The notes below the pieces were generated by a model that saw nothing but the letters and a program-made list of their open reading frames with translations, had not been told where the DNA came from and did no database searches. Below, piece by piece: positions 1 to 64,000 of a stretch of DNA of 64,000 nucleotides. The first letter of the stretch is position 1. The number at the start of each line of letters is the position of its first letter. Origin of the DNA: an uncultured bacterium (GTDB lineage: Bacteria > Cyanobacteriota > Vampirovibrionia > Gastranaerophilales > Gastranaerophilaceae). The translations under genes and the position numbers were made by a program. Location of the stretch: positions 558,001 to 622,000 of the forward strand of contig CASERN010000011.1 of the NCBI GenBank assembly GCA_949290355.1, given 5' to 3'.

Positions 1-188
1 CTGTCTTGAATTGCTTTAATTTTAGGCTGTAATGTTTGCATCATTTTCATTGAACGTTGTTGTGATACGTTCAATGGCCACATAGCAAGTCTTATAACAA
101 CAGTTAATAATATAATTGCTAATCCGTAATTTCCTACAATAGAAGCTAATGCTTTTAATGCTTCAATGGTTAAAGTTGTAAAATCCAA
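1..188 (-). CDS. yidC: Membrane protein insertase YidC/OxaI, N-terminal part (cut by window edge)
   Basis: The reverse strand encodes a start LDFTTLTIEALKAL followed by a membrane segment and the sequence NYGLAIILLTVVIRLAMWPL, then QQRSMKMMQTLQPKIKAIQD. This is the first transmembrane helix and first cytoplasmic loop of the YidC/Oxa1 family, which inserts proteins into the cytoplasmic membrane. There is no large N-terminal periplasmic domain, so it is the short form found in Gram-positives and Cyanobacteria. An in-frame TGA lies just upstream and the only usable start is TTG at 188, preceded by GAGGA at a good distance. Only about 62 codons are present; the rest lies outside the window. Confidence 0.9.
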   Translation of the reverse strand, partial: MDFTTLTIEALKALASIVGNYGLAIILLTVVIRLAMWPLNVSQQRSMKMMQTLQPKIKAIQD

Positions 189-295
189 TTTCCCTAATCC
201 TCATTTAATAGTGTAAAATCTCTTCTCCAGAAGTTTATTATAAAAGTAAACCTAAGTCAATAAAATGTAAAAATCCAAATTTTATTGACAATAAA

Positions 296-320
296 AAAGA
301 CAGCTTAAAGCTGTCTTTAA
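296..320 (-). terminator. Rho-independent terminator after tRNA-Pro
   Basis: The inverted repeat AAAGACAGC-TTAAA-GCTGTCTTT is followed on the reverse strand by a run of T. It lies directly 3' of tRNA-Pro and would end that transcript. Confidence 0.75.
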
Positions 321-322
321 AA

Positions 323-399
323 TGGTCGGGATGACACGATTTGAACGTGCGACCCCCTCGTCCCAAGCGAGGTGCGCTACCAAGCTGCGCCACATCCCG
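323..399 (-). tRNA. tRNA-Pro(TGG)
   Basis: The reverse strand folds into a complete cloverleaf beginning CGGGATGTGGCGCAGC. The anticodon stem is CCTCG/CGAGG with loop CTTGGGA, giving anticodon TGG. The T arm is GTTCAAATC. The 3' end is CGA plus an encoded CCA. Length is 77 nt including CCA. Confidence 0.95.
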
Positions 400-482
400 A
401 AAGTATATAATTTTCAATCGCAAACTCGCGACAAGTTTTATTCTATGATAAACAAAATTTTTCGTCAAGGGTTTTTATTTAT

Positions 483-1289
483 TTATCTTTTATTTTCTAT
501 AATACTTTGTTTTGCTGCTATTCCCAGACCTATTCCTGCAATTAGATATGTTAGCCAAGCAAAGAAATAATTTCTTTTTAATGGATTAAGATTTACAGAT
601 TTTCCAAGAGTAGCTTTTGCTGCTTTTAGACCTCTAATAGATGCGAGACCTTCTTCAATGATTGTAGGTAAAAATGCTGCAAATCCTATTTTACCAGCGT
701 TTTCTTCTATAAAGTTGGAGGTGTTGCTGTCTTTTTTTAATAAACCGTTAATCATTAAAAGAGCTGTTGGGACGGCGGATACATACATTCTTGATTTTTG
801 AAGCATTTGTAAAATTTTGCTTTTATGTGCATTTATTGCATGACCAAGCTCATGCAATATTAATGAAGGTTTACTTTTAGGCGCAACAGCTAGTTTAAAT
901 TGATCAGAGTAAAAAGCATTCTCACCTCTTGCAACAGGTTTTAAAGCTTCCTTTAGTGGTTGTGTGTAGTTATTCATATTGTTTTTATCTATAAAGTCAA
1001 CAAAAACATTTAATTTGTTCTTTTTGACCATATTTTGAGCAATTTGTTTTACATTCTCAGAAGTGGTAAATTCTTTACCTTGCATTAATTTATTACCGCA
1101 CCATTCTGAAGCTTTATGTAAAAATAAAGCAAATGCTTGCAAAAGTCCTGCAGTGATTACGGTTCTTTCCGGACTATCAAACTTGTTTGATTCTTGATAG
1201 TTACCATGAGAATAGTAGTTATTATTTGAATTCAAATAATAATTAAATTGATTTTGATAGTCTGTTTTTAAACTACTTAGTCCTTCCAC
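483..1289 (-). CDS. Putative zinc metalloprotease-like membrane protein
   Basis: This 268-residue protein has an Asn/Tyr-rich N-terminus of about 45 residues, then LILHELGHAINAH near residue 145 and EEGLASIRG near residue 212. HExxH plus a downstream Glu is the zinc-binding pattern of gluzincin-type peptidases, so a peptidase is likely; substrate and family are not recognised. Two hydrophobic stretches, around residues 165-185 and at the C-terminus (YFFAWLTYLIAGIGLGIAA), suggest membrane anchoring. The start is GTG with no ribosome binding site. A promoter-like element (AGCAAA..TATATT) ends only a few bases upstream, so the mRNA could be leaderless. It probably belongs to the set of lineage-specific proteins with Asn-rich N-termini seen elsewhere in the window. 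Confidence 0.6.
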   Translation of the reverse strand: MEGLSSLKTDYQNQFNYYLNSNNNYYSHGNYQESNKFDSPERTVITAGLLQAFALFLHKASEWCGNKLMQGKEFTTSENVKQIAQNMVKKNKLNVFVDFIDKNNMNNYTQPLKEALKPVARGENAFYSDQFKLAVAPKSKPSLILHELGHAINAHKSKILQMLQKSRMYVSAVPTALLMINGLLKKDSNTSNFIEENAGKIGFAAFLPTIIEEGLASIRGLKAAKATLGKSVNLNPLKRNYFFAWLTYLIAGIGLGIAAKQSIIENKR

Positions 1290-1292
1290 ATA

Positions 1293-1324
1293 AATATAAA
1301 CATTTTAAGAATAAAAAATTTGCT
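1293..1324 (-). promoter_or_regulatory. Variant of the AGCAATTTTTAT/TATATA promoter pattern
   Basis: The reverse strand reads AGCAAATTTTTTAT, 12 bases, then TATATT. The distance from AGC to TATA is 26 bases, as in the three closer matches at 3884, 4651 and 32093. The -10-like box abuts the GTG start of the zincin-like gene. Confidence 0.4.
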
Positions 1325-1387
1325 ATTATTTAAAACAATATTAAGAAAATTATTGTTTAATATGATTATTAAATGAAGAAAATTTAA

Positions 1388-1525
1388 TTAGTCTTCAATT
1401 AATGTAAACATATCTTTATTTGCTCCGCAAAGTGGACAGACCCAGTCTGTTGGCAAGTCTTCGAATTTTTGTTTTTCTTCACTTTCGTCATAAATCCATT
1501 GGCAAACTTCACATTTGTATTTCAT
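1388..1525 (-). CDS. Rubredoxin, short form
   Basis: This 45-residue protein begins MKYKCEVCQWIYDESEE and continues through FEDLPTDWVCPLCGANKDMF. The two knuckles CEVC and CPLC are the four cysteine ligands of the single Fe in rubredoxins, with the usual Trp/Tyr aromatic core. It lacks most of the loop between Tyr-Asp and Phe-Glu-Asp-Leu-Pro, so it is shorter than the typical 52-54 residues. Rubredoxins are cytoplasmic one-electron carriers, in anaerobes often serving peroxide or superoxide reductases; no such partner is adjacent. An AAGGAG ribosome binding site precedes the ATG. It is divergent from the thioesterase gene. Confidence 0.9.
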   Translation of the reverse strand: MKYKCEVCQWIYDESEEKQKFEDLPTDWVCPLCGANKDMFTLIED

Positions 1526-1557
1526 ATTTTTTCTCCTTATGTTATAATTTAGTTGTT

Positions 1558-1986
1558 ATGAGACATATATTTGAAACAAAAGTTTATTATTCAGATACAG
1601 ATGCTTATGGTGTTGTCTGGCATGGTGCTTATTTGAGATGGCTTGAAAAGGGCAGAGTGGATCTTTGTGAAATGATTGGATTAGATCTTGTGTCTATGAA
1701 GAGTATGGACATTTTACTGCCTGTTACTAATATGAATGTCAGATATAAAGCTTCTGCAAAACTTGATGATACTATAATTATTGAAACTTGGATTGAAAAG
1801 TTCAATAGCTTGTCGGTTACATTCAAACAGGTAATTAAATCAAAAGAGACTAATAAAGTATTTATTGAAGCTTTATTCGATGTTGTTGCTATTAGTAATG
1901 ATGGTAAATTGTACAGAAGAATGCCTGAACAGCTTGTAAAAAGTTTTGAAAAAGGTATGGAAGAAAAATGTCCGGTGTGCGTTTAA
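1558..1986 (+). CDS. Acyl-CoA thioesterase, 4HBT/YbgC family
   Basis: This 142-residue single hot-dog domain contains YYSDTDAYGVVWHGAYLRWLE near its N-terminus. That is the DxxGVVWH..Y active-site motif of YbgC/4-hydroxybenzoyl-CoA thioesterases, with the catalytic Asp at D-A-Y-G. The family hydrolyses acyl-CoA or acyl-ACP; YbgC acts with envelope lipid metabolism, but the substrate here is unknown. The reading frame stays open upstream, but the ATG at 1558 starts exactly at the conserved N-terminus. A TATAAT box ends 9 bases before it and there is no ribosome binding site, so the transcript may have almost no leader. Its 3' end overlaps the pseudouridine synthase start by 19 bases. Confidence 0.85.
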   Translation: MRHIFETKVYYSDTDAYGVVWHGAYLRWLEKGRVDLCEMIGLDLVSMKSMDILLPVTNMNVRYKASAKLDDTIIIETWIEKFNSLSVTFKQVIKSKETNKVFIEALFDVVAISNDGKLYRRMPEQLVKSFEKGMEEKCPVCV

Positions 1987-2699
1987 ATAAATATATTGCA
2001 TCTTCTGATTTGTGCTCAAGACGGAAAGCTGATGAATACATAAAAAACGGCTCTGTTACAGTAAATGGAAAAGTTGTTCAAGAGTTGGGTTATATTGTTA
2101 ATGATAAAGACAAAGTATTTGTTAACAAAAAACTGGTAACTCCTGCTAAACATCAATATTACAGATTTTTTAAGCCTGCAGGATATATTACAACTAGAGA
2201 AGATGATCAGGGCCGAAAAACTATTTATGATATTTTGCCCGAAAATTTATACAGTTTAAAACCAGTTGGAAGATTGGATAAAGATTCGACAGGACTTCTT
2301 ATTTTAACAAATGATGGAGATTTGATAAATGCTCTTACTCACCCATCTGTAAAAGTTCCAAAAGTGTATTTGGTAACTATAAATTCTTCTATTCACAGAC
2401 ATGAATTGGAAAAGTTAGCTAATGGAATTGAATTGGAACCCGGCAAAATAGCTTATGCTGATATTCAGGTCTTGGATATGGATAGTAAACATACAGAAAT
2501 GCAGATTACTTTGTATCAAGGGATGAATAGGCAAATAAGAAAAATGTTTAAATCTATCGGATATGAAGTTAAAACTTTGAAAAGAATTCAACATGCTACA
2601 ATATCTCTAGATGGACTTAAAAGAGGGGAATTTAAACCAATTAAGCCTATGCAGATAAAAGAATTAAAAAATTTCTTAAACAGGATATCAAAACAGTGA
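1968..2699 (+). CDS. Pseudouridine synthase, RsuA/RluB family
   Basis: This 243-residue protein has an S4 RNA-binding domain at the N-terminus (VRLNKYIASSDLCSRRKADEYIKNG), then the catalytic domain with GRLDKDSTGLLILTNDGDL, whose Asp is the pseudouridylation nucleophile, and the later MNRQIRKMF motif. The family converts uridine to pseudouridine in 16S or 23S rRNA. The likely target is the RluB-type position in 23S rRNA, but RsuA cannot be excluded from sequence alone. A GGAAG ribosome binding site lies inside the end of the thioesterase gene. The stop overlaps the coaE start, suggesting one transcript. Confidence 0.88.
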   Translation: MSGVRLNKYIASSDLCSRRKADEYIKNGSVTVNGKVVQELGYIVNDKDKVFVNKKLVTPAKHQYYRFFKPAGYITTREDDQGRKTIYDILPENLYSLKPVGRLDKDSTGLLILTNDGDLINALTHPSVKVPKVYLVTINSSIHRHELEKLANGIELEPGKIAYADIQVLDMDSKHTEMQITLYQGMNRQIRKMFKSIGYEVKTLKRIQHATISLDGLKRGEFKPIKPMQIKELKNFLNRISKQ

Positions 2700-3271
2700 A
2701 AAGAATAGCTATTTGTGGAAATATTGCGTCAGGAAAATCGACTGTCCAAAAATTTTTGGAAGAAAAAGGATACAAAGTTTTGGATACTGATGTTGTTTCT
2801 CATAAACTTTTAACTGTAAAAAATAAAGATTTATATGAAGCATTTAAAAGCTATGATGTATTTAATAATAATGAATTTTCAAGATACAAGATAGCACAGT
2901 TGATTTTTTCAGATGAAGATGCAAGATTAAAAATTGCATCAATAATGCATCCGCAGGTCGCAGAGGAAATTAAGAAATTTTATGAAAATAATAAATCTGA
3001 AAAATTTCTATTTGTAGGTATTCCTTTACTTTTTGAAGCAAAAATGGAAGCATTGTTTGATAAAATAATTTTTGTGTATACAGATGATAATCTTCGATTG
3101 GAAAGATTATTAAAGAGAAACAATTATACATTAGAACATGCAAAAGCCAGAATAAAATCACAGATATCGCAAGATGAAAAAGTTAAAAAATCAGATTACA
3201 TAATAAATAATAATTCTGATATTGAAACTTTGAAAAAATCAGTAATAGAGTTATTAAGCATAATTTCTTGA
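2696..3271 (+). CDS. coaE: Dephospho-CoA kinase
   Basis: This 191-residue protein starts MKRIAICGNIASGKSTVQKF, a Walker A loop, and continues with KVLDTDVVSHKL, the conserved D-x-D substrate-binding region, and FVGIPLLFEAKME, typical of CoaE. It phosphorylates dephospho-CoA in the last step of CoA synthesis. The start is GTG at 2696 in a GTGA overlap with the upstream stop, so translation is probably coupled. The 3' end runs 18 bases into the convergent peptidase-like gene. Confidence 0.92.
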   Translation: MKRIAICGNIASGKSTVQKFLEEKGYKVLDTDVVSHKLLTVKNKDLYEAFKSYDVFNNNEFSRYKIAQLIFSDEDARLKIASIMHPQVAEEIKKFYENNKSEKFLFVGIPLLFEAKMEALFDKIIFVYTDDNLRLERLLKRNNYTLEHAKARIKSQISQDEKVKKSDYIINNNSDIETLKKSVIELLSIIS

Positions 3272-3859
3272 CACAGGGACAAATACTCTTGCTCCTGCTC
3301 TGATGTTCTTAGTAGTTCCATCACTATCAGCTTTTCCGTCTCCGCGGGTTATTTCTACGTGTCCGTATTTTCTGCTGTATCCTGACTGACCTTTGTCATA
3401 TACAAGTATGCAGCCCGCAGGCAGGTCTTTTAAATTTAGACCTTGAGTTGATATTTCTTTAAAGTTTGGATTATTTTCCAGGATCTCTGCACATTGATAT
3501 GCATTCCCAGATTTGTATTTTCCAAGATTTGCCTCAGAAATGGCATTTTTAACATATTTAGCACAATTGCCCGTGAAGCCTACAGTGTTTTTTTGTGCAA
3601 TTTTTGACAATTTTTCACCTTTTGCAGCACTGTATCCGACTTGTTTTAAAGATGCTAAAACTTTGGTGTTTGCACCTTTTGTGAAGTCTTTATTACCACT
3701 AAATAAAGTATTGTATAACTCAAAAATTCCTGTACCTGAATTCAGTGCAAAGCTAAAATTTGGGGTAAAATTATATGTATTAAAATACCCGAAATAGTTA
3801 ATAAAATTCGGAATATTATTGTAATTATCTAGATTATTGTTAATATTTATTAATCCCAT
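3254..3859 (-). CDS. CHAP/NlpC-like cysteine peptidase domain protein (paralogue 1)
   Basis: This 201-residue protein has an Asn/Tyr/Phe-rich first 45 residues without a normal signal peptide. Its C-terminal domain contains GNCAKYVKNAISEANLG (candidate catalytic Cys), LPAGCILVYDK, and YGHVEITRGDG (candidate catalytic His). Cys near a helix start plus a GHVEI strand is the layout of CHAP and NlpC/P60 peptidases, which cut peptidoglycan peptides. That function is inferred. The neighbour at 3933 shares NPNFKE, CA+YVKNAI, LPAGCI.VYDK and GHVEIT.GDG, so the pair is a tandem duplication. A GGGGA ribosome binding site precedes the ATG and a conserved promoter pattern lies upstream. Confidence 0.65.
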   Translation of the reverse strand: MGLININNNLDNYNNIPNFINYFGYFNTYNFTPNFSFALNSGTGIFELYNTLFSGNKDFTKGANTKVLASLKQVGYSAAKGEKLSKIAQKNTVGFTGNCAKYVKNAISEANLGKYKSGNAYQCAEILENNPNFKEISTQGLNLKDLPAGCILVYDKGQSGYSRKYGHVEITRGDGKADSDGTTKNIRAGARVFVPVSRNYA

Positions 3860-3883
3860 ATTATCCCCTGAATTTTCCCTTAT

Positions 3884-3916
3884 TTATATAAAGTATTTTG
3901 TTTTATAAAAATTGCT
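3884..3916 (-). promoter_or_regulatory. Conserved promoter pattern, copy A
   Basis: The reverse strand reads AGCAATTTTTAT, 14 bases, then TATATAA. The last element looks like a -10 box; the first is not a TTGACA -35. The same pattern at identical spacing lies upstream of the 3933 and 30621 genes. Confidence 0.55.
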
Positions 3917-3932
3917 TTATTTGTAAAGAAAT

Positions 3933-4616
3933 TTATACAGGAATAAATGTATATGCTCTGTCGGATTCAGATATTTCATTATTTATAATATCGCTGCAAG
4001 CTCTTCCATCTCCAAGTGTAATTTCAACATGACCGTCTTTGCCATATCCTCCGTCAAATTTATCATATACAATTATACATCCGGCAGGGAGTTTAGAAAG
4101 TTCTTTGCCTGGAACATTTACTTCTTTGAAATTTGGATTTGCTCGAAGGATGTATTTGCAATATTCTCCATTGCCGTTGATATATGGCCCTAAACCGCTT
4201 TTTACTATAGCGTTTTTAACATATCTGGCGCAAAGAGGATTATATGGATCTCTGTTTGTAGGTAATCCTTCTAAAACATTTGCAGCAAGAATTTCACCTT
4301 TATTTTTATTATATTTTGCACCATATAATAATTCGGAATTTTGTGTTTCTTTTATTTTTGCAGTTAATACAAGTCTATCTGAAAGATTATCAGTTTCTTG
4401 TATATTGTGGTTATTATAAAATTGTCCGTTGAAATTGAATATTGAATTATTTTTGAGATTCTGATTGTATAAAGTATTTACAAATGGATTAAAGATATTA
4501 GTCGGAATTATAGAGTTTTGCACAAAACCAGTAATTGGGAATACATATTTTTGTGAAAATAAATTCATAAAAGGATTCATGCAGCATGTTGCATAGTTGT
4601 ATCCAAAATTTATCAC
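3933..4616 (-). CDS. CHAP/NlpC-like cysteine peptidase domain protein (paralogue 2)
   Basis: This 227-residue protein is a paralogue of the next gene downstream. The C-terminal domain has NPLCARYVKNAIVKSGLG (candidate Cys nucleophile), NPNFKEV, LPAGCIIVYDK and KDGHVEITLGDGRACSD (candidate His). The N-terminal 80 residues are rich in Asn, Phe and Tyr and are poorly conserved with the paralogue. A role in peptidoglycan peptide cleavage is inferred from the Cys/His layout. The start is GTG at 4616, with GGTAGG 8 bases upstream. Its own copy of the conserved promoter pattern lies at 4651-4683, so each paralogue is probably transcribed separately. Confidence 0.62.
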   Translation of the reverse strand: MINFGYNYATCCMNPFMNLFSQKYVFPITGFVQNSIIPTNIFNPFVNTLYNQNLKNNSIFNFNGQFYNNHNIQETDNLSDRLVLTAKIKETQNSELLYGAKYNKNKGEILAANVLEGLPTNRDPYNPLCARYVKNAIVKSGLGPYINGNGEYCKYILRANPNFKEVNVPGKELSKLPAGCIIVYDKFDGGYGKDGHVEITLGDGRACSDIINNEISESDRAYTFIPV

Positions 4617-4650
4617 TATTTTAACCTACCTTTATAACCTTTACCTATAT

Positions 4651-4683
4651 TTATATAAAGTAAAGTAAGTTATAAAAATTGCT
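4651..4683 (-). promoter_or_regulatory. Conserved promoter pattern, copy B
   Basis: The reverse strand reads AGCAATTTTTAT, exactly 14 bases, then TATATAA, as in copy A. It lies about 35 bases before the GTG start of paralogue 2. Confidence 0.55.
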
Positions 4684-4689
4684 AAAATA

Positions 4690-5013
4690 TTACAAATTTA
4701 TAAAACTTGCTTCAGCTTTCCCCATATCTATCATAGTAAATGGTTCGTCTGTATCATTTGTATTTTCATAATCACAAGCAGAAAGAGCAAATATTTTTTC
4801 TATATCAATATTCCCTTTGAAAGCGTAAAATTTATTAACATTTTTCATATATAAGCCAAAGTAATTTTTGTTTTGCAATAAGTTTAAAAATTCCTTTTTA
4901 ATATTATTTTTAGAAAAACCGTCAAATGTAAAATCTTTAATAAGTTCACATTCTTTTTTTAGTGTTTCAAGTAAAACATATGGCTCAATCCATTTCGTTA
5001 ATATTTTGTGCAT
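4690..5013 (-). CDS. Hypothetical 107-residue protein downstream of the ABC exporter
   Basis: I do not recognise this protein. It is acidic to neutral, has no signal peptide or membrane segment, and contains a helical first half (WIEPYVLLETLKKECELIK) and a C-terminal DEPFTMIDMGKAEASFINL. It starts two bases after the stop of the ABC transporter gene, with GGAG ahead of its ATG. It is therefore very likely co-transcribed and possibly functionally linked to the exporter. Confidence 0.6.
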   Translation of the reverse strand: MHKILTKWIEPYVLLETLKKECELIKDFTFDGFSKNNIKKEFLNLLQNKNYFGLYMKNVNKFYAFKGNIDIEKIFALSACDYENTNDTDEPFTMIDMGKAEASFINL

Positions 5014-5015
5014 TG

Positions 5016-6851
5016 TTATACTCCTGCAATTTCTTCTTGTTGTTTAAATTGCATTTCATACAGATATTTATATTTTCCGTTTTCTATTTGCATAAGCTCG
5101 TCATGAGTCCCCAATTCGGCAAGTTCGCCTTCATTTATTACCGCAATTCTATCGGCATTTTTAATAGTTGATAATCTGTGAGCTATTACAAATACTGTTT
5201 TGTTTTTAATCAAGTTATCAAGAGCTTTTTGTACAATAGCTTCAGATTTATTATCAAGAGCAGATGTCGCTTCATCAAGAATAACAATAGGAGCATCTTT
5301 TAACATAGCTCTTGCTATTGCAACACGTTGTCTTTGACCGCCTGATAAAGAAGCACCTCTTTCTCCAACAAAAGTATCCAAGCCTTTTTCAAGAGAATTC
5401 GTAAAATCATCAAGATGTGCCATTGCAACGACTTTGTCTATTTCTTCTTGAGTTGCATGTTCATTTCCCATCATAATATTTTCTTTTATCGTTCCAGAGA
5501 ATAGAAAATTATCTTGAAATACGAATGATATATTATTTCTAAGAGAAACAAGATCAAATTTTCTAATATCAACACCATCAAATTCAATTGTTCCGCTTTT
5601 TACATCATAAAATCTAGGTAATAAACTAACTACAGTACTTTTCCCGCCTCCTGAATTTCCAACAAGAGCAATTGTTTCTCCTTTGTTAATATGAAGTGAT
5701 AAATTTTTCAAAACTGGATTATTTTCTTCATATTCAAAATATACATTTTTAAAATCTATACAATTATTTAATCCTGTAAGAGTTAATGCATTTGAAGGTG
5801 ATTTAATATTTGGTTGAATATCAAATAATTCAAATACGCGGCTCATTGCAACAAAGACATTTTGTAGATTAGTTAAAGTATTACCAAGAGTTTTTGTAGG
5901 TTTATACAATAATAATAATGATGTTACAAAAGAAGCAAAACTGCCTGCTGTCATTTGTCCTGATAAAATTAAATGGTTTCCGTAAGCCATAACAAGAGCA
6001 ATACCTATAGAACAAACAAAATACATGATAGGAGACATCCAACCAACTCTTTTGGTTAAAGACATTGCAAGATGGAATTGTTCGTGAATTTGGTTATCAA
6101 ATTTTGCATTTTGATCATTCTGTAAATTATATGCTGTCATGATTTTATTTCCGGCAAATGTTTCGTTGAAATTTGTTGTCATATTACCGCCTACAACCAT
6201 TGTTGCATTTGAAACTTTTTTAATTCTTTTCCTAATCAACGTAACAGGTGTTATAGCTATAGCCATGATTGTTACACCTATAATTGCAAGTTTCCAAGAA
6301 TTATATAAAAGAACACCTACTAATCCTATAAGTCCAAAAAATGTTGCAATAAATGATTTTAGCATTTCAATAATATTTTTAGAGGCAGCATCAGGGTCTG
6401 ACAAGAATCTTGTTAATACAATTCCAGATGAGTTAACATCAAAAAATTGAGGATCCATAGATGTAAGTTTTTTAAACAAATCCATTTTTAGAGCCATAGA
6501 TATTTTTTGCCCTGTCCAATCTGTCAGGTAGTTGCTTAAGTATTTCAAAATTCCTTGGAACAAAGCGAATGCAACAATACCAAATGGAATAATTGCAGCA
6601 AGAAAAGCTTGAGAATGAACTGTTATACCCAAATAAGACCAAGTATGTTCAGGATTACCATTTACAACAAAGTCTAAATAAGGTTTTAGAGACAGTGCAA
6701 CAACCCCATCAAGCAGCCCAAGTGGTATTGCAATAATGAGATTTATAATAGCGCGGCCTAAAACAGGTTTTATATAAGGAAAAATTTTCCCAAGTAAATA
6801 TTTATAATTGAAGGCATCTTTAGATACTGTGTCTTTTAATTTATAATTCAT
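5016..6851 (-). CDS. ABC exporter, fused permease and ATPase, MsbA-like
   Basis: This 611-residue half-transporter has six membrane segments in residues 30-330, then a nucleotide-binding domain with Walker A GNSGGGKST, Q-loop FVFQDNFLF, signature LSGGQRQRVAIARAML, Walker B IVILDEATSAL and H-loop VIAHRLSTIK. This is the type IV exporter family that includes MsbA, which flips lipid A and other lipids. Lipid or polysaccharide export fits the divergent neighbour ugd, but the substrate is not determined. A GAGGG ribosome binding site precedes the ATG. The 107-residue gene follows after two bases. Confidence 0.85.
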   Translation of the reverse strand: MNYKLKDTVSKDAFNYKYLLGKIFPYIKPVLGRAIINLIIAIPLGLLDGVVALSLKPYLDFVVNGNPEHTWSYLGITVHSQAFLAAIIPFGIVAFALFQGILKYLSNYLTDWTGQKISMALKMDLFKKLTSMDPQFFDVNSSGIVLTRFLSDPDAASKNIIEMLKSFIATFFGLIGLVGVLLYNSWKLAIIGVTIMAIAITPVTLIRKRIKKVSNATMVVGGNMTTNFNETFAGNKIMTAYNLQNDQNAKFDNQIHEQFHLAMSLTKRVGWMSPIMYFVCSIGIALVMAYGNHLILSGQMTAGSFASFVTSLLLLYKPTKTLGNTLTNLQNVFVAMSRVFELFDIQPNIKSPSNALTLTGLNNCIDFKNVYFEYEENNPVLKNLSLHINKGETIALVGNSGGGKSTVVSLLPRFYDVKSGTIEFDGVDIRKFDLVSLRNNISFVFQDNFLFSGTIKENIMMGNEHATQEEIDKVVAMAHLDDFTNSLEKGLDTFVGERGASLSGGQRQRVAIARAMLKDAPIVILDEATSALDNKSEAIVQKALDNLIKNKTVFVIAHRLSTIKNADRIAVINEGELAELGTHDELMQIENGKYKYLYEMQFKQQEEIAGV

Positions 6852-6948
6852 TCTTTATCCCTCTACTTAAAACAATATATTGATATTATCTCATAAAAAA
6901 AATTTTTGTGCTATCCTGTTAATTAATAAGTAACTAAAAGGAGTAGAG

Positions 6949-8274
6949 ATGAAAATTTGTGTAATAGGAACAGGTTATGTAGGATTAGTAGCAGGAACAT
7001 GCCTCGCTGATATGGGGAATGATGTTATATGTGTGGATAATGATTTGGAAAAATTACAAAAGTTAGAAAATGGAATTGTTCCTATATATGAGCCCGGATT
7101 AGAAGAACTTATTAAGGCAAATGTATTAGAAGGAAGATTAAAATTTTCTTCAGATCTTGCGACTTCTGTCCAAGAATCTCTTGTGTGTTTTATTGCTGTA
7201 GGTACTCCTCAAAGTGAAGACGGTTCTGCTGATTTACATTACGTAGAACAAGTTGCAGAAAGTATTGGAAAAGCAATGAATGGTTATAAAGTCATTGTTG
7301 ATAAGTCCACGGTACCTGTAGGTACGGCTGAAAAAGTTACGAAAATTATTGAAAAACACTATTCGGGAGAATTTGATGTTGTATCTAATCCTGAATTTTT
7401 AAAACAAGGTGCTGCAGTGGATGACTTTTTAAAACCTGATAGGGTTGTAATCGGCTCAAATTCTCAAAAGGCTACAGCTATTATGCAAGAAGTATATGCT
7501 CCATTTTTTAGAACAGCAAGCCGTTTTGTAATAATGGATGTAAAATCTGCAGAAATGACTAAGTATGCAGCAAATTCTTTTTTAGCATTAAAAATATCTT
7601 ATGCGAACGAAATTGCAAATATCTGTGAAGCAGTCGGAGCAAATGCTGAAATGGTGCGTATTGGCATGTGTTCAGATAAGAGAATTGGATCTCAATTTCT
7701 ATTCCCTGGATTAGGTTATGGAGGAAGTTGTTTTCCGAAAGATGTCAAAGCTCTTTTAAAGACAGCAAAAGATAATAATTGCGGTTATCGATTAATAGAA
7801 GCTGCAGATGAGGTAAATAAAGAGCAAAGAGTTGTTTTTATAAATAAAATATTATCACGTTTTGGGATGAATATTTCGGGTAAGACTTTTGCTGTTTGGG
7901 GATTGACATTTAAACCTAAAACAAATGATATGAGAATGTCCCCTGCTATTACAATTATAAATGCATTATTAGAATTGGGTGCTAATGTAAAAGCATATGA
8001 CCCCAAAGGTTTTGAACAAGCAAAGAGTATATGGGGTGATAGAATTACTTATGCTAAAAGTTCATATGATGCTCTTTTAGATGCTGATTGCCTTTTATTG
8101 TTAACAGAGTGGAATGAATTTAGACGTCCTGATTTTGATAGAGTGAAAAGTCTTATGAAACAGCCAATTATAATTGACGGGCGAAATCAATATGATGGAG
8201 AAAGGCTTGCTCAAAAAGGTTTTGAGTATGTTTGTATAGGTAAAAGAACTCAAATACCTTTAAATGTCGGTTAG
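6949..8274 (+). CDS. ugd: UDP-glucose 6-dehydrogenase
   Basis: This 441-residue protein begins MKICVIGTGYVGLVAGTCLA, the NAD-binding Rossmann motif. It has FDVVSNPEFLKQGAAVDDF in the middle and GLGYGGSCFPKDVKAL, whose Cys is the catalytic thiol. The C-terminal UDP-binding domain has GLTFKPKTNDMRMSPA. It oxidises UDP-glucose to UDP-glucuronate for polysaccharide or glycolipid synthesis. Length is standard. AAAAGGAG precedes the ATG. The stop overlaps the convergent hydrolase gene by 15 bases. Confidence 0.95.
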   Translation: MKICVIGTGYVGLVAGTCLADMGNDVICVDNDLEKLQKLENGIVPIYEPGLEELIKANVLEGRLKFSSDLATSVQESLVCFIAVGTPQSEDGSADLHYVEQVAESIGKAMNGYKVIVDKSTVPVGTAEKVTKIIEKHYSGEFDVVSNPEFLKQGAAVDDFLKPDRVVIGSNSQKATAIMQEVYAPFFRTASRFVIMDVKSAEMTKYAANSFLALKISYANEIANICEAVGANAEMVRIGMCSDKRIGSQFLFPGLGYGGSCFPKDVKALLKTAKDNNCGYRLIEAADEVNKEQRVVFINKILSRFGMNISGKTFAVWGLTFKPKTNDMRMSPAITIINALLELGANVKAYDPKGFEQAKSIWGDRITYAKSSYDALLDADCLLLLTEWNEFRRPDFDRVKSLMKQPIIIDGRNQYDGERLAQKGFEYVCIGKRTQIPLNVG

Positions 8275-9141
8275 TTTTTCGAATGCTTTAATTTTATTCT
8301 CTTCTATGATATGTCCGCCTGTTTTTAGAAGAATAAACGCTTTTAAATTTTTTGAAAAATTTGCAAGTTGTTTTGTCGATTTTACTGGAATAATTTTGTC
8401 ATTTTCCGAGTGAATTAAATAAATAGGCAATTCTAAATTTTTGATTTTTTTATTAGTTTTAAATGTATTATCTATTATTTTTAACAGAAATGGAAAATTT
8501 TTTATTGCATATTTCATGTAAGAAGGCAGATTGAACATTCTGTCTTGTAGAAGCATTTCTTTTTCGTTTTTTAAAGAATTGAAAGGCGAAATTAATATAA
8601 GAAATCTAAAATCATTTTTCTTTGTTGCTAAATCAATAGCAGGGAAACTTCCCATGCTATATCCCATAATTCCAATATTTGCGGTTTCGATTCCTTTATT
8701 ATTCAAGTATTCGATTGCGGCATCTGTATTATGCTTTATCGATTTGGCATTCATTTTTCCTTTACTTTTTCCAAAGAATGCGTATTCTGATGTAAGTATC
8801 CCGTATCCTTTAGCGATAATTCTTTTATAAACCTCTTGGTTAGATGAAATATTTTGCCCAAGACCGTGGTAAAATATTACGTATTTATCAGAATTATATG
8901 GATTAATATCTAATGCCTTTGTTACATTTTCTCCTTTTTTGAGCGTAATTATTTTCGAAAAAGGTTTTAATGTGTTATCAATAGGAAACCACCTGTTATT
9001 AGACATGTTTGTATATTTGTTCAGAACTTTTCCCATGCAATAATTAACTGGAGATATTTTTTTTAGACCTGTAAAATTTGGATTAGAGTTATTATAATAA
9101 TGATTATTGTATGTGTTGTATATATTAATAGGGTGAATCAT
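8260..9141 (-). CDS. Alpha/beta hydrolase
   Basis: This 293-residue protein has an Asn/Tyr-rich start followed by NPNFTGLKK. The alpha/beta hydrolase core has FYHGLGQN (oxyanion region), IMGYSMGSFPAIDLA (nucleophile Ser in GxSxG), IHSENDKIIPV (acid Asp) and TGGHIIEENK (His). The order matches the DUF1749/abhydrolase group of serine esterases. The substrate is unknown. It carries the N-terminal F-T-G tag shared with other proteins here. AAGGA precedes the ATG. Confidence 0.82.
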   Translation of the reverse strand: MIHPINIYNTYNNHYYNNSNPNFTGLKKISPVNYCMGKVLNKYTNMSNNRWFPIDNTLKPFSKIITLKKGENVTKALDINPYNSDKYVIFYHGLGQNISSNQEVYKRIIAKGYGILTSEYAFFGKSKGKMNAKSIKHNTDAAIEYLNNKGIETANIGIMGYSMGSFPAIDLATKKNDFRFLILISPFNSLKNEKEMLLQDRMFNLPSYMKYAIKNFPFLLKIIDNTFKTNKKIKNLELPIYLIHSENDKIIPVKSTKQLANFSKNLKAFILLKTGGHIIEENKIKAFEKLTDI

Positions 9142-9161
9142 ATTTTAGTCCTTAGAAACTT

Positions 9162-9193
9162 AAAAGACCTTATTAAAATACTAAGGTCTTTTA
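9162..9193. terminator. Bidirectional terminator between tRNA-Leu and the hydrolase gene
   Basis: The perfect inverted repeat AAAAGACCTTA/TAAGGTCTTTT with an 8-10 base AT loop lies just 3' of tRNA-Leu on the reverse strand. A T-rich tail follows in either direction. Confidence 0.7.
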
Positions 9194-9200
9194 TCTTTAA

Positions 9201-9284
9201 TGGTGGGCCCGGAGAGACTCGAACTCTCACACCGAAGGCGCTAGATCCTAAGTCTAGTGCGTCTACCAATTTCGCCACAGGCCC
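9201..9284 (-). tRNA. tRNA-Leu(TAG)
   Basis: The reverse strand starts GGGCCTGTGGCG. The anticodon stem CTAGA/TCTAG encloses loop CTTAGGA (anticodon TAG). There is a long class II variable arm GCGCCTTCGGTG, T arm AGTTCGAGT, acceptor end CGGGCCC, A, and encoded CCA. A class II tRNA of 84 nt. Confidence 0.95.
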
Positions 9285-9339
9285 ATTGATATTTAATTGC
9301 CAACTTGTAAATTAAATTTATCTTGAACAAGAATGAATG

Positions 9340-9492
9340 TCAATAGTTTTTATTCATTTTTTCTGGATGGGCAGAGTTTGAAAGAATAATTTCATAATAT
9401 TCATTTTTATCAATATCCACCCCCATATTTTTGGGGTCTGCAAATTTTTTCTTTTTATTTTTGTTCAATAATTTTTTGTAATCTCCGCTCAT
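9340..9492 (-). CDS. Small lysine-rich protein, possibly leaderless
   Basis: This open frame encodes 50 residues beginning MSGDYKKLLNKNKKKKFADP and ending SAHPEKMNKNY. It has no recognised domain and no membrane segment. There is no ribosome binding site. A TATAAT box on the reverse strand ends exactly 6 bases before the ATG, which would put the first base of the ATG at the transcript start. Codon use resembles that of neighbours. It is plausible but unproven. Confidence 0.45.
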   Translation of the reverse strand: MSGDYKKLLNKNKKKKFADPKNMGVDIDKNEYYEIILSNSAHPEKMNKNY

Positions 9493-9642
9493 AATATGAT
9501 TATATTACAAAATTTTAAAAACTGCTTGAAATTTTTATACATTTGTTTTACGATAAATTTACGTGCGTCGGTGTATTTGTGGAGCATCGATTAAGGAATT
9601 TAAAAATAAGTACGAAATATAAAGTTATAAAGGAATTGTGAA

Positions 9643-9996
9643 ATGAACCCTATTATTAATGAATTGGAAAAATCTTATTTAAGAGACAATCTTCCTGAAA
9701 CAAATCCAGGTGATACTGTAAAAGTTTTCGTAAGAATTGTTGAAGGAAACAAAGAAAGAATACAGGCTTTTGAAGGTACAGTTATAAAAAAACACGGATC
9801 AGGTGTTAACAAAACTATTACTGTAAGAAAAGTATTCCAAGGTGTAGGTGTAGAACGTGTATTCTTGTTAAATTCTCCAAGAATTGACAAAATTACAGTT
9901 TTGAGAAAAGGTGATGTAAGACGTTCTAAATTGTATTACTTGAGAGAACGTTCAGGTAAAGCAACTCGTATCAAGGAAAAAATTGAAAAAAGATAA
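9643..9996 (+). CDS. rplS: 50S ribosomal protein bL19
   Basis: This 117-residue protein has the bL19 pattern: [28 protein letters not shown] near the start, [13 protein letters not shown] in the middle and [21 protein letters not shown] at the C-terminus. L19 sits at the interface of the two subunits. GGAATTG precedes the ATG. The usual rpsP-rimM-trmD partners are absent; instead the rbgA start lies inside the last codons. The 100 bases upstream could hold a leader structure, but I cannot define one. Confidence 0.97.
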
Positions 9997-10831
9997 GCTT
10001 CACATACATTGGTATCCCGGTCATATTGCAAAAGCCGAAAAGAAACTGAAAGAACAGCTTTCTTTAGTCGATGCCGTAATTGAAGTTGTTGATGCGAGAC
10101 TGCCTTTTTCAAGCAGTTATGATAATATTACGAGGCTTTTAGGTGAAAAGCCTCGTTTAATTTTGCTAAATAAAGCTGATCTTACAAATAATGAAGAATT
10201 AAATAAATTTATAGAATTCCTTGAAGCTAAAATCGGATATCCGGTTTTAAAATCAGATGCAAAAAGTTCAAAGGATTTAAATTTTATTGTAAAAAAGGCT
10301 GTAGAATTGTCAGAGCCAAGAATCCAGCAGTTAATGAAAAAAGGTCTTTTGCGTAGACCTGCAAGGGTAATGGTTGTTGGGATGCCAAATGTTGGTAAAT
10401 CAAGTATTATTAATAAATTAACAAAATCATCAAAGACAAAAATAGGGGCGAAAGCTGGAGTTACAAGGCAGCAGCAGTGGGTAAGAATAAATCCTCAACT
10501 TGATTTATTGGATACACCAGGAATAATCCCAATGAAGCAGGAGGATCAGGCTAGAGCTAAAAAATTAGCTTTTGTAAATGCTGTTTCGGAGAATGCATAT
10601 TCTAATGAGATTGTTGCGAAAGAATTATTATCATTGTTAAATGAAAAATATGCTGTCCCTGTCAAAGAATTTTATAAGGTTGAAAACCTTACATTAGAAG
10701 ATATTGCTAATTCAAGAAATTGGATTATATCTGGAGGCAAACCTGATATTGAAAGGACTGCAGTGTATTTGTTAAGGGATTTTCGTGAAGGCAAGATTGG
10801 TAAATTTATTCTTGACGATTTAGAAGGTTAG
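9983..10831 (+). CDS. rbgA: Ribosome biogenesis GTPase RbgA/YlqF
   Basis: This 282-residue, circularly permuted GTPase has [18 protein letters not shown] at the N-terminus, G4 LLNKADL, then G1 [14 protein letters not shown] and G3 LDTPGI. This order and the WYPGHM-like start define RbgA, which matures the 50S subunit. The C-terminal domain of about 90 residues carries [17 protein letters not shown]. The start is TTG at 9983, overlapping the rplS stop by 14 bases. Coupling with L19 and RNase HII is seen in other bacteria. Confidence 0.93.
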
Positions 10832-10833
10832 TT

Positions 10834-11550
10834 ATGGGTAATATGTCTAATTCTGATTTAGCAGTAGATTCTCGAATTATAAGATTATTTACGTTTGATA
10901 TAGATCAAAGGAAAATTATAATAGGTACAGATGAAGCAGGTAGAGGCTGCGGTGCTGGTGGTGTTTTTGCAAGTGCTGTATTTTTTTATAATAAGTCTAA
11001 AGATTTGATTAAGAAATTGGAAGATTTAAACGATAGCAAAAAGTTGTCTGCTAAAAAGCGTGAGCAGCTTTTTGATATAATTAAAGAAAACACAATTAAT
11101 TCAACTGTATGCATTGAAGTTGATGAGATTGAAAGAATAAATATTTTAAATGCTTCTTTAAAAGCAATGCGTATTGCTTGTAAAAATGTAATTAATGAGC
11201 TTAAAACAAAAAATGAATTAGTTAGCTTTATAAAAAATGATAATGATATTTTAATATTAGTTGATGGAAATAAAAAGATTCCAGAATTAACTTATTCTCA
11301 AAAATGTGTTGTCAAAGGTGATGGTACATCAGCTTCAATTGCTGCTGCAAGTATACTTGCTAAAGTTAGCAGAGATCGTTATATGATGAAATTAGATCAA
11401 GAATTCCCTCAATATAATTGGAAAGATAATGCCGGTTATTTAACAAAAGAACATATGGAATTAATTGATAAATATGGCCTTTGTAAATACCATAGACCAT
11501 CTTATCTTCAAAAGCATTTTGCCAAACAGGAACAGTTGAGTTTGTTTTAA
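10834..11550 (+). CDS. rnhB: Ribonuclease HII
   Basis: This 238-residue protein has IIIGTDEAGRGCGAGGVFASA, whose DEAGRG motif carries two of the metal ligands, followed by LNDSKKLSAKKREQLF and VDGNKKIPELTY. The tail is YHRPSYLQKHF. It removes ribonucleotides from RNA/DNA hybrids. There is an insert of charged residues between the second and third motifs. It starts two bases after rbgA, and its stop directly abuts the stop of the convergent pilin gene. Confidence 0.93.
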   Translation: MGNMSNSDLAVDSRIIRLFTFDIDQRKIIIGTDEAGRGCGAGGVFASAVFFYNKSKDLIKKLEDLNDSKKLSAKKREQLFDIIKENTINSTVCIEVDEIERINILNASLKAMRIACKNVINELKTKNELVSFIKNDNDILILVDGNKKIPELTYSQKCVVKGDGTSASIAAASILAKVSRDRYMMKLDQEFPQYNWKDNAGYLTKEHMELIDKYGLCKYHRPSYLQKHFAKQEQLSLF

Positions 11551-12353
11551 TTAAAGTTTATAAGGATAATCTTTCTTAAATTCAAAATTGTCATATTGCA
11601 AGAGTGCAGAGCATCTACTATTATTATTTTTACAAGCTTCTAATGCTTTTTCTCTTGTTGTATAATAAGGTAAGTATGCTGCTCCAAATGATTTATTTTT
11701 ATAAAGTTCTCTTTCCCATTGATTAGATTTTTGAGTTGGAATAAAGAACAAAAACTGATCCCGACCCATTTCATTTGGATTTTTGTCTCCATTAATATCT
11801 ATAATTGTATCCATACAATTACCCAAACTTAGTTCAACAGTAGAACCGTCTTCAAAATATACCTTTGTATTTTTGCTGTTTGCCTCATCGTCAGAGTTGT
11901 AAACACCTTTTTCTATTTTTACAAATTTTATATATTTTGCAAGATAATGGTTCCAATACTCATATGAAGCATCATAGTTCTTTTGTTTTTCATCTGTATC
12001 ATAATCAGCACCAGGACTCCATTCAAATGCTGGTGTCCCCTGCTCATTTTCAGCAAATAATATCGCTTGTTGCATACTGCTAGTGAATTTTTTTAATCTT
12101 GCAGTTGCTTCACTTCTTTTGTGGTTTTGTATTAATGTTGGTATTGTAAGAGCTGCAACAACTCCTATAATTCCAAGTGTAATTAAGACTTCTGCTAAAG
12201 TAAAAGCTTTTCGGCGAGTATTTGTGATTTTGCTATATTTATCAGTACACTTGTAAAGTGATTGTTGTAAAAAGTTAAACTCATCTCTGTAAAGCTTAGC
12301 GTAATCTATCTTTTCGGGGGGGGGGCGACCTCAAAAGCTTTTGTTCTTCTCAT
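11551..12353 (-). CDS. Type IV pilin-like protein with phase-variable G10 tract (OFF as assembled)
   Basis: AAGGAG lies 7 bases before the ATG at 12353, which opens MRRTKAFEVAPP and then hits ten C on the coding strand. As written the frame ends at TAG just after the tract. With 11 (or 8) C it continues for 267 residues: a leader of about 50 residues, then RRKA|FTLAEVLITLGIIGV, the prepilin cleavage region and first helix of type IV pilins and pseudopilins. The globular part contains DINGDKNPNEMGRDQFLFFI, and the protein ends DYPYKL. Without the frame change the first in-frame ATG lies after the membrane helix, at 12075. AAAAGCTTTT flanks the leader insert on both sides, so MRRTKAFTLAEV may be the ancestral start. 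Confidence 0.8.
12202..12342 (-). repeat. Leader insert bounded by direct repeats AAAAGCTTTT
   Basis: The 10-base sequence AAAAGCTTTT occurs at 12202-12211 and 12333-12342. Both copies encode Lys-Ala-Phe in a row after basic residues in the ON frame. Removing one copy and the 121 bases between would leave a normal short prepilin leader MRRTKA joined to FTLAEV. Insertion or slippage between these repeats is an inference. Confidence 0.5.
12316..12325. repeat. Homopolymer G10, candidate phase switch of pilin 1
   Basis: Ten consecutive G on the + strand (C on the coding strand) in an AT-rich genome, inside the start of the pilin gene. Distance from ATG 12353 to the in-frame codon at 12075 is 278 bases; adding one base gives 279, a multiple of three. 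Confidence 0.85.
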
Positions 12354-12392
12354 TTTCAAACTCCTTTTATTTCTTAACCATCTTTATTATTT

Positions 12393-12424
12393 ACGATTAT
12401 ATAAATTTTGTCAAGATTTTGAAA
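12393..12424 (-). promoter_or_regulatory. Likely promoter of pilin 1
   Basis: The reverse strand upstream of the pilin ATG has TTGACAAAATTTATATAATC, with a TTGACA hexamer and a TATAAT hexamer in close proximity. The TATAAT lies about 40 bases before the ATG. Spacing between these two boxes is too short for one promoter, so the exact -35 is uncertain. Confidence 0.35.
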
Positions 12425-12475
12425 ATAACTGCCATAAATATTACATATTGTTGGTAGTTATCTAAGATATTAAAA

Positions 12476-14761
12476 TTAAGCTCTTTTTAGTTCGTATACT
12501 CTAAATTCGCTTGCATCTAATTTATCAAAATGAAGAGTAGATGTTTCATTGTCAAATAAAACAGACTTAAATTCATCGCCATCAATATAGAATTCTTTTT
12601 GAATTGTATAATCAAGCGGTAAGTTTATAGTTTTGTCATATACAGATTGCCCATGCATTATTTCTGAGTAACTTTGATTATTTTCATCAAACATAGTAAC
12701 TCTTTCTGTAGTGTATTTGTAGTTTGAAACTATAAGGTATGCTGTTCTTTCGGGAACTTTTGATATAATCCATGCTGAGAATCCATCTTCATCTTGTGTA
12801 ATAATTTGGGCTTCTCCGTTTGTTATTATTGGGTTATTTTTTACAAAAATATCTATAGCATTAAATTTTCTGAAAAATTCATAATTATTTTCTCTAGGCA
12901 TAGACATTTCTTCTCCGATGACAGATTCAATCCCGCGTTTGGTAAAACTTTCATCTCCATCTACATATAGCATTGGTCTTTGAGCAAATTTCCCTCCTGG
13001 TAAAAATTTATATTTAAACCATTTATACAATGCTCCGGTATCGCTAAGTTGTCCTGGATATTGGTCTATGCATCTAAATTCTCCATCTTGATTATTATAT
13101 GTTTTTAATATGGATAATTTTTCTCCTTTTTTGAAATTAACATTGTAATTTGCAAGATGTTGATTATCTTCAGTAATTTTTTCAGGAGTTTTTTCACATT
13201 GTGAAACTATGTCATTCCCCCACAAAAGATCAAAACTCATTCCTTTGTGATATTCTTTTAAATAATCATCCCAAAGCATATATTCAGCTAAAGTTCCAAA
13301 ATATGGAATTTTGCTTTTCATTGTTTTATTCAATTTATTTAAAACGACTCTCGGGGCTCTATAACTTATTGGTCTACCGTGGGATTCTGATACTTTATCT
13401 ACAATATGATCTATGTGATCAACTCTAAAACCATCAAAATTGTATTCTTTTTGTAGATTAGCCATATAATTGATGAAGTAATCAATTACAGGAGTATTAA
13501 GAGTACCATTTTCAAGAAAACAAAAATAGTAAGGAGTTTGGCAATCAAGATTTGCAAAATTTGTAACATCTTCCCCTTTATAATCATAATGTTTAAATGT
13601 AGGGTAGCCTCCACATTCGCTCATTTTATCATAGATTGGAACTCCGGCAGAACACCATGCCCCTCCGGGAGCAGGCCATAGACCTTCTTTTATCAATTCT
13701 TGTATTGTGTCAATTTGTTTGGTTATATCTTCTTCTGTTAATTTTTGATTGTTTTTAAATTCATGTACTTTTGCAACAATTTCTTTTACTCTTTTATGAA
13801 TTTTATGTTGATTTTCTTTTTTCATCATAACATTTGATAAATCTTTTTTTGCTTCATTCATCAAACTGTCAAATGTATCATATATATTCTTGTAATGAGA
13901 ACTTAAATCTCCAGCACTTCCGTTTTGAGAATCTTTGTATATATTTTTTACAAGTTCTATATCTTCATCATCAAAAGATTGAGGCATATTCTTCGCAATT
14001 CTATCAATATTGCTATCAAGTTCCTTATTTAAAAGAGTTATATCAAACCATCTTGCAATTTCTGGATTGGCAAGTACTGCTTTTGAGAATCTACCTGTTT
14101 GAGGAAGTATATCGTAAATTACCGGGTGCCCTGCCAGTTGAGCCATCGTAATGAATGTTTGGACTTGTTCTTTTGCATTTAGTCCGGTAAGTTTTTCAAT
14201 ATGTTCATCAAAGAGTTTTTCACTGATTTCGGAACTTTTAGGCAGATAAGCACAGCCAAATTCTCTTGGATGGAATGGTATTAAATAGATAGTTGTATTG
14301 AATATATTATTATCAAGGTTACCTGTAGGAAGGATTAATAACTGCCTTAACCAATCAAGAAATTTTCCTGTATCTTTTGTTTTGTTTCCGTTCCCTAAAC
14401 CAGCCAAGTTAATTAATTTTATGTCATGCCCTTCTTTTTGTATCCAAGAAGCATTTTTAATGTGATTTCTTGCGAGCACGCTTACTTGGGAATTCTCAAA
14501 TTTAAATTTGTTGTCTTTGAAAACTTTATTATCAGACCATTTAATTTCTAGCCCGAAAAGAATTTCTTCAATGGATAATTCTTCCAAAGCTTTGATATAA
14601 GGATAAGGTAAATATCCATATTTTTTTATTAATTCACTCAATTCCTGCTTTCTGGTATCGGGAATTTTATCAAAAGAATATTCTTTTTTTAATGAACTGT
14701 ATATTTGGTTTAATTTTTCGTCTATTCTTGCTTGTTCTTTCTTGAATAAAAATTCCAACAT
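12476..14761 (-). CDS. Glycoside hydrolase family 13 (alpha-amylase-like) enzyme
   Basis: This 761-residue cytoplasmic protein has no signal peptide. GH13 motifs appear in order: HPVIYDILPQTG near 212-223, FDGFRVDHIDHIVD with the nucleophile Asp at about 448, and YFGTLAEYML with the acid/base Glu at about 493. A beta-sheet C-terminal domain follows (AYLIVSNYKY..). The long helical insertion between the first two motifs and the N-terminal helical domain are unusual, so the exact subfamily and substrate (glycogen, maltodextrin or other alpha-glucan) are not resolved. AAGGAAG precedes the ATG. Single-gene unit. Confidence 0.8.
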   Translation of the reverse strand: MLEFLFKKEQARIDEKLNQIYSSLKKEYSFDKIPDTRKQELSELIKKYGYLPYPYIKALEELSIEEILFGLEIKWSDNKVFKDNKFKFENSQVSVLARNHIKNASWIQKEGHDIKLINLAGLGNGNKTKDTGKFLDWLRQLLILPTGNLDNNIFNTTIYLIPFHPREFGCAYLPKSSEISEKLFDEHIEKLTGLNAKEQVQTFITMAQLAGHPVIYDILPQTGRFSKAVLANPEIARWFDITLLNKELDSNIDRIAKNMPQSFDDEDIELVKNIYKDSQNGSAGDLSSHYKNIYDTFDSLMNEAKKDLSNVMMKKENQHKIHKRVKEIVAKVHEFKNNQKLTEEDITKQIDTIQELIKEGLWPAPGGAWCSAGVPIYDKMSECGGYPTFKHYDYKGEDVTNFANLDCQTPYYFCFLENGTLNTPVIDYFINYMANLQKEYNFDGFRVDHIDHIVDKVSESHGRPISYRAPRVVLNKLNKTMKSKIPYFGTLAEYMLWDDYLKEYHKGMSFDLLWGNDIVSQCEKTPEKITEDNQHLANYNVNFKKGEKLSILKTYNNQDGEFRCIDQYPGQLSDTGALYKWFKYKFLPGGKFAQRPMLYVDGDESFTKRGIESVIGEEMSMPRENNYEFFRKFNAIDIFVKNNPIITNGEAQIITQDEDGFSAWIISKVPERTAYLIVSNYKYTTERVTMFDENNQSYSEIMHGQSVYDKTINLPLDYTIQKEFYIDGDEFKSVLFDNETSTLHFDKLDASEFRVYELKRA

Positions 14762-14868
14762 TTATTACTTCCTTATTATCTTTTCTGTATTAGATATTAT
14801 ACCATAGTAAAAAAAATAATAGTATTGAATATAAAATTTGAATAATAATTGTATTTTTTACAATAATA

Positions 14869-14908
14869 TTACCCTAATGGGTAATGGATTAATACTTGTA
14901 GATATAAT
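14869..14908 (+). promoter_or_regulatory. Promoter and inverted-repeat operator of the response regulator
   Basis: A TATAAT -10 box lies at 14903-14908. At 17-base spacing the -35 position has no good hexamer but overlaps TTACCC-TAAT-GGGTAA at 14869-14884, a perfect inverted repeat. This arrangement suggests activator-dependent or autoregulated transcription. Confidence 0.5.
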
Positions 14909-14966
14909 TAAATAAATTTGTTGTTAATAAATAAAGCAATTTATGCCTAGAAAGAGGGGTTAAAGC

Positions 14967-15650
14967 ATGGCAGAAAAAGCAGTAGAATCAAAAGTTATCA
15001 GTGTTATTATCGTAGAAGATTTTAAATTGACAAGAGTTGGTCTTCGATGTGCATTGAATGCAAATGATGATATTAATGTAGTCGCTGAGGCAGAGGATGC
15101 GGTAGAAGGACTAAAACTTATTGAACGTCATAAACCTGATGTTATATTGATGGATTTAGGTTTGCCTGGCATGAATGGTATTGAGGCTATGGTTAAATGC
15201 CGTGAGATGAATATTAATTCTAAAATTATTGCATTAACATCTCATGATAGATGTGAAGAAGTAATAGCTGCTTTAAGTTCAGGTGCAAGTGCTTATTGCT
15301 TAAAAGATATTGATCCGCAAAAATTGGCAGATGTTGTGCGAGATGTCTCAATTGGTGTTTGCTGGATTGATCCTATGGTGGCTCAAATGACTCTTAATTC
15401 TTTGCCTAAAATAGATAATGTTGGATTCCTTCCAAATAAGTCAAATATGGATGGTAGAGTGCCTTTGACAGAAAGAGAATTTGAAGTCTTAAAACATTTG
15501 GTTTCAGGTAAAAGCAATACTGAAATTGCAAAAGAATTAATCGTAAGTGTACATACTGCAAAAGCTCATGTTTGTTCAATATTACAAAAAATGTGCGTAA
15601 ATGATCGAGTGCAAGCTGCAGTTAAAGCTGTTAAAGAAGGAATGGTATAA
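14967..15650 (+). CDS. Response regulator, NarL/FixJ (LuxR-type) family
   Basis: This 227-residue protein has an N-terminal receiver domain: VIIVEDFKLTR (acidic pocket), VILMDLGLPGMNG (phosphorylated Asp at about residue 58), ALTSHD and CLKD (conserved Thr and Lys). The C-terminal LuxR HTH has PLTEREFEVLKHLVSGKSNTEIAKEL and SVHTAKAHV. No sensor kinase is adjacent, so it is an orphan regulator here. GAGGGG lies ahead of the ATG. It has its own promoter and terminator. Target genes are unknown; the inverted repeat at its promoter could be its own site. Confidence 0.92.
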   Translation: MAEKAVESKVISVIIVEDFKLTRVGLRCALNANDDINVVAEAEDAVEGLKLIERHKPDVILMDLGLPGMNGIEAMVKCREMNINSKIIALTSHDRCEEVIAALSSGASAYCLKDIDPQKLADVVRDVSIGVCWIDPMVAQMTLNSLPKIDNVGFLPNKSNMDGRVPLTEREFEVLKHLVSGKSNTEIAKELIVSVHTAKAHVCSILQKMCVNDRVQAAVKAVKEGMV

Positions 15651-15677
15651 AAAAGCTCCCTAAATAGGGAGCTTTTT
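15650..15677. terminator. Bidirectional terminator
   Basis: AAAAAAGCTCCC-TAAATA-GGGAGCTTTTTT directly follows the response regulator stop and meets the stop of the reverse-strand kinase gene. T runs lie on both strands. Confidence 0.9.
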
Positions 15678-16201
15678 TATTTAGCATTTGTGATTATTTT
15701 TTCTATTATTTTATTAACATTATTTTTTAACGTATCGTAGTCCGAATTATTTTCAATTATATAATCCCAATCCTTGATATTATCTAATCCAATTTCGGTA
15801 ATATCATTTTCGCCAATAAGTTCTCCTCTTGATGCTCTAGTATCTCTTGATGCTTCTACTCTTATTGTAATAGCACCTGCATTTTTAAATACTTCATATT
15901 CATGTGGAACACGGACATCTGTTACCATTATATTACCATCCTGTTCTATAATTTTCTTTAACCAGTAATCGGGGTCTTGTGCTCGTCCCCAATTCCCAAG
16001 GTTAATTAAATCTTGTCTGTATATAGGTTTGTTTTTTTCTATTTCTTCGTAAGAGAGGCCTTTTTGTGCTCCATAAGTTAATTTTATAATATCTCCCATA
16101 GCGCATCTTTTGAAATCCGGCATTTGTGCAAGCATGATTTTTGCTACAGTATCTTTACCCGAATATTGTTTCCCTGAAAAGATTATAATTTTATTCGTCA
16201 T
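15677..16201 (-). CDS. P-loop nucleotide kinase-like protein
   Basis: This 174-residue protein begins KIIIFSGKQYSGKDTVAK, a Walker A loop of the GKQYSGKDT type seen in deoxynucleotide monophosphate kinases and phosphomevalonate kinases. It also has IMVTDVRVPHEYEVFKNAGAITIRVEA, with the DVR..E motif, and ends DNIKDWDYIIENNSDYDTLKNNV. It probably phosphorylates a small substrate; which one is not clear. AAAGGAG precedes the ATG. Monocistronic, convergent with the response regulator. Confidence 0.7.
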   Translation of the reverse strand: MTNKIIIFSGKQYSGKDTVAKIMLAQMPDFKRCAMGDIIKLTYGAQKGLSYEEIEKNKPIYRQDLINLGNWGRAQDPDYWLKKIIEQDGNIMVTDVRVPHEYEVFKNAGAITIRVEASRDTRASRGELIGENDITEIGLDNIKDWDYIIENNSDYDTLKNNVNKIIEKIITNAK

Positions 16202-16333
16202 GATGATCTCCTTTTTCTTCCTATGTTACATTTTTAACATAAAATTTGCAATTTTGCTATGTTCGTCATAGCATAGATAAGCACGTATTTTGCGTGAAAT
16301 TTAGTGTAATAATTACAATATATGGAATATGTT

Positions 16334-17206
16334 ATGGCTTTAAATTTTCAAGAACTGGTTTTTAATTTACAAAAGTTTTGGTCGGATTATGGATGTATAA
16401 TCCAGCAACCTTATGATATAGAAAAAGGCGCTTCTACAATGAACCCTGCAACTTTTCTACGGTCATTGGGTCCTGAGCCTTGGAATACTGCAATGATTGA
16501 GCCTTGCAGAAGACCTACAGATGCAAGATATGGAGAAAACCCAAACAGACTTGGTCATTATTATCAATTTCAGGTAATATTAAAGCCTTCCCCAGATAAT
16601 GCGCAAGAGCTTTATTTGAAAAGTTTAGAGGCTATGGGAATTGATTTAAAAGAGCATGATGTAAGATTTGTAGAAGATAACTGGGAATCTCCAACATTAG
16701 GAGCAGCTGGTGTCGGTTGGGAAGTTTGGCTTGATGGTATGGAAATTACTCAGTTTACTTATTTCCAACAAGTTGGTGGAGTTGAAGTAAAACCTGTTGC
16801 TCTTGAATTAACATATGGTTTGGAAAGAATAGCCATGTATCTTCAAAATAAAGAATCTGTATATGATATTATGTGGAATGATAAGCTAAAATATGGTGAA
16901 ATATTCTTACAAAATGAAATAGAGCAATCTAAATATAATTTTGAAGTAAGTGATGCCAAATCTTTATTTACAATGTTTGATTTGTATCAAAAAGAAGTTG
17001 ATAATTGTATTAATGCAAAGTTGGTTTTACCTGCTTACGATTATGTTTTAAAATGTTCTCACACTTTCAACTTGCTTGATGCGAGAGGTGTTATAAGCAA
17101 AGATGAAAGGATTAATTTTATTAACAGAGTCAGAACAATGGCTTCTGCAGTTGCAAGATTATACGTAGCACAAAGAGAAGAAATGGGATTTCCTCTTTGT
17201 AAATAA
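16334..17206 (+). CDS. glyQ: Glycyl-tRNA synthetase alpha subunit
   Basis: This protein of about 290 residues starts [20 protein letters not shown] and has [49 protein letters not shown] and [29 protein letters not shown]. These are the catalytic-core motifs of the bacterial alpha2beta2 enzyme that charges tRNA-Gly. Another ATG lies 12 bases upstream at 16322, but GGA before the second ATG and family alignment favour 16334. The beta subunit gene glyS is not next to it; two permease genes follow instead. Confidence 0.95.
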
Positions 17207-17220
17207 CATAAGGAAGATAA

Positions 17221-18813
17221 ATGGTAGAAAAGTTCCATCGTGCGACATTTACTCGCAATTTTTTAAAAACAATCACTAGGATAAAAAATCCTGATGATAT
17301 GTTAGCTGATGCAAAAGCTGAAGGATTAGAAAAAACTCTTGGAGTTTTTGATTTAATTATTTTAGGTGTAGGTGCAATTATTGGATCAGGCATTTTTGCT
17401 GTAGTAGGTATTGCTGCTGCAGGCAGTGCAGACGGTTCTTCTCTTGGAGCTGGTCCGGGATTAATTGTTTCAATGGTTATTGCAGCTATTGCTTGTATTT
17501 TTTCAGCTCTTTGTTATTCTGAATTTGCAACAATGATTCCTGTCGCTGGTGGTGCTTATACATATACATTTGCAACTTTGGGGGAATTCGCTGCATGGAT
17601 GGTAGGTTGGGTATTGATGCTTGAATATGCAATTGGATTTATTGCGGTTGCTTGTGCTTGGTCAAATCATTTTGTCCAATTTTTAAGCGGATTTGAGAAA
17701 ATTCTACCTTCTTTTATAGCTCATCCACCTGTATGGATAGTAAATGACGTATTTTCAGCTGCTAAAATCGCAGCGAATGATGCTAGTGTTCATATTCCGA
17801 CTTTGTTTGGAGTTCCTATCTGTATCAATTTGCCTGCTATTTTAATAGTTTTGTTGATAACTTGTATATTAGTAAGAGGAACTAAAGATTCTGCAAAAAT
17901 GGCGGGATTGATGGTATTTATAAAATTAGCTGTAATTGCTTTATTTGTAGTTGCAGGTGCATTTTTTGTAAAACCGGAAAATTGGACCCCATTTGCTCCT
18001 AATGGAGCAGCGGGTATTTTCGCAGGAGCGTTTTTAATCTTTTTCGCATATATTGGTTTTGATGCTCTTGCCACTGCCGCAGAAGAATGTAAAAATCCTC
18101 AAAAAGATTTGCCCGTTGGCATAATAGGTTCTTTGATAATTACAACGATTGTGTATGTATCAGTAGCGCTTGTTTTGACAGGGTTGCAAGATACAAGTTC
18201 TGCTGTTCCTTTAGCATTTCTGAAGGCGCCTATGGCATATTGTATGTCAATGTTAAATATGAATTGGGCAGCTGGATTAATTTCAATAGGTTCTTTAGCA
18301 GGGCTTACATCTGTTCTGCTTGTGTTAGAGATGGCTGCAACAAGAATATTATATGCAATGAGTAGAGATCATTTTATTTCCCAAAGGTTTCAAAAATTGC
18401 ATCCTAAATTCAAAACACCAGCACTTCTTACTTGGACAGTTGGTATTCTTGCAGTAATTGGAATATTAACATTAAATTTGGATGTTGCTGCAGAACTTTG
18501 TAATTATGGAACATTTACATCATTTATCATTGTTTGTGTGGCAGTTCTAATTTTACGTAAAACTGATCCAGACAGACCAAGACCTTTCAAAGTTCCGTTT
18601 TCTCCTTTTGTTCCGTCTTTAGGAATAATTACATGCGGAGGTTTGATGATATATAAATCTATGCAGCCAACTGGCTCTGCGTTATTATTTCCTGTATGGT
18701 TAGGTATAGGTGCAATAATATATCTTTTATATGGATTTGTAAAAAATAGAATAAATGAAAATAAAATTCATAATGAAAAAGTAGAACTTAAGAAACAAGA
18801 AATGATGAGATAA
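17221..18813 (+). CDS. APC-family amino acid permease 1 (CAT-like)
   Basis: This 530-residue protein has about 12 membrane segments. The first carries VFDLIILGVGAIIGSGIFAVVG, the substrate-binding G-x-G-x-G loop of APC transporters, and AFLIFFAYIGFDALATAAEE lies in the middle. The C-terminal RKTDPDRPRPFKVPFSP is typical of the cationic amino acid transporter group. It imports amino acids; which one is not visible. It starts 14 bases after glyQ (AAGGAAG ribosome site) and its TAATG stop/start overlap joins it to a paralogue. Confidence 0.9.
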   Translation: MVEKFHRATFTRNFLKTITRIKNPDDMLADAKAEGLEKTLGVFDLIILGVGAIIGSGIFAVVGIAAAGSADGSSLGAGPGLIVSMVIAAIACIFSALCYSEFATMIPVAGGAYTYTFATLGEFAAWMVGWVLMLEYAIGFIAVACAWSNHFVQFLSGFEKILPSFIAHPPVWIVNDVFSAAKIAANDASVHIPTLFGVPICINLPAILIVLLITCILVRGTKDSAKMAGLMVFIKLAVIALFVVAGAFFVKPENWTPFAPNGAAGIFAGAFLIFFAYIGFDALATAAEECKNPQKDLPVGIIGSLIITTIVYVSVALVLTGLQDTSSAVPLAFLKAPMAYCMSMLNMNWAAGLISIGSLAGLTSVLLVLEMAATRILYAMSRDHFISQRFQKLHPKFKTPALLTWTVGILAVIGILTLNLDVAAELCNYGTFTSFIIVCVAVLILRKTDPDRPRPFKVPFSPFVPSLGIITCGGLMIYKSMQPTGSALLFPVWLGIGAIIYLLYGFVKNRINENKIHNEKVELKKQEMMR

Positions 18814-20366
18814 TGGAATTAAAATCAATAATTAGTAATGCTTTAAAAAAGAAAAGCCCCGATGAATTAATAGCTGTAAGTAAAAAGTCAGAATTAAAAA
18901 AGACTTTGAATGTTTTTGATTTGATTATTCTTGGAATAGGTGCCGTTGTTGGTACAGGCATTTTTACAATAATAGGTTCTGCAATTCAAGGAGGGCCTGA
19001 AAGTGCAGGTGCCGGTCCTGCTATAATAATTTCTATGGTTTTAGCAGCTATTGCTTGTGTATTTTCAGCATTATGTTATTCTGAAATTGCTGCAATGATT
19101 CCTGTAGCTGGGAGTGCTTATACTTATACTTATGCTACTATGGGTGAATTTATGGCATGGATGGTAGGTTGGATATTGATGTTAGAATATGCAATCGGAA
19201 ATATTACTGTTGCTTGTGCTTGGACAGGTTATTTTGTCCAGTTTTTAAAGGGTTTTAAACATATTTTACCTGATTTTGTTGTAAATTTTCCACTATGGTT
19301 GAGAGCTGATTATCGTTATATGTTTGCATATTGCGATAAATTCGGATTAGATCCTCACTCTCAAATGCCATATTTGTTTGATAAAATTCCTTGTGCAATT
19401 AATCTTCCAGCAATGGTAATTGTACTATTGCTCACAGTTTTGCTAATTAAGGGTGTTAAAGAGTCAACCAGATTTGCTAGTATTATGGTTGGTGTGAATA
19501 TGTTTATGATTATTTCATTCATAGTTGTTGGTGCATTCTATGTAAAACCTGAAAATTGGGTTCCTTTTGCTCCCAATGGTTTTGAAGGTGTATTTATGGG
19601 TGCATTTTTAATCTTTTTTGCATACATAGGTTTTGATGCTATTTCGACAACTGCTGAAGAAACTGAAAATCCTCAAAGAGATTTGCCTATTGCAATTTTA
19701 GGTACTTTGATTATTTGTACAGTTTTGTATGTTGCAGTAGCTCTAGTTTTAACTGGGAATGTTCCTTTAGGTCATATTGATACTCAGGCTCCTATCGCCC
19801 ATGCAATGCGTGTAATTGGTAAAGATTGGTTCGCAGGGTTGATTTCAATAGGTGCTTTATGCGCTTTAACATCTGTAATTTTGATTTATCAATTAGGGAC
19901 AACAAGAATTTTATATGCAATGAGCAGGGATAGATTTTTACCTAAATCATTGCGATTAATTCATAAAAAATACAGAACTCCGCATGTTTTAACTTGGATT
20001 TCTGGTATTGTTGTAATTGTATGTACATTATTTATGGATTTGAATATTTCTGCGGAATTATGTAATTTCGGTACATTCACATCTTTTATAATAATTTGTA
20101 TTGCTGTATTAATATTAAGGAAAACTGACCCTGATAGACCAAGACCTTTCAAAGTTCCTTTTTCTCCTGTATTCCCCATTTTAGGTATAATTACTTGCGG
20201 GGGGCTGATGGTCTATTCTATGAAGTTTTTAACAACATCTTCTTTGTATTTCCCATTGTGGTTGCTTATGGGTGTTGGAATATATGCTGGTTATGGTTAT
20301 AGGCAAAAAAGATTAGAAGAAAAAATTAAATTACAGAGGCAGTATAAGCCTAAAGTTAAGGTGTAA
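18813..20366 (+). CDS. APC-family amino acid permease 2 (CAT-like)
   Basis: This 517-residue paralogue of the preceding gene shares FDLIILGIGAVVGTGIF, FLIFFAYIGFDAISTTAEE and RKTDPDRPRPFKVPFSP. About 12 membrane segments. The loop between segments 3 and 5 (SQMPYLFDKIPCAINLPA) differs from its partner and may reflect a different substrate. Start and stop overlap by one base with the upstream gene, so the two are almost certainly one transcript, perhaps with glyQ. Confidence 0.9.
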   Translation: MELKSIISNALKKKSPDELIAVSKKSELKKTLNVFDLIILGIGAVVGTGIFTIIGSAIQGGPESAGAGPAIIISMVLAAIACVFSALCYSEIAAMIPVAGSAYTYTYATMGEFMAWMVGWILMLEYAIGNITVACAWTGYFVQFLKGFKHILPDFVVNFPLWLRADYRYMFAYCDKFGLDPHSQMPYLFDKIPCAINLPAMVIVLLLTVLLIKGVKESTRFASIMVGVNMFMIISFIVVGAFYVKPENWVPFAPNGFEGVFMGAFLIFFAYIGFDAISTTAEETENPQRDLPIAILGTLIICTVLYVAVALVLTGNVPLGHIDTQAPIAHAMRVIGKDWFAGLISIGALCALTSVILIYQLGTTRILYAMSRDRFLPKSLRLIHKKYRTPHVLTWISGIVVIVCTLFMDLNISAELCNFGTFTSFIIICIAVLILRKTDPDRPRPFKVPFSPVFPILGIITCGGLMVYSMKFLTTSSLYFPLWLLMGVGIYAGYGYRQKRLEEKIKLQRQYKPKVKV

Positions 20367-20484
20367 TTTGTATAAATAATTATTAAAAATTAAACTGATA
20401 GATTCTTGTATTTACATGTTTTACCAGTATAATAATTATATAGGTTGATTATTAAATAGAGACATATTTTAGAGGGTTAAATAA

Positions 20485-21873
20485 ATGTTAAGATTAGATT
20501 ACCGAAATGCTGATGAAAAAATAGTAGGAGTAGAAAATGGCTTGAATATTCAACAGGAGTTTGATAACTATAAGCAAAAAATAACACAAATAATTGCAGA
20601 TTTAAATAAGAGAAAAGACAAACTAGGTCAATGGCTCCAGTGGATGAATTTAGGTTATAGTGAAGAAACTCTTTGGTATGTTAAAGAGTATGCTGCTATG
20701 GTGCAGGGTCGTTTTGATAATATATTGGTTTTAGGCATCGGCGGATCTGCTTTGGGAGGGATTGCTGTTACTGAGGCTTTATTAAAGCCTTATTGGAATT
20801 TATTGTCTGATGAACAGCGAAATGGTTATCCTAGAATATTTTTCCTTGATAATATTGATCCTGATACTATAGTTGGTTTATTGAATGTTTTGGATTTAAA
20901 AAAGACTTTAGTAAATGTTATTACAAAATCTGGTTCAACTGCAGAGACTATGTCTCAATTTATGATAGTAAAAAATATTTTGGAGCAAGAATTAGGATCT
21001 GAATATAGATATAATATTGTTGCTACTACAGATAAAAAAACAGGTATATTAAGACAAATTGCAGAACAAGAAGGTTATAAGACTTTTGTTGTTCCAGATG
21101 ATGTGGGTGGAAGATTTTCTGTATTTTCAGCTGTAGGCTTGGTGCCTTTTGCTTTGGTAGGTATTGATATTGACGAGATAACAAATGGTATCAAGGATAT
21201 GGATTTGGCATTAAAAAATACCGATATCAGAGAAAATATTGCAGCTCAAAATGCATTAATTCATTATTTATTGGATACTAAAAAAGGTAAAAATATTTCA
21301 GTAATGATGCCATATTCAAGTCGTTTAAAATATGTGGCAGATTGGTATGCGCAATTGTGGGCAGAATCGTTAGGAAAAAATAAAGATAAAGATGGAAATG
21401 ATGTGCATATCGGACAGACTCCTATGAAAGCTTTAGGTGCTACTGATCAGCATTCTCAAATTCAGCTTTATAATGAAGGTCCTAATAATAAAATTATTAA
21501 TTTTATCAGAGTTGAAGAGTTTGATAATAATCTTGAAATTCCTCCGATATTTGAATATACAGGTATTGGTTATTTAGGAGGAAAGACTGTAAACCAATTA
21601 ATTAATGCGGAAGCAGATTCAACAAGAGTTGCTTTGGCTGATTATGGGCGTCCCACTGTTTCTCTGATTATGCCAAAGGTTAACGGTTATTATATAGGTC
21701 AACTTTTATATATGTTAGAGGTTCAAACTGCAATTGCTGGTGAGTTGTATAATATAAATACTTTTAATCAACCAGGAGTAGAGCAAGCTAAAAATTATAC
21801 ATATGCTTTGATGGGGCGAGCAGGATATGAAGAATCTGCTCAGGTATTGAATGCAAAAATGGCTTCTGTATAG
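20485..21873 (+). CDS. pgi: Glucose-6-phosphate isomerase
   Basis: This 462-residue protein has ILVLGIGGSALGGIAVTEAL and VITKSGSTAETMSQF, the sugar phosphate binding loops, and GATDQHSQIQLYNEGP, with the catalytic His region, followed by NQPGVEQAK near the C-terminus. It interconverts glucose-6-phosphate and fructose-6-phosphate in glycolysis. Its length is that of the shorter bacterial form. AGAGGG lies before the ATG. Confidence 0.96.
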   Translation: MLRLDYRNADEKIVGVENGLNIQQEFDNYKQKITQIIADLNKRKDKLGQWLQWMNLGYSEETLWYVKEYAAMVQGRFDNILVLGIGGSALGGIAVTEALLKPYWNLLSDEQRNGYPRIFFLDNIDPDTIVGLLNVLDLKKTLVNVITKSGSTAETMSQFMIVKNILEQELGSEYRYNIVATTDKKTGILRQIAEQEGYKTFVVPDDVGGRFSVFSAVGLVPFALVGIDIDEITNGIKDMDLALKNTDIRENIAAQNALIHYLLDTKKGKNISVMMPYSSRLKYVADWYAQLWAESLGKNKDKDGNDVHIGQTPMKALGATDQHSQIQLYNEGPNNKIINFIRVEEFDNNLEIPPIFEYTGIGYLGGKTVNQLINAEADSTRVALADYGRPTVSLIMPKVNGYYIGQLLYMLEVQTAIAGELYNINTFNQPGVEQAKNYTYALMGRAGYEESAQVLNAKMASV

Positions 21874-21887
21874 CAAAATTTATTAAT

Positions 21888-22394
21888 ATGTGTATTATAA
21901 AAAAGGTAATAATTTTATTTATATTAATATTTTCTACTTGCTTTATGTGTGTGCAGGCAGTTACTTTAAATGCCGGAATTTCTGTTGTAGATAATGTTCC
22001 AAGTTCTTTTTACGGGAATTGGAGAGTGGTTGCAAAAATTGATAAGCAGTCTGGAAATATTAATTTTAAACCCCAATTAATTGTTATATGGAACTTATCA
22101 AGATTAGGTAACGTCATAAATTTAAACAATCCATTTACAGGAGTTAGTGCTTCTGTTAGACTGGATTATGTTGAGGGAAATATCATAAGATTTACTAGAA
22201 TTAGTGAATATGATACTAATAAAAAATTGACAGATACAGTTGATTTAAAGTTGAATGGTGATACTTTTACAGGTGTTAATTATTTAACTTTAGAAACTTT
22301 TTCTACTTATGATAAATCATTAATAAAAAAAGATACTGCTGTATATATTTTAAAAGGAGAAAAACTCTCCGGAACGAGTATTATTGAAAAATGA
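21888..22394 (+). CDS. Exported hypothetical protein
   Basis: This 168-residue protein has an N-terminal signal peptide (KKVIILFILIFSTCFMCVQA, predicted cut after VQA). The mature part is beta-rich with YGNWRVVAKIDKQSG, GNIIRFTRISEY and GDTFTGVNYLTLE, and may form a small barrel. I recognise no family; the GNW start recalls lipocalin-like folds but this is weak. It lies between pgi and trxB with 14 and 9 base gaps, so it is probably co-transcribed. No clear ribosome site. Confidence 0.7.
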   Translation: MCIIKKVIILFILIFSTCFMCVQAVTLNAGISVVDNVPSSFYGNWRVVAKIDKQSGNINFKPQLIVIWNLSRLGNVINLNNPFTGVSASVRLDYVEGNIIRFTRISEYDTNKKLTDTVDLKLNGDTFTGVNYLTLETFSTYDKSLIKKDTAVYILKGEKLSGTSIIEK

Positions 22395-22403
22395 GGATAG
22401 CAA

Positions 22404-23342
22404 ATGGAGCAATTAAATTTTGATACAATTATTTTAGGTGGCGGACCTGCCGGGCTTTCTGCTGCAATATATGCTAGTAGAGGAGCTGTATCTACAGCTT
22501 TAATTGATATAAATATGTTAGGCGGACAACCTTCTAATTATCTGGAATTAGAAAATTATCCTGGATTTCAGGTTGTTGGTGGCTATGATCTTATGGAAAA
22601 ATTTGAAGAGCATGCGGATAAATTTGGTGTAAAAAAATATCCAATGCAGGAAATTCAAAGTGTTGATTTGAAAAACAAAATAATTTTAACTAATGAATAT
22701 GAATTCAGAGCAAAAACTATTATTATAGCAACAGGAGCTCAGCCTATGAAGTTAGGTGTTCCTGGCGAAAAAGAGTTTGTAGGTCGAGGTGTAAGTTACT
22801 GTGCTGTATGCGATGGAGCTTTTTATAAAAACAAAATTGTTGCTGTCGTAGGCGGTGGTAATGCTGCAGTAGAAGAAGCTATGTATTTAACCAAATTTGC
22901 GGATAAAGTTTATATTATTCACCGCAGAGATGAATTAAGAGCTGATAAAATTGTACAAGAAAGAGCTTTTAGAAATGAAAAAATTGAATTTATATGGAAT
23001 TCTGTCGTAAAAGAAATTAAAGGTGATAATCTTGTTGATACTGCGGTTTTAGAAAATGTTAAAACTAAAGAAATTTCAAATTTATCAGTAAATGGAGTAT
23101 TCCCTTATATTGGAATGACTCCAAATGTAGAAAATATTTCCGGGCAATTACAGCAAGATGCGAGAGGGTTTGTAGTTACTGATGAAACTATGGCTACATC
23201 TGTTGAAGGAGTATTTGCAATTGGGGATGTTAGAACAACCCCTTTGAGACAAGTGATTACTGCAGCTTCTGATGGTGCAGTAGGAGCTGTGTATGCTGTA
23301 AAATACTTAGAGGCTTTGAAAGAGAAAGTGTCAGTAAAATAA
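22404..23342 (+). CDS. trxB: Thioredoxin reductase
   Basis: This 312-residue flavoprotein has FAD-binding LGGGPAGLSAAIYASR, the redox disulfide CAVCDGAFYKNK, NADPH-binding VVGGGNAAVEEAMYL with HRRDELRAD, and FAIGDVRTTPLRQVITAASDGA. It reduces thioredoxin with NADPH. GAGGA precedes the ATG. A hairpin terminator follows at 23348. Confidence 0.95.
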   Translation: MEQLNFDTIILGGGPAGLSAAIYASRGAVSTALIDINMLGGQPSNYLELENYPGFQVVGGYDLMEKFEEHADKFGVKKYPMQEIQSVDLKNKIILTNEYEFRAKTIIIATGAQPMKLGVPGEKEFVGRGVSYCAVCDGAFYKNKIVAVVGGGNAAVEEAMYLTKFADKVYIIHRRDELRADKIVQERAFRNEKIEFIWNSVVKEIKGDNLVDTAVLENVKTKEISNLSVNGVFPYIGMTPNVENISGQLQQDARGFVVTDETMATSVEGVFAIGDVRTTPLRQVITAASDGAVGAVYAVKYLEALKEKVSVK

Positions 23343-23347
23343 CAGCT

Positions 23348-23381
23348 AAAAAGAGTAAATGTTAAATTTACTCTTTTTTTT
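23348..23381 (+). terminator. Terminator of trxB
   Basis: AAAAAGAGTAAAT-GTTAA-ATTTACTCTTTTTTTT starts five bases after the trxB stop. Confidence 0.88.
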
Positions 23382-23384
23382 GCC

Positions 23385-23410
23385 AAAAAAAAGTTGCCAT
23401 TTGAGGCAAC
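23385..23410 (-). terminator. Rho-independent terminator on the reverse strand
   Basis: The reverse strand has GTTGCC-TCAAAT-GGCAAC then TTTTTTTT. No reverse-strand gene ends here, so it supports an unannotated transcript. Confidence 0.75.
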
Positions 23411-23548
23411 ATTAAATAAACACGAGGATATTAAGAGAGAGAGTATAAAATAAACTTTTTTCTTTAATCTGGTTCAAACTATTTGAAGAACTTGATTAAT
23501 TTTTATTATTTGATGATTGATTTTTCCCTTTAGTAATTTGAAATTTCC
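23385..23548 (-). ncRNA. Candidate small RNA, about 160 nt, unknown function
   Basis: On the reverse strand AATACTTTATATAAG at about 23552-23566 matches the -10 region of promoter copy A, including the following AAGGGAAA. About 160 bases downstream GTTGCC-TCAAAT-GGCAAC is followed by eight T, a strong terminator at 23385-23410. No credible open frame lies between. Two AAGGGAAA motifs occur near the 5' end, and TTCAAA-TAG-TTTGAA could form a hairpin. A promoter and terminator without a gene suggest a small RNA; no known RNA family is recognised. Confidence 0.4.
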
Positions 23549-23680
23549 CTTACTCTTATATAAAGTATTTTTAATTTTGTAAATTTACTTTTTGGAATTA
23601 AATGTTACATTTTTGTTACATTAAATATATTATTGTCATATTACAAAATAAATGATATAATTTTCTAAAGAGAGTGGCAT

Positions 23681-24796
23681 ATGGTTGAAAACTATTTAAA
23701 TAACAAATTCAATATAATATCTTTTTTAAAAAAGGCAGTAGCAGTGGGAGCTTCTGATGTTCATTTACAAGTTGATGAGCATCCTGCTATTCGTATAGAT
23801 GGCAAAATAACCAAAGTTGACATGCCTATTTTGACAGAGGATGATATATCTATTGCTTATGATATACTTCTTCCTACTCATTTTAAAGGGAAAGTTAATT
23901 CAGTATTTGATTTAGATTTTGCTTATGAAATTCATGGAGTATCCCGATTCAGGGTAAACTTGAGTAGGCAATTAGGGAAAAGTGCTTTGGTAATAAGGAC
24001 TATTCCTTATAATATTAAAAAGGTTTCAGAATTGATGTTGCCTGAATCTATCGAGCAATTCGCAACATTAAATAACGGTCTTGTATTGATTACCGGTCCG
24101 ACTGGTTCTGGTAAATCTACAACAATCGCTTCTTTGATTGATTATGTTAATATAAATTATCCAAAACATATTATTACAATTGAGGATCCGGTTGAATTTA
24201 TTTTTACTAATAAAAAGTCTTTAGTTTCGCAACGTCAGGTATTAATTGATACACCATCTTTCCCTGATGGTATAAAATATGCATTAAGGCAGGATCCTGA
24301 TGTGATATTTATCGGGGAAATTAGAGATAGAGAAACTGTTACCGCAGCATTAAAAGCTTCTGAGACCGGTCATTTGGTTTTTGCAACAATCCATACGAAT
24401 GATGCTATTCAAACTGTCAATAGAATTGTAAACATGTATGAGCCATCAGATAGAGAATTCGTAAGAAGTCAATTGGCTTCTATATTAAGAGGTACTGTAT
24501 CTCAAAAATTGGTTCCTATTTCGAATGGTACAGGTAGAAGACCTGCTTGTGAAGTCTTGGTTGTAACTCCTACCGTAAAAGATTTTATTGAAAAAGACAA
24601 GCTTGAAGATATTTATGAATTGGTTAAAAAAGGTTCTTTCAATAATATGATTACAATGAATTCTTCATTATACAGATTATATGAACAGGGCTTGATCACA
24701 GAAGAAATAGCTATGTCTTATTCTGACAATAAAAATGAATTACAACAAATGTTTAGAGGAGTATTCCATGGGACATTCGGACCTTCTGGAATATAG
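23681..24796 (+). CDS. pilT: Type IV pilus retraction ATPase PilT
   Basis: This 371-residue protein has the PilT N-terminal domain (VGASDVHLQVDEHPAIRIDG), Walker A ITGPTGSGKSTTIA, Asp box ITIEDPVEFIF, Walker B DPDVIFIGEIRDRETV and His box GHLVFATIHTNDA. PilT hexamers power pilus retraction (twitching, DNA uptake). PilB-like assembly ATPases have longer N-terminal domains, so PilT is preferred. It stands apart from other pilus assembly genes; two pilin-like genes with G tracts lie elsewhere in the window. Confidence 0.9.
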   Translation: MVENYLNNKFNIISFLKKAVAVGASDVHLQVDEHPAIRIDGKITKVDMPILTEDDISIAYDILLPTHFKGKVNSVFDLDFAYEIHGVSRFRVNLSRQLGKSALVIRTIPYNIKKVSELMLPESIEQFATLNNGLVLITGPTGSGKSTTIASLIDYVNINYPKHIITIEDPVEFIFTNKKSLVSQRQVLIDTPSFPDGIKYALRQDPDVIFIGEIRDRETVTAALKASETGHLVFATIHTNDAIQTVNRIVNMYEPSDREFVRSQLASILRGTVSQKLVPISNGTGRRPACEVLVVTPTVKDFIEKDKLEDIYELVKKGSFNNMITMNSSLYRLYEQGLITEEIAMSYSDNKNELQQMFRGVFHGTFGPSGI

Positions 24797-24817
24797 TGTC
24801 TTTAAGAGATAGTTTTT

Positions 24818-25579
24818 ATGAGTAATTTTGTAACAGATGCAATAAACCTGAAGGCTTATAATTTAAGTGAAGCTGATAAGATTATAGTTATGTACTCTAA
24901 GGATAGAGGTCTTATTAGAGGGGTTGCCAAAGGTGCTAAAAAGCCCAAAAGTAAATTGGGCGCAAGAATGGACTTGCTGGTGGCAAATAAATTAATGCTT
25001 TATAAAGGTAAAAATCTTGATAGAATTTGTCAGGCAGAGGCTTTGAATACTTTTCATAAAACCCGTCAAAACATGGATAAAATTTTTTATTCTTTATATA
25101 TAACAGAAGTTGTTTCAAATTTTGGTGTTGAAGGAGATCCTTGCTCGTCAGAAATATATGATTTACTTTACAAGGCTTTGGAAAAAATTTCGAATGCTTC
25201 AGATTTAGTTGAAATATTAATTTCAGTTATAAAGTTCCAAATTAAAATGATGCATATTTCAGGTTTTGGTATAGAACTCAATAGATGTCTTTGCTGTGGA
25301 GAAAATATTGAAAATGAAAATATGTATTTTTCTCATAGCAGAGGCGGGGTATTGTGTGAAAAGTGTAATGATGGATTAACTAAAAATGCAATTATGCATT
25401 ATAAATTAAGAGATTTCTTGAATGCTTGTTTGAATAATGATTTTAATGAAAATTCTGTTTATGATGAAAAAGCGAATGAAAAAGTCTGTACTGTATGTTT
25501 TGATTTGCTAAAAGATTATATAAATTTACATTCATCGAAGAAATTCAATTCAACGAATATTTTACAAGAGATTAAGTAA
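24818..25579 (+). CDS. recO: DNA repair protein RecO
   Basis: This 253-residue protein begins MSNFVTDAINLKAYNLSEADKIIVMYSKDRGLIRGVAKGAKKPKSKLG in successive segments typical of the RecO OB fold. A C-terminal helical domain follows, with a zinc-knuckle pair CLCC..CEKC. RecO loads RecA onto SSB-covered DNA. It follows pilT by 21 bases. AAGAGAT precedes the ATG. Confidence 0.88.
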   Translation: MSNFVTDAINLKAYNLSEADKIIVMYSKDRGLIRGVAKGAKKPKSKLGARMDLLVANKLMLYKGKNLDRICQAEALNTFHKTRQNMDKIFYSLYITEVVSNFGVEGDPCSSEIYDLLYKALEKISNASDLVEILISVIKFQIKMMHISGFGIELNRCLCCGENIENENMYFSHSRGGVLCEKCNDGLTKNAIMHYKLRDFLNACLNNDFNENSVYDEKANEKVCTVCFDLLKDYINLHSSKKFNSTNILQEIK

Positions 25580-25593
25580 AAGAGGTAATTTTA

Positions 25594-25968
25594 ATGTTCA
25601 AAAATTTGTTTGATTTAAGTATAAAAAGATCTGGAATTCAAATATTTGGCTTTTACCTTTTTTATTCTTTTACAGGAGCATTAATTTCTGGAATTTTATG
25701 CGGATGTTTTATATCAATTGTTTATCCTGAAGCTGTTTCGTTTGATGATGCTCTTAATTTGGGCTTATTTTATGGACCTTGTTTTGTACTTTTGTATGGC
25801 GTTATTTTGGCACTTTTAATTATTGCATCTAAAGGTATTTTCAATTCTTTTAAGGCTTTATTACTTACAATTATTTCTGTTCCTTTATTGTATTTTTGTG
25901 GTGCTTCTTTAGGAATGATACCGATTGCTTTTTTAACTACTTTTAATTCAGAAAAAAGCAATATTTAG
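25594..25968 (+). CDS. Small integral membrane protein, unknown
   Basis: This 124-residue hydrophobic protein has about three to four membrane segments (FYLFYSFTGALISGILCGCF, FYGPCFVLLYGVILALLIIA, ALLLTIISVPLLYFCGASLG). No family is recognised. It follows recO by 14 bases with AAGAGG before the ATG, so it is probably co-transcribed with recO. Confidence 0.7.
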   Translation: MFKNLFDLSIKRSGIQIFGFYLFYSFTGALISGILCGCFISIVYPEAVSFDDALNLGLFYGPCFVLLYGVILALLIIASKGIFNSFKALLLTIISVPLLYFCGASLGMIPIAFLTTFNSEKSNI

Positions 25969-26144
25969 TGTTGTAATTTATATAAAAATGAAAGTATAAA
26001 ATTCCATTGACAGCATTGAAAATTATTTAATGAATGTTGGAAAATTCATCCAAATTACAGTTTTTTGATATAAATAATGATTATATAAATTTAAGGCAGT
26101 CTTATTTTTGTCATTAGTTTTTAATGTATTTAATCTATTTTAAT

Positions 26145-26172
26145 TTGTTTTGTGTTATGTTATATTTATAAT
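26145..26172 (+). promoter_or_regulatory. Likely lysA promoter
   Basis: TTGTTT at 26145-26150, a 16-base spacer, then TATAAT at 26167-26172, about 20 bases before the ATG. I looked for a lysine riboswitch in the 220 bases upstream and saw none of its conserved blocks. Confidence 0.5.
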
Positions 26173-26191
26173 AGAGAAGTAAGGAGCATTG

Positions 26192-27520
26192 ATGAATAGT
26201 ACAAACCAGCTGATAAAACCATTGACAACTAAAATTAACAAAACCGGAAATTTAGAGATTGGCGGTTGTGATTTGGTGAAGCTGGCAGAGGAGTATGGAA
26301 CTCCTTTGTATGTTATTGATGAGTATACAATTAGACAAATTTGTAAAGACTATAAAAATGCTTTTAAATATTATGAAAAAGTAAATATGATGTATGCTTC
26401 AAAAGCTCTGTGTTCAATAGCAACTGCTGCTATTATAGCTGATGAAGGATTTGGTTTTGATGTTGTTTCTGCCGGGGAAATTTACACTGTTTATAAGGCA
26501 GGTGTAGATATGTCCAAAGTTCTTTTTAACGGAAATAATAAATCATATGATGAAATCGCTTTAGCTATTAAACTTGGTGTAGGTAGAATTTCTGTAGATA
26601 ATTTCTTTGAATTATCTTTGTTGAATGAGATCGCAAAGTCTTATAATAAAAAAGTTGATATATTATTAAGGATTACCCCAGGAATAGAATGTCATACTCA
26701 TGAATATATTCAAACTGGACATTTGGATTCAAAATTTGGTTTTGATTTGACTCAAATAAATGAAGCTGTTGAACTTATATTGAATAATTATAATTATTTG
26801 AAACTTCATGGATTGCACGCTCATATTGGATCTCAAATTTTTGAAACTGCTATTTATAAAGACGAAGTTGAAATTTTAATTAAAGAAATAAAAAGATTGG
26901 ATACAGAATATAATTTAAAATTAGATGAAATTAATATTGGTGGAGGTCTGGGGGTTAAATATACCGAAAAAGATTTGCCTCCATCTGCTTATGATATTGC
27001 GGATATTGTAATTAATGCATTAAAAACTTGTATCGAAAAATATCATATTGATCCGCCTGCATTATTTATAGAACCTGGTAGGAGTGTTATTTCTACAGCA
27101 GGGGTAACTTTATATACTATTGGAAGTTCAAAACAAGTCCCGCATGGAAAAAAATATATTGCAGTAGATGGCGGTATGGCTGATAATCCTCGACCATCAA
27201 TGTATCAAGCGGAGTATACTGCTCAATTAGCAAATAAACCAAATGATGTTCCGATTAAGAATGTTACTATTGCTGGTAGATTTTGCGAATCAGGTGATAT
27301 TTTGATAAAAGATATAAAACTTCCTGATGTTGAAGAAGGTGATATTTTGTGCGTTTATAATACTGGTTCATATAATTATTCTATGGCTTCAAATTATAAT
27401 CGAGTTACAAAACCTGCTATGGTACTTGTAAATAATTCACAATCTGATATTATAGTAAAAAGAGAGACTTTAGATGATTTAATTTCTCATGATGAAATTC
27501 CGGATAGGTTACGTAGATGA
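26192..27520 (+). CDS. lysA: Diaminopimelate decarboxylase
   Basis: This 442-residue PLP enzyme has the barrel motif MMYASKALCSIATAA, where Lys binds PLP, HAHIGSQIF, INIGGGLGVKY and FIEPGRSVISTAG, then the C-terminal GRFCESGDILIKD. It turns meso-diaminopimelate into lysine. The frame extends three bases upstream to a TTG, but ATG at 26192 with AAGGAG five to six bases before it is clearly the start. The ATGA overlap at the end joins it to cdaA. Confidence 0.95.
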   Translation: MNSTNQLIKPLTTKINKTGNLEIGGCDLVKLAEEYGTPLYVIDEYTIRQICKDYKNAFKYYEKVNMMYASKALCSIATAAIIADEGFGFDVVSAGEIYTVYKAGVDMSKVLFNGNNKSYDEIALAIKLGVGRISVDNFFELSLLNEIAKSYNKKVDILLRITPGIECHTHEYIQTGHLDSKFGFDLTQINEAVELILNNYNYLKLHGLHAHIGSQIFETAIYKDEVEILIKEIKRLDTEYNLKLDEINIGGGLGVKYTEKDLPPSAYDIADIVINALKTCIEKYHIDPPALFIEPGRSVISTAGVTLYTIGSSKQVPHGKKYIAVDGGMADNPRPSMYQAEYTAQLANKPNDVPIKNVTIAGRFCESGDILIKDIKLPDVEEGDILCVYNTGSYNYSMASNYNRVTKPAMVLVNNSQSDIIVKRETLDDLISHDEIPDRLRR

Positions 27521-28428
27521 TAAATGACATTTTTGCATACATATTAAATTATATAGAGACATTAACTCTTACATTTAATTGGTCTGATTTTATTCAGATA
27601 TTTGTTTTGCTGTCTTTATTATTGTTTGCTTATAAAAAATTTATAAAAAATACCTCGTCAGAAAAATTCGTAAAAGGAATATTAATTTTATTTTTAGTTT
27701 GGGCTTTTAGTGAACTGTTGTTAAGAATAGATCTGAAGATTATCGGAATGTTTTTAAAAGCAATTGTAACACTTGTTTCTCTTAGTTTAATTGTAATATT
27801 TCAACCTGAACTTAGAAGATTTTTAGGCTTTTTGGGACAAGTTGATGTTGTAAGTCGTATTTTTAATTCCAATAGCTCTAGCAATAAAAGTGAAAAAATT
27901 GATGTTGTAAAAGAATTAATTGAGAGTGTTAAATATTTATCTAAATCCCATACTGGAGCATTAATTGTATTCCAAAGTGATTTAAGAAATACTTATACAG
28001 ATGTTGGGACAAGATTAAACGCAGATTTATCTACTGAATTGATTTTAACTATTTTTCATCCTAATACGCCTTTACATGATGGAGCAGTTGTTATAAATGG
28101 CGATAAAATAATCTCAGCAGGAGTTCTTCTTCCATTAACAGAAGATCCAAAATTAAGCTGGAAGTATGGAACCAGACATAGGGCAGCTATTGGAATGACG
28201 GAAAATAGTGATGCTGCTTGTTTGGTAGTTTCTGAAGAAACTGGAGATGTTTCGGTCGCAATTGATGGAAGTTTGAAAAAATATGAAGACCTTGTAACTT
28301 TGAAATCCGATCTTGAAAATATTTTAGGTTATAAAGATCAATCAGATGAAGATAAAAAAACTATATTTAAAATAAATAATTTTATGACAATAAAAAAGAG
28401 CGTAAAAGATAATTCAATAAAAGGTTAA
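27517..28428 (+). CDS. cdaA: Diadenylate cyclase CdaA (c-di-AMP synthase)
   Basis: This 303-residue protein has three membrane helices in residues 20-95 (VLLSLLLFAY, GILILFLVWAF, AIVTLVSLSLIVIFQPELRR). A DAC domain follows with the catalytic DGA at about 188-190 and RHR at about 220-222 (KYGTRHRAAIGM). It joins two ATP into c-di-AMP at the membrane. The usual partners cdaR and glmM are not adjacent; instead it overlaps lysA by four bases and is followed by a YitT protein. The degrading enzyme PgpH is at 34819. Confidence 0.93.
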   Translation: MINDIFAYILNYIETLTLTFNWSDFIQIFVLLSLLLFAYKKFIKNTSSEKFVKGILILFLVWAFSELLLRIDLKIIGMFLKAIVTLVSLSLIVIFQPELRRFLGFLGQVDVVSRIFNSNSSSNKSEKIDVVKELIESVKYLSKSHTGALIVFQSDLRNTYTDVGTRLNADLSTELILTIFHPNTPLHDGAVVINGDKIISAGVLLPLTEDPKLSWKYGTRHRAAIGMTENSDAACLVVSEETGDVSVAIDGSLKKYEDLVTLKSDLENILGYKDQSDEDKKTIFKINNFMTIKKSVKDNSIKG

Positions 28429-28435
28429 AATTATA

Positions 28436-29314
28436 ATGGCAGAGAGTAAACATGCAAAAAAGGAATTATGGTTTAGTTTAATCAAAAAAATGTTTTTTTT
28501 GACAGTTGGTCCTTTTATAGCAGCTTTTGCCTTGGAAGTTTTTTTGGTCCCTAATAATATTATTGATGGTGGGATTGTTGGTATTTCTATAATTTTAAGT
28601 TATTTGTCAAAAATAAATTTAGGTCTTCTAATTTTTATAATAAATATTCCGTTTTTTTTGTTAGCTTTTAATAAGATCGGGAAAAAATTTGTAATTCAGA
28701 CTTTTTATGCTATTGCAATGCTTTCTTTATTTATAAATTTATTTGAGCATAATAGTCATCCTACAACGCATGACTTACTTTTATCTACTGTTTTTGGCGG
28801 AATAATTTTAGGTACTGGAGTTGGTTTGGTTTTAAAAAATGAAGGTTCTCTTGATGGAACTGAAATAATGTCTCTTGTATTATCTAAAAAATTTGGTTTT
28901 TCAGTTGGCGAAATAATAATGGCCTTTAATGTATTTATTTATGGTGCATCAGGTTTGGTTTTTGGTTGGAATAAGGCAATGTATGCTGTATTAACTTATT
29001 TTATTGCATTTAGAGTAATTGATATAGTTTTAGAAGGCTTAAATTCCGCAAAATCTATAAGAGTAATAAGTGAAAAAGCCTATGAAATAGGGGATGAATT
29101 GCTTGAAAAGTTAGATATTGGTGTAACTTATCTAAAAGGTGTTGGTGCATATTCTGGAACAGAAAAAACTTTGATATATTGTGTAGTCTCCAGATTAGAA
29201 ATGGCTAAAATGAAAGAAATCATAAAAAAAATTGATCCATCAGCTTTTATTTCCGTTGTAGATGTCCATGAGGCATATGGTGGCAGAACTAAAGGTAGTA
29301 TTGATAAAATTTAA
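28436..29314 (+). CDS. YitT family membrane protein with DUF2179 domain
   Basis: This 292-residue protein has five or six membrane segments in the first 190 residues (GPFIAAFALEVFLVPNNIIDGG is the typical YitT start). A soluble C-terminal domain (TYLKGVGAYSGTEKTLIYCV..IDPSAFISVVDVHEAYGG) matches DUF2179. Function unknown; the family is widespread in Firmicutes. It starts 7 bases after cdaA and may act in the same process. Confidence 0.85.
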   Translation: MAESKHAKKELWFSLIKKMFFLTVGPFIAAFALEVFLVPNNIIDGGIVGISIILSYLSKINLGLLIFIINIPFFLLAFNKIGKKFVIQTFYAIAMLSLFINLFEHNSHPTTHDLLLSTVFGGIILGTGVGLVLKNEGSLDGTEIMSLVLSKKFGFSVGEIIMAFNVFIYGASGLVFGWNKAMYAVLTYFIAFRVIDIVLEGLNSAKSIRVISEKAYEIGDELLEKLDIGVTYLKGVGAYSGTEKTLIYCVVSRLEMAKMKEIIKKIDPSAFISVVDVHEAYGGRTKGSIDKI

Positions 29315-29368
29315 CATTCTGGACATTTTACTTTAAGTAATGTATTATATGAGAAAAGGATAAAAATT

Positions 29369-29716
29369 ATGGCAAAAAATATTGATACAGTCCCTATAGA
29401 AGTATGTATTTTGACAGCTGATCATGATATCAAAGGTGTTGTTCACGTTTCAAAATATACAAATACAAATAGGGAACTAACCGATTTATTAAATGATAAA
29501 GAACGCCGTTTTTTGGCTGTTACAAATGCAGAGATATATCCGCGCAATTCTAATCAATCTCCAAGAAAATATAATTTTTTAGAAATTCATATGGATTACG
29601 TTTTGATGGTACATCCTTCTTCTCAAGCAGTTTTCCAAGAATCTGGAAGAACTCAAGAAGATATTTCAAGATTTAGGGAACTTCGATTAAAACTTAATCA
29701 GACAAAACCGTTTTAA
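29369..29716 (+). CDS. Conserved hypothetical protein, small beta domain (paralogue of 41485 gene)
   Basis: This 115-residue protein has PIEVCILTADHDIKGVVHVS, then LTDLLNDKERRFLAVTNAEIY and FLEIHMDYVLMVHPSS. The order of strands (short strand, insert, DLLN-x-F.AVT.AE, closing strand) recurs in the 120-residue protein at 41485-41847. The family is not recognised. AAAGGA precedes the ATG and a terminator follows. Confidence 0.65.
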   Translation: MAKNIDTVPIEVCILTADHDIKGVVHVSKYTNTNRELTDLLNDKERRFLAVTNAEIYPRNSNQSPRKYNFLEIHMDYVLMVHPSSQAVFQESGRTQEDISRFRELRLKLNQTKPF

Positions 29717-29723
29717 AAATAAA

Positions 29724-29754
29724 AAATAAGATACATTTTGTATCTTATTTTTTT
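29724..29754. terminator. Bidirectional terminator
   Basis: AAATAAGATACA-TTT-TGTATCTTATTTTTTT lies between the convergent genes ending at 29716 and 29776. Confidence 0.85.
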
Positions 29755-29775
29755 ATTTTTATTTTGAATGTGAAA

Positions 29776-30621
29776 TTATTTATTTACTTTTTGAGCTGCT
29801 GGTGTTGTTTTATCATAAGTGTTTTTTGTATCCTTATGAGTAACAGGAGGTTTTGAATTCCTGTTCATCCAAGCTTGTGTTTTATCCGCAAGAGGTGTTG
29901 CTATAAATGGTACAATTACACGTTTTGCTAATAATGTTGCCGCCGCAAGAGATGTAAGATATCCAAATGCACCCATAAGTCCTTTTTTGTCTTTTTCTCT
30001 TGCTTTGTAAAATTCTTTACCAGTCATTCCTTTTAATTCTTCAATATTTTTTAGTTTTAATTTAAGAGCTTTATTTGCAGATCTTGTAAAGTTTTTGCCA
30101 AACAATTTATTAAACATTTTTTGTTGCACTGTTTTGTTGGATATTGTAAAGAACATTAATAATTGCATGATAATCATTAATCCTCCATTTGACAAATCCA
30201 GCGCTGCAACGAATTTTCTTTTATCTTCTGGTATTTTATCATTACTTAAACTTTGTTTTACATATAAGAAACATCCCAGACCATCTTTTAAGACAATTGA
30301 TGTTACTCCGATTAATGACATGAATTTAGCATTATCTATTTCATAGTTTGGGAAGACTTTCTTATTCATAAATTTTGTATTAGATAACCATTTTATACCT
30401 TTTTGTAGCCATTGTCCTTTGTATCCCATTATACCAATAGCTCCGGCAGCAGCAAATGTTGCTAAATCAACAGCTGCTTCTTTGGCTTTTGAAGATTTGC
30501 TTTGAGAGCTTCTTAAAGATACAACTTGTGTTTGAGCATTTTTATCATTTGCTTGGTTTGAATTAGCTTTAAAATTTATATTTTTATTTGGTTGTAATGA
30601 ATTAACTGCTGATACAGTCAT
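29776..30621 (-). CDS. Lineage-specific membrane protein
   Basis: I recognise no family. The 281-residue protein has an N-terminal NINFKANSNQANDKN (variant of the F-T-G tag), a basic Ser/Lys-rich stretch, and hydrophobic segments near residues 50-66 (LATFAAAGAIGIMGY), 105-120, 145-162 (GGLMIIMQLLMFFTIS) and 215-240. The tail is Pro/Thr/Lys-rich and polar. A TAATG overlap with the upstream 479-residue gene shows they form an operon. Confidence 0.65.
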   Translation of the reverse strand: MTVSAVNSLQPNKNINFKANSNQANDKNAQTQVVSLRSSQSKSSKAKEAAVDLATFAAAGAIGIMGYKGQWLQKGIKWLSNTKFMNKKVFPNYEIDNAKFMSLIGVTSIVLKDGLGCFLYVKQSLSNDKIPEDKRKFVAALDLSNGGLMIIMQLLMFFTISNKTVQQKMFNKLFGKNFTRSANKALKLKLKNIEELKGMTGKEFYKAREKDKKGLMGAFGYLTSLAAATLLAKRVIVPFIATPLADKTQAWMNRNSKPPVTHKDTKNTYDKTTPAAQKVNK

Positions 30622-32060
30622 TATTTCACCTCACCATTCTTATTTGCTTTATCTATAAGATTTTTAGCTTCATTATCGTGTTTTTTACTTGAAAGTTTAG
30701 GGAATACAGCATCCATAAATCTTGGATACAGCCAGTTTAGTAAAGAACAACTTACAGGAAGCATTGCTAAGGCTACTAAAAGTGTTGAGATTCTTTTTAC
30801 TCCGTCAATGTGGCTTTTAGTAAGAGCTTTTAGTTTATTGACGACTTCTTCTGCAAATATTTTATCTTCAAGTTTAAATATTTGCCCTTTAGATTTATAT
30901 TCTTTTACTTTTTGGGTAAACATTTCTTCTATATCGTGAACAGATTTATTTTGTTCTATTGCAGCTTTTACATCTTCAATAAATTTGATTGTTTCTTCTT
31001 GGTCTTTAATTCTGCTTTGTAGATTTGCTAATACTTTTACATGTACCTCTTCTTTAGAAGTTAGGTTTCTATAGCCATTAAGGTGTTTATTATCCTGAAT
31101 TTTTCTTACTTTTTCTAGATAACCTTCTTTACCTGCTATTTTGTATGCTTGAATTTCTTTTATAATTTCAAGGAATTGAGAATCTGCTTTTTTAGATTTA
31201 AGTTGTTTATATAAATTTTTCAAGTATTTATCTATTGATTTAACATCATTGGTGTTATTAATTTTATCTTCAATTTGTTTGAATAAATTTTTACATTTTT
31301 CATAGTGAGTTCTATAAAAATCAGATCTGTTAACTCTGTTTGTTATTTTTTCACCTTTACATCTGTTGAGTTCTTCAGTTTCTTCTTTTAGGATATCATC
31401 AATTGTTTTGACAAGCAATTCTTTATATTTTTTAGAATCCATAACTTTAGCAACCGGTTCATTATGGTATGTGTAATATATTTTATTTTCTTGTCTTAAA
31501 TTATCTAGTAGAGTTTTTTTCATATTATCCATATAATCTGCAACTTTTATATCAAGTTGTTTTTTGTTGATATTTGGATTAAGTTTTTTTAATGTTTTTC
31601 TTACATATTTTTCTTCTTTAAATGGTGATAGGTTACATTTTTCATTAAACCAACCAGAATTTGTCATGCTATTTACAAGTTTTACAAAAGGAATTGTGAT
31701 AACACCTTGAGTAGCTACTGCTAAAACAGCAGAAACAGGTTGTCTCCAAGCTGAATATGTCCTTGTATCTTCGTCTGTTTTTGATAAGAAGTTATATTTA
31801 ATAAATAATGGAGCTAGTAGACCTGTACCTAACGCATTAATACAAATATCTTGGAATTCACTTATGTTGTTTCTTAATTTGTTAACACCTTTTAAAAATG
31901 GGGTATTAAATTTGTTTATTTCTTTTGCAAGAACCTCTTGGGATACATTGCCAGTAAATGTATAATTTTGAATTTGTCTCATTTTAAAAGACTTATTTAA
32001 CGGCTTATTTTGAAAAGAGGTCGCACTTAAAATATTTGTATTTGTACTATCTACTTTCAT
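30621..32060 (-). CDS. Lineage-specific membrane protein with long coiled-coil region
   Basis: No family is recognised. The 479-residue protein starts with IQNYTFTGNVS (F-T-G tag at about residues 31-35). Hydrophobic segments near 72-90 and 105-130, a long Lys/Glu-rich helical region from about 160 to 420 that is probably coiled coil, and a terminal membrane segment (ISTLLVALAMLPVSCSLLNW) follow. It is the first gene of a two-gene operon and has promoter pattern copy C upstream. AGGAAAG precedes the ATG. Confidence 0.65.
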   Translation of the reverse strand: MKVDSTNTNILSATSFQNKPLNKSFKMRQIQNYTFTGNVSQEVLAKEINKFNTPFLKGVNKLRNNISEFQDICINALGTGLLAPLFIKYNFLSKTDEDTRTYSAWRQPVSAVLAVATQGVITIPFVKLVNSMTNSGWFNEKCNLSPFKEEKYVRKTLKKLNPNINKKQLDIKVADYMDNMKKTLLDNLRQENKIYYTYHNEPVAKVMDSKKYKELLVKTIDDILKEETEELNRCKGEKITNRVNRSDFYRTHYEKCKNLFKQIEDKINNTNDVKSIDKYLKNLYKQLKSKKADSQFLEIIKEIQAYKIAGKEGYLEKVRKIQDNKHLNGYRNLTSKEEVHVKVLANLQSRIKDQEETIKFIEDVKAAIEQNKSVHDIEEMFTQKVKEYKSKGQIFKLEDKIFAEEVVNKLKALTKSHIDGVKRISTLLVALAMLPVSCSLLNWLYPRFMDAVFPKLSSKKHDNEAKNLIDKANKNGEVK

Positions 32061-32092
32061 ATTTCTTTCCTACAACTATGAACCCTTCCATA

Positions 32093-32124
32093 TATATAGA
32101 GGTTCAAACATAATAAAAATTGCT
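32093..32124 (-). promoter_or_regulatory. Conserved promoter pattern, copy C
   Basis: The reverse strand reads AGCAATTTTTAT, exactly 14 bases, then TATATA, as upstream of the two CHAP-like genes. It lies 32-65 bases before the ATG at 32060. Confidence 0.55.
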
Positions 32125-33760
32125 AATTTTTATTGCTATTATTAACTTTTGTAAACTTAATTACAATCCAGTTTCCTTTCTGCTCAAATCTTGATATTGC
32201 AAGTGTTTGCATTGTATCTATAAAAGTTTTGTTTTTAATATATGAAAAAATAAGAAAAAGTAACGGTTCTTTTTTATAGCGAGTATCATCAGAAGTTATA
32301 TTTTTAATGTCTTTAGGAGAATAGAAGGCTACGCTGTTTAATATTACTATTGCAAGGCTTTGACCAGGTTTAAGTTGATCATATATATTATTTTTTAATA
32401 TATTTTCAAAATATTGATTATTGTCATGCAAAAACATGTCTTTATATATATTTTTTCCATTTTTTAATACATTGATATATGATTTTTCATTGGTCAAGTA
32501 AGCTGGGAAATTACCTTTATGGATTTCTATAACTCTATAATTATTAAAATTAAAATATTTTTTAAATCTATCTGCTGGATAATATTCTAGTAAAATTATG
32601 TCATCTTTTTTCAGATCAGCTTTTTGTAACATATCAGTTACTATTTTATGACCTTCCGGTCTTCGCATTTTTGGAGCGGAATATGGAGCAAGTATTATGT
32701 AGCCTATTGAAATAAGGCTATATATAACAATTAAAGAATTTCTTACAATATTGTTTTTTATTGATGTAAGTCCAGAGCATACTAAAAAAATTAAAATCGG
32801 GTAAATTTCTATTGAATATTTCGTGATAAATACCAATTTCCCTGTAATAGCAGCAATTACAAGCACAATGATTGTAGAAACTGCTATAAGAAATAGTCCT
32901 AAATTTCTTTTCTCTTTTATGATTGCAATGATTATACAGGCAATAGCAACAATTGCAGGAATTATCATAAACAATGCTAATTTAGGCATGTAAAAGAAAT
33001 TATCAGGAGCATTTGTTAAATTTGTTATTACAGGAGAAAAATAGTCAGTGAATAAAAAACCTATTTTAGATATTGAAAAGTGTCCCCACCATTGAGAAAA
33101 TGATTTTGTTGAAAATATTTTTAAAATTAATGGTGTAGAAACGATAACACTTGTTAATATTGCAGACCAAATATATATAATTATCTTTTTATATGATTTA
33201 TAAAGGCTTAAACTAACGAAAATTATATTAAAAAATACAAATACAAATCCGATTGTATGCGTAAATATAATTAAGAAATTAAAAATGCAAAATAGTATTA
33301 TATTTTTAGCAGATGCTTCTTTTAAAATTCGTAAAGTATAAATTAATGTAATAGCTGAAAATAGGAATAGTACAGAATATAATCTTACTTCTTGCGAGTA
33401 ATATATTAAAAATGAACTTATTGCTGAAATAAATGCACATAAAATTCCGTTTTTTTCATCTTTTTCTTTCCCTACAAGGTACATTGCAATGATTGCAAGT
33501 ACTCCGGTAAAGGTTGATGATATCCTAAGAGCCAAGTCGCTTTGCCCGAAAACTTGCATAAAACATTTTAAATAAAGATAATAAAAAGGCATGTGGCATT
33601 GCGATTTAACAGCATTAAAAAATCCATTAGAGAAAGGTGTTGCTGCAATCATCCAGCTAATATATTCATCATTCCATAAACCATCTGGTTTATTAATAAA
33701 TAAGAGTCTTAAAAATAAACCAAGTAATACTATTAAAGTTATCCCTATGTATTTTTTCAC
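32123..33760 (-). CDS. GT-C type membrane glycosyltransferase (GT39/PMT-like)
   Basis: This protein of about 545 residues has around 11 membrane segments. The first extracytoplasmic loop has GLWNDEYISWMIA, the acidic DE motif of GT-C enzymes of the GT39/ArnT group, which transfer sugars from polyprenyl-phosphate donors on the outer face of the membrane. Around 150 residues at the C-terminus are soluble. It is divergent from a DPM1-like glycosyltransferase that could make its lipid-linked donor. A TTG at 33769 sits too close to the AGGGA site, so GTG at 33760 is preferred; this is uncertain. Confidence 0.75.
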   Translation of the reverse strand: MKKYIGITLIVLLGLFLRLLFINKPDGLWNDEYISWMIAATPFSNGFFNAVKSQCHMPFYYLYLKCFMQVFGQSDLALRISSTFTGVLAIIAMYLVGKEKDEKNGILCAFISAISSFLIYYSQEVRLYSVLFLFSAITLIYTLRILKEASAKNIILFCIFNFLIIFTHTIGFVFVFFNIIFVSLSLYKSYKKIIIYIWSAILTSVIVSTPLILKIFSTKSFSQWWGHFSISKIGFLFTDYFSPVITNLTNAPDNFFYMPKLALFMIIPAIVAIACIIIAIIKEKRNLGLFLIAVSTIIVLVIAAITGKLVFITKYSIEIYPILIFLVCSGLTSIKNNIVRNSLIVIYSLISIGYIILAPYSAPKMRRPEGHKIVTDMLQKADLKKDDIILLEYYPADRFKKYFNFNNYRVIEIHKGNFPAYLTNEKSYINVLKNGKNIYKDMFLHDNNQYFENILKNNIYDQLKPGQSLAIVILNSVAFYSPKDIKNITSDDTRYKKEPLLFLIFSYIKNKTFIDTMQTLAISRFEQKGNWIVIKFTKVNNSNKN

Positions 33761-33819
33761 AATTGTCAAAATCCCTATTTAATTATATAATAAAAAAGTT
33801 AATTGCAAAGAGGAAAGTT

Positions 33820-34767
33820 ATGAAGTTAGTTATCCAAATACCTTGTTATAATGAAGAAAAATCATTACCGATAACATTAGAAGCATTACCCAAGAAGCTT
33901 GAAGGGATAGATGAGATAGAAGTTTTGATCATAAATGATGGTTCAACTGATGGTACAATTGATGTTGCTAAAAAATATGGTGTTAAAAATATAGTCGATA
34001 TGCATCACAATTCAGGGCTAGCAAAGGCTTTTGTTGCAGGTTTGCAAAAAGCTCTGGAATTAGGTGCGGATATAATTGTAAATACTGATGCTGATAATCA
34101 ATATTGTGCAGATGATATTGAAAAAATTGTGAAACCGATATTGGATAAAGATGCTGATATTGTAATAGGTTCGCGTCCTGTTTCAAAGATAAAACATTTT
34201 TCTCTATTAAAAAAGTTTCTTCAAAAAACAGGTTCTTTGGTTATGCGTCTAATCAGTTCTACAAATGTTGAAGATGCTCCGAGTGGTTTCAGAGCTTTCT
34301 CAAGGAATGCTGCTTTGCAATTGAATGTGTTTGACAATTACACTTATACATTAGAGACTATAATTCAATCAAAAGCAAAAGGGTTAAGATTGAAATGTGT
34401 ACCTATTAATGTTAATCCAGAGTTGAGAGAATCAAAGTTGGTGAAAAACATTTTTGACTATGTAAGAAGGTCAATTTTTACAATGATAAGGATGTTTGTA
34501 ATTTATCGTCCTTTTAGATTCTTTTCAATACTCGCAGGATTGTTTTTTTCTATTGGAATTTTAATTGGAATTAGATTTCTTTATTTTTATTGTTTTGCAG
34601 GAAGCGGATCTGGACATATTCAGTCTTTGATATTATCTGCAATCCTAATTATAATAGGGGTCCAAATCTCTGTTATAGCGGTTCTTTCTGAATTATTTTC
34701 TATTAACAGAAAACTATTGGAAGATATTCAAAGACGTCTAAAATCGCAAGACTTGAAAAAATTTTAG
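33820..34767 (+). CDS. Family 2 glycosyltransferase, DPM1/polyprenyl-phosphate sugar transferase-like
   Basis: This 315-residue GT2 protein begins MKLVIQIPCYNEEKSLPITL, with VLIINDGSTDGT and IIVNTDADNQYCADDI (D-x-D metal site), then GSRPVSK. Two C-terminal membrane helices anchor it (FFSILAGLFFSIGILIGI..). This matches dolichyl/undecaprenyl-phosphate mannosyl or glucosyl transferases. It may feed the divergent GT39-like enzyme. The open frame runs 19 codons further upstream, but ATG 33820 with AGAGGAAA upstream is the start. Confidence 0.85.
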   Translation: MKLVIQIPCYNEEKSLPITLEALPKKLEGIDEIEVLIINDGSTDGTIDVAKKYGVKNIVDMHHNSGLAKAFVAGLQKALELGADIIVNTDADNQYCADDIEKIVKPILDKDADIVIGSRPVSKIKHFSLLKKFLQKTGSLVMRLISSTNVEDAPSGFRAFSRNAALQLNVFDNYTYTLETIIQSKAKGLRLKCVPINVNPELRESKLVKNIFDYVRRSIFTMIRMFVIYRPFRFFSILAGLFFSIGILIGIRFLYFYCFAGSGSGHIQSLILSAILIIIGVQISVIAVLSELFSINRKLLEDIQRRLKSQDLKKF

Positions 34768-34818
34768 GAAGTTATAATATATAAAAAAAGATAGCAAACT
34801 ATAGGAAAATTATATAAT

Positions 34819-37032
34819 ATGATAAAAATTGAATTTATTCCGAAGTTAAAAGATTTTTTTACTTCAACTCAGACAATAAAGGTACTTGCTTTTTTAGGCT
34901 TTACGATATTGCTTACGTCTGTTATAGCTTCTCAAAACTTCTTTTTTCAAAATATAATTGAAAATGGAATAAGCAAACGCGATATTATCGCTCAGAAAAC
35001 TTTGGTTGTAGAAGATGTTAAAAGAACAGAGCTTCATAGAAAAGAAGTTGCGCAAAAGGTAGAACCTATATTAGTACCTGCAGAAGATAATTTTATAAAG
35101 AATAATCTCCAAACTTTGCAGACTTCAGTTATGCAAATTCGTAAAAAAGATGTAAATGAAGAAGTAAAAAGAGAAGAAATTGGGATATTATTTGATTTAT
35201 CGGATGATTCAAAAAGAAATTTTATTATAAATTTTCTATTGAAAGCTGATGATAATAGTTTGCATGAGGTCTTTGACAAGTCTTCTCTTACGTTGACTAA
35301 TATTTTGCAAGCTGGAATAACAGAAAAGGATTATGAAAAAGATAATATAGATAAAATAATATTGGATAATATGGTATCTAATGTTTCAAAACGACAGGTA
35401 TCAGTTATTAGGGCAATGCTAGAACAGGTAATAGTTCCAAACTTGGTTGTAGATGAGTTTGCAACTGAAATAGCCAGGAAAAATGCTCAAAATTCTGTCA
35501 AACCTTATGAAGTTGTTTTTCAAAAAGGTGATAAAATTCTATTTGAAGGTGAGCCTGTAAGCAGACTAAAAAGAGATGCCTTAAGGCAGGCGGGATATAA
35601 TGTTTATGAATTAAATTGGAAAGGGTTATCTGCTATATATTTTATTGTATTGGTGGGTACTTTATTATTTTTAGGTTATATGAAATTTTTTGAAAAAGAT
35701 TTTATAGAACCCAGATATCTTTCAATTGCTGCGTTTTTAACTATATTATTAGCATTTATAGGTGTTGTTTTGCCGACAGGTTTTTCTCCATATGTATTGC
35801 CTGTTCCAGCTTTTCTGATATTAATGTCTATTTTTACAAAACCAAGGATTGCATTTGTTTCATTTATTGTTTTGTTATCTATAATGTCTATAGGTTATCA
35901 GTATAGTGCTCAATATATAGTTGCATTAATGCTTCTTGGCCTTTTTGCAGTTGTATCTCTTTCGCAAATCAGATATGCGGAACGTGTTGATATCATAAAG
36001 ACAGGTTTTAATATTGGTTTGGCAGGTCTTGTTATAATATTGACTATATATGTTTTGGAAAAATGTTTAATTGAAGTAGACAGCACAATGATATTAAAAG
36101 ACAGTGTATTTATTTTATTAAACGGAATAATAAGTGCTGTTGTTGCGACAGGACTACTTCCTCTTTTTGAGAGTATGTTTAAAATAATCACGCCGTATGG
36201 ACTTTCAGAATTAGGTGATCATAACCAAAAATTATTGAAAAGGTTACAGATGGATGCTCCAGGTACTTATCATCATAGTTTGATGGTGTCAAATCTTTGT
36301 GAAGCAGCTGCAGAGGCTGTTGGCGCAGATCCTGTCTTGGCAAGAGTTGGAGCATTGTATCATGATATCGGAAAATTAAAACGACCTCTGTTCTTTGTTG
36401 AAAATCAATCTTATTTTATGATTGAAAATCCACATAACAAATTCACTCCAAGAATAAGTAAAATGATTATAACTGCTCATCCTAAAGATGGTATTGATAT
36501 TGCAAAAGAATATCATCTTCCACAAGTTATTCAAAACTTTATTCTTCAACACCATGGAGAGGGTTTGGCAAGTTATTTCTATAACCAAGCTGTTAAAGAA
36601 GAAGGACTTGAAAATGTAAAAGAAGAACAATTTAGATATTCAGGACCTAAACCTAATTCAAAAGAGACCGCTATTTTAATGATTGCTGATGCTGTAGAAT
36701 CAGCTGTTAGATCTTTGAAAAACCCTACACCTGAAGAAATTGAAGCTATGGTTGATAAGATTATTGTGGAAAGATTGAATGATGGTCAATTGTCAGATAG
36801 TCCGTTAACCCTAAAAGATATAAAAGTTATTGCAGCAACATTTTCCCGCATTTTGCGAGGAATGCAGCATAATAGAATTAAATATCAAGAGAATCTTGCT
36901 GCAGAGCTGCAAAAAGATAAAATTAATTTACCATCAAAACTATTAGATGCAGATTTGGAAAATAAGATTAAACAGCTTGAAAATGGAGATAAATCTTCGA
37001 AAAATAATTTAGAGGATTTTAAGGATGACTAA
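34819..37032 (+). CDS. pgpH: c-di-AMP phosphodiesterase PgpH (7TM-HD family)
   Basis: This 737-residue protein has an N-terminal membrane helix (about 20-40), an extracytoplasmic 7TMR-HDED domain up to 265, seven membrane helices (270-460) and a cytoplasmic HD domain with GTYHHSLMVSNL, YHDIGKLKRP (HD at 515-516) and LQHHGEG. This is the PgpH architecture, which hydrolyses c-di-AMP to pApA. With CdaA at 27517 the window holds both arms of c-di-AMP turnover. It heads a pgpH-ybeY-dgkA operon, the same order as in Firmicutes. Confidence 0.93.
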   Translation: MIKIEFIPKLKDFFTSTQTIKVLAFLGFTILLTSVIASQNFFFQNIIENGISKRDIIAQKTLVVEDVKRTELHRKEVAQKVEPILVPAEDNFIKNNLQTLQTSVMQIRKKDVNEEVKREEIGILFDLSDDSKRNFIINFLLKADDNSLHEVFDKSSLTLTNILQAGITEKDYEKDNIDKIILDNMVSNVSKRQVSVIRAMLEQVIVPNLVVDEFATEIARKNAQNSVKPYEVVFQKGDKILFEGEPVSRLKRDALRQAGYNVYELNWKGLSAIYFIVLVGTLLFLGYMKFFEKDFIEPRYLSIAAFLTILLAFIGVVLPTGFSPYVLPVPAFLILMSIFTKPRIAFVSFIVLLSIMSIGYQYSAQYIVALMLLGLFAVVSLSQIRYAERVDIIKTGFNIGLAGLVIILTIYVLEKCLIEVDSTMILKDSVFILLNGIISAVVATGLLPLFESMFKIITPYGLSELGDHNQKLLKRLQMDAPGTYHHSLMVSNLCEAAAEAVGADPVLARVGALYHDIGKLKRPLFFVENQSYFMIENPHNKFTPRISKMIITAHPKDGIDIAKEYHLPQVIQNFILQHHGEGLASYFYNQAVKEEGLENVKEEQFRYSGPKPNSKETAILMIADAVESAVRSLKNPTPEEIEAMVDKIIVERLNDGQLSDSPLTLKDIKVIAATFSRILRGMQHNRIKYQENLAAELQKDKINLPSKLLDADLENKIKQLENGDKSSKNNLEDFKDD

Positions 37033-37522
37033 ATATAATATCTTCAGTGAAAATATTTATAAAGATAAAAATATTGACGAAAAAAAATTTATAGATTATG
37101 CGAAAAAAATTCTTAAATATTATTTATCTATTTCAGATGTTTATTCATCTTGTTGTTTAAATGGTTTTGATTACAATACTGTATCATTTGACTTTCTCTA
37201 CTGTGATAGCGTAAAAACTCATGAAATAAATAAGGAATATAGAAACAAAGATTATCCAGCGGATATAATTACGTTTGCAATTTTTGCGGATAGCGAAGAA
37301 AAATTTATATTTGATGGTGAAGTCAATTTAGGTGAAGTGATAATTGCAATTGATAAGGTTATAGATGAATCTGTAAAAAAAGGGGTTACTGAAGAACATG
37401 AACTAGCTTTTTTGATTAGTCATGGGATATTGCATTTACTTGGATTTGACCATCAAACAGAAGAAGATTATAATTTTATTATAGATTTACAAAATAAAGC
37501 ACTGGAAAGTATAGGGGTATGA
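37025..37522 (+). CDS. ybeY: Endoribonuclease YbeY
   Basis: This 165-residue protein has the metal-binding motif ISHGILHLLGFDHQTEED (H-x3-H-x5-H) near the C-terminus and YPADIITFAI before it. YbeY acts in 16S rRNA 3' maturation and ribosome quality control. It overlaps pgpH by 8 bases and dgkA by 4. Confidence 0.94.
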   Translation: MTKYNIFSENIYKDKNIDEKKFIDYAKKILKYYLSISDVYSSCCLNGFDYNTVSFDFLYCDSVKTHEINKEYRNKDYPADIITFAIFADSEEKFIFDGEVNLGEVIIAIDKVIDESVKKGVTEEHELAFLISHGILHLLGFDHQTEEDYNFIIDLQNKALESIGV

Positions 37523-37896
37523 CAAAGTTTAAACAACAAGGTTTTTCAAATACATTTAAAAACGCAAGAAAAGGTATGCGTTTGGTTTTAAAATCTGAAG
37601 TAAACATAAGAGTACATTTTTGTGTAGCTCTATTGGTTTTGATTTTTGCAGTTGCATTAAATTTTTCTATAGAAAAAATATGTATTTTACTTTTGACAAT
37701 TACTTTTGTAATTGTAACAGAGATGATAAATTCTGCTATTGAATATTCTTTGGATGCTGTTTTTCATAACAGATATTCAAGACTTGTAGGAATGGCAAAA
37801 GATATATCAGCAGGAGCGGTTATGTTTGCATCTGTAATTGCAGTTGTAATTGGAGTTTTGTTATTTGGTTCTACACTATTGAAAACCTTTCTATAA
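37519..37896 (+). CDS. dgkA: Diacylglycerol/undecaprenol kinase
   Basis: This 125-residue membrane protein has three helices and the signature EMINSAIEYSLDAVFHNR, with the catalytic Glu/Asn, as in the DgkA family. In Gram-positive-like genomes it phosphorylates undecaprenol, recycling the lipid carrier for peptidoglycan and polysaccharides; in others diacylglycerol. Last gene of the pgpH operon. Confidence 0.92.
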   Translation: MTKFKQQGFSNTFKNARKGMRLVLKSEVNIRVHFCVALLVLIFAVALNFSIEKICILLLTITFVIVTEMINSAIEYSLDAVFHNRYSRLVGMAKDISAGAVMFASVIAVVIGVLLFGSTLLKTFL

Positions 37897-37935
37897 TATG
37901 TTATAATTCAATATAATAAGAAAGGAGCAAGATTT

Positions 37936-38669
37936 ATGGAAAGATTTAATGTATTGCAGAATTTCGGGGGGGGGGCAGTTTAAAGCTCACACCGCAAGGG
38001 TTTCGAGGATTCTTTAAATATTTCGTGTCGAGTCAAGCGGCACGCTTGGGGTTTACATTAGCAGAGGTATTAATTACTCTAGGGATTATCGGAGTTGTTG
38101 CAGCATTAACAATACCTACACTTATTTATAATCATCAAAAACAAGTTTCAGAGACAGCAGTAAAAAAATTCTATACCAATATAAATCAAGCTGTTTTATT
38201 AGCAGAAACAAATTTAGGTATTGAACGTGCGACCTGGGATACTAGCGGAACTAGTTTATATGACAATTATTTAAAGAATTATTTAAAAGTTATGTCTGTT
38301 AAATATGATAATTCTTCATCAAGACCTGGTGTTATGTTATATTTTGCTGATGGAAGCTTAGTTTATGTCGTTTCTTGTGATTTATTATTCTGTACAAATG
38401 AAAAAAGTTATAATAAATATAAATCTGATGCTGTTCAAACTGGAAATTGTATGTTGTTTGGAATGTATCCGAATGGAGGTTTTTCACAAGATTGTATAAA
38501 TGAAAATTATTATAGAAAAGGCGTTGTTCCATATTTAAATGGCTCTGCAAGCTATTGTTCTTATGTTGAAAATCATGATTTCGCAGCAATGTGTGAGCGG
38601 CAATTATATGCAAAAGTATTAGAACAAAACGGTTGGCGTTATCCAAAAAATTGTCATGTAAGATTCTAA
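37936..38669 (+). CDS. Type IV pilin-like protein with phase-variable G10 tract (OFF as assembled)
   Basis: AAAGGAGC lies 8 bases before ATG 37936, which opens MERFNVLQNF and enters ten G. As written the frame stops at TAA (37981-37983). With 11 (or 8) G it continues SLKLTPQGFRGFF..ARLG|FTLAEVLITLGIIGVVAALT, giving a 244-residue prepilin with a leader of about 39 residues and a canonical Gly before the Phe. The globular part has four or more Cys residues and ends GWRYPKNCHVRF. A GTG at 38025 could open the pilin frame but has no ribosome site. The leader DNA is richer in G+C than its surroundings. It lies after dgkA with a TATAAT box at about 37900. Confidence 0.8.
37966..37975 (+). repeat. 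Homopolymer G10, candidate phase switch of pilin 2
   Basis: Ten G between TTTC and CAG, inside the leader of the second pilin gene. The distance from ATG 37936 to the in-frame codon at 38025 is 89 bases; one more base makes 90. The flanks TTTC-G10-C match those of the tract at 12316. Confidence 0.85.
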
Positions 38670-39547
38670 TTTATACAGTCTATATCTTTTTTAATTTGTT
38701 CTTTTAGGGCATTGAGTGATTTGAATTTTTGCTCTTGTCTAATCATTTTGTTAAATTCAATATTTATATTTTGGCCATATATATCTTTGTCAAAATTGAG
38801 GATATGTACTTCAATTAAAGGTTTTTCTCCATTGATAGTAGGCCGAGTCCCAAAATTTGCTATGCCTTTGCCAAAGTTTGTATTTACTGAATATACGCCA
38901 TAAGGTAATGTGATAAGCTCATTAGGATAATCAATGTTTGCAGTCTTAAATCCTATTGTCCTGCCTATTTGATTTCCTTTTGTTATTTTACCATTTATTG
39001 AAAATTTGTATCCGAGCATTTGATTAGCACTATTAATATCTCCTGAAGCAAGATAGTTTCGTATTTCTGTGCTGCTTATTATTTTATTCTCAAGTTTTTC
39101 GGCCGGAAGCGCAAAGTATTTATAATTATATATCTTTGTATTGCTTTTTAAAAATTCTATGTTGCCTGATTTATTTTTCCCAAAATTATGGTTCCAACCT
39201 GTAGAAATTGATAATGGAGAAAAATATTCTATTAAAATATTTTTGAGGTATTCATCTGCACTAAGATTTGCAATATTTGCAAAATCAATTTCATAAAGAA
39301 AATCTATTCCAAGTTCTTTTATTTTATTTTCTCTATCTTTTTTAGTTAAAATATATTTTGGACATACTCCTTTAAAATAGCAGAAAGGATGGTCTGAAAA
39401 AGTAATAACAGCAGAATTACAGTTGTTTTTTTTAGCGAAGTCAACAGCATTTTTAATTACGGCTTGGTGTCCGATGTGTACTCCATCAAAATATCCTAGA
39501 GCTAGTGATAAATTAGGATTGTGGTTAAGTTCATGAAATATTTCCAT
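38666..39547 (-). CDS. ribF: Bifunctional riboflavin kinase/FAD synthetase
   Basis: This 293-residue protein has SLALGYFDGVHIGHQAVI, the HxGH nucleotidyltransferase motif, ISSTEIRNYLASGDI, and a C-terminal flavokinase domain (GRTIGFKTANIDYP..PYGVYSV). It makes FMN and FAD from riboflavin. A TTG further upstream is open, but ATG 39547 is chosen; TATAAT ends 6 bases before it and there is no ribosome site, which suggests a leaderless mRNA. Its 3' end overlaps the pilin gene by four bases. Confidence 0.93.
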   Translation of the reverse strand: MEIFHELNHNPNLSLALGYFDGVHIGHQAVIKNAVDFAKKNNCNSAVITFSDHPFCYFKGVCPKYILTKKDRENKIKELGIDFLYEIDFANIANLSADEYLKNILIEYFSPLSISTGWNHNFGKNKSGNIEFLKSNTKIYNYKYFALPAEKLENKIISSTEIRNYLASGDINSANQMLGYKFSINGKITKGNQIGRTIGFKTANIDYPNELITLPYGVYSVNTNFGKGIANFGTRPTINGEKPLIEVHILNFDKDIYGQNINIEFNKMIRQEQKFKSLNALKEQIKKDIDCIN

Positions 39548-39563
39548 GTCTTGATTATATAAC

Positions 39564-39600
39564 AAAAAAGAGTCTTTAAAATAAAAAGACTCTTTTTTTT
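39564..39600 (-). terminator. Terminator of aspS
   Basis: The stem AAAGAGTCTTT/AAAGACTCTTT with an AT loop and flanking A and T runs lies between aspS and ribF, both on the reverse strand. Confidence 0.82.
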
Positions 39601-39624
39601 ATTATTTATTACTTATTTTAAAAT

Positions 39625-41400
39625 TTACTTATGAGCAGTACTTTTCAAGTGAAGTTCTCTTAATTGTTGTAAAGAAGCTTCCCCTGGAGCATCACTCATA
39701 AGGTCTTTTGCTCCTGAATTTTTCGGGAATGCTATTACATCACGGATACTTTCTGTTCTGCAAAGCAAAGCTACAAGTCTATCAAGACCGATTGCCAAAC
39801 CAGCGTGTGGAGGTGTTCCGTATTGTAATGCATTTACCATAAAGCCAAATTTTTCTTTAGCTTCATCTTCAGTTAAGCCCAAAGCTTTGAATATCGCAGA
39901 TTGAACTTCTGATGAGTGAATTCTTACAGATCCTCCGCCTAATTCAGTTCCGTTATACACGATATCATAAGCTATTGATTTAACATTTCCTAAATCGCCT
40001 GATTTAAGTTTGTCCAAATCTTCAATACAAGGAGATGTGAATGGGTGGTGCATTGCCATAAATCTACCTTCTTCATCAGACCATTCAAACATTGGGAAAT
40101 CTACTACCCATAAAAGATTATGCTTGCTTTCATCTATTAAGTCTAATCTTTTACCGAAGTATAATCTTAATCTTCCCATAATGTCATAAACAAGTTTTGG
40201 TTTGTCTGCTACAAAGAAAATTATGTCTCCAGCCTGAGCTTGAGCTCTATCTTGAATTTGTTTAGCTTGTTCTTCTGTTACGAATTTCAATACAGGAGAT
40301 TTTGCTGTTCCATCTTCGTTGTAAATGATATTTGCCAAAGCTTTAGCTCCAAATGAAACTGCAAGTTTTGTAATATCATCAATGTCTTTTCTTGAGAATT
40401 TTGCTCCGCCAGGGATTCTTATACCTCTTACGATACCGCCGTTTTCAAGAGTATCTTTTACAATCTTGAATTCTGATTGCATAATGATATCACCGATATC
40501 AAATAATTCTAATCCAAAACGTGTATCAGGTTTGTCAGATCCGAATCTGTCCATTGCCTCTTGCCAAGGCATTTGGATAAATGGAGGCTTGACTTCAACT
40601 CCTGCAGCTTTGAATGTATCAACTATTAGACCTTCTACCACTCTGATTACATCTTGTTGTTCAACGAAAGACATTTCAAGGTCTATTTGAGTAAATTCAG
40701 GCTGTCTATCTGCACGTAAGTCTTCATCACGGAAACATTTTGCTATTTGATAATATCTTTCAATGCCGCCAACCATCAATAATTGTTTGAAAATTTGTGG
40801 TGATTGAGGTAATGCATAGAACTTACCTTCTTGGACTCTTGATGGTACCAAGTAGTCTCTAGCACCTTCCGGAGTTGTTTTGATTAATATTGGAGTTTCA
40901 ACTTCCAAAAAGTCTTGGTTATTTAAATAATTCCTTGCAGCTTGGCATATTTTATGACGTAATGTCAAATTATGAAGCATTTTTTCACGTCTTATATCTA
41001 AATATCTGTATTTTAAGCGAACATCTTCAGAGACATTTTCATCATCAAGTACAAATGGTAATGTTTTTGCTTCTGATAATATTTCTACTGATTCAGGGTA
41101 CATTTCAACTTGACCGGTTGCATATTTTTCATTATAAGTTTCTTCCGGTCTGCGAGTAACTTTCCCTTTTACTGTAATTACATATTCAGAACGGACTTTT
41201 TCAAAAACTTTATGTACTTCAGGGTTAATTTGAGGGTTTGCAACCAATTGGAAGAATCCACTTCTGTCTCTTAATTCAATAAATAAAATTCCGCCTAAAT
41301 CACGGATAGTTGAAGCCCAACCTGATAGGGTAACTTCTTCATTAAGATTATTTAGGTTAAGCTCTCCGCAATTATGATCTTTGATTCTGGTTTTAATCAT
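39625..41400 (-). CDS. aspS: Aspartyl-tRNA synthetase
   Basis: This 591-residue class II synthetase has an anticodon-binding OB fold (VTLSGWASTIRDLGGILFIELRDRSG), motif 2 YYQIAKCFRDEDLRADRQPEFTQIDLE, the bacterial GAD insert and motif 3 GLAIGLDRLVALL. It charges tRNA-Asp. AAAAGGAAG precedes the ATG. The GAD-containing bacterial form can be discriminating or charge tRNA-Asn too; not resolved. Confidence 0.97.
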   Translation of the reverse strand: MIKTRIKDHNCGELNLNNLNEEVTLSGWASTIRDLGGILFIELRDRSGFFQLVANPQINPEVHKVFEKVRSEYVITVKGKVTRRPEETYNEKYATGQVEMYPESVEILSEAKTLPFVLDDENVSEDVRLKYRYLDIRREKMLHNLTLRHKICQAARNYLNNQDFLEVETPILIKTTPEGARDYLVPSRVQEGKFYALPQSPQIFKQLLMVGGIERYYQIAKCFRDEDLRADRQPEFTQIDLEMSFVEQQDVIRVVEGLIVDTFKAAGVEVKPPFIQMPWQEAMDRFGSDKPDTRFGLELFDIGDIIMQSEFKIVKDTLENGGIVRGIRIPGGAKFSRKDIDDITKLAVSFGAKALANIIYNEDGTAKSPVLKFVTEEQAKQIQDRAQAQAGDIIFFVADKPKLVYDIMGRLRLYFGKRLDLIDESKHNLLWVVDFPMFEWSDEEGRFMAMHHPFTSPCIEDLDKLKSGDLGNVKSIAYDIVYNGTELGGGSVRIHSSEVQSAIFKALGLTEDEAKEKFGFMVNALQYGTPPHAGLAIGLDRLVALLCRTESIRDVIAFPKNSGAKDLMSDAPGEASLQQLRELHLKSTAHK

Positions 41401-41484
41401 TTTTACTTCCTTTTCTCATTTTTGACGTAGACTTACATCAATTTTAACAAAAACATGAAAAAAAAGAAATAAATATGAAGAAAA

Positions 41485-41847
41485 TTATTTTCTTGGTCTT
41501 ATTTTTGACTGAGTTCTGCCATCATCTTCTTCAGAAATTTCTCGATATTCATCTTCGTATTCGTAGTCTTCTGGAAGTATTTCTATTATTTGCATAGTCA
41601 TTATGCTTGCAATATTAACGTGTAGTTGTTGAGATTTATCCGGTCTGAATGCAAGATTTTTTCGGTCTTTTACTTCACAATTTTTTAATGTGATAAACTG
41701 AAAACCTCCATTAAGTATATAAAAAAGCATATTGTCTGGAATTGAATTACTAAATCTCATATTTTCAGGTAAAAGTAATTCTCCTTCTATATATTGCTCG
41801 TTAGTTGTAATCAGAACTTGCATTCTGGGTAAATCATTTATTAGCAT
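41485..41847 (-). CDS. Conserved hypothetical protein, small beta domain
   Basis: This 120-residue protein has MQVLITTNEQYIEGELLLP, then MLFYILNGGFQFITLKNCEV and VNIASIMTMQIIEILPED, followed by an acidic/basic tail. Its layout resembles the 115-residue protein at 29369 (strand, xG-L/V, LLN..F.A/T, closing strand), so the two may be distant paralogues. No function is known. GGAGAT precedes the ATG. Confidence 0.62.
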   Translation of the reverse strand: MLINDLPRMQVLITTNEQYIEGELLLPENMRFSNSIPDNMLFYILNGGFQFITLKNCEVKDRKNLAFRPDKSQQLHVNIASIMTMQIIEILPEDYEYEDEYREISEEDDGRTQSKIRPRK

Positions 41848-41905
41848 AACTCTATCTCCTATGTTATTTATAATATAGCAAATTTTTCAAAAAAAATAAA
41901 TATCT

Positions 41906-43111
41906 TTAGTTAATATAAATTTGAAAGTTTTTTAAAAGTACAAATATTGAATAACAAAGGCTTCCAAATATGTATATAACAACTGATATTTTAAATGTTT
42001 TGGTGTATTTATTTTTGAGGTTTATAAGTTTTGGTGCAATTATTATAAATGTTAATGGCATAACCGGTAAAAAATATCTTCCTTGTATTCCTTGGATATA
42101 TTGCTCACTAGGCAAAGTCCAATTAATATACATCAGTACTGCGGTGAAAAAAGTGTAACTGATGAATAAAAAAGTGCTCATTAATTTTTGTTCAACACTA
42201 ATCTTATATTTTTCAGGGATGAAAAAGAATGATGATATAAATAATCCAAATGTTAGAAAATATATACAATTGTTTAGTTTAATTGTCTGCTGGCCAAGTT
42301 TTCCAATTGCTTGTCCGGCCCAATTGGGGAGATAATGTATACAAGTTATAATAAACATTTTAATGATTTGTATTGGATTGTGCAGTAAGAAATACTTATT
42401 TTCAGCGGGGTTTACTCCCGGATATATATTTGTATAGTTGTTTGCTTTCCAAAGTACAGATATTAAAATACTTATAATAACTATTAATGTAATAAATGCT
42501 TTTTTATTTTTACTAATCTTAGATGTAAATAACAAAAAAGGAGGGTAAAGCACCCCTTTACACATTGCTCCAATAAGGGTTAATGTAGATATAATAGACA
42601 TATTTGCATTTGTTAAAATATCTTTTTTCTCAAATATTATTTTAAATATATAAGCAAAGAATAAAAATGCAAAAGCATTATTGAACGAATCCGCGGACAA
42701 TGACATTCCTTCATATATTGACATTGGCCAAAGTGCTACAAATAAAAATTGCCATTTGAATATTGGTGTTATTTTAATTGCAAGAAATATTAGTGCAATC
42801 CAGACTAACAGGTTGAAAAAACGACCGAAATAAAAGGCATATTTTTCTGATGTTAAAAGCTTTCCTGTTTTTAGCCCTAATCCTGAACTTATGTACATTA
42901 TGGGAGAATGTCCGCTTATACAGTGGTATTCATAATTATCTTTTCTATTTTTAGGAAGACCATTGTAAAAGTTCCCTTTAGAAACTTCTTCTGCTCTTAG
43001 AAAATGTGCTGGTCCATCTGCAACTTGAAATTTTGGAGTTACAAACATTATTATTATTCCAAAAACAAATGCAAAAATTATAAAAATAATTTCCGGAGAT
43101 TTTATATTCAA
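41906..43111 (-). CDS. DUF2142 family membrane protein
   Basis: This 401-residue protein has about 10 membrane segments. The N-terminal FVTPKFQVADGPAHFLRAEEVSKG is the DUF2142 signature, an acidic extracytoplasmic loop like those in GT-C glycosyltransferases. It may transfer sugars from lipid carriers; unproven. GAGGG precedes the ATG. Single gene. Confidence 0.75.
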   Translation of the reverse strand: MNIKSPEIIFIIFAFVFGIIIMFVTPKFQVADGPAHFLRAEEVSKGNFYNGLPKNRKDNYEYHCISGHSPIMYISSGLGLKTGKLLTSEKYAFYFGRFFNLLVWIALIFLAIKITPIFKWQFLFVALWPMSIYEGMSLSADSFNNAFAFLFFAYIFKIIFEKKDILTNANMSIISTLTLIGAMCKGVLYPPFLLFTSKISKNKKAFITLIVIISILISVLWKANNYTNIYPGVNPAENKYFLLHNPIQIIKMFIITCIHYLPNWAGQAIGKLGQQTIKLNNCIYFLTFGLFISSFFFIPEKYKISVEQKLMSTFLFISYTFFTAVLMYINWTLPSEQYIQGIQGRYFLPVMPLTFIIIAPKLINLKNKYTKTFKISVVIYIFGSLCYSIFVLLKNFQIYIN

Positions 43112-43132
43112 TTTTACCCTCTTTATTGTTAC

Positions 43133-43168
43133 AAAAAAGGGTAGGATATTATATCCTGCCCTTTTTTT
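43133..43168 (-). terminator. Terminator of the stomatin-like operon
   Basis: AAAAAAGGG-TAGGATATTATATCCT-GCCCTTTTTTT follows the SPFH gene stop on the reverse strand. Confidence 0.85.
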
Positions 43169-43173
43169 ATTAT

Positions 43174-44145
43174 TTATTTTTTATCAAACATTTGTTTAAT
43201 TCCGTCAACGGATGAAAGAATTCCCGTTGCTTCATAAGGCATATATACTACCTTATTATTTTCCCCGCTTGTTATTGCAGTCATTGTCTCTAAGTATTTC
43301 ATTGCGATAAGATATTTATCAGGTTCTCCTTTATCAGCTAGAGCGTTGATAATTCTTTGAATCGCCTCTTTTTCTGCGTCAGCTTCAATTACTCTAGCTT
43401 GTGCAATACCTTCTGCTCTAAGAATTTCTGCTTGTTTTGCACCTTCTGCAGATCTTATGGCAGCTTCTTTTTCACCTTCAGCTTTTCTTATAGCAGCTTC
43501 TTTAAGACCTTCTGCTTCAGTAATTGTTGCTTTCTTTTCTCTGTCAGCTTTCATTAATTTATCCATTGATGCTTGAATATCTGCAGGAGGGAATATATCT
43601 TGAATTTCTACTCTATTAACTTTAACTCCCCATTTATTTGTAGCTTCATCAAGGGTTGTTCTTAATTCATCATTAATTTTTCCTCTTGATGTTAAAGTTT
43701 CTTGTAAGTCCATTTGCCCGACAAGGTTTCTTAAAGTTGTTTGGGTTAATTTTTCGATTGCTTCTGGAAGATTTTCTATTTCATATACTGCGCTTTTTGC
43801 ATCAACAATTTGAAAATATATTAAAGCATTAATAGTGATAGAAACATTATCTTTTGTAATTACATTTTGACGAGGGAAGTCATACATTTGTTCTCTCAAA
43901 TCAATTCTGTCAACCGGTTTTAGGTAATAATAGTTTGTTCCATCGAGACCTCTTTGTGAAACTTTTTTTAGGATGCCTCTAGGTGCTTCTAAAATTGGAA
44001 AGATAAAATTAGGACCAGCTCTAAGAGTCTTTTCATAACGTCCCATTCTTTCAATAATAACTTCTTGTTGTTGTTGCACAATAATTATACCTTTAAATAC
44101 GTAGATTAAAAGGGCAACTAATAAAATTAGTAAAAATATACTCAT
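43174..44145 (-). CDS. SPFH/Band 7 protein (stomatin/QmcA-like)
   Basis: This 323-residue protein has an N-terminal membrane helix (IFLLILLVALLIYVFKGIIIV), then VIIERMGRYEKTLRAGPNFIFP, the SPFH domain start, and a long Ala/Glu helical region (EAAIRKAEGEKEAAIRSAEG) typical of paraslipins. Members form membrane scaffolds and pair with NfeD proteases or stabilisers. The nfeD-like gene lies 12 bases upstream, so one operon. Confidence 0.92.
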   Translation of the reverse strand: MSIFLLILLVALLIYVFKGIIIVQQQQEVIIERMGRYEKTLRAGPNFIFPILEAPRGILKKVSQRGLDGTNYYYLKPVDRIDLREQMYDFPRQNVITKDNVSITINALIYFQIVDAKSAVYEIENLPEAIEKLTQTTLRNLVGQMDLQETLTSRGKINDELRTTLDEATNKWGVKVNRVEIQDIFPPADIQASMDKLMKADREKKATITEAEGLKEAAIRKAEGEKEAAIRSAEGAKQAEILRAEGIAQARVIEADAEKEAIQRIINALADKGEPDKYLIAMKYLETMTAITSGENNKVVYMPYEATGILSSVDGIKQMFDKK

Positions 44146-44157
44146 ATTTATTTTCTC

Positions 44158-44583
44158 CTATATTCTCTCAACTGTTAATATTAAACTGTCATATTTAACT
44201 ATTTTTACTTCACTTCCGATAGGTATTGTTTCATCATTTTCAATTCTTGCTTCCCATCTTTCATCATATATTGTGATGGCTCCGGAAAATTTAGTTATTG
44301 GTTCTATAACTTTTACTACTTTCCCTATATATTTACCTTCCATACCTGTTTCTTTTTCTATTTCATTTCTGTTTTTGACAAGTAATGGCCTTAAAAAGAT
44401 AATGGAAATTATAGATAGAACAACGAATATAACTGTTAATAAAATCCAGTTTAATATCCATAATGATAAAATCGCTGTAATAAATCCAGCAATTGCAAGG
44501 TTTAAGAAAAATAATGATGGTAAAAGCATTTCAAGAATTAAAAAAATAAGACCTGAAATTGCATATATTTCCCATAATGCCAT
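44158..44583 (-). CDS. NfeD family membrane protein
   Basis: This 141-residue protein has two or three membrane segments followed by a C-terminal OB-like domain (GKVVKVIEPITKFSGAITIYDERWEARIEND..IPIGSEVKIVKYD), the short NfeD1b form without a protease domain. It normally works with the adjacent SPFH protein. GGAGTTATTTTG lies before the ATG. Confidence 0.88.
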   Translation of the reverse strand: MALWEIYAISGLIFLILEMLLPSLFFLNLAIAGFITAILSLWILNWILLTVIFVVLSIISIIFLRPLLVKNRNEIEKETGMEGKYIGKVVKVIEPITKFSGAITIYDERWEARIENDETIPIGSEVKIVKYDSLILTVERI

Positions 44584-44680
44584 ACAAAATAACTCCTTTT
44601 ATATTCCATTTTAACATATTGTTTAGGTTCAGTCAATCGTTTATTATTGTTTATAATCCTCTTTGTTGTAATATTTAATT

Positions 44681-46099
44681 ATGATTAATTTTGATTCATT
44701 AACGCTAAAATACTGGATAGATGAAAATAGGGATTTTTTGACAGGTTCAAGAATTCAAAAAATTCAGCAGCCTACAAGAAGAGATTTTGTTTTGTCTTTG
44801 CGAAAAGAAGGTGTTACAAAAAAATTATATATAAACATAAATCCCCAGTTCTACCATATTTGTTTCATGAATCACGATAACGAGAAAATGCGTGTAATTG
44901 ATATTCCGCAAAAACCTCCAATGTTTTGTATGCTTTTAAGAAAGTATCTTGAAAATTCTCTTATTTCTAAAGTAAATCAACCTGAGCATGAAAGAATAAT
45001 AGAATTTTATATTGAGACTTTTAATGAGTTATCTGAAAAAATATATTTATGTTTGGCTATAGAATTGATGGGAAAATATTCAAACGTTATTTTGTATAAT
45101 TATGATACAAATATAATTCTTGGTTGTGCGCATAATGTAGGGGCTGAAAAAAGCAGAGAAAGAGAAATGGCGGGAGGTTTGCCTTATGTTTATCCATCAG
45201 GTCGCCCAAATGATTGGTATTGTGCAGAAAATTCTTTAGCTAAAAAAGATTTGCATTTATCTATTAATTCATTGATAGATGATTATTATTCGAAAAGTAT
45301 TAATGATGAAAAATTTAAAAGAATAAAAGATTATTGTAGGCAAATTGTTAATAATAAATTAAAAAAAGAAAAAAATTCTCTAAAAAAAATGGAATTGCGT
45401 TATTCAAAAGAATTAGATTGTGATAGGTATCGTTTGTATGGAGATTTGATTATGGCAAATCTTTATAATAATTCGGATTATGTCACGTCTGTAAAATTGT
45501 ATGATTATGAAAATAATAAAGATATAACTATTCCTTTGGATGAGACTGCTACATTGAAAGATAATGCTAACAGATTTTATAAGCTTTATAATAAAAGTAA
45601 AAATGCACTCTCAAAATTGCATTCTTTAATAGAAGAATATCATATGAGCGTTGAGTATTTAGAACAAATTTTGTATTCTTTAGATGTGTCTTCTACAATT
45701 GATGATTTAGAGGTAATAAAACATGAAATAGAACCTCAAAAAATAACTAAACAAGAAAAAAAGCCTGCTCTTTTGCCTATGGAATTAGATATTGATGGTT
45801 TTCAAGTATTTGTTGGAAAAAATAATAAGCAAAATGATTATATTGTCTCAAAATTGTCTAAAGATGATGATTATTGGTTTCATACAAAGGATTGCGCCGG
45901 ATCACATGTGCTTTTAAAAGCAGATAATCCTCCTGATAAAGTTATATTGAAATGTGCTGAACTTGCTAAACAATATTCTAAGGGTTCTAATTCTTCCAAA
46001 ATTGGTGTTGTTTATACAAAAAGAAAATATTTAAAGAAGCCACCTAGAGCTAATTTAGGGTATGTAACTTATAAAAATGAGCAGGAAATTATTGTTTAA
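44681..46099 (+). CDS. rqcH: Rqc2/RqcH homologue (NFACT protein, ribosome quality control)
   Basis: This 472-residue protein has the NFACT-N domain (DSLTLKYWIDENRDFLTGSRIQKIQQP), MFCMLLRKYLENSLI, a coiled-coil middle and the NFACT-R domain (FQVFVGKNNKQNDYIVSKLSKDDDYWFHTKDCAGSHV). RqcH adds alanine tails to stalled nascent chains on 50S subunits. The protein is about 100 residues shorter than the Bacillus form, and the position where family members usually have Asp-Arg reads HERIIEF. TAATAT ends 6 bases before the ATG with no ribosome site. A TAATG overlap leads into the Y-family polymerase. Confidence 0.87.
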   Translation: MINFDSLTLKYWIDENRDFLTGSRIQKIQQPTRRDFVLSLRKEGVTKKLYININPQFYHICFMNHDNEKMRVIDIPQKPPMFCMLLRKYLENSLISKVNQPEHERIIEFYIETFNELSEKIYLCLAIELMGKYSNVILYNYDTNIILGCAHNVGAEKSREREMAGGLPYVYPSGRPNDWYCAENSLAKKDLHLSINSLIDDYYSKSINDEKFKRIKDYCRQIVNNKLKKEKNSLKKMELRYSKELDCDRYRLYGDLIMANLYNNSDYVTSVKLYDYENNKDITIPLDETATLKDNANRFYKLYNKSKNALSKLHSLIEEYHMSVEYLEQILYSLDVSSTIDDLEVIKHEIEPQKITKQEKKPALLPMELDIDGFQVFVGKNNKQNDYIVSKLSKDDDYWFHTKDCAGSHVLLKADNPPDKVILKCAELAKQYSKGSNSSKIGVVYTKRKYLKKPPRANLGYVTYKNEQEIIV

Positions 46100-47319
46100 T
46101 GTTTGAAGAAAATGAAAATATATCTGAAAATGTTGATATGAAAAAAAAGAATGTAATAGCATTAGTGGATTGTGATTCTTTTTTCGTTTCTTGTGAGCAG
46201 TCAATAAATCCTGAACTAAAAAATAAACCTGTATGTGTTATGTCCGCTAGAGGACAATGTGTTATTTCTCGTTCTAAAGAAGCAAAAAAATTAGGTATAA
46301 AGATGGGAATGCCCTACTTTCAAATCGAAGGTCGTATGAAACAGGCTATATACTTGAATGCTAATCATGAATTGTATTGTGAAATTTCTGAGAAGGTAAT
46401 GGATGTTTTAAAATCTTTTTGCCCAAAAGTTGAGGTTTATTCTATAGATGAAGCATTTATGGATTTGACAGGGCTTGAGAGATTATATAAAAAGAATTAT
46501 ATTGAAATAGCTGCAATGATACGTAATAAGATTAAAGAAGAAGTTGATATTCCTGTATCGATAGGTCTAAGTTCCTCTAAGTCTTTAGCAAAGTTAGCAT
46601 CTGATAAAGCAAAATTTGAAGAGAACGGAATTTTCACAATCGGATCAAGAAAAATTGTTCCAGTTTTGCAAAAAACAGGTATTGACGAAATTTGGGGAAT
46701 TGGCAAAAATCTTTCCTTGTTGTGTAAAAAGAATGGTATTATTACTGCTTATGAGCTAGTATCTCAGGATGACATATGGTTGAATAAGCAATTTGGTATC
46801 AACGGTTTAGAAATGAAACATGAGCTTTTGGGACAGATGATATCCCCTGTCTCAAATGACATAAAACTACCTAAATCTATCCAAAAAACAAGTGCATTAG
46901 CAAAATTTTCATCTGATAAAAATTATTTAAAGAATTCTTTAAATTATCATATTCATCGTGCTTGCGTAAAATTGAGAAAGATTAATGCTAAGTGCAAAGG
47001 GATAAGTCTTTTTCTACGTACTAAAGATTTTAAAATTTATTGTGAAAAGAAAGTCCTAAATTATGGTACAGATTTTGAGCTGGAAATTTCTGATATTATT
47101 TTTGATTTACTTGATAAAATTTATAATCCCAATATTTTATATCGTAGTACAGGTGTAATTTTAGATACTTTTATGTTTAATAATGAGGCTCAAATATCTT
47201 TGTTTTCTGATATGAAAGAGGTTGAAAGAAAAGATAAACTTGTAAGATGTTTTGACAAGTTGGAGCAAAAGTTTGGAAAGGATATAATTCAGACGGGTTT
47301 TATAAAAAAAGATTTATAA
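46099..47319 (+). CDS. Y-family DNA polymerase (UmuC/DinB type)
   Basis: This 406-residue protein has IALVDCDSFFVSCEQSINPELKNKPVCVMS (first catalytic Asp pair), EVYSIDEAFMDLTGL (D-E pair), and HhH region TGIDEIWGIGKNL. The little-finger domain follows. VMSARGQCVISRSKEAKKLGIKMGMP resembles UmuC more than DinB. It does translesion synthesis. No umuD is adjacent. The coupling with rqcH is unusual. Confidence 0.88.
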   Translation: MFEENENISENVDMKKKNVIALVDCDSFFVSCEQSINPELKNKPVCVMSARGQCVISRSKEAKKLGIKMGMPYFQIEGRMKQAIYLNANHELYCEISEKVMDVLKSFCPKVEVYSIDEAFMDLTGLERLYKKNYIEIAAMIRNKIKEEVDIPVSIGLSSSKSLAKLASDKAKFEENGIFTIGSRKIVPVLQKTGIDEIWGIGKNLSLLCKKNGIITAYELVSQDDIWLNKQFGINGLEMKHELLGQMISPVSNDIKLPKSIQKTSALAKFSSDKNYLKNSLNYHIHRACVKLRKINAKCKGISLFLRTKDFKIYCEKKVLNYGTDFELEISDIIFDLLDKIYNPNILYRSTGVILDTFMFNNEAQISLFSDMKEVERKDKLVRCFDKLEQKFGKDIIQTGFIKKDL

Positions 47320-47322
47320 AAT

Positions 47323-47356
47323 AAAAAGCCTCGTTTGATTTCACGAGGCTTTTTTT
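47323..47356. terminator. Bidirectional terminator
   Basis: AAAAAGCCTCGT-TTGATTTC-ACGAGGCTTTTTTT separates the polymerase gene from the convergent SLH gene. Confidence 0.88.
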
Positions 47357-47360
47357 ATTG

Positions 47361-48503
47361 TTAAAATATCCAACCGTTTGTTAAATCAACTTTTATTGGT
47401 TTCAATAATTTCATATATACAACACCTTCAGGCTCAACATTTAATTTTTCTCCTTTTAATGTTGCTCTTACTATTTTCATAAACCAATTTCTATCTTTGG
47501 TTACTTCTCCTACACCCGCAAATTCAACAGTTTGGTCATTATTTGTTGTAATAAGTGAATTGTCAAGAACTAGTACTCCGTTTCTTACAAACCACTTGCC
47601 GCTTCTAACATCTAGTAGTTGACCTTTTAAACTAGAACCTTTGTAGATTAAGATATATTTATCTTTTGTAACGTAATTTTCTGGAGCATATGCAGAGTAT
47701 ATTTCTCCTGGTTGAGACGATTGAGAACTGATATACTTGCTAAGTTTTACAGGAATGATTGATCCTGCAGGAATTGTGCCGACACTTCCTTGTACAAAAG
47801 CATTTTCAACAACATATCCTTCTCCTGTTTTCTTTCTCATTGCTTCTGCAAGTTTTGCATTAGGATTAAGCTTTGCTTGCTCCATCATGTTGTATAGAAT
47901 AGCACAAACCTCAGCTCTTGTAGCAGGTCTGTTTGCTTCTATTTTCTTTTTGTCTTGAGAAGGTGCAGTTACCAGCATATCTAAAATTTCTGCTTTGCCT
48001 GCTGGTATAACAAACCATTCAGGAACTTCTTTTACGTCTGTAAATTTTTTCGATAAAACTTCTTTTGCTTTAAAATCGCTTATCTGTTCGGTTGTTAACG
48101 CATTAACCGCAACAGAAATTGATTCAGCTCTAGTTACAGTATCATCAGGTCTGAAAGGTTGTCCTTCTGGCGGGCAAGAAATTAAATCAAAATATAATGC
48201 TTTTTGTATTGAATCATAAGCCCAAAATCCCGGTTCTATATCAGTAAATTTAACAGGTTGTGCAACTGTAGTATGTTCTTGTCCTAAAGCTTTTATTGCC
48301 ATAGAAGCAAATTCTGCACGACTAACATTTTCGTCAGGTTTGAATGTCCCATCAGGATAACCTACTATAACACCTTTTTCTGTTAAAATTTCTATTTGCT
48401 TTGCAGCCCAATGATCCTTCGCAACATCAGGATAAGCTATTGCAGGTATTGTAAAAGCAATTAATGCAAGTGCTGATAAAGCGAACCTGAATAAATTTTT
48501 CAT
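47361..48503 (-). CDS. S-layer homology (SLH) domain surface protein
   Basis: This 380-residue protein has a signal peptide (LFRFALSALALIAFTIPAIA) and then two to three SLH repeats: YPDVAKDHWAAKQIEILTEKGVI, FTDIEPGFWAYDSIQKALYF and a degenerate third near 135-200 ending NRPATRAEVCAILYNMM. A beta-rich C-terminal domain follows (GSIIPVKLSKYISS..KDKYILIYKGSSLKGQLLD). SLH domains bind peptidoglycan or its attached polymers, and cyanobacterial relatives link outer membrane and wall. ATG 48503 with AGGAGA is preferred over a TTG six bases upstream. Confidence 0.88.
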   Translation of the reverse strand: MKNLFRFALSALALIAFTIPAIAYPDVAKDHWAAKQIEILTEKGVIVGYPDGTFKPDENVSRAEFASMAIKALGQEHTTVAQPVKFTDIEPGFWAYDSIQKALYFDLISCPPEGQPFRPDDTVTRAESISVAVNALTTEQISDFKAKEVLSKKFTDVKEVPEWFVIPAGKAEILDMLVTAPSQDKKKIEANRPATRAEVCAILYNMMEQAKLNPNAKLAEAMRKKTGEGYVVENAFVQGSVGTIPAGSIIPVKLSKYISSQSSQPGEIYSAYAPENYVTKDKYILIYKGSSLKGQLLDVRSGKWFVRNGVLVLDNSLITTNNDQTVEFAGVGEVTKDRNWFMKIVRATLKGEKLNVEPEGVVYMKLLKPIKVDLTNGWIF

Positions 48504-48533
48504 ACTCAATTCTCCTATAATAATCCTACCCCT

Positions 48534-48559
48534 ACATGGTACATGTAAAACTGTTTTAC
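48534..48559. promoter_or_regulatory. Two adjacent inverted repeats between SLH and hydE genes
   Basis: ACATG-GTA-CATGT at 48534-48546 and GTAAAAC-T-GTTTTAC at 48545-48559 are two palindromes that overlap by two bases in the 109-base divergent region. They could be operators for one or both genes. Confidence 0.5.
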
Positions 48560-48612
48560 GGCAACTTTTTAATAAGTTATGTTAAACATGCTTATGTTAT
48601 AATATTGCAAGT

Positions 48613-49611
48613 ATGAATGATTTTAGCAGAAAAGAAATTATTGACATATTAAGAGATGATACTCTCAATTCTTGGCTTTTTAATTATGCTGATGAGATAA
48701 GACAAAAGTATGTTGGAAATGAGGTTCATTTAAGGGGATTGATTGAATTTTCAAATATCTGCAAAAATGCGTGTAAATATTGTGGGTTACGCTGTGAAAA
48801 TAAAAATGTAGAAAGGTATCGTTTAACCCCTGATGATATTGTAAAGACTGCTTTTGAAGCATCAAAAATCGGATACAAAACAATTGTTCTTCAATCAGGA
48901 GAGGATGCTTTTTTCTCAAGAAAAATTCTATGTAATATAATTGAAAATATAAAAAATTTTGATGTTGCACTTACTTTGAGTATTGGAGAAAGAAGTTTTG
49001 ATGACTATAAAGCATTTAAAGAAAGTGGAGCAGATCGATATCTAATAAGAATTGAAACGACAGATAAAAATTTATATTCATTTATGCATCCAAACATGGA
49101 ATTTGAAAACCGATTAAACTGTGTAAAATCTTTAAAAGATTTAGGTTATGAATTAGGTACAGGATGTTTGGTTGGTTTGCCAGAACAGACTATTGAATCA
49201 TTAGCTGATGATATTTTATTTTTCAAAGAATCTGATGCTGATATGATAGGTATTGGTCCATTTATTCCACATCCTCAAACTCCTTTGAAAGATGCGAAAC
49301 AAGGAAATTTTATACTCGCACTGAAAGTTATGGCACTTACGAGAATTTTGCTTAAAGACATAAATATTCCAGCAACTACAGCTATGGAGACATTGAATCC
49401 AAATGGAAGAATAATCGCGCTCCAAAGCGGTGCAAATGTAATCATGCCAAATGTTACTGTTTCTAAATACAGTTCAAAGTATGAGATTTATCCTAACAAA
49501 CCTTGTGTAGAAGATAATTCTGTAAATTTCAAAAAAAACTTAGAAGAAAGGATCCTATCAATAGGTCGTGTCATTTCAAAAGATTATGGTTTCCGAAAAA
49601 AAACAAAATAA
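48613..49611 (+). CDS. hydE: [FeFe]-hydrogenase maturase HydE (radical SAM)
   Basis: This 332-residue protein has VHLRGLIEFSNICKNACKYCGLRCENKNVERYRLTP in consecutive segments, with the CxxxCxxC radical-SAM cluster motif. TIVLQSGED, GADRYLIRIETT and DMIGIGPFIPHPQTPL follow, the last specific for HydE. HydE helps build the dithiomethylamine-bearing H cluster with HydF and HydG, which are not in the window. It suggests fermentative, H2-metabolising life. TATAAT ends 9 bases before the ATG; no ribosome site is seen. Confidence 0.93.
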   Translation: MNDFSRKEIIDILRDDTLNSWLFNYADEIRQKYVGNEVHLRGLIEFSNICKNACKYCGLRCENKNVERYRLTPDDIVKTAFEASKIGYKTIVLQSGEDAFFSRKILCNIIENIKNFDVALTLSIGERSFDDYKAFKESGADRYLIRIETTDKNLYSFMHPNMEFENRLNCVKSLKDLGYELGTGCLVGLPEQTIESLADDILFFKESDADMIGIGPFIPHPQTPLKDAKQGNFILALKVMALTRILLKDINIPATTAMETLNPNGRIIALQSGANVIMPNVTVSKYSSKYEIYPNKPCVEDNSVNFKKNLEERILSIGRVISKDYGFRKKTK

Positions 49612-49640
49612 AAAAACACCCTTCAAAATGGGTGTTTAAG
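49611..49640 (-). terminator. Terminator of the tRNA-Thr/Thr/Tyr cluster
   Basis: AAACACCC-TTCAAAAT-GGGTGTTT, with a T-rich tail on the reverse strand, lies just 3' of tRNA-Tyr. Confidence 0.75.
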
Positions 49641-49643
49641 AAC

Positions 49644-49726
49644 TGGGCAGGGGTGGATTCGAACCACCGTAGTCTCGCGACGGCAGATTTACAGTCTGCT
49701 CCCTTTAGCCACTCGGGCACCTACCC
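49644..49726 (-). tRNA. tRNA-Tyr(GTA)
   Basis: The reverse strand starts GGGTAGGTGCCCGAGTGGC. The anticodon arm is GCAGACTGTAAATCTGC (anticodon GTA), with a long variable arm and T arm GGTTCGAATCC, ending CCTGCCCA. CCA is not encoded. Confidence 0.95.
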
Positions 49727-49746
49727 ATAAATTTAGTTTTCAAAAT

Positions 49747-49818
49747 TGCCTTTGACGGGATTTGAACCCGTGGCCTCTCCCTTACCAAGGGAGTGCGCTA
49801 CCCCTGCGCCACAAAGGC
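49747..49818 (-). tRNA. tRNA-Thr(GGT)
   Basis: The reverse strand starts GCCTTTGTGGCGCAG. The anticodon stem CTCCC/GGGAG has loop TTGGTAA, anticodon GGT. T arm GGTTCAAATCC; acceptor CAAAGGC plus A; no encoded CCA. 72 nt. Confidence 0.95.
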
Positions 49819-49851
49819 AAATGCCACAAGGGCTTTTTTATTAAATAAAAA

Positions 49852-49923
49852 TGCCGACTATAGGAATCGAACCTACAACCTACGGTTTACAAAACCGTTG
49901 CTCTACCATTGAGCCAAGTCGGC
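49852..49923 (-). tRNA. tRNA-Thr(TGT)
   Basis: The reverse strand starts GCCGACTTGGCTCAATGG. The anticodon stem ACGGT/ACCGT has loop TTTGTAA, anticodon TGT. T arm GGTTCGATTCC; acceptor AGTCGGC plus A; no encoded CCA. 72 nt. Confidence 0.95.
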
Positions 49924-50026
49924 AAGCACATGTAATATTCTATTAAGAAAAAAGTTAAATGTCAATACTGTTCATTCTTTTTTATTGTATAATTAAAAAC
50001 GTAAGGTAAAAGAAAGGTTTTCCCTG

Positions 50027-50368
50027 ATGTATAAGTATTTTACTCCAATAGTATTGCTGACAATATCTAATGTTTTTATGACTTTTGCATGGTATGGTCA
50101 TTTAAAACATAAGTCTACTGCTTTGTGGATTGTAATTTTAGTAAGTTGGGGAATTGCATTTTTTGAATATTGCTTTCAAGTTCCGGCAAATAGAATTGGC
50201 AGTTATGTATATTCGGCTGCTCAATTGAAAACTATTCAGGAAGCTATTACATTGATTGTTTTCTCATTCTTTTCAGTGCTTTATTTGAAAGAAGAATTTA
50301 AGTGGAATTATCTTGTCGGATTTGTTTTTGTTATTCTTGCGGTATTTTTTATATTTAAAAAATGGTAA
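50027..50368 (+). CDS. DUF486/DMT-like small membrane protein
   Basis: This 113-residue protein has four membrane segments. FMTFAWYGHLKHKSTALW, then SWGIAFFEYCFQVPANRIG and LKTIQEAITL, match the DUF486 family of small transporter-like proteins in the DMT superfamily. Function unknown. GAAAGG precedes the ATG, and TATAAT (TTGTATAATT) is 33-40 bases upstream. Its stop abuts the stop of the convergent gene. Confidence 0.85.
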   Translation: MYKYFTPIVLLTISNVFMTFAWYGHLKHKSTALWIVILVSWGIAFFEYCFQVPANRIGSYVYSAAQLKTIQEAITLIVFSFFSVLYLKEEFKWNYLVGFVFVILAVFFIFKKW

Positions 50369-50962
50369 TTAAATTTTGTATTTTAATTTAAGCATTTTGA
50401 GGTTTCTTGAGGCTGTTTCTCTTACTTCAGGTCTTACATCTTCGTTGTTTTGTGTTTTGTATAAAAGTCTAATACATCTCATATCATATGTTGATGAAAA
50501 ATAGCCTGTGTAGAATTCAACAGATTTCACGTCTTTTAAATATTCAGCTGTTTTTAAAAAATTTTCAGCTTTGTCTGAATATTTTATTGCAATGTTAAGA
50601 GTATTTTTTGTCTTTTTAGAAATATCAAGTTTTTTCCATTCTGGAACTAATGCTTTGCTTTCATTTTCTTTAATAGCTCCTGTTAAAAATCCCATGACAG
50701 CATATTTATGTTTTCCAAACTCCATAATATTTAGGTTAGACAAATTTTGTAAAATTGAGGGTATAAGTAATGTATCTTTTGTTCGGTAATAATTTGTCAT
50801 CATGTCGTCAAGATTATTTACCATTTCTTTGGTTGAAAGATTTTTGTTATTAGCAGGTGATTTGTATGGTAATCTTAAATAAAATTCTCTAGCTATAAAA
50901 AATATTGTGATAATGAATATGAGCAGAAAAAATATATATTTGGGATTTAATTTTATTTTCAT
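50369..50962 (-). CDS. Hypothetical membrane-anchored protein
   Basis: This 197-residue protein has one N-terminal anchor (KYIFFLLIFIITIFFIAREF) and a helical soluble domain with ALVPEWKKLDISKKTKNTLN and DVRPEVRETASRNLKMLKLK. No family is recognised. The long HEAT/TPR-like helical pattern is only a guess. GGAG lies ahead of the ATG. It lies between tRNA genes on the same strand. Confidence 0.65.
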   Translation of the reverse strand: MKIKLNPKYIFFLLIFIITIFFIAREFYLRLPYKSPANNKNLSTKEMVNNLDDMMTNYYRTKDTLLIPSILQNLSNLNIMEFGKHKYAVMGFLTGAIKENESKALVPEWKKLDISKKTKNTLNIAIKYSDKAENFLKTAEYLKDVKSVEFYTGYFSSTYDMRCIRLLYKTQNNEDVRPEVRETASRNLKMLKLKYKI

Positions 50963-50991
50963 AATATTTTGTATTGCTCCTTAAAAAAATA

Positions 50992-51063
50992 AGCGGAAGA
51001 CGGGACTCGAACCCGCGACGTCAACCTTGGGAAGGTTGCATTCTACCACTGAATTACTTCCGC
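50992..51063 (-). tRNA. tRNA-Gly(CCC)
   Basis: The reverse strand starts GCGGAAGTAATTCAGTGG. The anticodon stem CAACC/GGTTG has loop TTCCCAA, anticodon CCC. T arm GGGTTCGAGTCCC; acceptor CTTCCGC plus T; CCA not encoded. 72 nt. Confidence 0.94.
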
Positions 51064-51117
51064 ATAATCTTATTATATACTAAAAACTTTATAGGTGCAA
51101 TTGTATAAATTCGCAAA

Positions 51118-51148
51118 TAAAAAAGAGCCTGAAAATCAGACTCTTCTT
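51118..51148 (-). terminator. Terminator of tRNA-Gly(GCC)
   Basis: The imperfect stem AAAGAGCCTGA/TCAGACTCTT with loop AAA is followed on the reverse strand by TTTTTT. Confidence 0.65.
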
Positions 51149-51150
51149 TA

Positions 51151-51225
51151 TGGAGCGGGAGACGAGGCTCGAACTCGCGACATCCTCCTTGGCAAGGAGG
51201 CATTCTACCACTGAATTACCCCCGC
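51151..51225 (-). tRNA. tRNA-Gly(GCC)
   Basis: The reverse strand starts GCGGGGGTAATTCAGTGG. The anticodon stem CCTCC/GGAGG has loop TTGCCAA, anticodon GCC. Acceptor CTCCCGC, T, and encoded CCA. Its first half closely resembles tRNA-Gly(CCC) 90 bases downstream, suggesting duplication; only this one encodes CCA. Confidence 0.95.
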
Positions 51226-51341
51226 ATTGGGTACTTTTCTATAATACATGCTAAATTTTTTTTTGCAAGTCTTTTTATTATTGAAAGAAAAATTTTTTTA
51301 TTTTATTAATTATTTTTATGCCTATTCTCTGTTTATTTTGA

Positions 51342-51560
51342 TTATTTTGAATATCTTGGTATTATAGGATTTGTTGGAATATTATCAATATTATTTTTCC
51401 AGTTTTTAATATTCATTATTTGATTTTCAATGATTTTCCCAAGGTTTTCTTTTGCATATTGCACACTATACACAATTTTATTTATATGCTCAGAAATTCC
51501 ATTTATTTTGGGAGGGTGTTTATATTGAGTCGAAAGCCTAAATTTAGTTATATTTAGCAT
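51342..51560 (-). CDS. Small protein overlapping the end of dnaE
   Basis: This 72-residue frame starts with the ATG in ATGCTAA, which contains the dnaE stop. It is basic and Asn/Ile-rich, with PPKINGISEHINKIVYSVQY in the middle and no membrane segment. No family is recognised. The tight overlap suggests coupling to dnaE, but the frame might be fortuitous. Confidence 0.45.
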   Translation of the reverse strand: MLNITKFRLSTQYKHPPKINGISEHINKIVYSVQYAKENLGKIIENQIMNIKNWKNNIDNIPTNPIIPRYSK

Positions 51561-54500
51561 ATGGCAGGTTCTTCTGATTTTGTACTATCCATTGATCGTA
51601 TATCGATTTCTAATCTGTTTGAAAATTGTTTTTTTAAAGTGTTAACAAGCTCGTTTGAACTTTCGACCCAAAACAAGGATGATGTAAGAATTTTTACATC
51701 ATTGTCAAAGTCTTTTAATTTGAAAGTAACAGGATCAGAGCCAGAATGTTGACATAAAATATTTTTTAACAATACTATTTCTTCAAATTTAAAGTCATCA
51801 ATTAGCGAAATTGTAAAAATATTTGAATTATCAACGGTTTTTACATTATCAACAATTATTGAAGGCGGTTCATCATCAGATCTTCTGTTAACTTTCCCTG
51901 AAATGATTACACGCTGTTCGCTTTGAAGATAATCTCCATATTCAGCTATTTTCCCATTAAACGCAATAACTTCAATTTTGCCTGATAAATCTTCAACAGT
52001 TAAAAATCTAATAAATTTTGTAGGATCTTTTTTTGTTGGAATTTGTCTCATAGTTGTTACAAGTCCGCATATTGTAACAATTTTATCATTCGGTAAGTTT
52101 GGGATTTCTGATATTTTATGAGTCATTAAGAATGGTAATTTATCTCTAATTGTAGATAGAGGGTGGCTTGTTACATAAAATCCTAAAAATTCTTTTTCAA
52201 AATTCTGTAATGTTCTAGCGTCATATTCTTCATCGGAACCTGCAAGTTGGAATTTTGCATCTTCTATAGCAGAGGTATCTCCAAGCATGTCAAATAGACT
52301 CCCTTGACCGGATTCTTTGGCTTTAGATTCTTTTGAGGCAGTTGATGTTATATATTCAATATTATCCATTAATTGTTTTCTGCTTTTTTCTATAGATGCA
52401 AAAGCTCCTGCTTTGATTAATCCTTCCAAAGTTTTTTTATTAGAACATTTTGTATCTAAGCGTTTTATATAATCATATATTGATTTATATTCGCCGTTTT
52501 CTTCTCTTTCTTTGATAATTTCTTCTATTACACCTTCTCCTACTTGCTTAATTGATGCAAGCCCAAAACGGATATTTTTACCGTCAGGAGCATATTCTAA
52601 ATATGATTTATTAATATCAGGAGGTAATACTTTTATTCCGTATTTTAGAGCTTCTTCAATATAGCTTTGAGTTTTGTCCTGATCTCCAGCAACGCTTGAT
52701 AATAAAGCAGATAAGTATTCAACGGGATAATGGCATTTTAAATAAGCTGTTTGATATGCTACGAAAGCATAGGCCGATGAGTGTGCTCTGTTAAAGCAGT
52801 ATGCTGCGAAATTTTGGATTTGTTCAAAAAGTTTCGTTGCATCTTCAGCTTTCATACCATATTTTGCAGAGCCTTCAATTAATTTGTCTTTTTGAGCAGC
52901 CATTGCAACAGGGTCTTTGTGCCCCATCATACGACGAACTTGATCGGCTTGCCCTAAAGAGTAGTCTGCCATTACCTGAAAGATTTGCATGATTTGTTCT
53001 TGATAAACCATGGTTCCATATGTATCTTTCAAGATTGGTTCTAATCTTGGATGAGCATAAGTAATTGCCTGACGGCCATGTTTTCTTTCAACAAAGTCAT
53101 CTACCATGCCAGAACCCAATGGACCCGGTCTGAATAGAGCAACTAAAGCGCCTAAATCTTCAAAAACGTCCGGTTTTAATTTTTTTACTAGACTTGTCAT
53201 TCCAGATGATTCAAGTTGGAATACTCCGACTGTTTCCCCGCGGACAAGCATGTCATAAGTCGGTTTGTCATCAAGTGGAATGTGGTTTATATCAACATCT
53301 ATTCCTTGACATTGTTTTACCAGTTTTACTGTCTTATGAATCATTGTCAAGTTACGCAGACCTAAAAAGTCCATTTTTAGAAGTTTCATTTTTTCTAAAA
53401 TTTCTCTGTGGTACTGCGTAATAATAATACCGTCTTTTGAAGGTTGAACTGGAACAATTTGATCAAGAGGTTTGTATGAGATAATTACTCCTGCAGCGTG
53501 CATACCTATGCCGCATTTAATGCCTTCAACATTTTTTGCAGTATCTATAACTCTTTTTATTTCAGGATCTGTGTCGTAAAGGTTTTTAAGTTCAGATCCT
53601 TCTATCATAGAACCTTCAATTGTATCTTCAATTAATGAAGCTGTTTTGTTACTTTTTGCATATTCCATTCCAAAAACTCTTGCAACACTTTTAAATGCAT
53701 TTCTTGCTGCAAGTGTATTGAATGTAATAATCTGACAAACTTTATCTTCGCCGTATTTTTTTACAACGTAGTCAATAACTTCTCCACGTTTTTCAATACA
53801 AAAGTCTGTATCAATATCAGGCATGCTGAAACGTTCAGGGTTTAAGAATCTTTCAAACAAAAGGTGGTGCCTGATAGGGTCTAAGTCTGTAATATCAAGA
53901 GCATATGCAACAACTGAACCTGCAGCCGACCCCCTTCCTGGGCCTACTGGAATGTCATGAGTTTTTGCAAAGTGTATAAAATCCCAAGTTATTAAGAAAT
54001 ATGCAGAGAAGCCCATTTTCTCAATAATACCTAGCTCATATTTTACACGTTCTTTTAATTCAGGTGTTATTTCTTCTTCTTTATATTTCTTTTTCAGCCC
54101 TTGCATAACAAGTTCTTCCAAGTAAGAGTCTGTGGTGTGATTCGGAGGAACTTTAAAATCAGGTAATGGGGCTTCCCATTTAATTGTTACGTGGCATTGT
54201 TCTGCAATATCAACTGTGTTTTTTATACACTGGTCAAATGTTTCAGAGTCCATCCATTTGAAAGCATCACGCATTTCAGACACCGTTTTTACATAAAATT
54301 CATTATTGGGGAAATGAAAACGATTTTCTTCATCTTTCATAGATTGCGTTTGCATACAAAGTAATGTATCATGCCAATCTGCATCTTCTTTTTTTAGATA
54401 GTGTGAATCATTGGTGATAATCATTTTAATATCGAGTTCTTTTGCAAGTCTTATTAAATCAGGATTTGTTCTTTTTTGTTCTTCTAATCCATGATCTTGT

Positions 54501-55027
54501 AACTCAATATAATAATCTTCTCCAAATAAATCTTTATAGCGTTTAGCAACAGCTTTAGCTTCTTCGTAATCCCCTTTTAGCAGGTTTTGCAGGACTTCGC
54601 CGCCTAAACAGGCTGAGCAGCAAATTATTCCTTCATGGCGTTCTTTAAGTAATTCAAAATTAATACGAGGCTTCATATAAAACCCTTTGCATGCTGCATC
54701 TGATGCAAGCTTTACAAGGTTCATATATCCTTCGTTGTTTTTTGCTAATAGGATTAAGTGATATCTAGGATTGTTATTAGGATCTCTTTCTGTAATATCT
54801 CCGTTATGGACGTAAAACTCACAACCTATGATAGGCTTAATCCCTGCTTCTTTAGCTTCCAAATACAAGTCAAGAGCACCATACATAACTCCATGATCTG
54901 TTATTGCAACAGCGGGCATGTTGTTTTCTTTTGCAAATTTGCATAAATCTTTTAATTTTATTGCTCCATCAAGCAGTGAAAATTCACTGTGCAAGTGTAA
55001 AGGAACAAACTGAGTAGTACTATCCAT
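51554..55027 (-). CDS. dnaE: DNA polymerase III alpha subunit
   Basis: This 1157-residue protein has the N-terminal PHP domain (PLHLHSEFSLLDGAIKL), the catalytic PDIDTD at 403-408, GRGSAAGSVVAYALDI before it, FNRAHSSAYAFVAYQTAYLK, a tandem HhH near 820 and an OB fold near 960-1040 (KIVTICGLVTTMRQI). It is the DnaE1 replicative type. The tandem WYL regulator genes lie directly upstream on the same strand with a 57-base gap. Confidence 0.97.
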   Translation of the reverse strand: MDSTTQFVPLHLHSEFSLLDGAIKLKDLCKFAKENNMPAVAITDHGVMYGALDLYLEAKEAGIKPIIGCEFYVHNGDITERDPNNNPRYHLILLAKNNEGYMNLVKLASDAACKGFYMKPRINFELLKERHEGIICCSACLGGEVLQNLLKGDYEEAKAVAKRYKDLFGEDYYIELQDHGLEEQKRTNPDLIRLAKELDIKMIITNDSHYLKKEDADWHDTLLCMQTQSMKDEENRFHFPNNEFYVKTVSEMRDAFKWMDSETFDQCIKNTVDIAEQCHVTIKWEAPLPDFKVPPNHTTDSYLEELVMQGLKKKYKEEEITPELKERVKYELGIIEKMGFSAYFLITWDFIHFAKTHDIPVGPGRGSAAGSVVAYALDITDLDPIRHHLLFERFLNPERFSMPDIDTDFCIEKRGEVIDYVVKKYGEDKVCQIITFNTLAARNAFKSVARVFGMEYAKSNKTASLIEDTIEGSMIEGSELKNLYDTDPEIKRVIDTAKNVEGIKCGIGMHAAGVIISYKPLDQIVPVQPSKDGIIITQYHREILEKMKLLKMDFLGLRNLTMIHKTVKLVKQCQGIDVDINHIPLDDKPTYDMLVRGETVGVFQLESSGMTSLVKKLKPDVFEDLGALVALFRPGPLGSGMVDDFVERKHGRQAITYAHPRLEPILKDTYGTMVYQEQIMQIFQVMADYSLGQADQVRRMMGHKDPVAMAAQKDKLIEGSAKYGMKAEDATKLFEQIQNFAAYCFNRAHSSAYAFVAYQTAYLKCHYPVEYLSALLSSVAGDQDKTQSYIEEALKYGIKVLPPDINKSYLEYAPDGKNIRFGLASIKQVGEGVIEEIIKEREENGEYKSIYDYIKRLDTKCSNKKTLEGLIKAGAFASIEKSRKQLMDNIEYITSTASKESKAKESGQGSLFDMLGDTSAIEDAKFQLAGSDEEYDARTLQNFEKEFLGFYVTSHPLSTIRDKLPFLMTHKISEIPNLPNDKIVTICGLVTTMRQIPTKKDPTKFIRFLTVEDLSGKIEVIAFNGKIAEYGDYLQSEQRVIISGKVNRRSDDEPPSIIVDNVKTVDNSNIFTISLIDDFKFEEIVLLKNILCQHSGSDPVTFKLKDFDNDVKILTSSLFWVESSNELVNTLKKQFSNRLEIDIRSMDSTKSEEPAIC

Positions 55028-55083
55028 AATAAGATACTAACACAATATATATTAAAAGACTTTGATTGTTAAATAATATTATT

Positions 55084-56010
55084 TTATTCGTAATTGGAAA
55101 TTGTTTCGTTGATAAGTTTAATCATTTCTTCTTTAAAAAATTTTGGAGAGCATATTTCACATTCTGTACCATATCTCATTAATCTTTTTAAAAGCATATC
55201 AAGATCTTCATTTTTATTTATAATGATTCTTGATCCGTCAGCTTCTATTTTATCTAATCTTTCCCATTCTCTTAATTTATAATTTCGAGCAAGCCTGTTT
55301 TTTATTCTATATACTATAGTCGTTGGTATTGATTGATTGGAAACGGCTGATGGTAATTGTTTTATGTGTTTGATTCTTTCTATTGGAATTTCATATATTC
55401 TGCTTCCATTGTTCCCAAGAACTTTTAATACAACTTTTTGTTTTTGACAAGTTTGTTCAATTGGAGAACATAATAAATTTATTTCTTCTCCTTTTGTGTT
55501 TGTGTATATAATTTCAAGTTTTTGTTTTTCTTGGCAATATTTTTCACATTGTCTTATCTGTTCTATAAGATTTTTTTGAGAAATTAACAGGTGATTTTTA
55601 TTTTTTGTGTTTAATGTAGAAATAGTGTTTTGAGCTGATTTATTATATCTCACTTCCAATTTATGAACGAATGTTTCACAATTAACCTTTATTTTCCCTT
55701 CTGGCAAAACAGCTATAGCTTCTTTTATAATTTGTATACTTTTTATGTCATCTAGGTTAAAATCAAGAGTGTATGGTGAGTTAAGCAGATGGTATTTTTT
55801 ATTAATTTTTTTTATTTTTATTCCAAAAATTCTAAGAGCATTTAGATATTTATTAAGTGCAACGTGTGTATTTGATTTTCCGTCATATTTTCCGTCTGAA
55901 ATAAGATCTAATACCCATTTGAATTCAACGTCTTTTTCATGAAGTCTTTTTAGAAATTCAAATAGTTTTACACACGAATCATTATATTTTTCTGTTAATT
56001 TTTTAGTCAA
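55084..56010 (-). CDS. WYL-domain transcriptional regulator 2
   Basis: This 308-residue protein has an N-terminal helical region likely to be a winged helix (residues 1-70), a WYL-like middle domain (QKLEIIYTNTKGEEINLLCSPIE..EIPIERIKHIKQL) and a C-terminal WCX extension with LLKRLMRYGTECEICSPKFFKEEMIKLI. WYL proteins sense nucleic acid or other ligands, often in DNA damage control or defence. Its TTG start overlaps the stop of the upstream paralogue by 8 bases. The two form a pair like PafB/PafC. Confidence 0.75.
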   Translation of the reverse strand: MTKKLTEKYNDSCVKLFEFLKRLHEKDVEFKWVLDLISDGKYDGKSNTHVALNKYLNALRIFGIKIKKINKKYHLLNSPYTLDFNLDDIKSIQIIKEAIAVLPEGKIKVNCETFVHKLEVRYNKSAQNTISTLNTKNKNHLLISQKNLIEQIRQCEKYCQEKQKLEIIYTNTKGEEINLLCSPIEQTCQKQKVVLKVLGNNGSRIYEIPIERIKHIKQLPSAVSNQSIPTTIVYRIKNRLARNYKLREWERLDKIEADGSRIIINKNEDLDMLLKRLMRYGTECEICSPKFFKEEMIKLINETISNYE

Positions 56011-56947
56011 AATAATACTCTGCCTTCATATCTTTTAGTAATTTAACAAAATCATTTTTAAAATCTTGTGGACTTAATATTTTGCATTGTGGTCCATATT
56101 CTAATAATCTTTGACGAGCCAAAAATATATTTGAAGTTGTCATTTCTATAGTTACTTTGTCGTCTTTCTTCTCAAGTATTCTTTCATTTTGTTTAAGTTC
56201 AGGTTCAATATTAGTGTTGTTTATTTCATATATTATTGTAGTTTTTTCAATATTTACAGGTATTGTTTTATTGAATTTAATTTCTTTTAATTGTTTTATT
56301 CTACTTACTAGAAAACTTCCATATTGGTTATATTCAAAACCTATTCCATATAGGTATATTTTGTTATTAGAGACATCTACTTTGTCCGCAATTATTTCAA
56401 TATCTTTTTCTCCAGAGTTAGGAGATGAATAGGAAATGACGATTTGTTCTTTCTTTGCGCAACAGTCAAGAATATCTGAAAGTAAAGATTTGTCTATATC
56501 TCTAAGCATTGATAGTTTTTTTATAGTCCCTTTAAAATCTTCATCTTTAATATATAAGCCGATTTTTTCAAGTAAATTATCTAATGAAATTAAGTCATTA
56601 ATATCAATGTTTTTAATAATATTTTTGTAAATTTTTATAATACTTTGTTTTTCTTCTTCAGACAGTTTAATTTCAAATGGATGTTCTACTATTTGATATT
56701 TTGATTCTTTGTTTTCGTCTCTAAATCTTTTAATTTCACAGCCTATTCTTTTTAATGAATTAATGTATACTCTAAGTGTATCTATTGATATTTTTTCTCT
56801 AAGATAAGGATTGTTATAAAAATAATCGCAGATTTCGTTGTATGATTTTGGTCCCTCTGATAACAATGAAAATATTAAAAGAGACTTATATCCTGTAAAA
56901 GACATTAAATTGTATGTAACTTTATTGTTCTTTAAAAATTCTTTCAT
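56003..56947 (-). CDS. WYL-domain transcriptional regulator 1
   Basis: This protein of about 314 residues begins MKEFLKNNKVTYNLMSFTGYK, with a winged helix (SYNEICDYF..ISIDTLRVYINSLKRIGCEIKRF), a WYL-type domain (EQIVISYSSPNSGEKDIEIIADKVDVSNN) and the WCX tail ARQRLLEYGPQCKILSPQDFKNDF. It is a paralogue of the next gene. The frame is open to a TTG at 57019, but that adds 24 residues of low-quality sequence over a promoter-like region; ATG 56947 is preferred. Confidence 0.75.
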   Translation of the reverse strand: MKEFLKNNKVTYNLMSFTGYKSLLIFSLLSEGPKSYNEICDYFYNNPYLREKISIDTLRVYINSLKRIGCEIKRFRDENKESKYQIVEHPFEIKLSEEEKQSIIKIYKNIIKNIDINDLISLDNLLEKIGLYIKDEDFKGTIKKLSMLRDIDKSLLSDILDCCAKKEQIVISYSSPNSGEKDIEIIADKVDVSNNKIYLYGIGFEYNQYGSFLVSRIKQLKEIKFNKTIPVNIEKTTIIYEINNTNIEPELKQNERILEKKDDKVTIEMTTSNIFLARQRLLEYGPQCKILSPQDFKNDFVKLLKDMKAEYYFD

Positions 56948-57440
56948 AATATCATAATCTACTTTACTATAAAATTTAAAGCATGTCCAAAAACTTTTAT
57001 AGTAATTATGGATTGTCAATTAAAAATGTTTAGAATTTTACGTATTTTCATTAAGTTTTCTTCATTAAGATTTAAGAACTTGAATTTTTGCTTGATATTA
57101 CTAGGGGCATGGTCAATTGTAAATTTTATTTTATTTTTCTTTACTTGTCAAACTTTTAACTTAGATTTACATTAATAAATGTGGAGGGGACGCAAACTTA
57201 AATAAATCAAAAGTTTGAGCGGCTGCCGGAAAAGAATACATAGAGTTTAGAAAAAGAGGTGATGGCACAAGTTTTGGAATTAGAAAAGAGGATAATTGAG
57301 AAGGTAGAGTTATTGGTTTAGAAGTGTAAAAAGATTAGGGATTTTTTATTTTAAGGAGATTAAAAAAAATTTTAAGGGGATGGAGATAGTTGTAAAATAT
57401 AAAGCTTGCTTAATCGCAAGCTTTTTTATATTATTTACTT
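56948..57440. other. Gene-free region of about 490 bases between the WYL pair and anmK
   Basis: The first part holds the probable WYL promoter (reverse strand). From about 57180 to 57345 the + strand is strongly purine-rich and richer in G than its surroundings, beginning GTGGAGGGGACGCAAAC and containing GCGGCTGCCGG. CAAACTT/AAGTTTG (about 57193 and 57210) can pair. A 19-codon frame (MAQVLELEKRIIEKVELLV) occurs at about 57262. A + strand terminator ends the region. It could be an RNA gene or a gene relic; I cannot tell. Confidence 0.5.
57401..57427 (+). terminator. Orphan terminator upstream of anmK
   Basis: AAAGCTTGC-TTAATC-GCAAGCTTTTTT is a strong + strand terminator with no + strand protein gene before it. 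It sits just before the anmK -10 box. Confidence 0.8.
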
Positions 57441-58568
57441 ATGGATGAATTGCAGACAAAATTAGTAATAGGACTTATGTCAGGAACTTCTTGTGATAGT
57501 ATTGATGCTGGTCTATGTGAAGTGCATCCTGATTTGTCTGTTAAGTTGATTTCAGGAATAAATTATAAATACCCAGAACATGTTAGGGACAAGATTTTTG
57601 ATTTATTTAGAGGTAATGCATCTATAAAAGATATTTGTCAGATGAATTTTGTGATTGGACATTGTTTTGCTCAAGCTTGTAATGTCCTTATTTCTGAGCA
57701 TGGAAAACCTGATTTCATTGCAAGTCATGGTCAGACAATTTATCATTATCCTTTTGATGACAAATTAGATAAAATCCCTTTAAAAAGTACTTTCCAAATA
57801 GGGGAAAGTGCTGTAATTGCTCAAGAGACAGGATGCTTGACTATTTCTAATTTTAGAGAAGCAGATATTGCTGCAGGTGGACAGGGGGCTCCCTTAGTTT
57901 GCTTTGCTGATGAGAAATGGTTTAAACCATTAAAAAAGAATTTGCTTGTGCAAAATATAGGTGGAATTTCAAATGTTACAGTGATTTCTCAAAATATGCC
58001 AACTTTTGGTTTTGATATCGGACTTGGTAATATAATGATTGATTATTGTACAAATAAATTTTTTGAAAAGCCTTATGATAAAGACGGAAAAATTGCAGAT
58101 TCCGGTAAGGTATGTGAAAGTTGGTTGGAATGTCTTATGCAAGATGAATATTATTTTAAAATGCCGCCAAAATCTACAGGAAGAGAATATTTTTCTGCCC
58201 AATATATTGAAAATGCTTTACGTTTTGCTCCTAAAATCCCTGAAGATATTATAGCTACCGTTACAGCTTTAACTGCGAAATCAATAACAACTGCATATGA
58301 AAGGTTTATTTATCCTGATATTGATGTAAAGGAAGTTATTATAGGTGGAGGTGGAGCTTATAATCCTACATTGATGAAATTTATTCGTCATTATTTACCT
58401 AAACATATTGATTTAAAAACTCATGAAGCTTATGGTATATCGAATAATTTTAAAGAAGTTATGGCTTTTGCATTGCTTGGTTATTGTAATTATTATGGAA
58501 TTCCTAGTAATTTGCCGTCCTGTACTGGGGCTAGTAAAAATGTAATCTTAGGCAAAATGTCTAATTGA
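57441..58568 (+). CDS. anmK: Anhydro-N-acetylmuramic acid kinase
   Basis: This 375-residue protein has VIGLMSGTSCDSIDAGL-type start (GLMSGTSCDSIDAGLCEV), FIASHGQTIYHYP, QIGESAVIAQETG, LVQNIGGISNVT and VIIGGGGAYNPTLM. It recycles peptidoglycan anhydro-sugars by forming MurNAc-6-phosphate. TATTAT ends exactly 6 bases before the ATG, with no ribosome site, so it is probably leaderless. Confidence 0.95.
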   Translation: MDELQTKLVIGLMSGTSCDSIDAGLCEVHPDLSVKLISGINYKYPEHVRDKIFDLFRGNASIKDICQMNFVIGHCFAQACNVLISEHGKPDFIASHGQTIYHYPFDDKLDKIPLKSTFQIGESAVIAQETGCLTISNFREADIAAGGQGAPLVCFADEKWFKPLKKNLLVQNIGGISNVTVISQNMPTFGFDIGLGNIMIDYCTNKFFEKPYDKDGKIADSGKVCESWLECLMQDEYYFKMPPKSTGREYFSAQYIENALRFAPKIPEDIIATVTALTAKSITTAYERFIYPDIDVKEVIIGGGGAYNPTLMKFIRHYLPKHIDLKTHEAYGISNNFKEVMAFALLGYCNYYGIPSNLPSCTGASKNVILGKMSN

Positions 58569-58683
58569 TTGTATTCTTTTTTTTTATATTCTATTCTTTT
58601 GTTAATATTTGTAAATTCTTATTATATTATAGGCAATTTTGAAATTTACAAGTCTTAAGTTAAGTAAAGAAAAGGAGATGAAA

Positions 58684-59010
58684 ATGATAGACAAAACAGC
58701 ATTTACTTCAAATAAAACTTTAGCTCAACAATATTTAGAAAGAAAAGCAGCTAAAATTGAAGCAGATTTAGCAGAAACAATTAAAGAATCAAGTCGAGTA
58801 TTGATGAATCAAAATAAAATCGCTTCGCGTAAAGGAAATTATGTAGGAGCTGGTTCTTATTTTGGAAATGTACCTATGTCGCCAAGGAAAATTGGCAGCC
58901 AAAAAACTATGGGTTCTATAGTTGTTACAAAAACAAACGTACCTGCTGAAAAATCTGCAAAAGCTCCAGAATCTATTATACCTGAAAATAGTATTAACTT
59001 TATTGCATAA
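58684..59010 (+). CDS. Hypothetical 108-residue protein
   Basis: The sequence begins MIDKTAFTSNKTLAQQYLER, with a helical Lys/Glu-rich first half and a Gly/Ser/Pro-rich second half (GNYVGAGSYFGNVPMSPRKI). It ends ENSINFIA. No family is recognised. ATG 58684 with AAGGAG six bases upstream is the best start; the frame stays open upstream to a TTG. Its stop overlaps the convergent nnrD gene by 11 bases. Confidence 0.65.
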   Translation: MIDKTAFTSNKTLAQQYLERKAAKIEADLAETIKESSRVLMNQNKIASRKGNYVGAGSYFGNVPMSPRKIGSQKTMGSIVVTKTNVPAEKSAKAPESIIPENSINFIA

Positions 59011-59812
59011 AATGTTTTATCGCGAAAGGAATGTACCTGATGGTATCGGAAGCCAAAACTCCGTATGCTGTCAGGTCATTTTTTGCTAGATCTCCGCATA
59101 AGCCATGTAAATATACTCCTAAAGCTGCAGCATCAAAAGGTTTCATTTTTTGAGCCAGCAGACCTGAAATCATACCTGAAAGAACATCTCCGCTTCCAGC
59201 TTTTGCGAGTGCACTATTTCCTGTTGTGTTTTTATATATTTCCCCGTTATTTGAAGTTACAATAGTGTTGTGTAATTTTAAAACGGTTATGCAATTATAT
59301 TTTTCGGAAATCATTTTTGCCGCATATTCCGGGTCTTGCAAAACTTGCTCTAAATTACATCCTAAAAGTCTTGAAGCCTCTTTCGGGTGTGGTGTTAAGA
59401 TTGTTTGTTTAGGGAGTGTAATGGGATTCTTTGATAGAATGTTTAGTCCATCTGCATCAATTACGGTTGGCATATCATTTGCAAGTGATAGTGTATCTTT
59501 AAATACTTTAATAGCGGAATCTGATGTCGAAAGACCGCAACCTATTAACAAAACTGTTGAAGATTTTATTAATTCGGGTATTTTTTCTATAGGTGCGAGA
59601 ACAGCTTCAGGCAAAAGTGTTGATAATGCTTTTAAAACATTATCATGGCTCGCTACTTCTACATATCCGCCTCCAACTTTTAATGCTGATGCTGAAGATA
59701 AATATGCTGCTCCTGTCATAAATTCAGAGCCAGAGATATTTAAAATTTTACCAAATGTTCCCTTGTTTGAATTTTCTTCTCTTAATGGAAGTTTAGGAAG
59801 TTTATAGACCAT
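59000..59812 (-). CDS. nnrD: ADP-dependent NAD(P)H-hydrate dehydratase (single-domain NnrD)
   Basis: This protein of about 270 residues has NKGTFGKILNISGSEFMTGAAYLSS, the kinase-like fold start, VIDADGLNIL, TILTPHPKEASRLLG, and KAGSGDVLSGMISGLLAQ with the catalytic Asp. It repairs hydrated NAD(P)H using ADP or ATP. Many bacteria have it fused to the NnrE epimerase; here only the dehydratase is present. Two ATGs, 59830 and 59812, both overlap the trmL end; GAGG favours 59812. Confidence 0.9.
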   Translation of the reverse strand: MVYKLPKLPLREENSNKGTFGKILNISGSEFMTGAAYLSSASALKVGGGYVEVASHDNVLKALSTLLPEAVLAPIEKIPELIKSSTVLLIGCGLSTSDSAIKVFKDTLSLANDMPTVIDADGLNILSKNPITLPKQTILTPHPKEASRLLGCNLEQVLQDPEYAAKMISEKYNCITVLKLHNTIVTSNNGEIYKNTTGNSALAKAGSGDVLSGMISGLLAQKMKPFDAAALGVYLHGLCGDLAKNDLTAYGVLASDTIRYIPFAIKHFMQ

Positions 59813-60251
59813 TTTGTCTGATTGCCTCATATGCTACTATTGCTACTGAATTTGATAAATTAAGACTTCTTTGTCCATCTTTCATTGGAATAGTTAATGC
59901 GTTTTTATCTTTTACATAAATATCGGGTAATCCTCGTGTTTCTGGCCCAAATACAATAAAATCACCATCTTGGAATTTAATTTCTGTGTATAATTTTTTT
60001 GTTTTTGTAGTCAGATAATAAAAATTAGCGCCTTTGTTAGCATTAATCAATTCTTCCATTGTATCTATTTTGTGAATATCAACACTATCCCAGTAATCAA
60101 GTCCTGCTCGTTTGGTGTATTTACTTGATAATGAAAAACCAAGTTTGCCTACTAAATAAAGACTTGCTCCTGTGCATGCGCATAATCTTGCAATATTCCC
60201 TGTGTTTTGAGGAATCTCAGGTTCATATAAAACGATATTAATTTTGCTCAT
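59802..60251 (-). CDS. trmL: tRNA 2'-O-methyltransferase TrmL (SPOUT family)
   Basis: This protein of about 149 residues begins MSKINIVLYEPEIPQNTGNIARLCA and has FVFGPETRGLP (in the form VFGPETRGLPD) and IPMKDGQRSLNLSNSVAIVAYEA, the knot motifs of TrmL, which methylates the wobble base of tRNA-Leu. A GTG 18 bases upstream is possible, but the ATG with GGAAAG fits better. It overlaps both the pgsA-like gene and nnrD. Confidence 0.93.
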   Translation of the reverse strand: MSKINIVLYEPEIPQNTGNIARLCACTGASLYLVGKLGFSLSSKYTKRAGLDYWDSVDIHKIDTMEELINANKGANFYYLTTKTKKLYTEIKFQDGDFIVFGPETRGLPDIYVKDKNALTIPMKDGQRSLNLSNSVAIVAYEAIRQNGL

Positions 60252-60861
60252 TTGAAAATAACTTTCCACTTTCAGCTACAACAGGAATAGCTCTTACTAC
60301 ACAAAATATAATAGCAATCCAAGCAAATGTCATTGCAATTGTATGTAATATTGGTGTTCCGTTCCATAATTCAAGCCCTGGAGTATTTACTGCTATAAGA
60401 AGTAAAAATGCCATTACTTTTGCGACAGCATAACTTATTCTCATAAAGCGTGATGCGCATATAAATTTTCCAATTTTGCTTGACTGCATTGTTTTTTCTC
60501 CAAAAGCAGTAAATCCCTTGGAAAGAGCAACACTTCTTATACCATCTGTTGTGAAAGCTCTTGCAACACAAATTAACGGGAAAATTATATTTATCCAGCC
60601 CATTACTGCAAATACTGTCCAATATGAAACTTCCACTATTCTGTCTCCTAAAATATCTAGAACAGATCCCCATTCAGAAGATTGGTTTAATTTTCTTGCA
60701 AGATACCCGTCTAATCCATCCATTGAAAACGCTATTATTGTTAATAAAAAGGCAAGAAAATATGCCCAAGAAGTGTTTATATACAAACAAGCTATAGCAA
60801 TATATGCAACAAAAATTCTTGATATTGATACAATGTTTGCAATGTTATTTTTAATATCCAT
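60238..60861 (-). CDS. CDP-alcohol phosphatidyltransferase (PgsA-like)
   Basis: This 207-residue membrane protein has the motif DGLDGYLARKLNQSSEWGSV followed by LDILGDRI (D-x2-D-G-x2-A-R-x8-G-x3-D-x3-D). PgsA makes phosphatidylglycerol phosphate; other CDP-alcohol transferases differ in acceptor, so the product is inferred. About six membrane segments. TTGGAGAG precedes the ATG. Confidence 0.85.
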   Translation of the reverse strand: MDIKNNIANIVSISRIFVAYIAIACLYINTSWAYFLAFLLTIIAFSMDGLDGYLARKLNQSSEWGSVLDILGDRIVEVSYWTVFAVMGWINIIFPLICVARAFTTDGIRSVALSKGFTAFGEKTMQSSKIGKFICASRFMRISYAVAKVMAFLLLIAVNTPGLELWNGTPILHTIAMTFAWIAIIFCVVRAIPVVAESGKLFSNEQN

Positions 60862-60887
60862 ATTAAATGTCTCTCCAATGTGTATTA

Positions 60888-61886
60888 TTATTTTTTAGTT
60901 CTAGATAATGCAAAATTAACTTCATCAAGTTTTTTTACTTTATCACCAAGCATGATTTTTTCTGCTTCTTCCAAAATTTGAGTAACCATACAGCCGTTAT
61001 CACCATCAGATCTTGCTTTCTTGCCGGTTGAACAACAACTTATAAAATGTTGACATTCAAGTTTTAAAGGCTCAATTTCAAGATAATCTAGTTTGATATT
61101 TTGAGTATTGTCTTTTACGAAATTATCAAAAATGACTAATTTATTCTCAGCTACGGTATCATCTAAAATAGCTGTAGCTTTGGTTCCTCTGACAAGTAGC
61201 TGTACATGTTTTCTTGGTGTAATCCAACTGTCAGATATATGTCCTATTACTCCATCTTCAAATTGAATACCAATATGCGTGATATCCATAATTTCATTTT
61301 GATCAGAAGAGCATCCTAATGCTGAAATTACATGAATAGGAGCTTTTCCTGTTACATAGCTAATCATTGAAACGTCATGCGGTGCTAAATCCCACATTAC
61401 ACTTCTGTCATTTTTAAAGTAATTTACATTTAATCTATCACTTTGAGCATATATAATTTTGCCTAATGCTCCTTCTTCAATTAACATTTTTAATCTGTTA
61501 ACAGCAGGATGATATAAAAGAAGATGTCCTACCATTAAAACAAGACCTTTATCATGTGCTAATTGGGTTAAATCTCTTGCTTCTGCCGCAACTGTTGAAA
61601 TAGGTTTTTCAACATAGACATTTTTACCTGCTTCAAGCATAGCTTTAACCATTTTATAATGAGTATGACTTGGGGTTACTACACATACTCCGGTAATACT
61701 TTTGTTATTAATTATGTCGTGGAAATCTTTTGTAACTTTTACACCAGGATATTGCTCAGTAACTTTTTTCAAATTTTCATCGTCAATATCACATACTGTA
61801 TCAAGTACATTTAAGTTATAAAAATTTCGGACAATATTTCTGCCCCATACGCCACAGCCGATTACTGCTACTTTTTGTTCGCTCAT
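60888..61886 (-). CDS. Gfo/Idh/MocA family oxidoreductase
   Basis: This 332-residue protein has VAVIGCGVWGRNIVRNF (NAD(P) Rossmann loop) and VYVEKPISTVAAEARDL, the EKP motif with the catalytic Lys. ALAPHDVSM-type WDLAPHDVSMISYVTG follows. Such enzymes oxidise or epimerise sugar nucleotides, often in polysaccharide synthesis (compare WlbA). Substrate unknown. GGGAAAAG lies before the ATG. Adjacent genes concern sugars and lipids. Confidence 0.88.
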   Translation of the reverse strand: MSEQKVAVIGCGVWGRNIVRNFYNLNVLDTVCDIDDENLKKVTEQYPGVKVTKDFHDIINNKSITGVCVVTPSHTHYKMVKAMLEAGKNVYVEKPISTVAAEARDLTQLAHDKGLVLMVGHLLLYHPAVNRLKMLIEEGALGKIIYAQSDRLNVNYFKNDRSVMWDLAPHDVSMISYVTGKAPIHVISALGCSSDQNEIMDITHIGIQFEDGVIGHISDSWITPRKHVQLLVRGTKATAILDDTVAENKLVIFDNFVKDNTQNIKLDYLEIEPLKLECQHFISCCSTGKKARSDGDNGCMVTQILEEAEKIMLGDKVKKLDEVNFALSRTKK

Positions 61887-62023
61887 TTCTTTTCCCTTAA
61901 TTTTATCCTTCCTGAAAATATCAGTTTTTTTATTAGTATAGCAAAAGTATTTGCCTGTTTATCCTATTTATATCATACTCCTCAAAGATTTTTTTGCAAA
62001 TTTTTTAATTAAAGTTTTACAAA

Positions 62024-62881
62024 TTATTGATTTTTATTTTGCATTGCATTTCGTCTTAGTTGTTGCATTTGAGAGCATTTTTCAAAGAACATATCTTTGT
62101 CTGCCTCAGGGAAATATGATGAAAGTTTTTCTAATAGTTGTTGAGGAAATTCTGAATACTTAAACATTCTATCCAATATTTCGTCAGTAAGAGGATATAG
62201 ATTTTTAAAATTTTTATAATAGATAGCTTTACTTTCTTCTTCCGAGCGCTTTTCATTTTCAAGAATTTTTGTCCCAAATTTATATGTAACGTAATTGTTA
62301 TCAAAATATACAGGATTTCTTCTTTTTAAAATGAGTCTCATAATAAGATCAAAATCTGCCATAGTTTTGAATTTCTCATCAAAATAATTTTCTTGTTCAA
62401 GTGTTGATTTTTTGAAAAACATAGCTTGTCTTGCACAAGGCATGACTTGAAAAGCATTATGCATAGATGGTGAAAATAAAAATACAAATCCTTCAGGATG
62501 TCTGCAATATGCAGGGGCGAATGAAAAATCAGCATTATTTGCTTCCATTATATTTACTATATCGTAGACAGATGTAATATCGTGAATAAAATCATCACAG
62601 CTCAAAAATGTTACATATTTACCTTTTGCTCTCATTATCCCTTTGTTGTATGCATTAAATTTTCCCGTATCCGGTTCTGAAAAAAAAGTTAAATACCCTT
62701 TATTTTTGTAATCTTTAAGCATTTCAACAGTTCCGTCATTTGACATATTGTCAATGATTAGGTGCTCTATATTTGGATATGTTTGCATATCCAACAATTT
62801 TATTAAAAGATTAAAATCATCTGCTAGATTGTTTTTAAGCAAATTATGTGTTGGTGTGATTATTGTAACGAAAGGTTCCAT
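62024..62881 (-). CDS. Family 2 glycosyltransferase
   Basis: This 285-residue GT-A protein begins MEPFVTIITPTHNLLKNNLADD, has IEHLIIDNMSNDGTVEML, KGIMRAKGKYVTFLSCDDF (D-D acceptor of the metal) and HNAFQVMPCARQAMFFKKS. It transfers a sugar from a nucleotide donor; target unknown. The last 60 residues are helical. AAAAGGAG precedes the ATG, and TATGAT 30-odd bases upstream could be the -10. Confidence 0.88.
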   Translation of the reverse strand: MEPFVTIITPTHNLLKNNLADDFNLLIKLLDMQTYPNIEHLIIDNMSNDGTVEMLKDYKNKGYLTFFSEPDTGKFNAYNKGIMRAKGKYVTFLSCDDFIHDITSVYDIVNIMEANNADFSFAPAYCRHPEGFVFLFSPSMHNAFQVMPCARQAMFFKKSTLEQENYFDEKFKTMADFDLIMRLILKRRNPVYFDNNYVTYKFGTKILENEKRSEEESKAIYYKNFKNLYPLTDEILDRMFKYSEFPQQLLEKLSSYFPEADKDMFFEKCSQMQQLRRNAMQNKNQ

Positions 62882-63037
62882 ATTGAGTACTCCTTTTACT
62901 CTATTTTATCATAATCTCTGCTATTTTCCGAATTGTTACAAGATGTAAATTATGTATCAAAAAATCAACATAAAAATCTATTATGAGTTTAAATATATGT
63001 AGTGGTTTCAGTGTTATTAAGAGTATAGGAGGTTTTT

Positions 63038-63457
63038 ATGGATCATTATACTTCGGTTTCTCCAGCAGAAGTGGGTGCTATGTCTGCTGTGATTGGTGCC
63101 GGAATCGGTTATACATTAGCTCCAAGAAAGTACAATTTGGAACAGCTATTAACTCAAGAACCTGATGTGTTTGAAAAATCTCTACCTAAAAATGTTATTG
63201 CGGATTCTGATAATCCAGTTTTTAAAGCTGCTTATAAAGCACTTGAAAGAGGTCGAAAAATTTTATTTGAATCAGCAAAAAACCAGACTAATGATGCTAG
63301 ACTTGCAGAGATGTTAAATACTCCACTTTACTTAAATTCTTATAAACAATTAAAAAGTTTTATTCCAAAAGCAAGAGTACAAACTGCAATTGTGCTTGGA
63401 GTTATAGGCGGGCTTATTGGATCTTTGGCAAAAATAATATTCTATAATGATAATTAG
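63038..63457 (+). CDS. Hypothetical membrane protein
   Basis: This 139-residue protein has an N-terminal Gly/Ala segment (VGAMSAVIGAGIGYTLAP) and a C-terminal membrane segment (TAIVLGVIGGLIGSLAKIIF) around a helical middle. No family is recognised. GGAGG precedes the ATG. The stop overlaps the stop of the convergent carboxypeptidase gene by four bases. Confidence 0.68.
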   Translation: MDHYTSVSPAEVGAMSAVIGAGIGYTLAPRKYNLEQLLTQEPDVFEKSLPKNVIADSDNPVFKAAYKALERGRKILFESAKNQTNDARLAEMLNTPLYLNSYKQLKSFIPKARVQTAIVLGVIGGLIGSLAKIIFYNDN

Positions 63458-64000
63458 TAATTTGCGAAAATATCACGTAAAATGTATTCTTCAAGAGCTT
63501 TCTTATCATTTGATTTTGATTTTGGGTCATTTATCATAATGTCAAAAGCATAAGTTTTTCCGCTTCTTGATGTTATATAACCTGCTATGCTGCTTACATC
63601 AGATAAAGTGCCGGTTTTGGCTTTTAAATTATCTTTAAAATAAAGCATTCTATCAGTAAGAGTACCTTCTCCTGATGTCGGAAGGTATTCTTTCAATTTT
63701 GTCGTGTAATTTTTTACCAAAAATTCTGTCATAAAATCAGCGTTTATAATGTTGTTTTTAGAAACACCGCTACCGTCCACAATTTTTATGTCTTCACTAT
63801 TAAGTTCAAGTTTTTGGAGGTATGCTTGTAACATTTTTTTTGAATTTTCTAAAGATCCTGTATTGTTTACAAATTTTGCACCTGCAAGTTTAAAGATAGT
63901 CTCAGCAACAAAGTTATTGCTGTTTTTTAAAATTGCATTTATTGCACTTGATATAGGGTGTTCAATTGAGCTAACTAAATATATATCTTTAGTTGGAACT
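63454..64000 (-). CDS. D-alanyl-D-alanine carboxypeptidase, PBP4/DacB family (C-terminal part)
   Basis: The reverse strand is open from the window edge to 63454 (about 181 residues). It has HPISSAINAILKNSNNFVAE (the S-x-N motif), IVDGSGVSKNN and LKAKTGTLSDVSSIAGYI (the K-T-G motif). This order with VDGSG between the motifs is that of PBP4 (peptidase S13), a periplasmic endo/carboxypeptidase of peptidoglycan. The N-terminus with the catalytic S-x-x-K and signal peptide is outside the window. Confidence 0.9.
   Translation of the reverse strand, partial: VPTKDIYLVSSIEHPISSAINAILKNSNNFVAETIFKLAGAKFVNNTGSLENSKKMLQAYLQKLELNSEDIKIVDGSGVSKNNIINADFMTEFLVKNYTTKLKEYLPTSGEGTLTDRMLYFKDNLKAKTGTLSDVSSIAGYITSRSGKTYAFDIMINDPKSKSNDKKALEEYILRDIFANY

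Follow-up and report, generated by a model that had tools for sequence, protein, structure and literature searches.

Gastranaerophilales-type bacteria are common non-photosynthetic cyanobacterial relatives in animal guts, and one of their genomes raises the question of whether an independent small RNA gene lies on the minus strand between trxB and pilT and, if so, what such an RNA would pair with. The window, i.e., the whole analysed stretch of 64,000 nucleotides, shows on that strand AATACTTTATATAAGAGTAAGGGAAA, followed about 160 nt on by GTTGCC-TCAAAT-GGCAAC-T8. An initial annotation had read this arrangement as a candidate regulatory RNA with promoter and terminator and no protein frame, possibly controlled together with the CHAP-like genes.

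The locus and the predicted sRNA-A gene

The features of the locus are listed below in window coordinates; the predicted RNA is named sRNA-A, and the names trxB and pilT are carried over from the initial annotation.

22404..23342 (+), trxB, convergent neighbour of sRNA-A
23385..23550 (-), predicted sRNA-A transcript, about 166 nt, its start placed from the promoter and its end from the terminator
23385..23410 (-), intrinsic terminator of sRNA-A, GTTGCC-TCAAAT-GGCAAC-T8, whose stem covaries across the family
23405..23435 (-), 31-bp core CTTAATATCCTCGTGTTTATTTAATGTTGCC common to the prophage junctions (attachment site)
23410..23447 (-), conserved unpaired block TATACTCTCTCTCTTAATATCCTCGTGTTTATTTAATG of sRNA-A, the proposed pairing region, antisense to sRNA-B
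23557..23565 (-), -10-like half CTTTATATA of the bipartite sRNA-A promoter
23580..23588 (-), upstream promoter half GTAAATTTA, a diverged G[GT][CA]AATTT separated by 14 nt from the -10-like half (consensus from column counts over 110 promoters)
23633-23661 (+), pilT's own promoter, TTGTCA-17-TATAAT
23681..24796 (+), pilT, divergent neighbour of sRNA-A

The elements named by the initial annotation are all in place. The -10 region AATACTTTATATAA at 23556-23569 (-) is identical to the copy at 3884-3897 (-), which precedes a CHAP-like gene, and is followed by AAGGGAAA; the terminator consists of GTTGCCTCAAATGGCAAC and a T run at 23410-23385 (-); and in the interval no ORF reaches 30 aa, with one 21-aa minus-strand TTG frame. 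Behind the -10-like half the window reads GAGTAAGGG and most relatives read TGTAAGGG. Moreover, trxB already has a plus-strand terminator-like hairpin just 3' of the gene (about 23345-23380, read directly), so that the minus-strand hairpin is an extra one. The hallmark of sRNA-A is a CU-rich block of about 26-38 nt, and 145-195 nt separate CTTTATATA from the terminator end, one junction (253 nt) being set aside. Folding of the consensus yields the terminator only, and the conserved block stays unpaired. Masking of the block by the 5' half, for which a complementary GGATATTAA is present in many own-genus copies, was rejected, yielding pairing that is not above shuffles (mean z +0.42 over 65 diverse copies, 0/65 at the 5% level).

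Taken by itself, the window provides weak evidence: it holds 11 near-matches to the 14-mer AATACTTTATATAA vs. 6.3 expected, a number reached by 7/100 shuffles, and 7 terminator-like sites in 7 kb vs. 2.5 +/- 1.8 expected. It is the comparison with other genomes that lifts sRNA-A above chance. The Rfam 15 covariance models, run against the window copy with E up to 10, gave best matches far below their gathering scores.

Conservation, covariation and non-coding character of sRNA-A

The conservation in close relatives and the covariance search that had been proposed as checks both speak for the gene. The 338-nt intergenic region has some match (E <= 0.001) in 33/33 genomes of the genus, and in 29/33 (the own genome and 28 relatives) the match is long and includes the conserved block; in G003 (L040) the block is confined to a phage junction, and the matches of G020, G023 and G025 are all short and lie in other parts of the region. 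At least 113 stretches of the genome_contigs collection, many titled Candidatus Gastranaerophilales, contain the 30-nt piece TTAATATCCTCGTGTTTATTTAATGTTGCC without a mismatch, and invariance inside this 30-mer is by construction, because the set was found by the exact 30-mer. Copies of the block pooled from several collections number 146, from 126 distinct contexts. A covariance model built from 39 copies and covering the 3' 80 nt matches 211/241 genomes of the order, and every listed matching row belongs to the window's own family; 8 own-family members are listed without a match, and the remaining 22 unmatched genomes comprise 12 shown as other families and 10 not listed. A renewed search of 30 genomes, 27 with diverged copies and 3 unmatched, recovered 28/30 at E <= 0.1, among them G160, whose weak model match (E 0.007) does not contain the block. 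Neither the genus search nor the model search requires the 30-mer, though the 39 training copies of the model carry it. In the model-found loci ATATCCTCGTGTTT is exact in 59/60. Two close sRNA-A copies lie in one genome at G225:C24:6963-7332, G249 has several over four contigs, and some of the G225 and G249 copies are at contig ends.

The terminator stem covaries. In diverged copies it becomes, for example, GTTTGC/GCAAAC, GTTTG/CAAAC or GCTTG/CAAGC; both partners vary in 5/7 pairs, 95.6% of cells are paired, and 59 cells carry two-sided changes (43 copies, 42 of them distinct). The covariation score is 0.556 vs. 0.165 in shuffled alignments (0/500 as high) and at most 0.104 when the alignment is slid; as the alignment had been fitted to the model, this comparison is tilted towards the structure. 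For two of five measures of covariation the value was not clear of shuffles, namely the number of pairs with two-sided changes (144/500) and of further pair types (24/500).

The gene neighbourhood, conversely, changes. In the genus loci (n=29), pilT is nearby in 27 and trxB in 21; in the exact-match set, among the matches listed, pilT is near 58/113 and trxB near 33/113. Among copies with 1.2 kb of flanking sequence on both sides, neither gene is near 2/28 genus copies, 24/63 genome_contigs copies among the matches listed, and 28/48 model-found copies. An ORF of at least 20 aa runs through the block in just 23/138 copies, in two different frames, and a coding peptide was rejected, since the window's 21-aa TTG frame across the block is not conserved. 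The changing neighbours and the few ORFs through the block therefore argue that sRNA-A is probably neither a leader or trailer of a neighbour nor a peptide gene. In its sequence sRNA-A shows the traits of a trans-acting base-pairing sRNA gene, with a promoter-like element and an intrinsic terminator of its own, no coding frame, independence of its neighbours and a conserved unpaired segment for pairing. Given the family-wide conservation, the covarying terminator, the absence of a conserved frame and the varied neighbours, the regulatory RNA reading of the initial annotation is upheld at the level of comparative sequence, and sRNA-A is very probably a small RNA gene. It appears to be a previously undescribed RNA, without an Rfam match and conserved in one Gastranaerophilales-type family; among search entries for the literature on Gastranaerophilales, Gastranaerophilaceae, Melainabacteria and Vampirovibrionia, no such RNA was found described.

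A predicted antisense partner and a third predicted RNA

Two further predicted RNA loci are related to the sRNA-A block.

G000:C11:759559-759697 (+), predicted sRNA-B locus, the second conserved locus, with promoter TATATACTTTATATATATG
G000:C11:492691-492881 (+), predicted sRNA-C locus, flanked by a thioredoxin-like gene and folE2, with a sigma-70 gene close by

The first (5') part of sRNA-B is a near-perfect antisense of the sRNA-A block. In typical relatives, sRNA-B reads CATTAAATAAACAC[A/G]AGGATATTAA[A/G]AGAGAG, then TTCCTATTCCTACCTTCCT, then a terminator of variable sequence, and it has a conserved C-rich segment and a terminator of its own. The predicted A-B duplex reaches -40.9 kcal/mol in the own genome and -31.6 to -47.3 kcal/mol in 20 genus loci, each time unequalled by shuffles (0/100); likeness to the sRNA-A region is what had led to these loci, and they were paired with one typed consensus block, so that 20/20 is not an unbiased rate. 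For L426, one more locus of the genus, to which the promoter pattern had led, the predicted duplex is -45.5 kcal/mol, with 0/100 shuffles as good. Of the genomes sampled from the order, the sRNA-B model matched 130/241, including 23/23 of the genus; the overall count is an upper bound, as some weak matches are the antisense strand of sRNA-A loci; among 20 fetched model loci, 3 (L299-L301) were only the reverse of sRNA-A loci, and the disrupted sRNA-B of L186 was excluded before the counts. In other genera, A-B pairing is strong in 7/17 loci (g22 twice, g15, g10, g6, g3 and g4; k=0/200, z -6.1 to -10.3), moderate in 5/17 (g2 three times, g21 and g11; z -2.6 to -3.5) and weak in g23 and g29 (11/200 and 12/200), and the antisense to the sRNA-A block is absent in 3/3 sRNA-B loci of g18. 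Since the block persists in g18 without this antisense, sRNA-A must have other partners. Taken together, the complementarity suggests that sRNA-B probably acts as a sponge of sRNA-A.

sRNA-C is matched in 33/33 genus genomes. Its promoter and start read TAGCAATTTTTT...TTTTATATAATTATAAAGCTCTCTCTTCTTATTTAAACGGATA with the terminator directly 3', GCTCTCTCTTCTTATTTAAAC is identical in all 30 loci read, and its CU-rich segment is related to the sRNA-A block. sRNA-B often has a second element, CCGTTTAAATAAGAGAGAG, that resembles an antisense of sRNA-C. Within the genus, B-C pairing is weak (z -0.5 to -3.2); it is stronger in several other genera, with k 0-2/200 in 10/17 loci, a result obtained with the own-genus sRNA-C sequence.

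A shared bipartite promoter class

The promoter of sRNA-A belongs to a bipartite class, GCAATTTT-N14-CTTTATATA. The pattern GCAATTTTN{10,24}CTTTATATA has 8 matches in the whole genome, all with a 14-nt spacer, and 0 in the reversed control; the sRNA-A promoter of the window, with its diverged upstream half GTAAATTTA, is not among these 8 exact sites. Two promoters of the class precede genes of the window.

3885..3915 (-), upstream of the CHAP gene 3254-3859 (-), Pfam CHAP E 8.5e-07
4652..4682 (-), upstream of the CHAP-like gene 3933-4616 (-), CHAP E 0.02, below the Pfam cut-off

The ORFs behind the other six sites (L307-L311, L314; G000 C4, C8 and C11) encode 94-447 aa, and none has a Pfam family that passes the cut-off. 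In several the start is rich in N/G/F/Y, and no signal peptide is obvious by eye.

Over 110 sRNA-A promoters, the bases A, A, T and T at -20 to -17 before CTTTATATA are present in 109, 109, 108 and 103, G stands at -23 in 97, and TGTAAG follows CTTTATATA. Because a loose match to CTTTATATAA.TGTAAGGGA, in the -10 half, had served to anchor the copies, the upstream half alone counts as an independent observation; the loci L010, L048, L059 and L074 were excluded beforehand as junctions. The common control with the CHAP-like genes proposed in the initial annotation accordingly stands for the promoter sequence, with the AATT core at the distance from CTTTATATA seen in the CHAP promoters, and stands for that level only. 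The same arrangement recurs at the other RNA genes: G-x-AATT lies at the same place in 18/20 sRNA-B loci, and the same 31-nt layout is found in 30/30 sRNA-C promoters, with L266 and L270 left unscored because the pattern did not fit. The pilT promoter, unlike this class, is an ordinary TTGTCA-17-TATAAT.

A sigma-70 family factor (regions 1.2, 2 and 3) is encoded close to sRNA-C (L349:2-787 (-), G000:C11 about 491.3-492.1 kb), with a match in 30/30 genus loci, and is a candidate reader of the GCAATTTT-N14-CTTTATATA promoters. A short palindrome, TTTGTAACAAA, lies about 50 nt before the sRNA-B -10 (L177-L196), and its TGTAACA is also present upstream of many sRNA-A copies; it is possibly the site of a shared regulator.

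Prophages at the block

Prophages integrate inside the sRNA-A block and supply another terminator. The contig C14 (G000, L008-L010; 41,722 bases) opens in a foreign sRNA-A, with promoter and block, and closes in a second block copy, behind which lies, in our own reading, an apparent reversed trxB end. Its phage genes include an integrase, a terminase, a connector, a tail gene, an endolysin and a reverse transcriptase, and the integrase adjoins the attachment core CTTAATATCCTCGTGTTTATTTAATGTTGCC, which is present at both prophage ends (G000:C14). The head-tail connector matches PF12236, one ORF is 2929 aa long, and the reverse transcriptase (phrog_1423) is possibly part of a diversity-generating retroelement. 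As the flanks of C14 differ from those of the window copy, the contig was probably misbinned from a related strain. Overall, a phage-like 5' junction is found in 11/146 block copies (9 distinct contexts), and an integrase lies in the examined sequence in 9/11 junctions, namely C14 and eight others at 47-99% identity, one of which is an IMG/VR contig. At the junction the phage end contributes a terminator loop and a second stem half of its own. This core also serves in L048 and, in G012, at the sRNA-B locus (L186).

Candidate mRNA targets

The pattern CTTTATATAN{4,34}AAGAGAGAG has 46 matches in the 33 genus genomes and 0 in the control; sorted by hand, 14 fall in sRNA-B and 32 in the leader of one conserved protein of 86-95 aa. 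These 32 are distributed over 31/33 genomes, with the ORF read in 26, and make the GA-rich leader of this gene of about 94 aa the best candidate target of sRNA-A. The protein family begins MLPTTxESNNNTxGNGQFGSLLRKR... (L405-L434; G000:C8:40423), and the own copy has no Pfam match. In the 7/26 leaders compared, pairing with sRNA-A or sRNA-C is mostly not beyond dinucleotide shuffles (for sRNA-A, z -0.8 to -2.0, with one leader alone at 2/100), and some unrelated leaders of the window pair with sRNA-A as well as this one does. For the leaders of pilT and trxB, which were rejected as targets, no convincing conserved pairing was found. A search of the genome for antisense targets of the long block, with up to 3 mismatches over 25 nt, found sRNA-A copies alone, and ATATNAAGAGAGAG, allowing at most 2 mismatches, shows no clear enrichment (53+46 vs. 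41+44 in the control).

A regulatory model, its alternatives and its precedents

The model that we favour, with a fair degree of likelihood, is that of a pairing regulator with a sponge. sRNA-A would be a trans-acting base-pairing sRNA of one Gastranaerophilales-type family, transcribed from a bipartite promoter that would also drive the CHAP-like and other small-protein genes, and its transcription would end at the intrinsic terminator. The unpaired CU-rich block may pair with GA-rich, Shine-Dalgarno-like mRNA leaders and block their translation, and the 5' antisense of sRNA-B, whose complementarity is read from the genomes, may titrate sRNA-A as a sponge. The full circuit, in which the CU-rich RNAs A and C and the dual sponge B are joined by one promoter class with small proteins and CHAP-like hydrolases, and in which prophages rewire the sRNA-A block by a different terminator, is put forward tentatively, as an extension that may well not hold. 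If it were true, the same regulator would make both the brake and its release, and the prophages would strike the heart of the circuit, the sRNA-A pairing block.

Since A-B pairing is symmetric, the two RNAs could instead be an antisense pair that mainly act on each other, with sRNA-B as the regulator and sRNA-A as its sponge. The conserved UUCCUAUUCCUACCUUCCU of sRNA-B could bind Shine-Dalgarno sequences, AGGA, GGAG, GAGG or AAGG stands before the start in 25/39 inspected genes of the window, and the C-rich segment and terminator of sRNA-B suit a regulator as well. This assignment of roles is nonetheless unlikely, given that the sRNA-A block is better conserved than the sRNA-B antisense and stays in g18 where that antisense is missing, which fits other partners of sRNA-A.

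Action chiefly through a protein, either by CsrA-like titration on the GGA-containing 5' half or through an RNA-binding protein that reads the CU block, would account for a conserved block longer than a short seed needs and for a 5' half that by eye is purine-rich with repeated GGGA or GGA; yet this half is poorly conserved and the existence of the antisense partner sRNA-B points to RNA pairing, which leaves such a mode of action quite improbable. Even less credit is due to the block being mainly a DNA site, for phage attachment or protein binding, and not part of a functional RNA. Prophages do recombine in the block, in the 11/146 copies described above, and their core is found again in the sRNA-B locus (L186; L048), but a phage site alone leaves the fixed upstream promoter half, the covarying terminator and the varied gene neighbours unexplained, and attachment would not select for conservation in the host.

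The preferred reading of sRNA-A as a pairing regulator with sRNA-B as its sponge has parallels in other bacteria. RsaE is a C-rich Firmicutes sRNA that pairs with mRNA targets. The C-rich Firmicutes sRNAs RoxS, FsrA and CsfG are described as pairing with mRNAs via a pyrimidine-rich segment (PMC8216469); sRNA-A shares such a segment, proposed for mRNA pairing, whereas its block is longer, differs in sequence and has no Rfam match. The same paper presents RosA of Bacillus subtilis as a stand-alone sponge sRNA of RoxS and FsrA, whose purine-rich regions complement the pyrimidine-rich target-binding regions of the two sRNAs, and RsaI of S. aureus as a sponge precedent beside it (PMC8216469). Compared by mode of action, sRNA-B resembles RosA in carrying antisense to A and often to C; unlike RosA, described there with G-rich regions, its antisense is near-continuous over about 30-40 nt. 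A C-rich segment like that of sRNA-B is reported there for RsaI and not for RosA (PMC8216469). As to the phages, the prophage phiOXC141 integrates in csRNA3 of Streptococcus pneumoniae at attB-OXC, keeping the host promoter and swapping the 3' stem-loop to give an altered sRNA (PMC9764711). The prophages at sRNA-A likewise lie inside the sRNA gene, with the host promoter kept and the 3' stem-loop swapped; in contrast to csRNA3, the sRNA, the host and the target are others, and the attachment core lies in the proposed sRNA-A pairing block and the first stem half.

For the biology of these gut bacteria, sRNA-A, conserved almost letter for letter in most of a family, together with its antisense RNA and its promoter class, opens the gene control of the group to testing, and sRNA-A itself is a ready marker for the group. 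Lastly, prophage attachment in the sRNA-A block would add a case, beside the pneumococcal csRNA3, of phages that touch a host sRNA gene.

Follow-up and report, generated by a model that had tools for sequence, protein, structure and literature searches.

Poly-G tracts in the leaders of type IV pilin-like genes of Gastranaerophilales: a probable phase-variation system with its guanines on the leading replication strand

Two pilin-like genes in the window

The Gastranaerophilales (Melainabacteria) are uncultured, non-photosynthetic relatives of the cyanobacteria that are found in animal guts. The stretch of DNA considered here (‘the window’, 64,000 nucleotides in all) is drawn from a Candidatus Gastranaerophilales genome (1.85 Mb in 14 contigs; labelled G000), and carries, adjoining ybeY, dgkA and ribF, a plus-strand gene whose first codons run into a homopolymer. 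Upstream lie an extended -10 promoter-like sequence (TGTTATAAT, positions 37899 to 37907, plus strand), which is a candidate promoter by its match to the consensus only, and a Shine-Dalgarno-like AAGGAG (37922 to 37927, plus strand), of a kind that precedes the ATG in nearly all members of the family described below. From the ATG at 37936 the frame enters a tract of ten G’s (37966 to 37975, plus strand), flanked by TTTC on its 5' side and by C on its 3' side, and at that length it encodes only MERFNVLQNFGGGAV before a TAA is reached (frame 37936 to 37983, plus strand; stop codon 37981 to 37983). With eleven G’s the same start yields a 39-residue leader (MERFNVLQNFGGGGSLKLTPQGFRGFFKYFVSSQAARLG) that continues into FTLAEVLITLGIIGVV and stops at 38669; the part of the leader that follows the tract (37976 to 38051, plus strand) is open only in the frame of 11 (or 8) G’s. 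Both points had been made in a preliminary description of this DNA and both stand, the first (AAGGAG, ATG, ten G’s, TAA) on rereading of the sequence, and the second (one extra G opening the 39-residue leader into ARLG and then FTLAEVLITLGIIGVV) on translation at a length of 11.

The mature portion (38052 to 38669, plus strand; 205 amino acids) scores 38.8 bits against the Pfam family DUF6613, above the cut-off, and 20.0 bits against N_methyl, just below the cut-off of 21.2. The junction between ARLG and FTLAEVLITLGIIGVV has the attributes required of a prepilin cleavage site (cleavage after G or A, then F-T-L-x-E leading into a hydrophobic helix). Judged from its sequence, the product is a type IV pilin-like (prepilin) protein; there are no filament data. 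Its orthologue in genome G020, likewise beside ribF, has an unrelated leader and has kept both the G10 tract and the +1 offset.

A second gene of this kind occupies positions 11551 to 12353 on the minus strand, with its ATG at 12353, a leader beginning MRRTKAFEVAPPPEK, a run of ten C’s and a mature FTLAEV sequence from approximately 12204. Read on the plus strand, its tract is again G10 (12316 to 12325), and at that length its frame is again off by +1. The earlier observation that one gene has G and the other C on its coding strand, with both tracts ten long and both genes +1 out of frame, is correct at each locus. The accompanying statement that the two loci are unrelated outside the pilin helix survives for the leader proteins only, as a DNA motif is common to both leaders when they are compared on the G strand: TTTC-G10-C[RR]YYY..A[AG]GCT. 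Overlapping G8 matches number six in the window against 0.08 expected from shuffles, and the GC skew across it is +0.08. In both genes the guanines of the tract are on the leading strand.

The tract family in the source genome and its relatives

The source genome contains 37 G-runs of at least nine bases, 35 of them within the leaders of pilin frames. In the 36th, at position 13 of contig 4, the leader sequence is that of the family but is truncated by the end of the contig, and the 37th (contig 14) is unrelated; the 36 of the family sit shortly past the start codon. Two further pilins have tracts of eight bases, both in frame. A pilin search of the genome returned 55 hits, including a few weak ones, and a prepilin peptidase is present (PF01478, G000:C11:510233-510625). 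The preliminary description had proposed a multi-locus contingency system for pilins or pseudopilins, together with a search for G/C runs of eight or more upstream of frames of the FTLAEVLITLG type; that search was strongly positive (36 of the 37 runs of at least nine, and dozens more per relative), and the proposal gains support from this genome and its relatives alike, with the switching itself not observed. Enrichment of tracts at genes for surface or secreted functions is also met, given the 36 pilin-type leaders among 37 runs; other tracts fall in acyltransferase and glycosyltransferase genes.

Several features of individual members deserve mention. Two genes (L032 and L033, at G000:C11:423877 and 449706) have the start of the leader and the start of the pilin in common and differ in the middle leader segments, a pattern that suggests putative mosaic exchange within the pilin family. 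Four contigs of the assembly end at or near pilin leaders (C2:70344, C4:13, C11:1030365 and C13:21968); contigs thus apparently break at pilin-leader repeats, and pilin counts may be underestimates. An internal ATG with a promoter-like box 3' of the tract is found in some members (for example, MKKIFG directly before FTLAEV), and these might therefore be expressed whatever the tract length and escape its control. In many leaders (e.g. L083 and L123), a promoter-like box of the form TTGnnn/TGTTATAAT is itself encoded in frame (ICYNSDM..HH) just 5' of the pilin start, which could give some tract genes an additional promoter and start.

Two relatives contributed roughly 120 additional tracts, and tract-rich members of the genus that were examined hold about 36 to 75 per genome; nearly all of the tracts follow a C. 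Those of the relatives searched cluster in the window’s own genus. A scan of approximately 85,000 species with a tract-specific pattern returned 67 stretches, two of which bear the names of other bacteria (one deltaproteobacterium and one Rhodobacterales MAG); the others are named as Gastranaerophilales or Melainabacteria, or come from MAGs named only as uncultured bacteria or from scaffolds of ‘Fusobacterium sp. CAG:439’, the last two being names that do not state the lineage or may misstate it. All of the genomes are draft assemblies, mostly MAGs. The TTTC that precedes both window tracts proved too narrow to serve as a fixed signature: an unbiased search of genome G007 for G9 found about 77 runs, only seven of them preceded by TTTC, and the near-constant feature there is the C before the run. 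In genome G006 (e.g. L344, L348, L356 and L360), G-runs are preceded by A or T and lie on mixed strands, breaking the C-preceded, strand-coherent pattern; some of them may be artefacts. Repertoire size and tract use appear uncoupled, since genome G029 has 94 pilin hits, with short leaders and no G-run in the five inspected, and genome G024, with 92 hits, is rich in tracts.

Spread by viruses finds no support, as the only viral contig match (IMGVR_UViG_3300031112_000359, positions 430-480) has an unrelated context: its G9 lies in an apparent inverted repeat (CAGGTAAAT...ATTTACCTG) within a methyltransferase-like gene, and may be either an artefact of sequencing or a switch unrelated to the family. 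Loss of mismatch repair was likewise excluded as a cause, MutS having been found in 31 of the 32 genomes of the genus.

Outside the pilins, the tract occurs within acyltransferase, glycosyltransferase-like and ferredoxin-domain genes in three relatives, where a length of 10 is in frame. Orthologues of the ferredoxin-domain gene differ in phase (ten G’s in frame in G032, eleven out of frame in G015 and ten out of frame in G002). Orthologues of the acyltransferase in G011 and G024 have no run, are of the same length and align without gaps, so the tract there was not inserted as an element, and a mobile insertion element is ruled out for that gene. Full-motif tracts also lie outside pilin genes at G026:C1:190471 and 209368, one of them 5' of a small ORF of unassigned function, where it is possibly a promoter or 5'UTR switch.

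Tract length, reading frame and replication strand

In a set of 106 tracts from eight species (those of relatives having been collected with a TTTC-G8 pattern), the length is 10 in 91 cases, 11 in nine, nine in four and eight in two; a length of 13 has also been called elsewhere. Most pilin tracts are out of frame by +1, and would be ON at 11 or 8, as the tracts of eight and most of those of 11 in this set are. Among 58 non-redundant leaders, the ON length equals 2 modulo 3 in 52 (p = 6e-19 against an expectation of 1/3), and this rule is seen in C-coding leaders and, whichever of the three codon phases is used, in G-coding ones. The ON frame is free of stops in all 58, with none in 1,565 codons, where the two alternative frames have 133 and 189 stops; this contrast is partly built in, in that the selection of loci required an open frame between tract and pilin. 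Peptides at OFF lengths are mostly 14-18 codons. A pair of pilins 89% alike in DNA is predicted to be ON in G024 and OFF in G025. Such differences in length and phase were seen between species and between paralogues; no strains of one species were compared.

These loci satisfy the sequence criterion of a simple-sequence-repeat contingency locus (a homopolymer of at least eight, in or near a coding region, whose length sets the frame), and the best reading, to which a probability of roughly 80% is assigned, is that the G10 is a poly-G phase-variation tract in a type IV pilin-like leader, one of many such tracts, which switches by slippage and is OFF by default. The family size, the frames, the length of 10, the strand rule described below and the shared flanks are direct observations; the switching, the default-OFF expression and slippage during replication as the cause of the strand rule are inferences. 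On this reading, slipped-strand errors in replication would add or remove G’s. At 10, apparently the stable length, the pilin would be one base out of frame and translation would end after about 15 codons; at 11 or 8, the frame would be restored and an N-terminally extended prepilin made, which prepilin peptidase would cut before FTLAEV. Each cell would accordingly make only a small part of its large pilin repertoire, a part that would vary, and the choice of frame would fix the default, OFF for pilins and ON for enzymes. The phase differences between orthologues and the enzymes that are ON at 10 fit predicted length-dependent switching with a default state set by the frame. In Campylobacter jejuni, insertion is reported to be favoured at G8-9 and deletion at G10-11 (cited in PMC4085013), and such biases would hold tracts near 10. 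Against this reading, the uniformity of length 10 exceeds what might be expected of a freely drifting tract, the differences in phase lie only between paralogues and species (no read-level or within-species variation in length was seen), and MutS is present in nearly all of the genomes, as noted above. The members with an internal start, which might escape tract control, and the conserved flanks, which findings in C. jejuni (below) leave without an explanation, also count against it.

The same uniformity of length and +1 offset, which extends across species, unrelated leaders and both G- and C-coding genes, is what would be produced if the DNA were unchanging and the RNA polymerase or ribosome slipped on a fixed G10 or C10, giving a low, constant level of pilin; a -1 ribosomal slip or one inserted base would suit length 10 and +1 in either type of gene. 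Such programmed frameshifting nevertheless remains an unlikely account. Lengths of 8, 9, 11 and 13 do occur in the DNA, with those of 8 and most of 11 in frame, a length of 10 keeps the tract-bearing enzyme genes in frame, orthologues differ in phase, the several codon phases in use fit poorly with a fixed ribosomal slippery site, and the placement of the G’s with respect to replication would be left without explanation.

That placement follows a simple rule: irrespective of gene orientation, the G-run is found on the leading strand, a link that the preliminary description had not drawn. Each contig has one G strand for runs of the family, except those that cross an apparent origin or terminus, and of 59 pairs of neighbouring pilin tracts, 56 agree in G strand and only 36 in gene direction. 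In G007, 74 C-preceded tracts of at least nine G’s on four main contigs undergo two changes of strand in 70 neighbouring pairs, and in G025 there are 48 such tracts with two changes in 44 pairs; none of 20,000 label shuffles was as strand-coherent as either genome. The changes of G strand coincide with flips of GC and AT skew in G000, G025 and G007 (skew was sampled in 20-kb stretches, not over whole chromosomes). Shorter runs in the sampled sequence are only mildly biased between strands (348/267 for four G’s, 48/43 for five and 7/3 for six), and those of nine or more are divided 26/0. The rule has been established for these three genomes, with coherence along contigs as support in other relatives, and it is not established for the genus as a whole.

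In both gene orientations the G strand carries the same motif: (T)TTC, the G-run, C, a pyrimidine-rich stretch, and AGCT some 8-12 bases on. The leaders of leading-strand genes are glycine-rich (GGGG), and those of lagging-strand genes proline-rich (PPPEK-type); because the G-run is kept on the leading strand, the type of leader follows the replication strand of its gene. Transcription does not explain the rule, since G-coding and C-coding genes are transcribed in opposite directions relative to the run; replication is the direction that they have in common. It may be inferred that the required switching behaviour depends on the direction of replication, which might act through the rate, the length equilibrium or a dedicated factor. 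In this connection, a review (PMC10710837) describes substitutions caused by guanine tracts as more frequent when the tracts are on the leading strand; no paper stating a rule of this kind for poly-G phase-variation tracts was found in the open-access literature.

Polar motifs such as KOPS and Chi are oriented along the leading strand, are scattered genome-wide and are independent of gene family. The element described here resembles them in its strict polarity, and differs in being almost confined to pilin leaders. Were it a polar element of this type (KOPS-, Chi- or G4-like), read by a replication or recombination protein (for example, in pilin gene conversion) with its effect on the frame secondary, then its polarity, the single DNA motif common to both gene orientations and to several non-pilin sites, and the mosaic appearance of some pilin genes (L032 and L033) would be accounted for. 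Its near-confinement to the 5' ends of pilin genes, in place of a genome-wide scatter, and the strong conservation of the open ON frame make this explanation highly improbable; moreover, relative to the G-run the pilin body is on the 3' side in G-coding genes and on the 5' side in C-coding genes, so that a one-sided recombination signal would act inconsistently.

Weakest of all, and barely credible, is the proposal of an assembly or sequencing artefact, in which a uniform 11 is collapsed to 10 by short reads and the genes are simply ON: homopolymers are error-prone and the genomes are all drafts, but a length of 11 would break the genes that are in frame at 10 (those for the acyltransferase, the glycosyltransferase and the ferredoxin-domain protein, together with a few pilins), lengths of 8, 9, 11 and 13 are called elsewhere, and the same rule appears in assemblies named as from several groups.

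Comparison with known systems and significance

The closest parallels to the proposed phase-variation system are found in other bacteria. Strain NCTC11168 of C. jejuni has 29 poly-G/C tracts of seven or more (PMC4965091), and the species lacks mismatch repair (PMC4235727). The likeness lies in genome-wide G/C homopolymers of 8-11 within the frames of surface genes, with ON and OFF states predicted by length; the differences are that a single pilin family is involved here, with one dominant length, a default-OFF state, conserved C flanks, G’s always on the leading strand and MutS present. Flanking sequence was reported to be without effect on slippage in C. jejuni (PMC4965091), and the conserved flanks here are therefore unexplained. 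In Neisseria, 79 putative phase-variable loci include 50 with homopolymers (poly-C in 21 and poly-G in 18, as read along the gene; PMC4085013); these too lie within genes and switch surface functions through poly-G or poly-C, but they belong to mixed gene classes with reported lengths of 7-19, and no replication-strand rule for them was found in the literature searched. The pilE system of Neisseria combines a G-quartet with gene conversion from silent partial copies (PMC4235727), and resembles the present family in having a G-rich element beside a pilin gene and a large, related pilin repertoire. Its hallmarks, silent partial cassettes and one expression locus, are not seen here, where every member is a complete gene that has a Shine-Dalgarno sequence and ATG of its own, a full-length frame and an in-frame homopolymer.

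A more specific proposal, which is speculative and on present evidence doubtful, would have the polar C-G10-C...AGCT motif read by a trans-acting factor, or by a property of the replisome, only when the G’s are on the leading strand (the template of the lagging strand), thereby setting the length of 10 and a controlled rate of pilin switching; the genome would then pick glycine- or proline-rich leaders according to the direction of replication.

No report of phase variation in Gastranaerophilales or Melainabacteria was found in the open-access literature, and, as far as that literature shows, the system described here would, if real, be the first in these organisms. It would comprise an unusually large repertoire drawn from one family, whose default OFF state would be inherent in the reading frame. 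A constraint of replication strand on contingency tracts is apparently undescribed, and coherence of strand on the scale seen in G007, with both changes at skew flips, makes a long-standing question directly testable: whether the direction of replication sets the mutability or the stability of phase-variation tracts.
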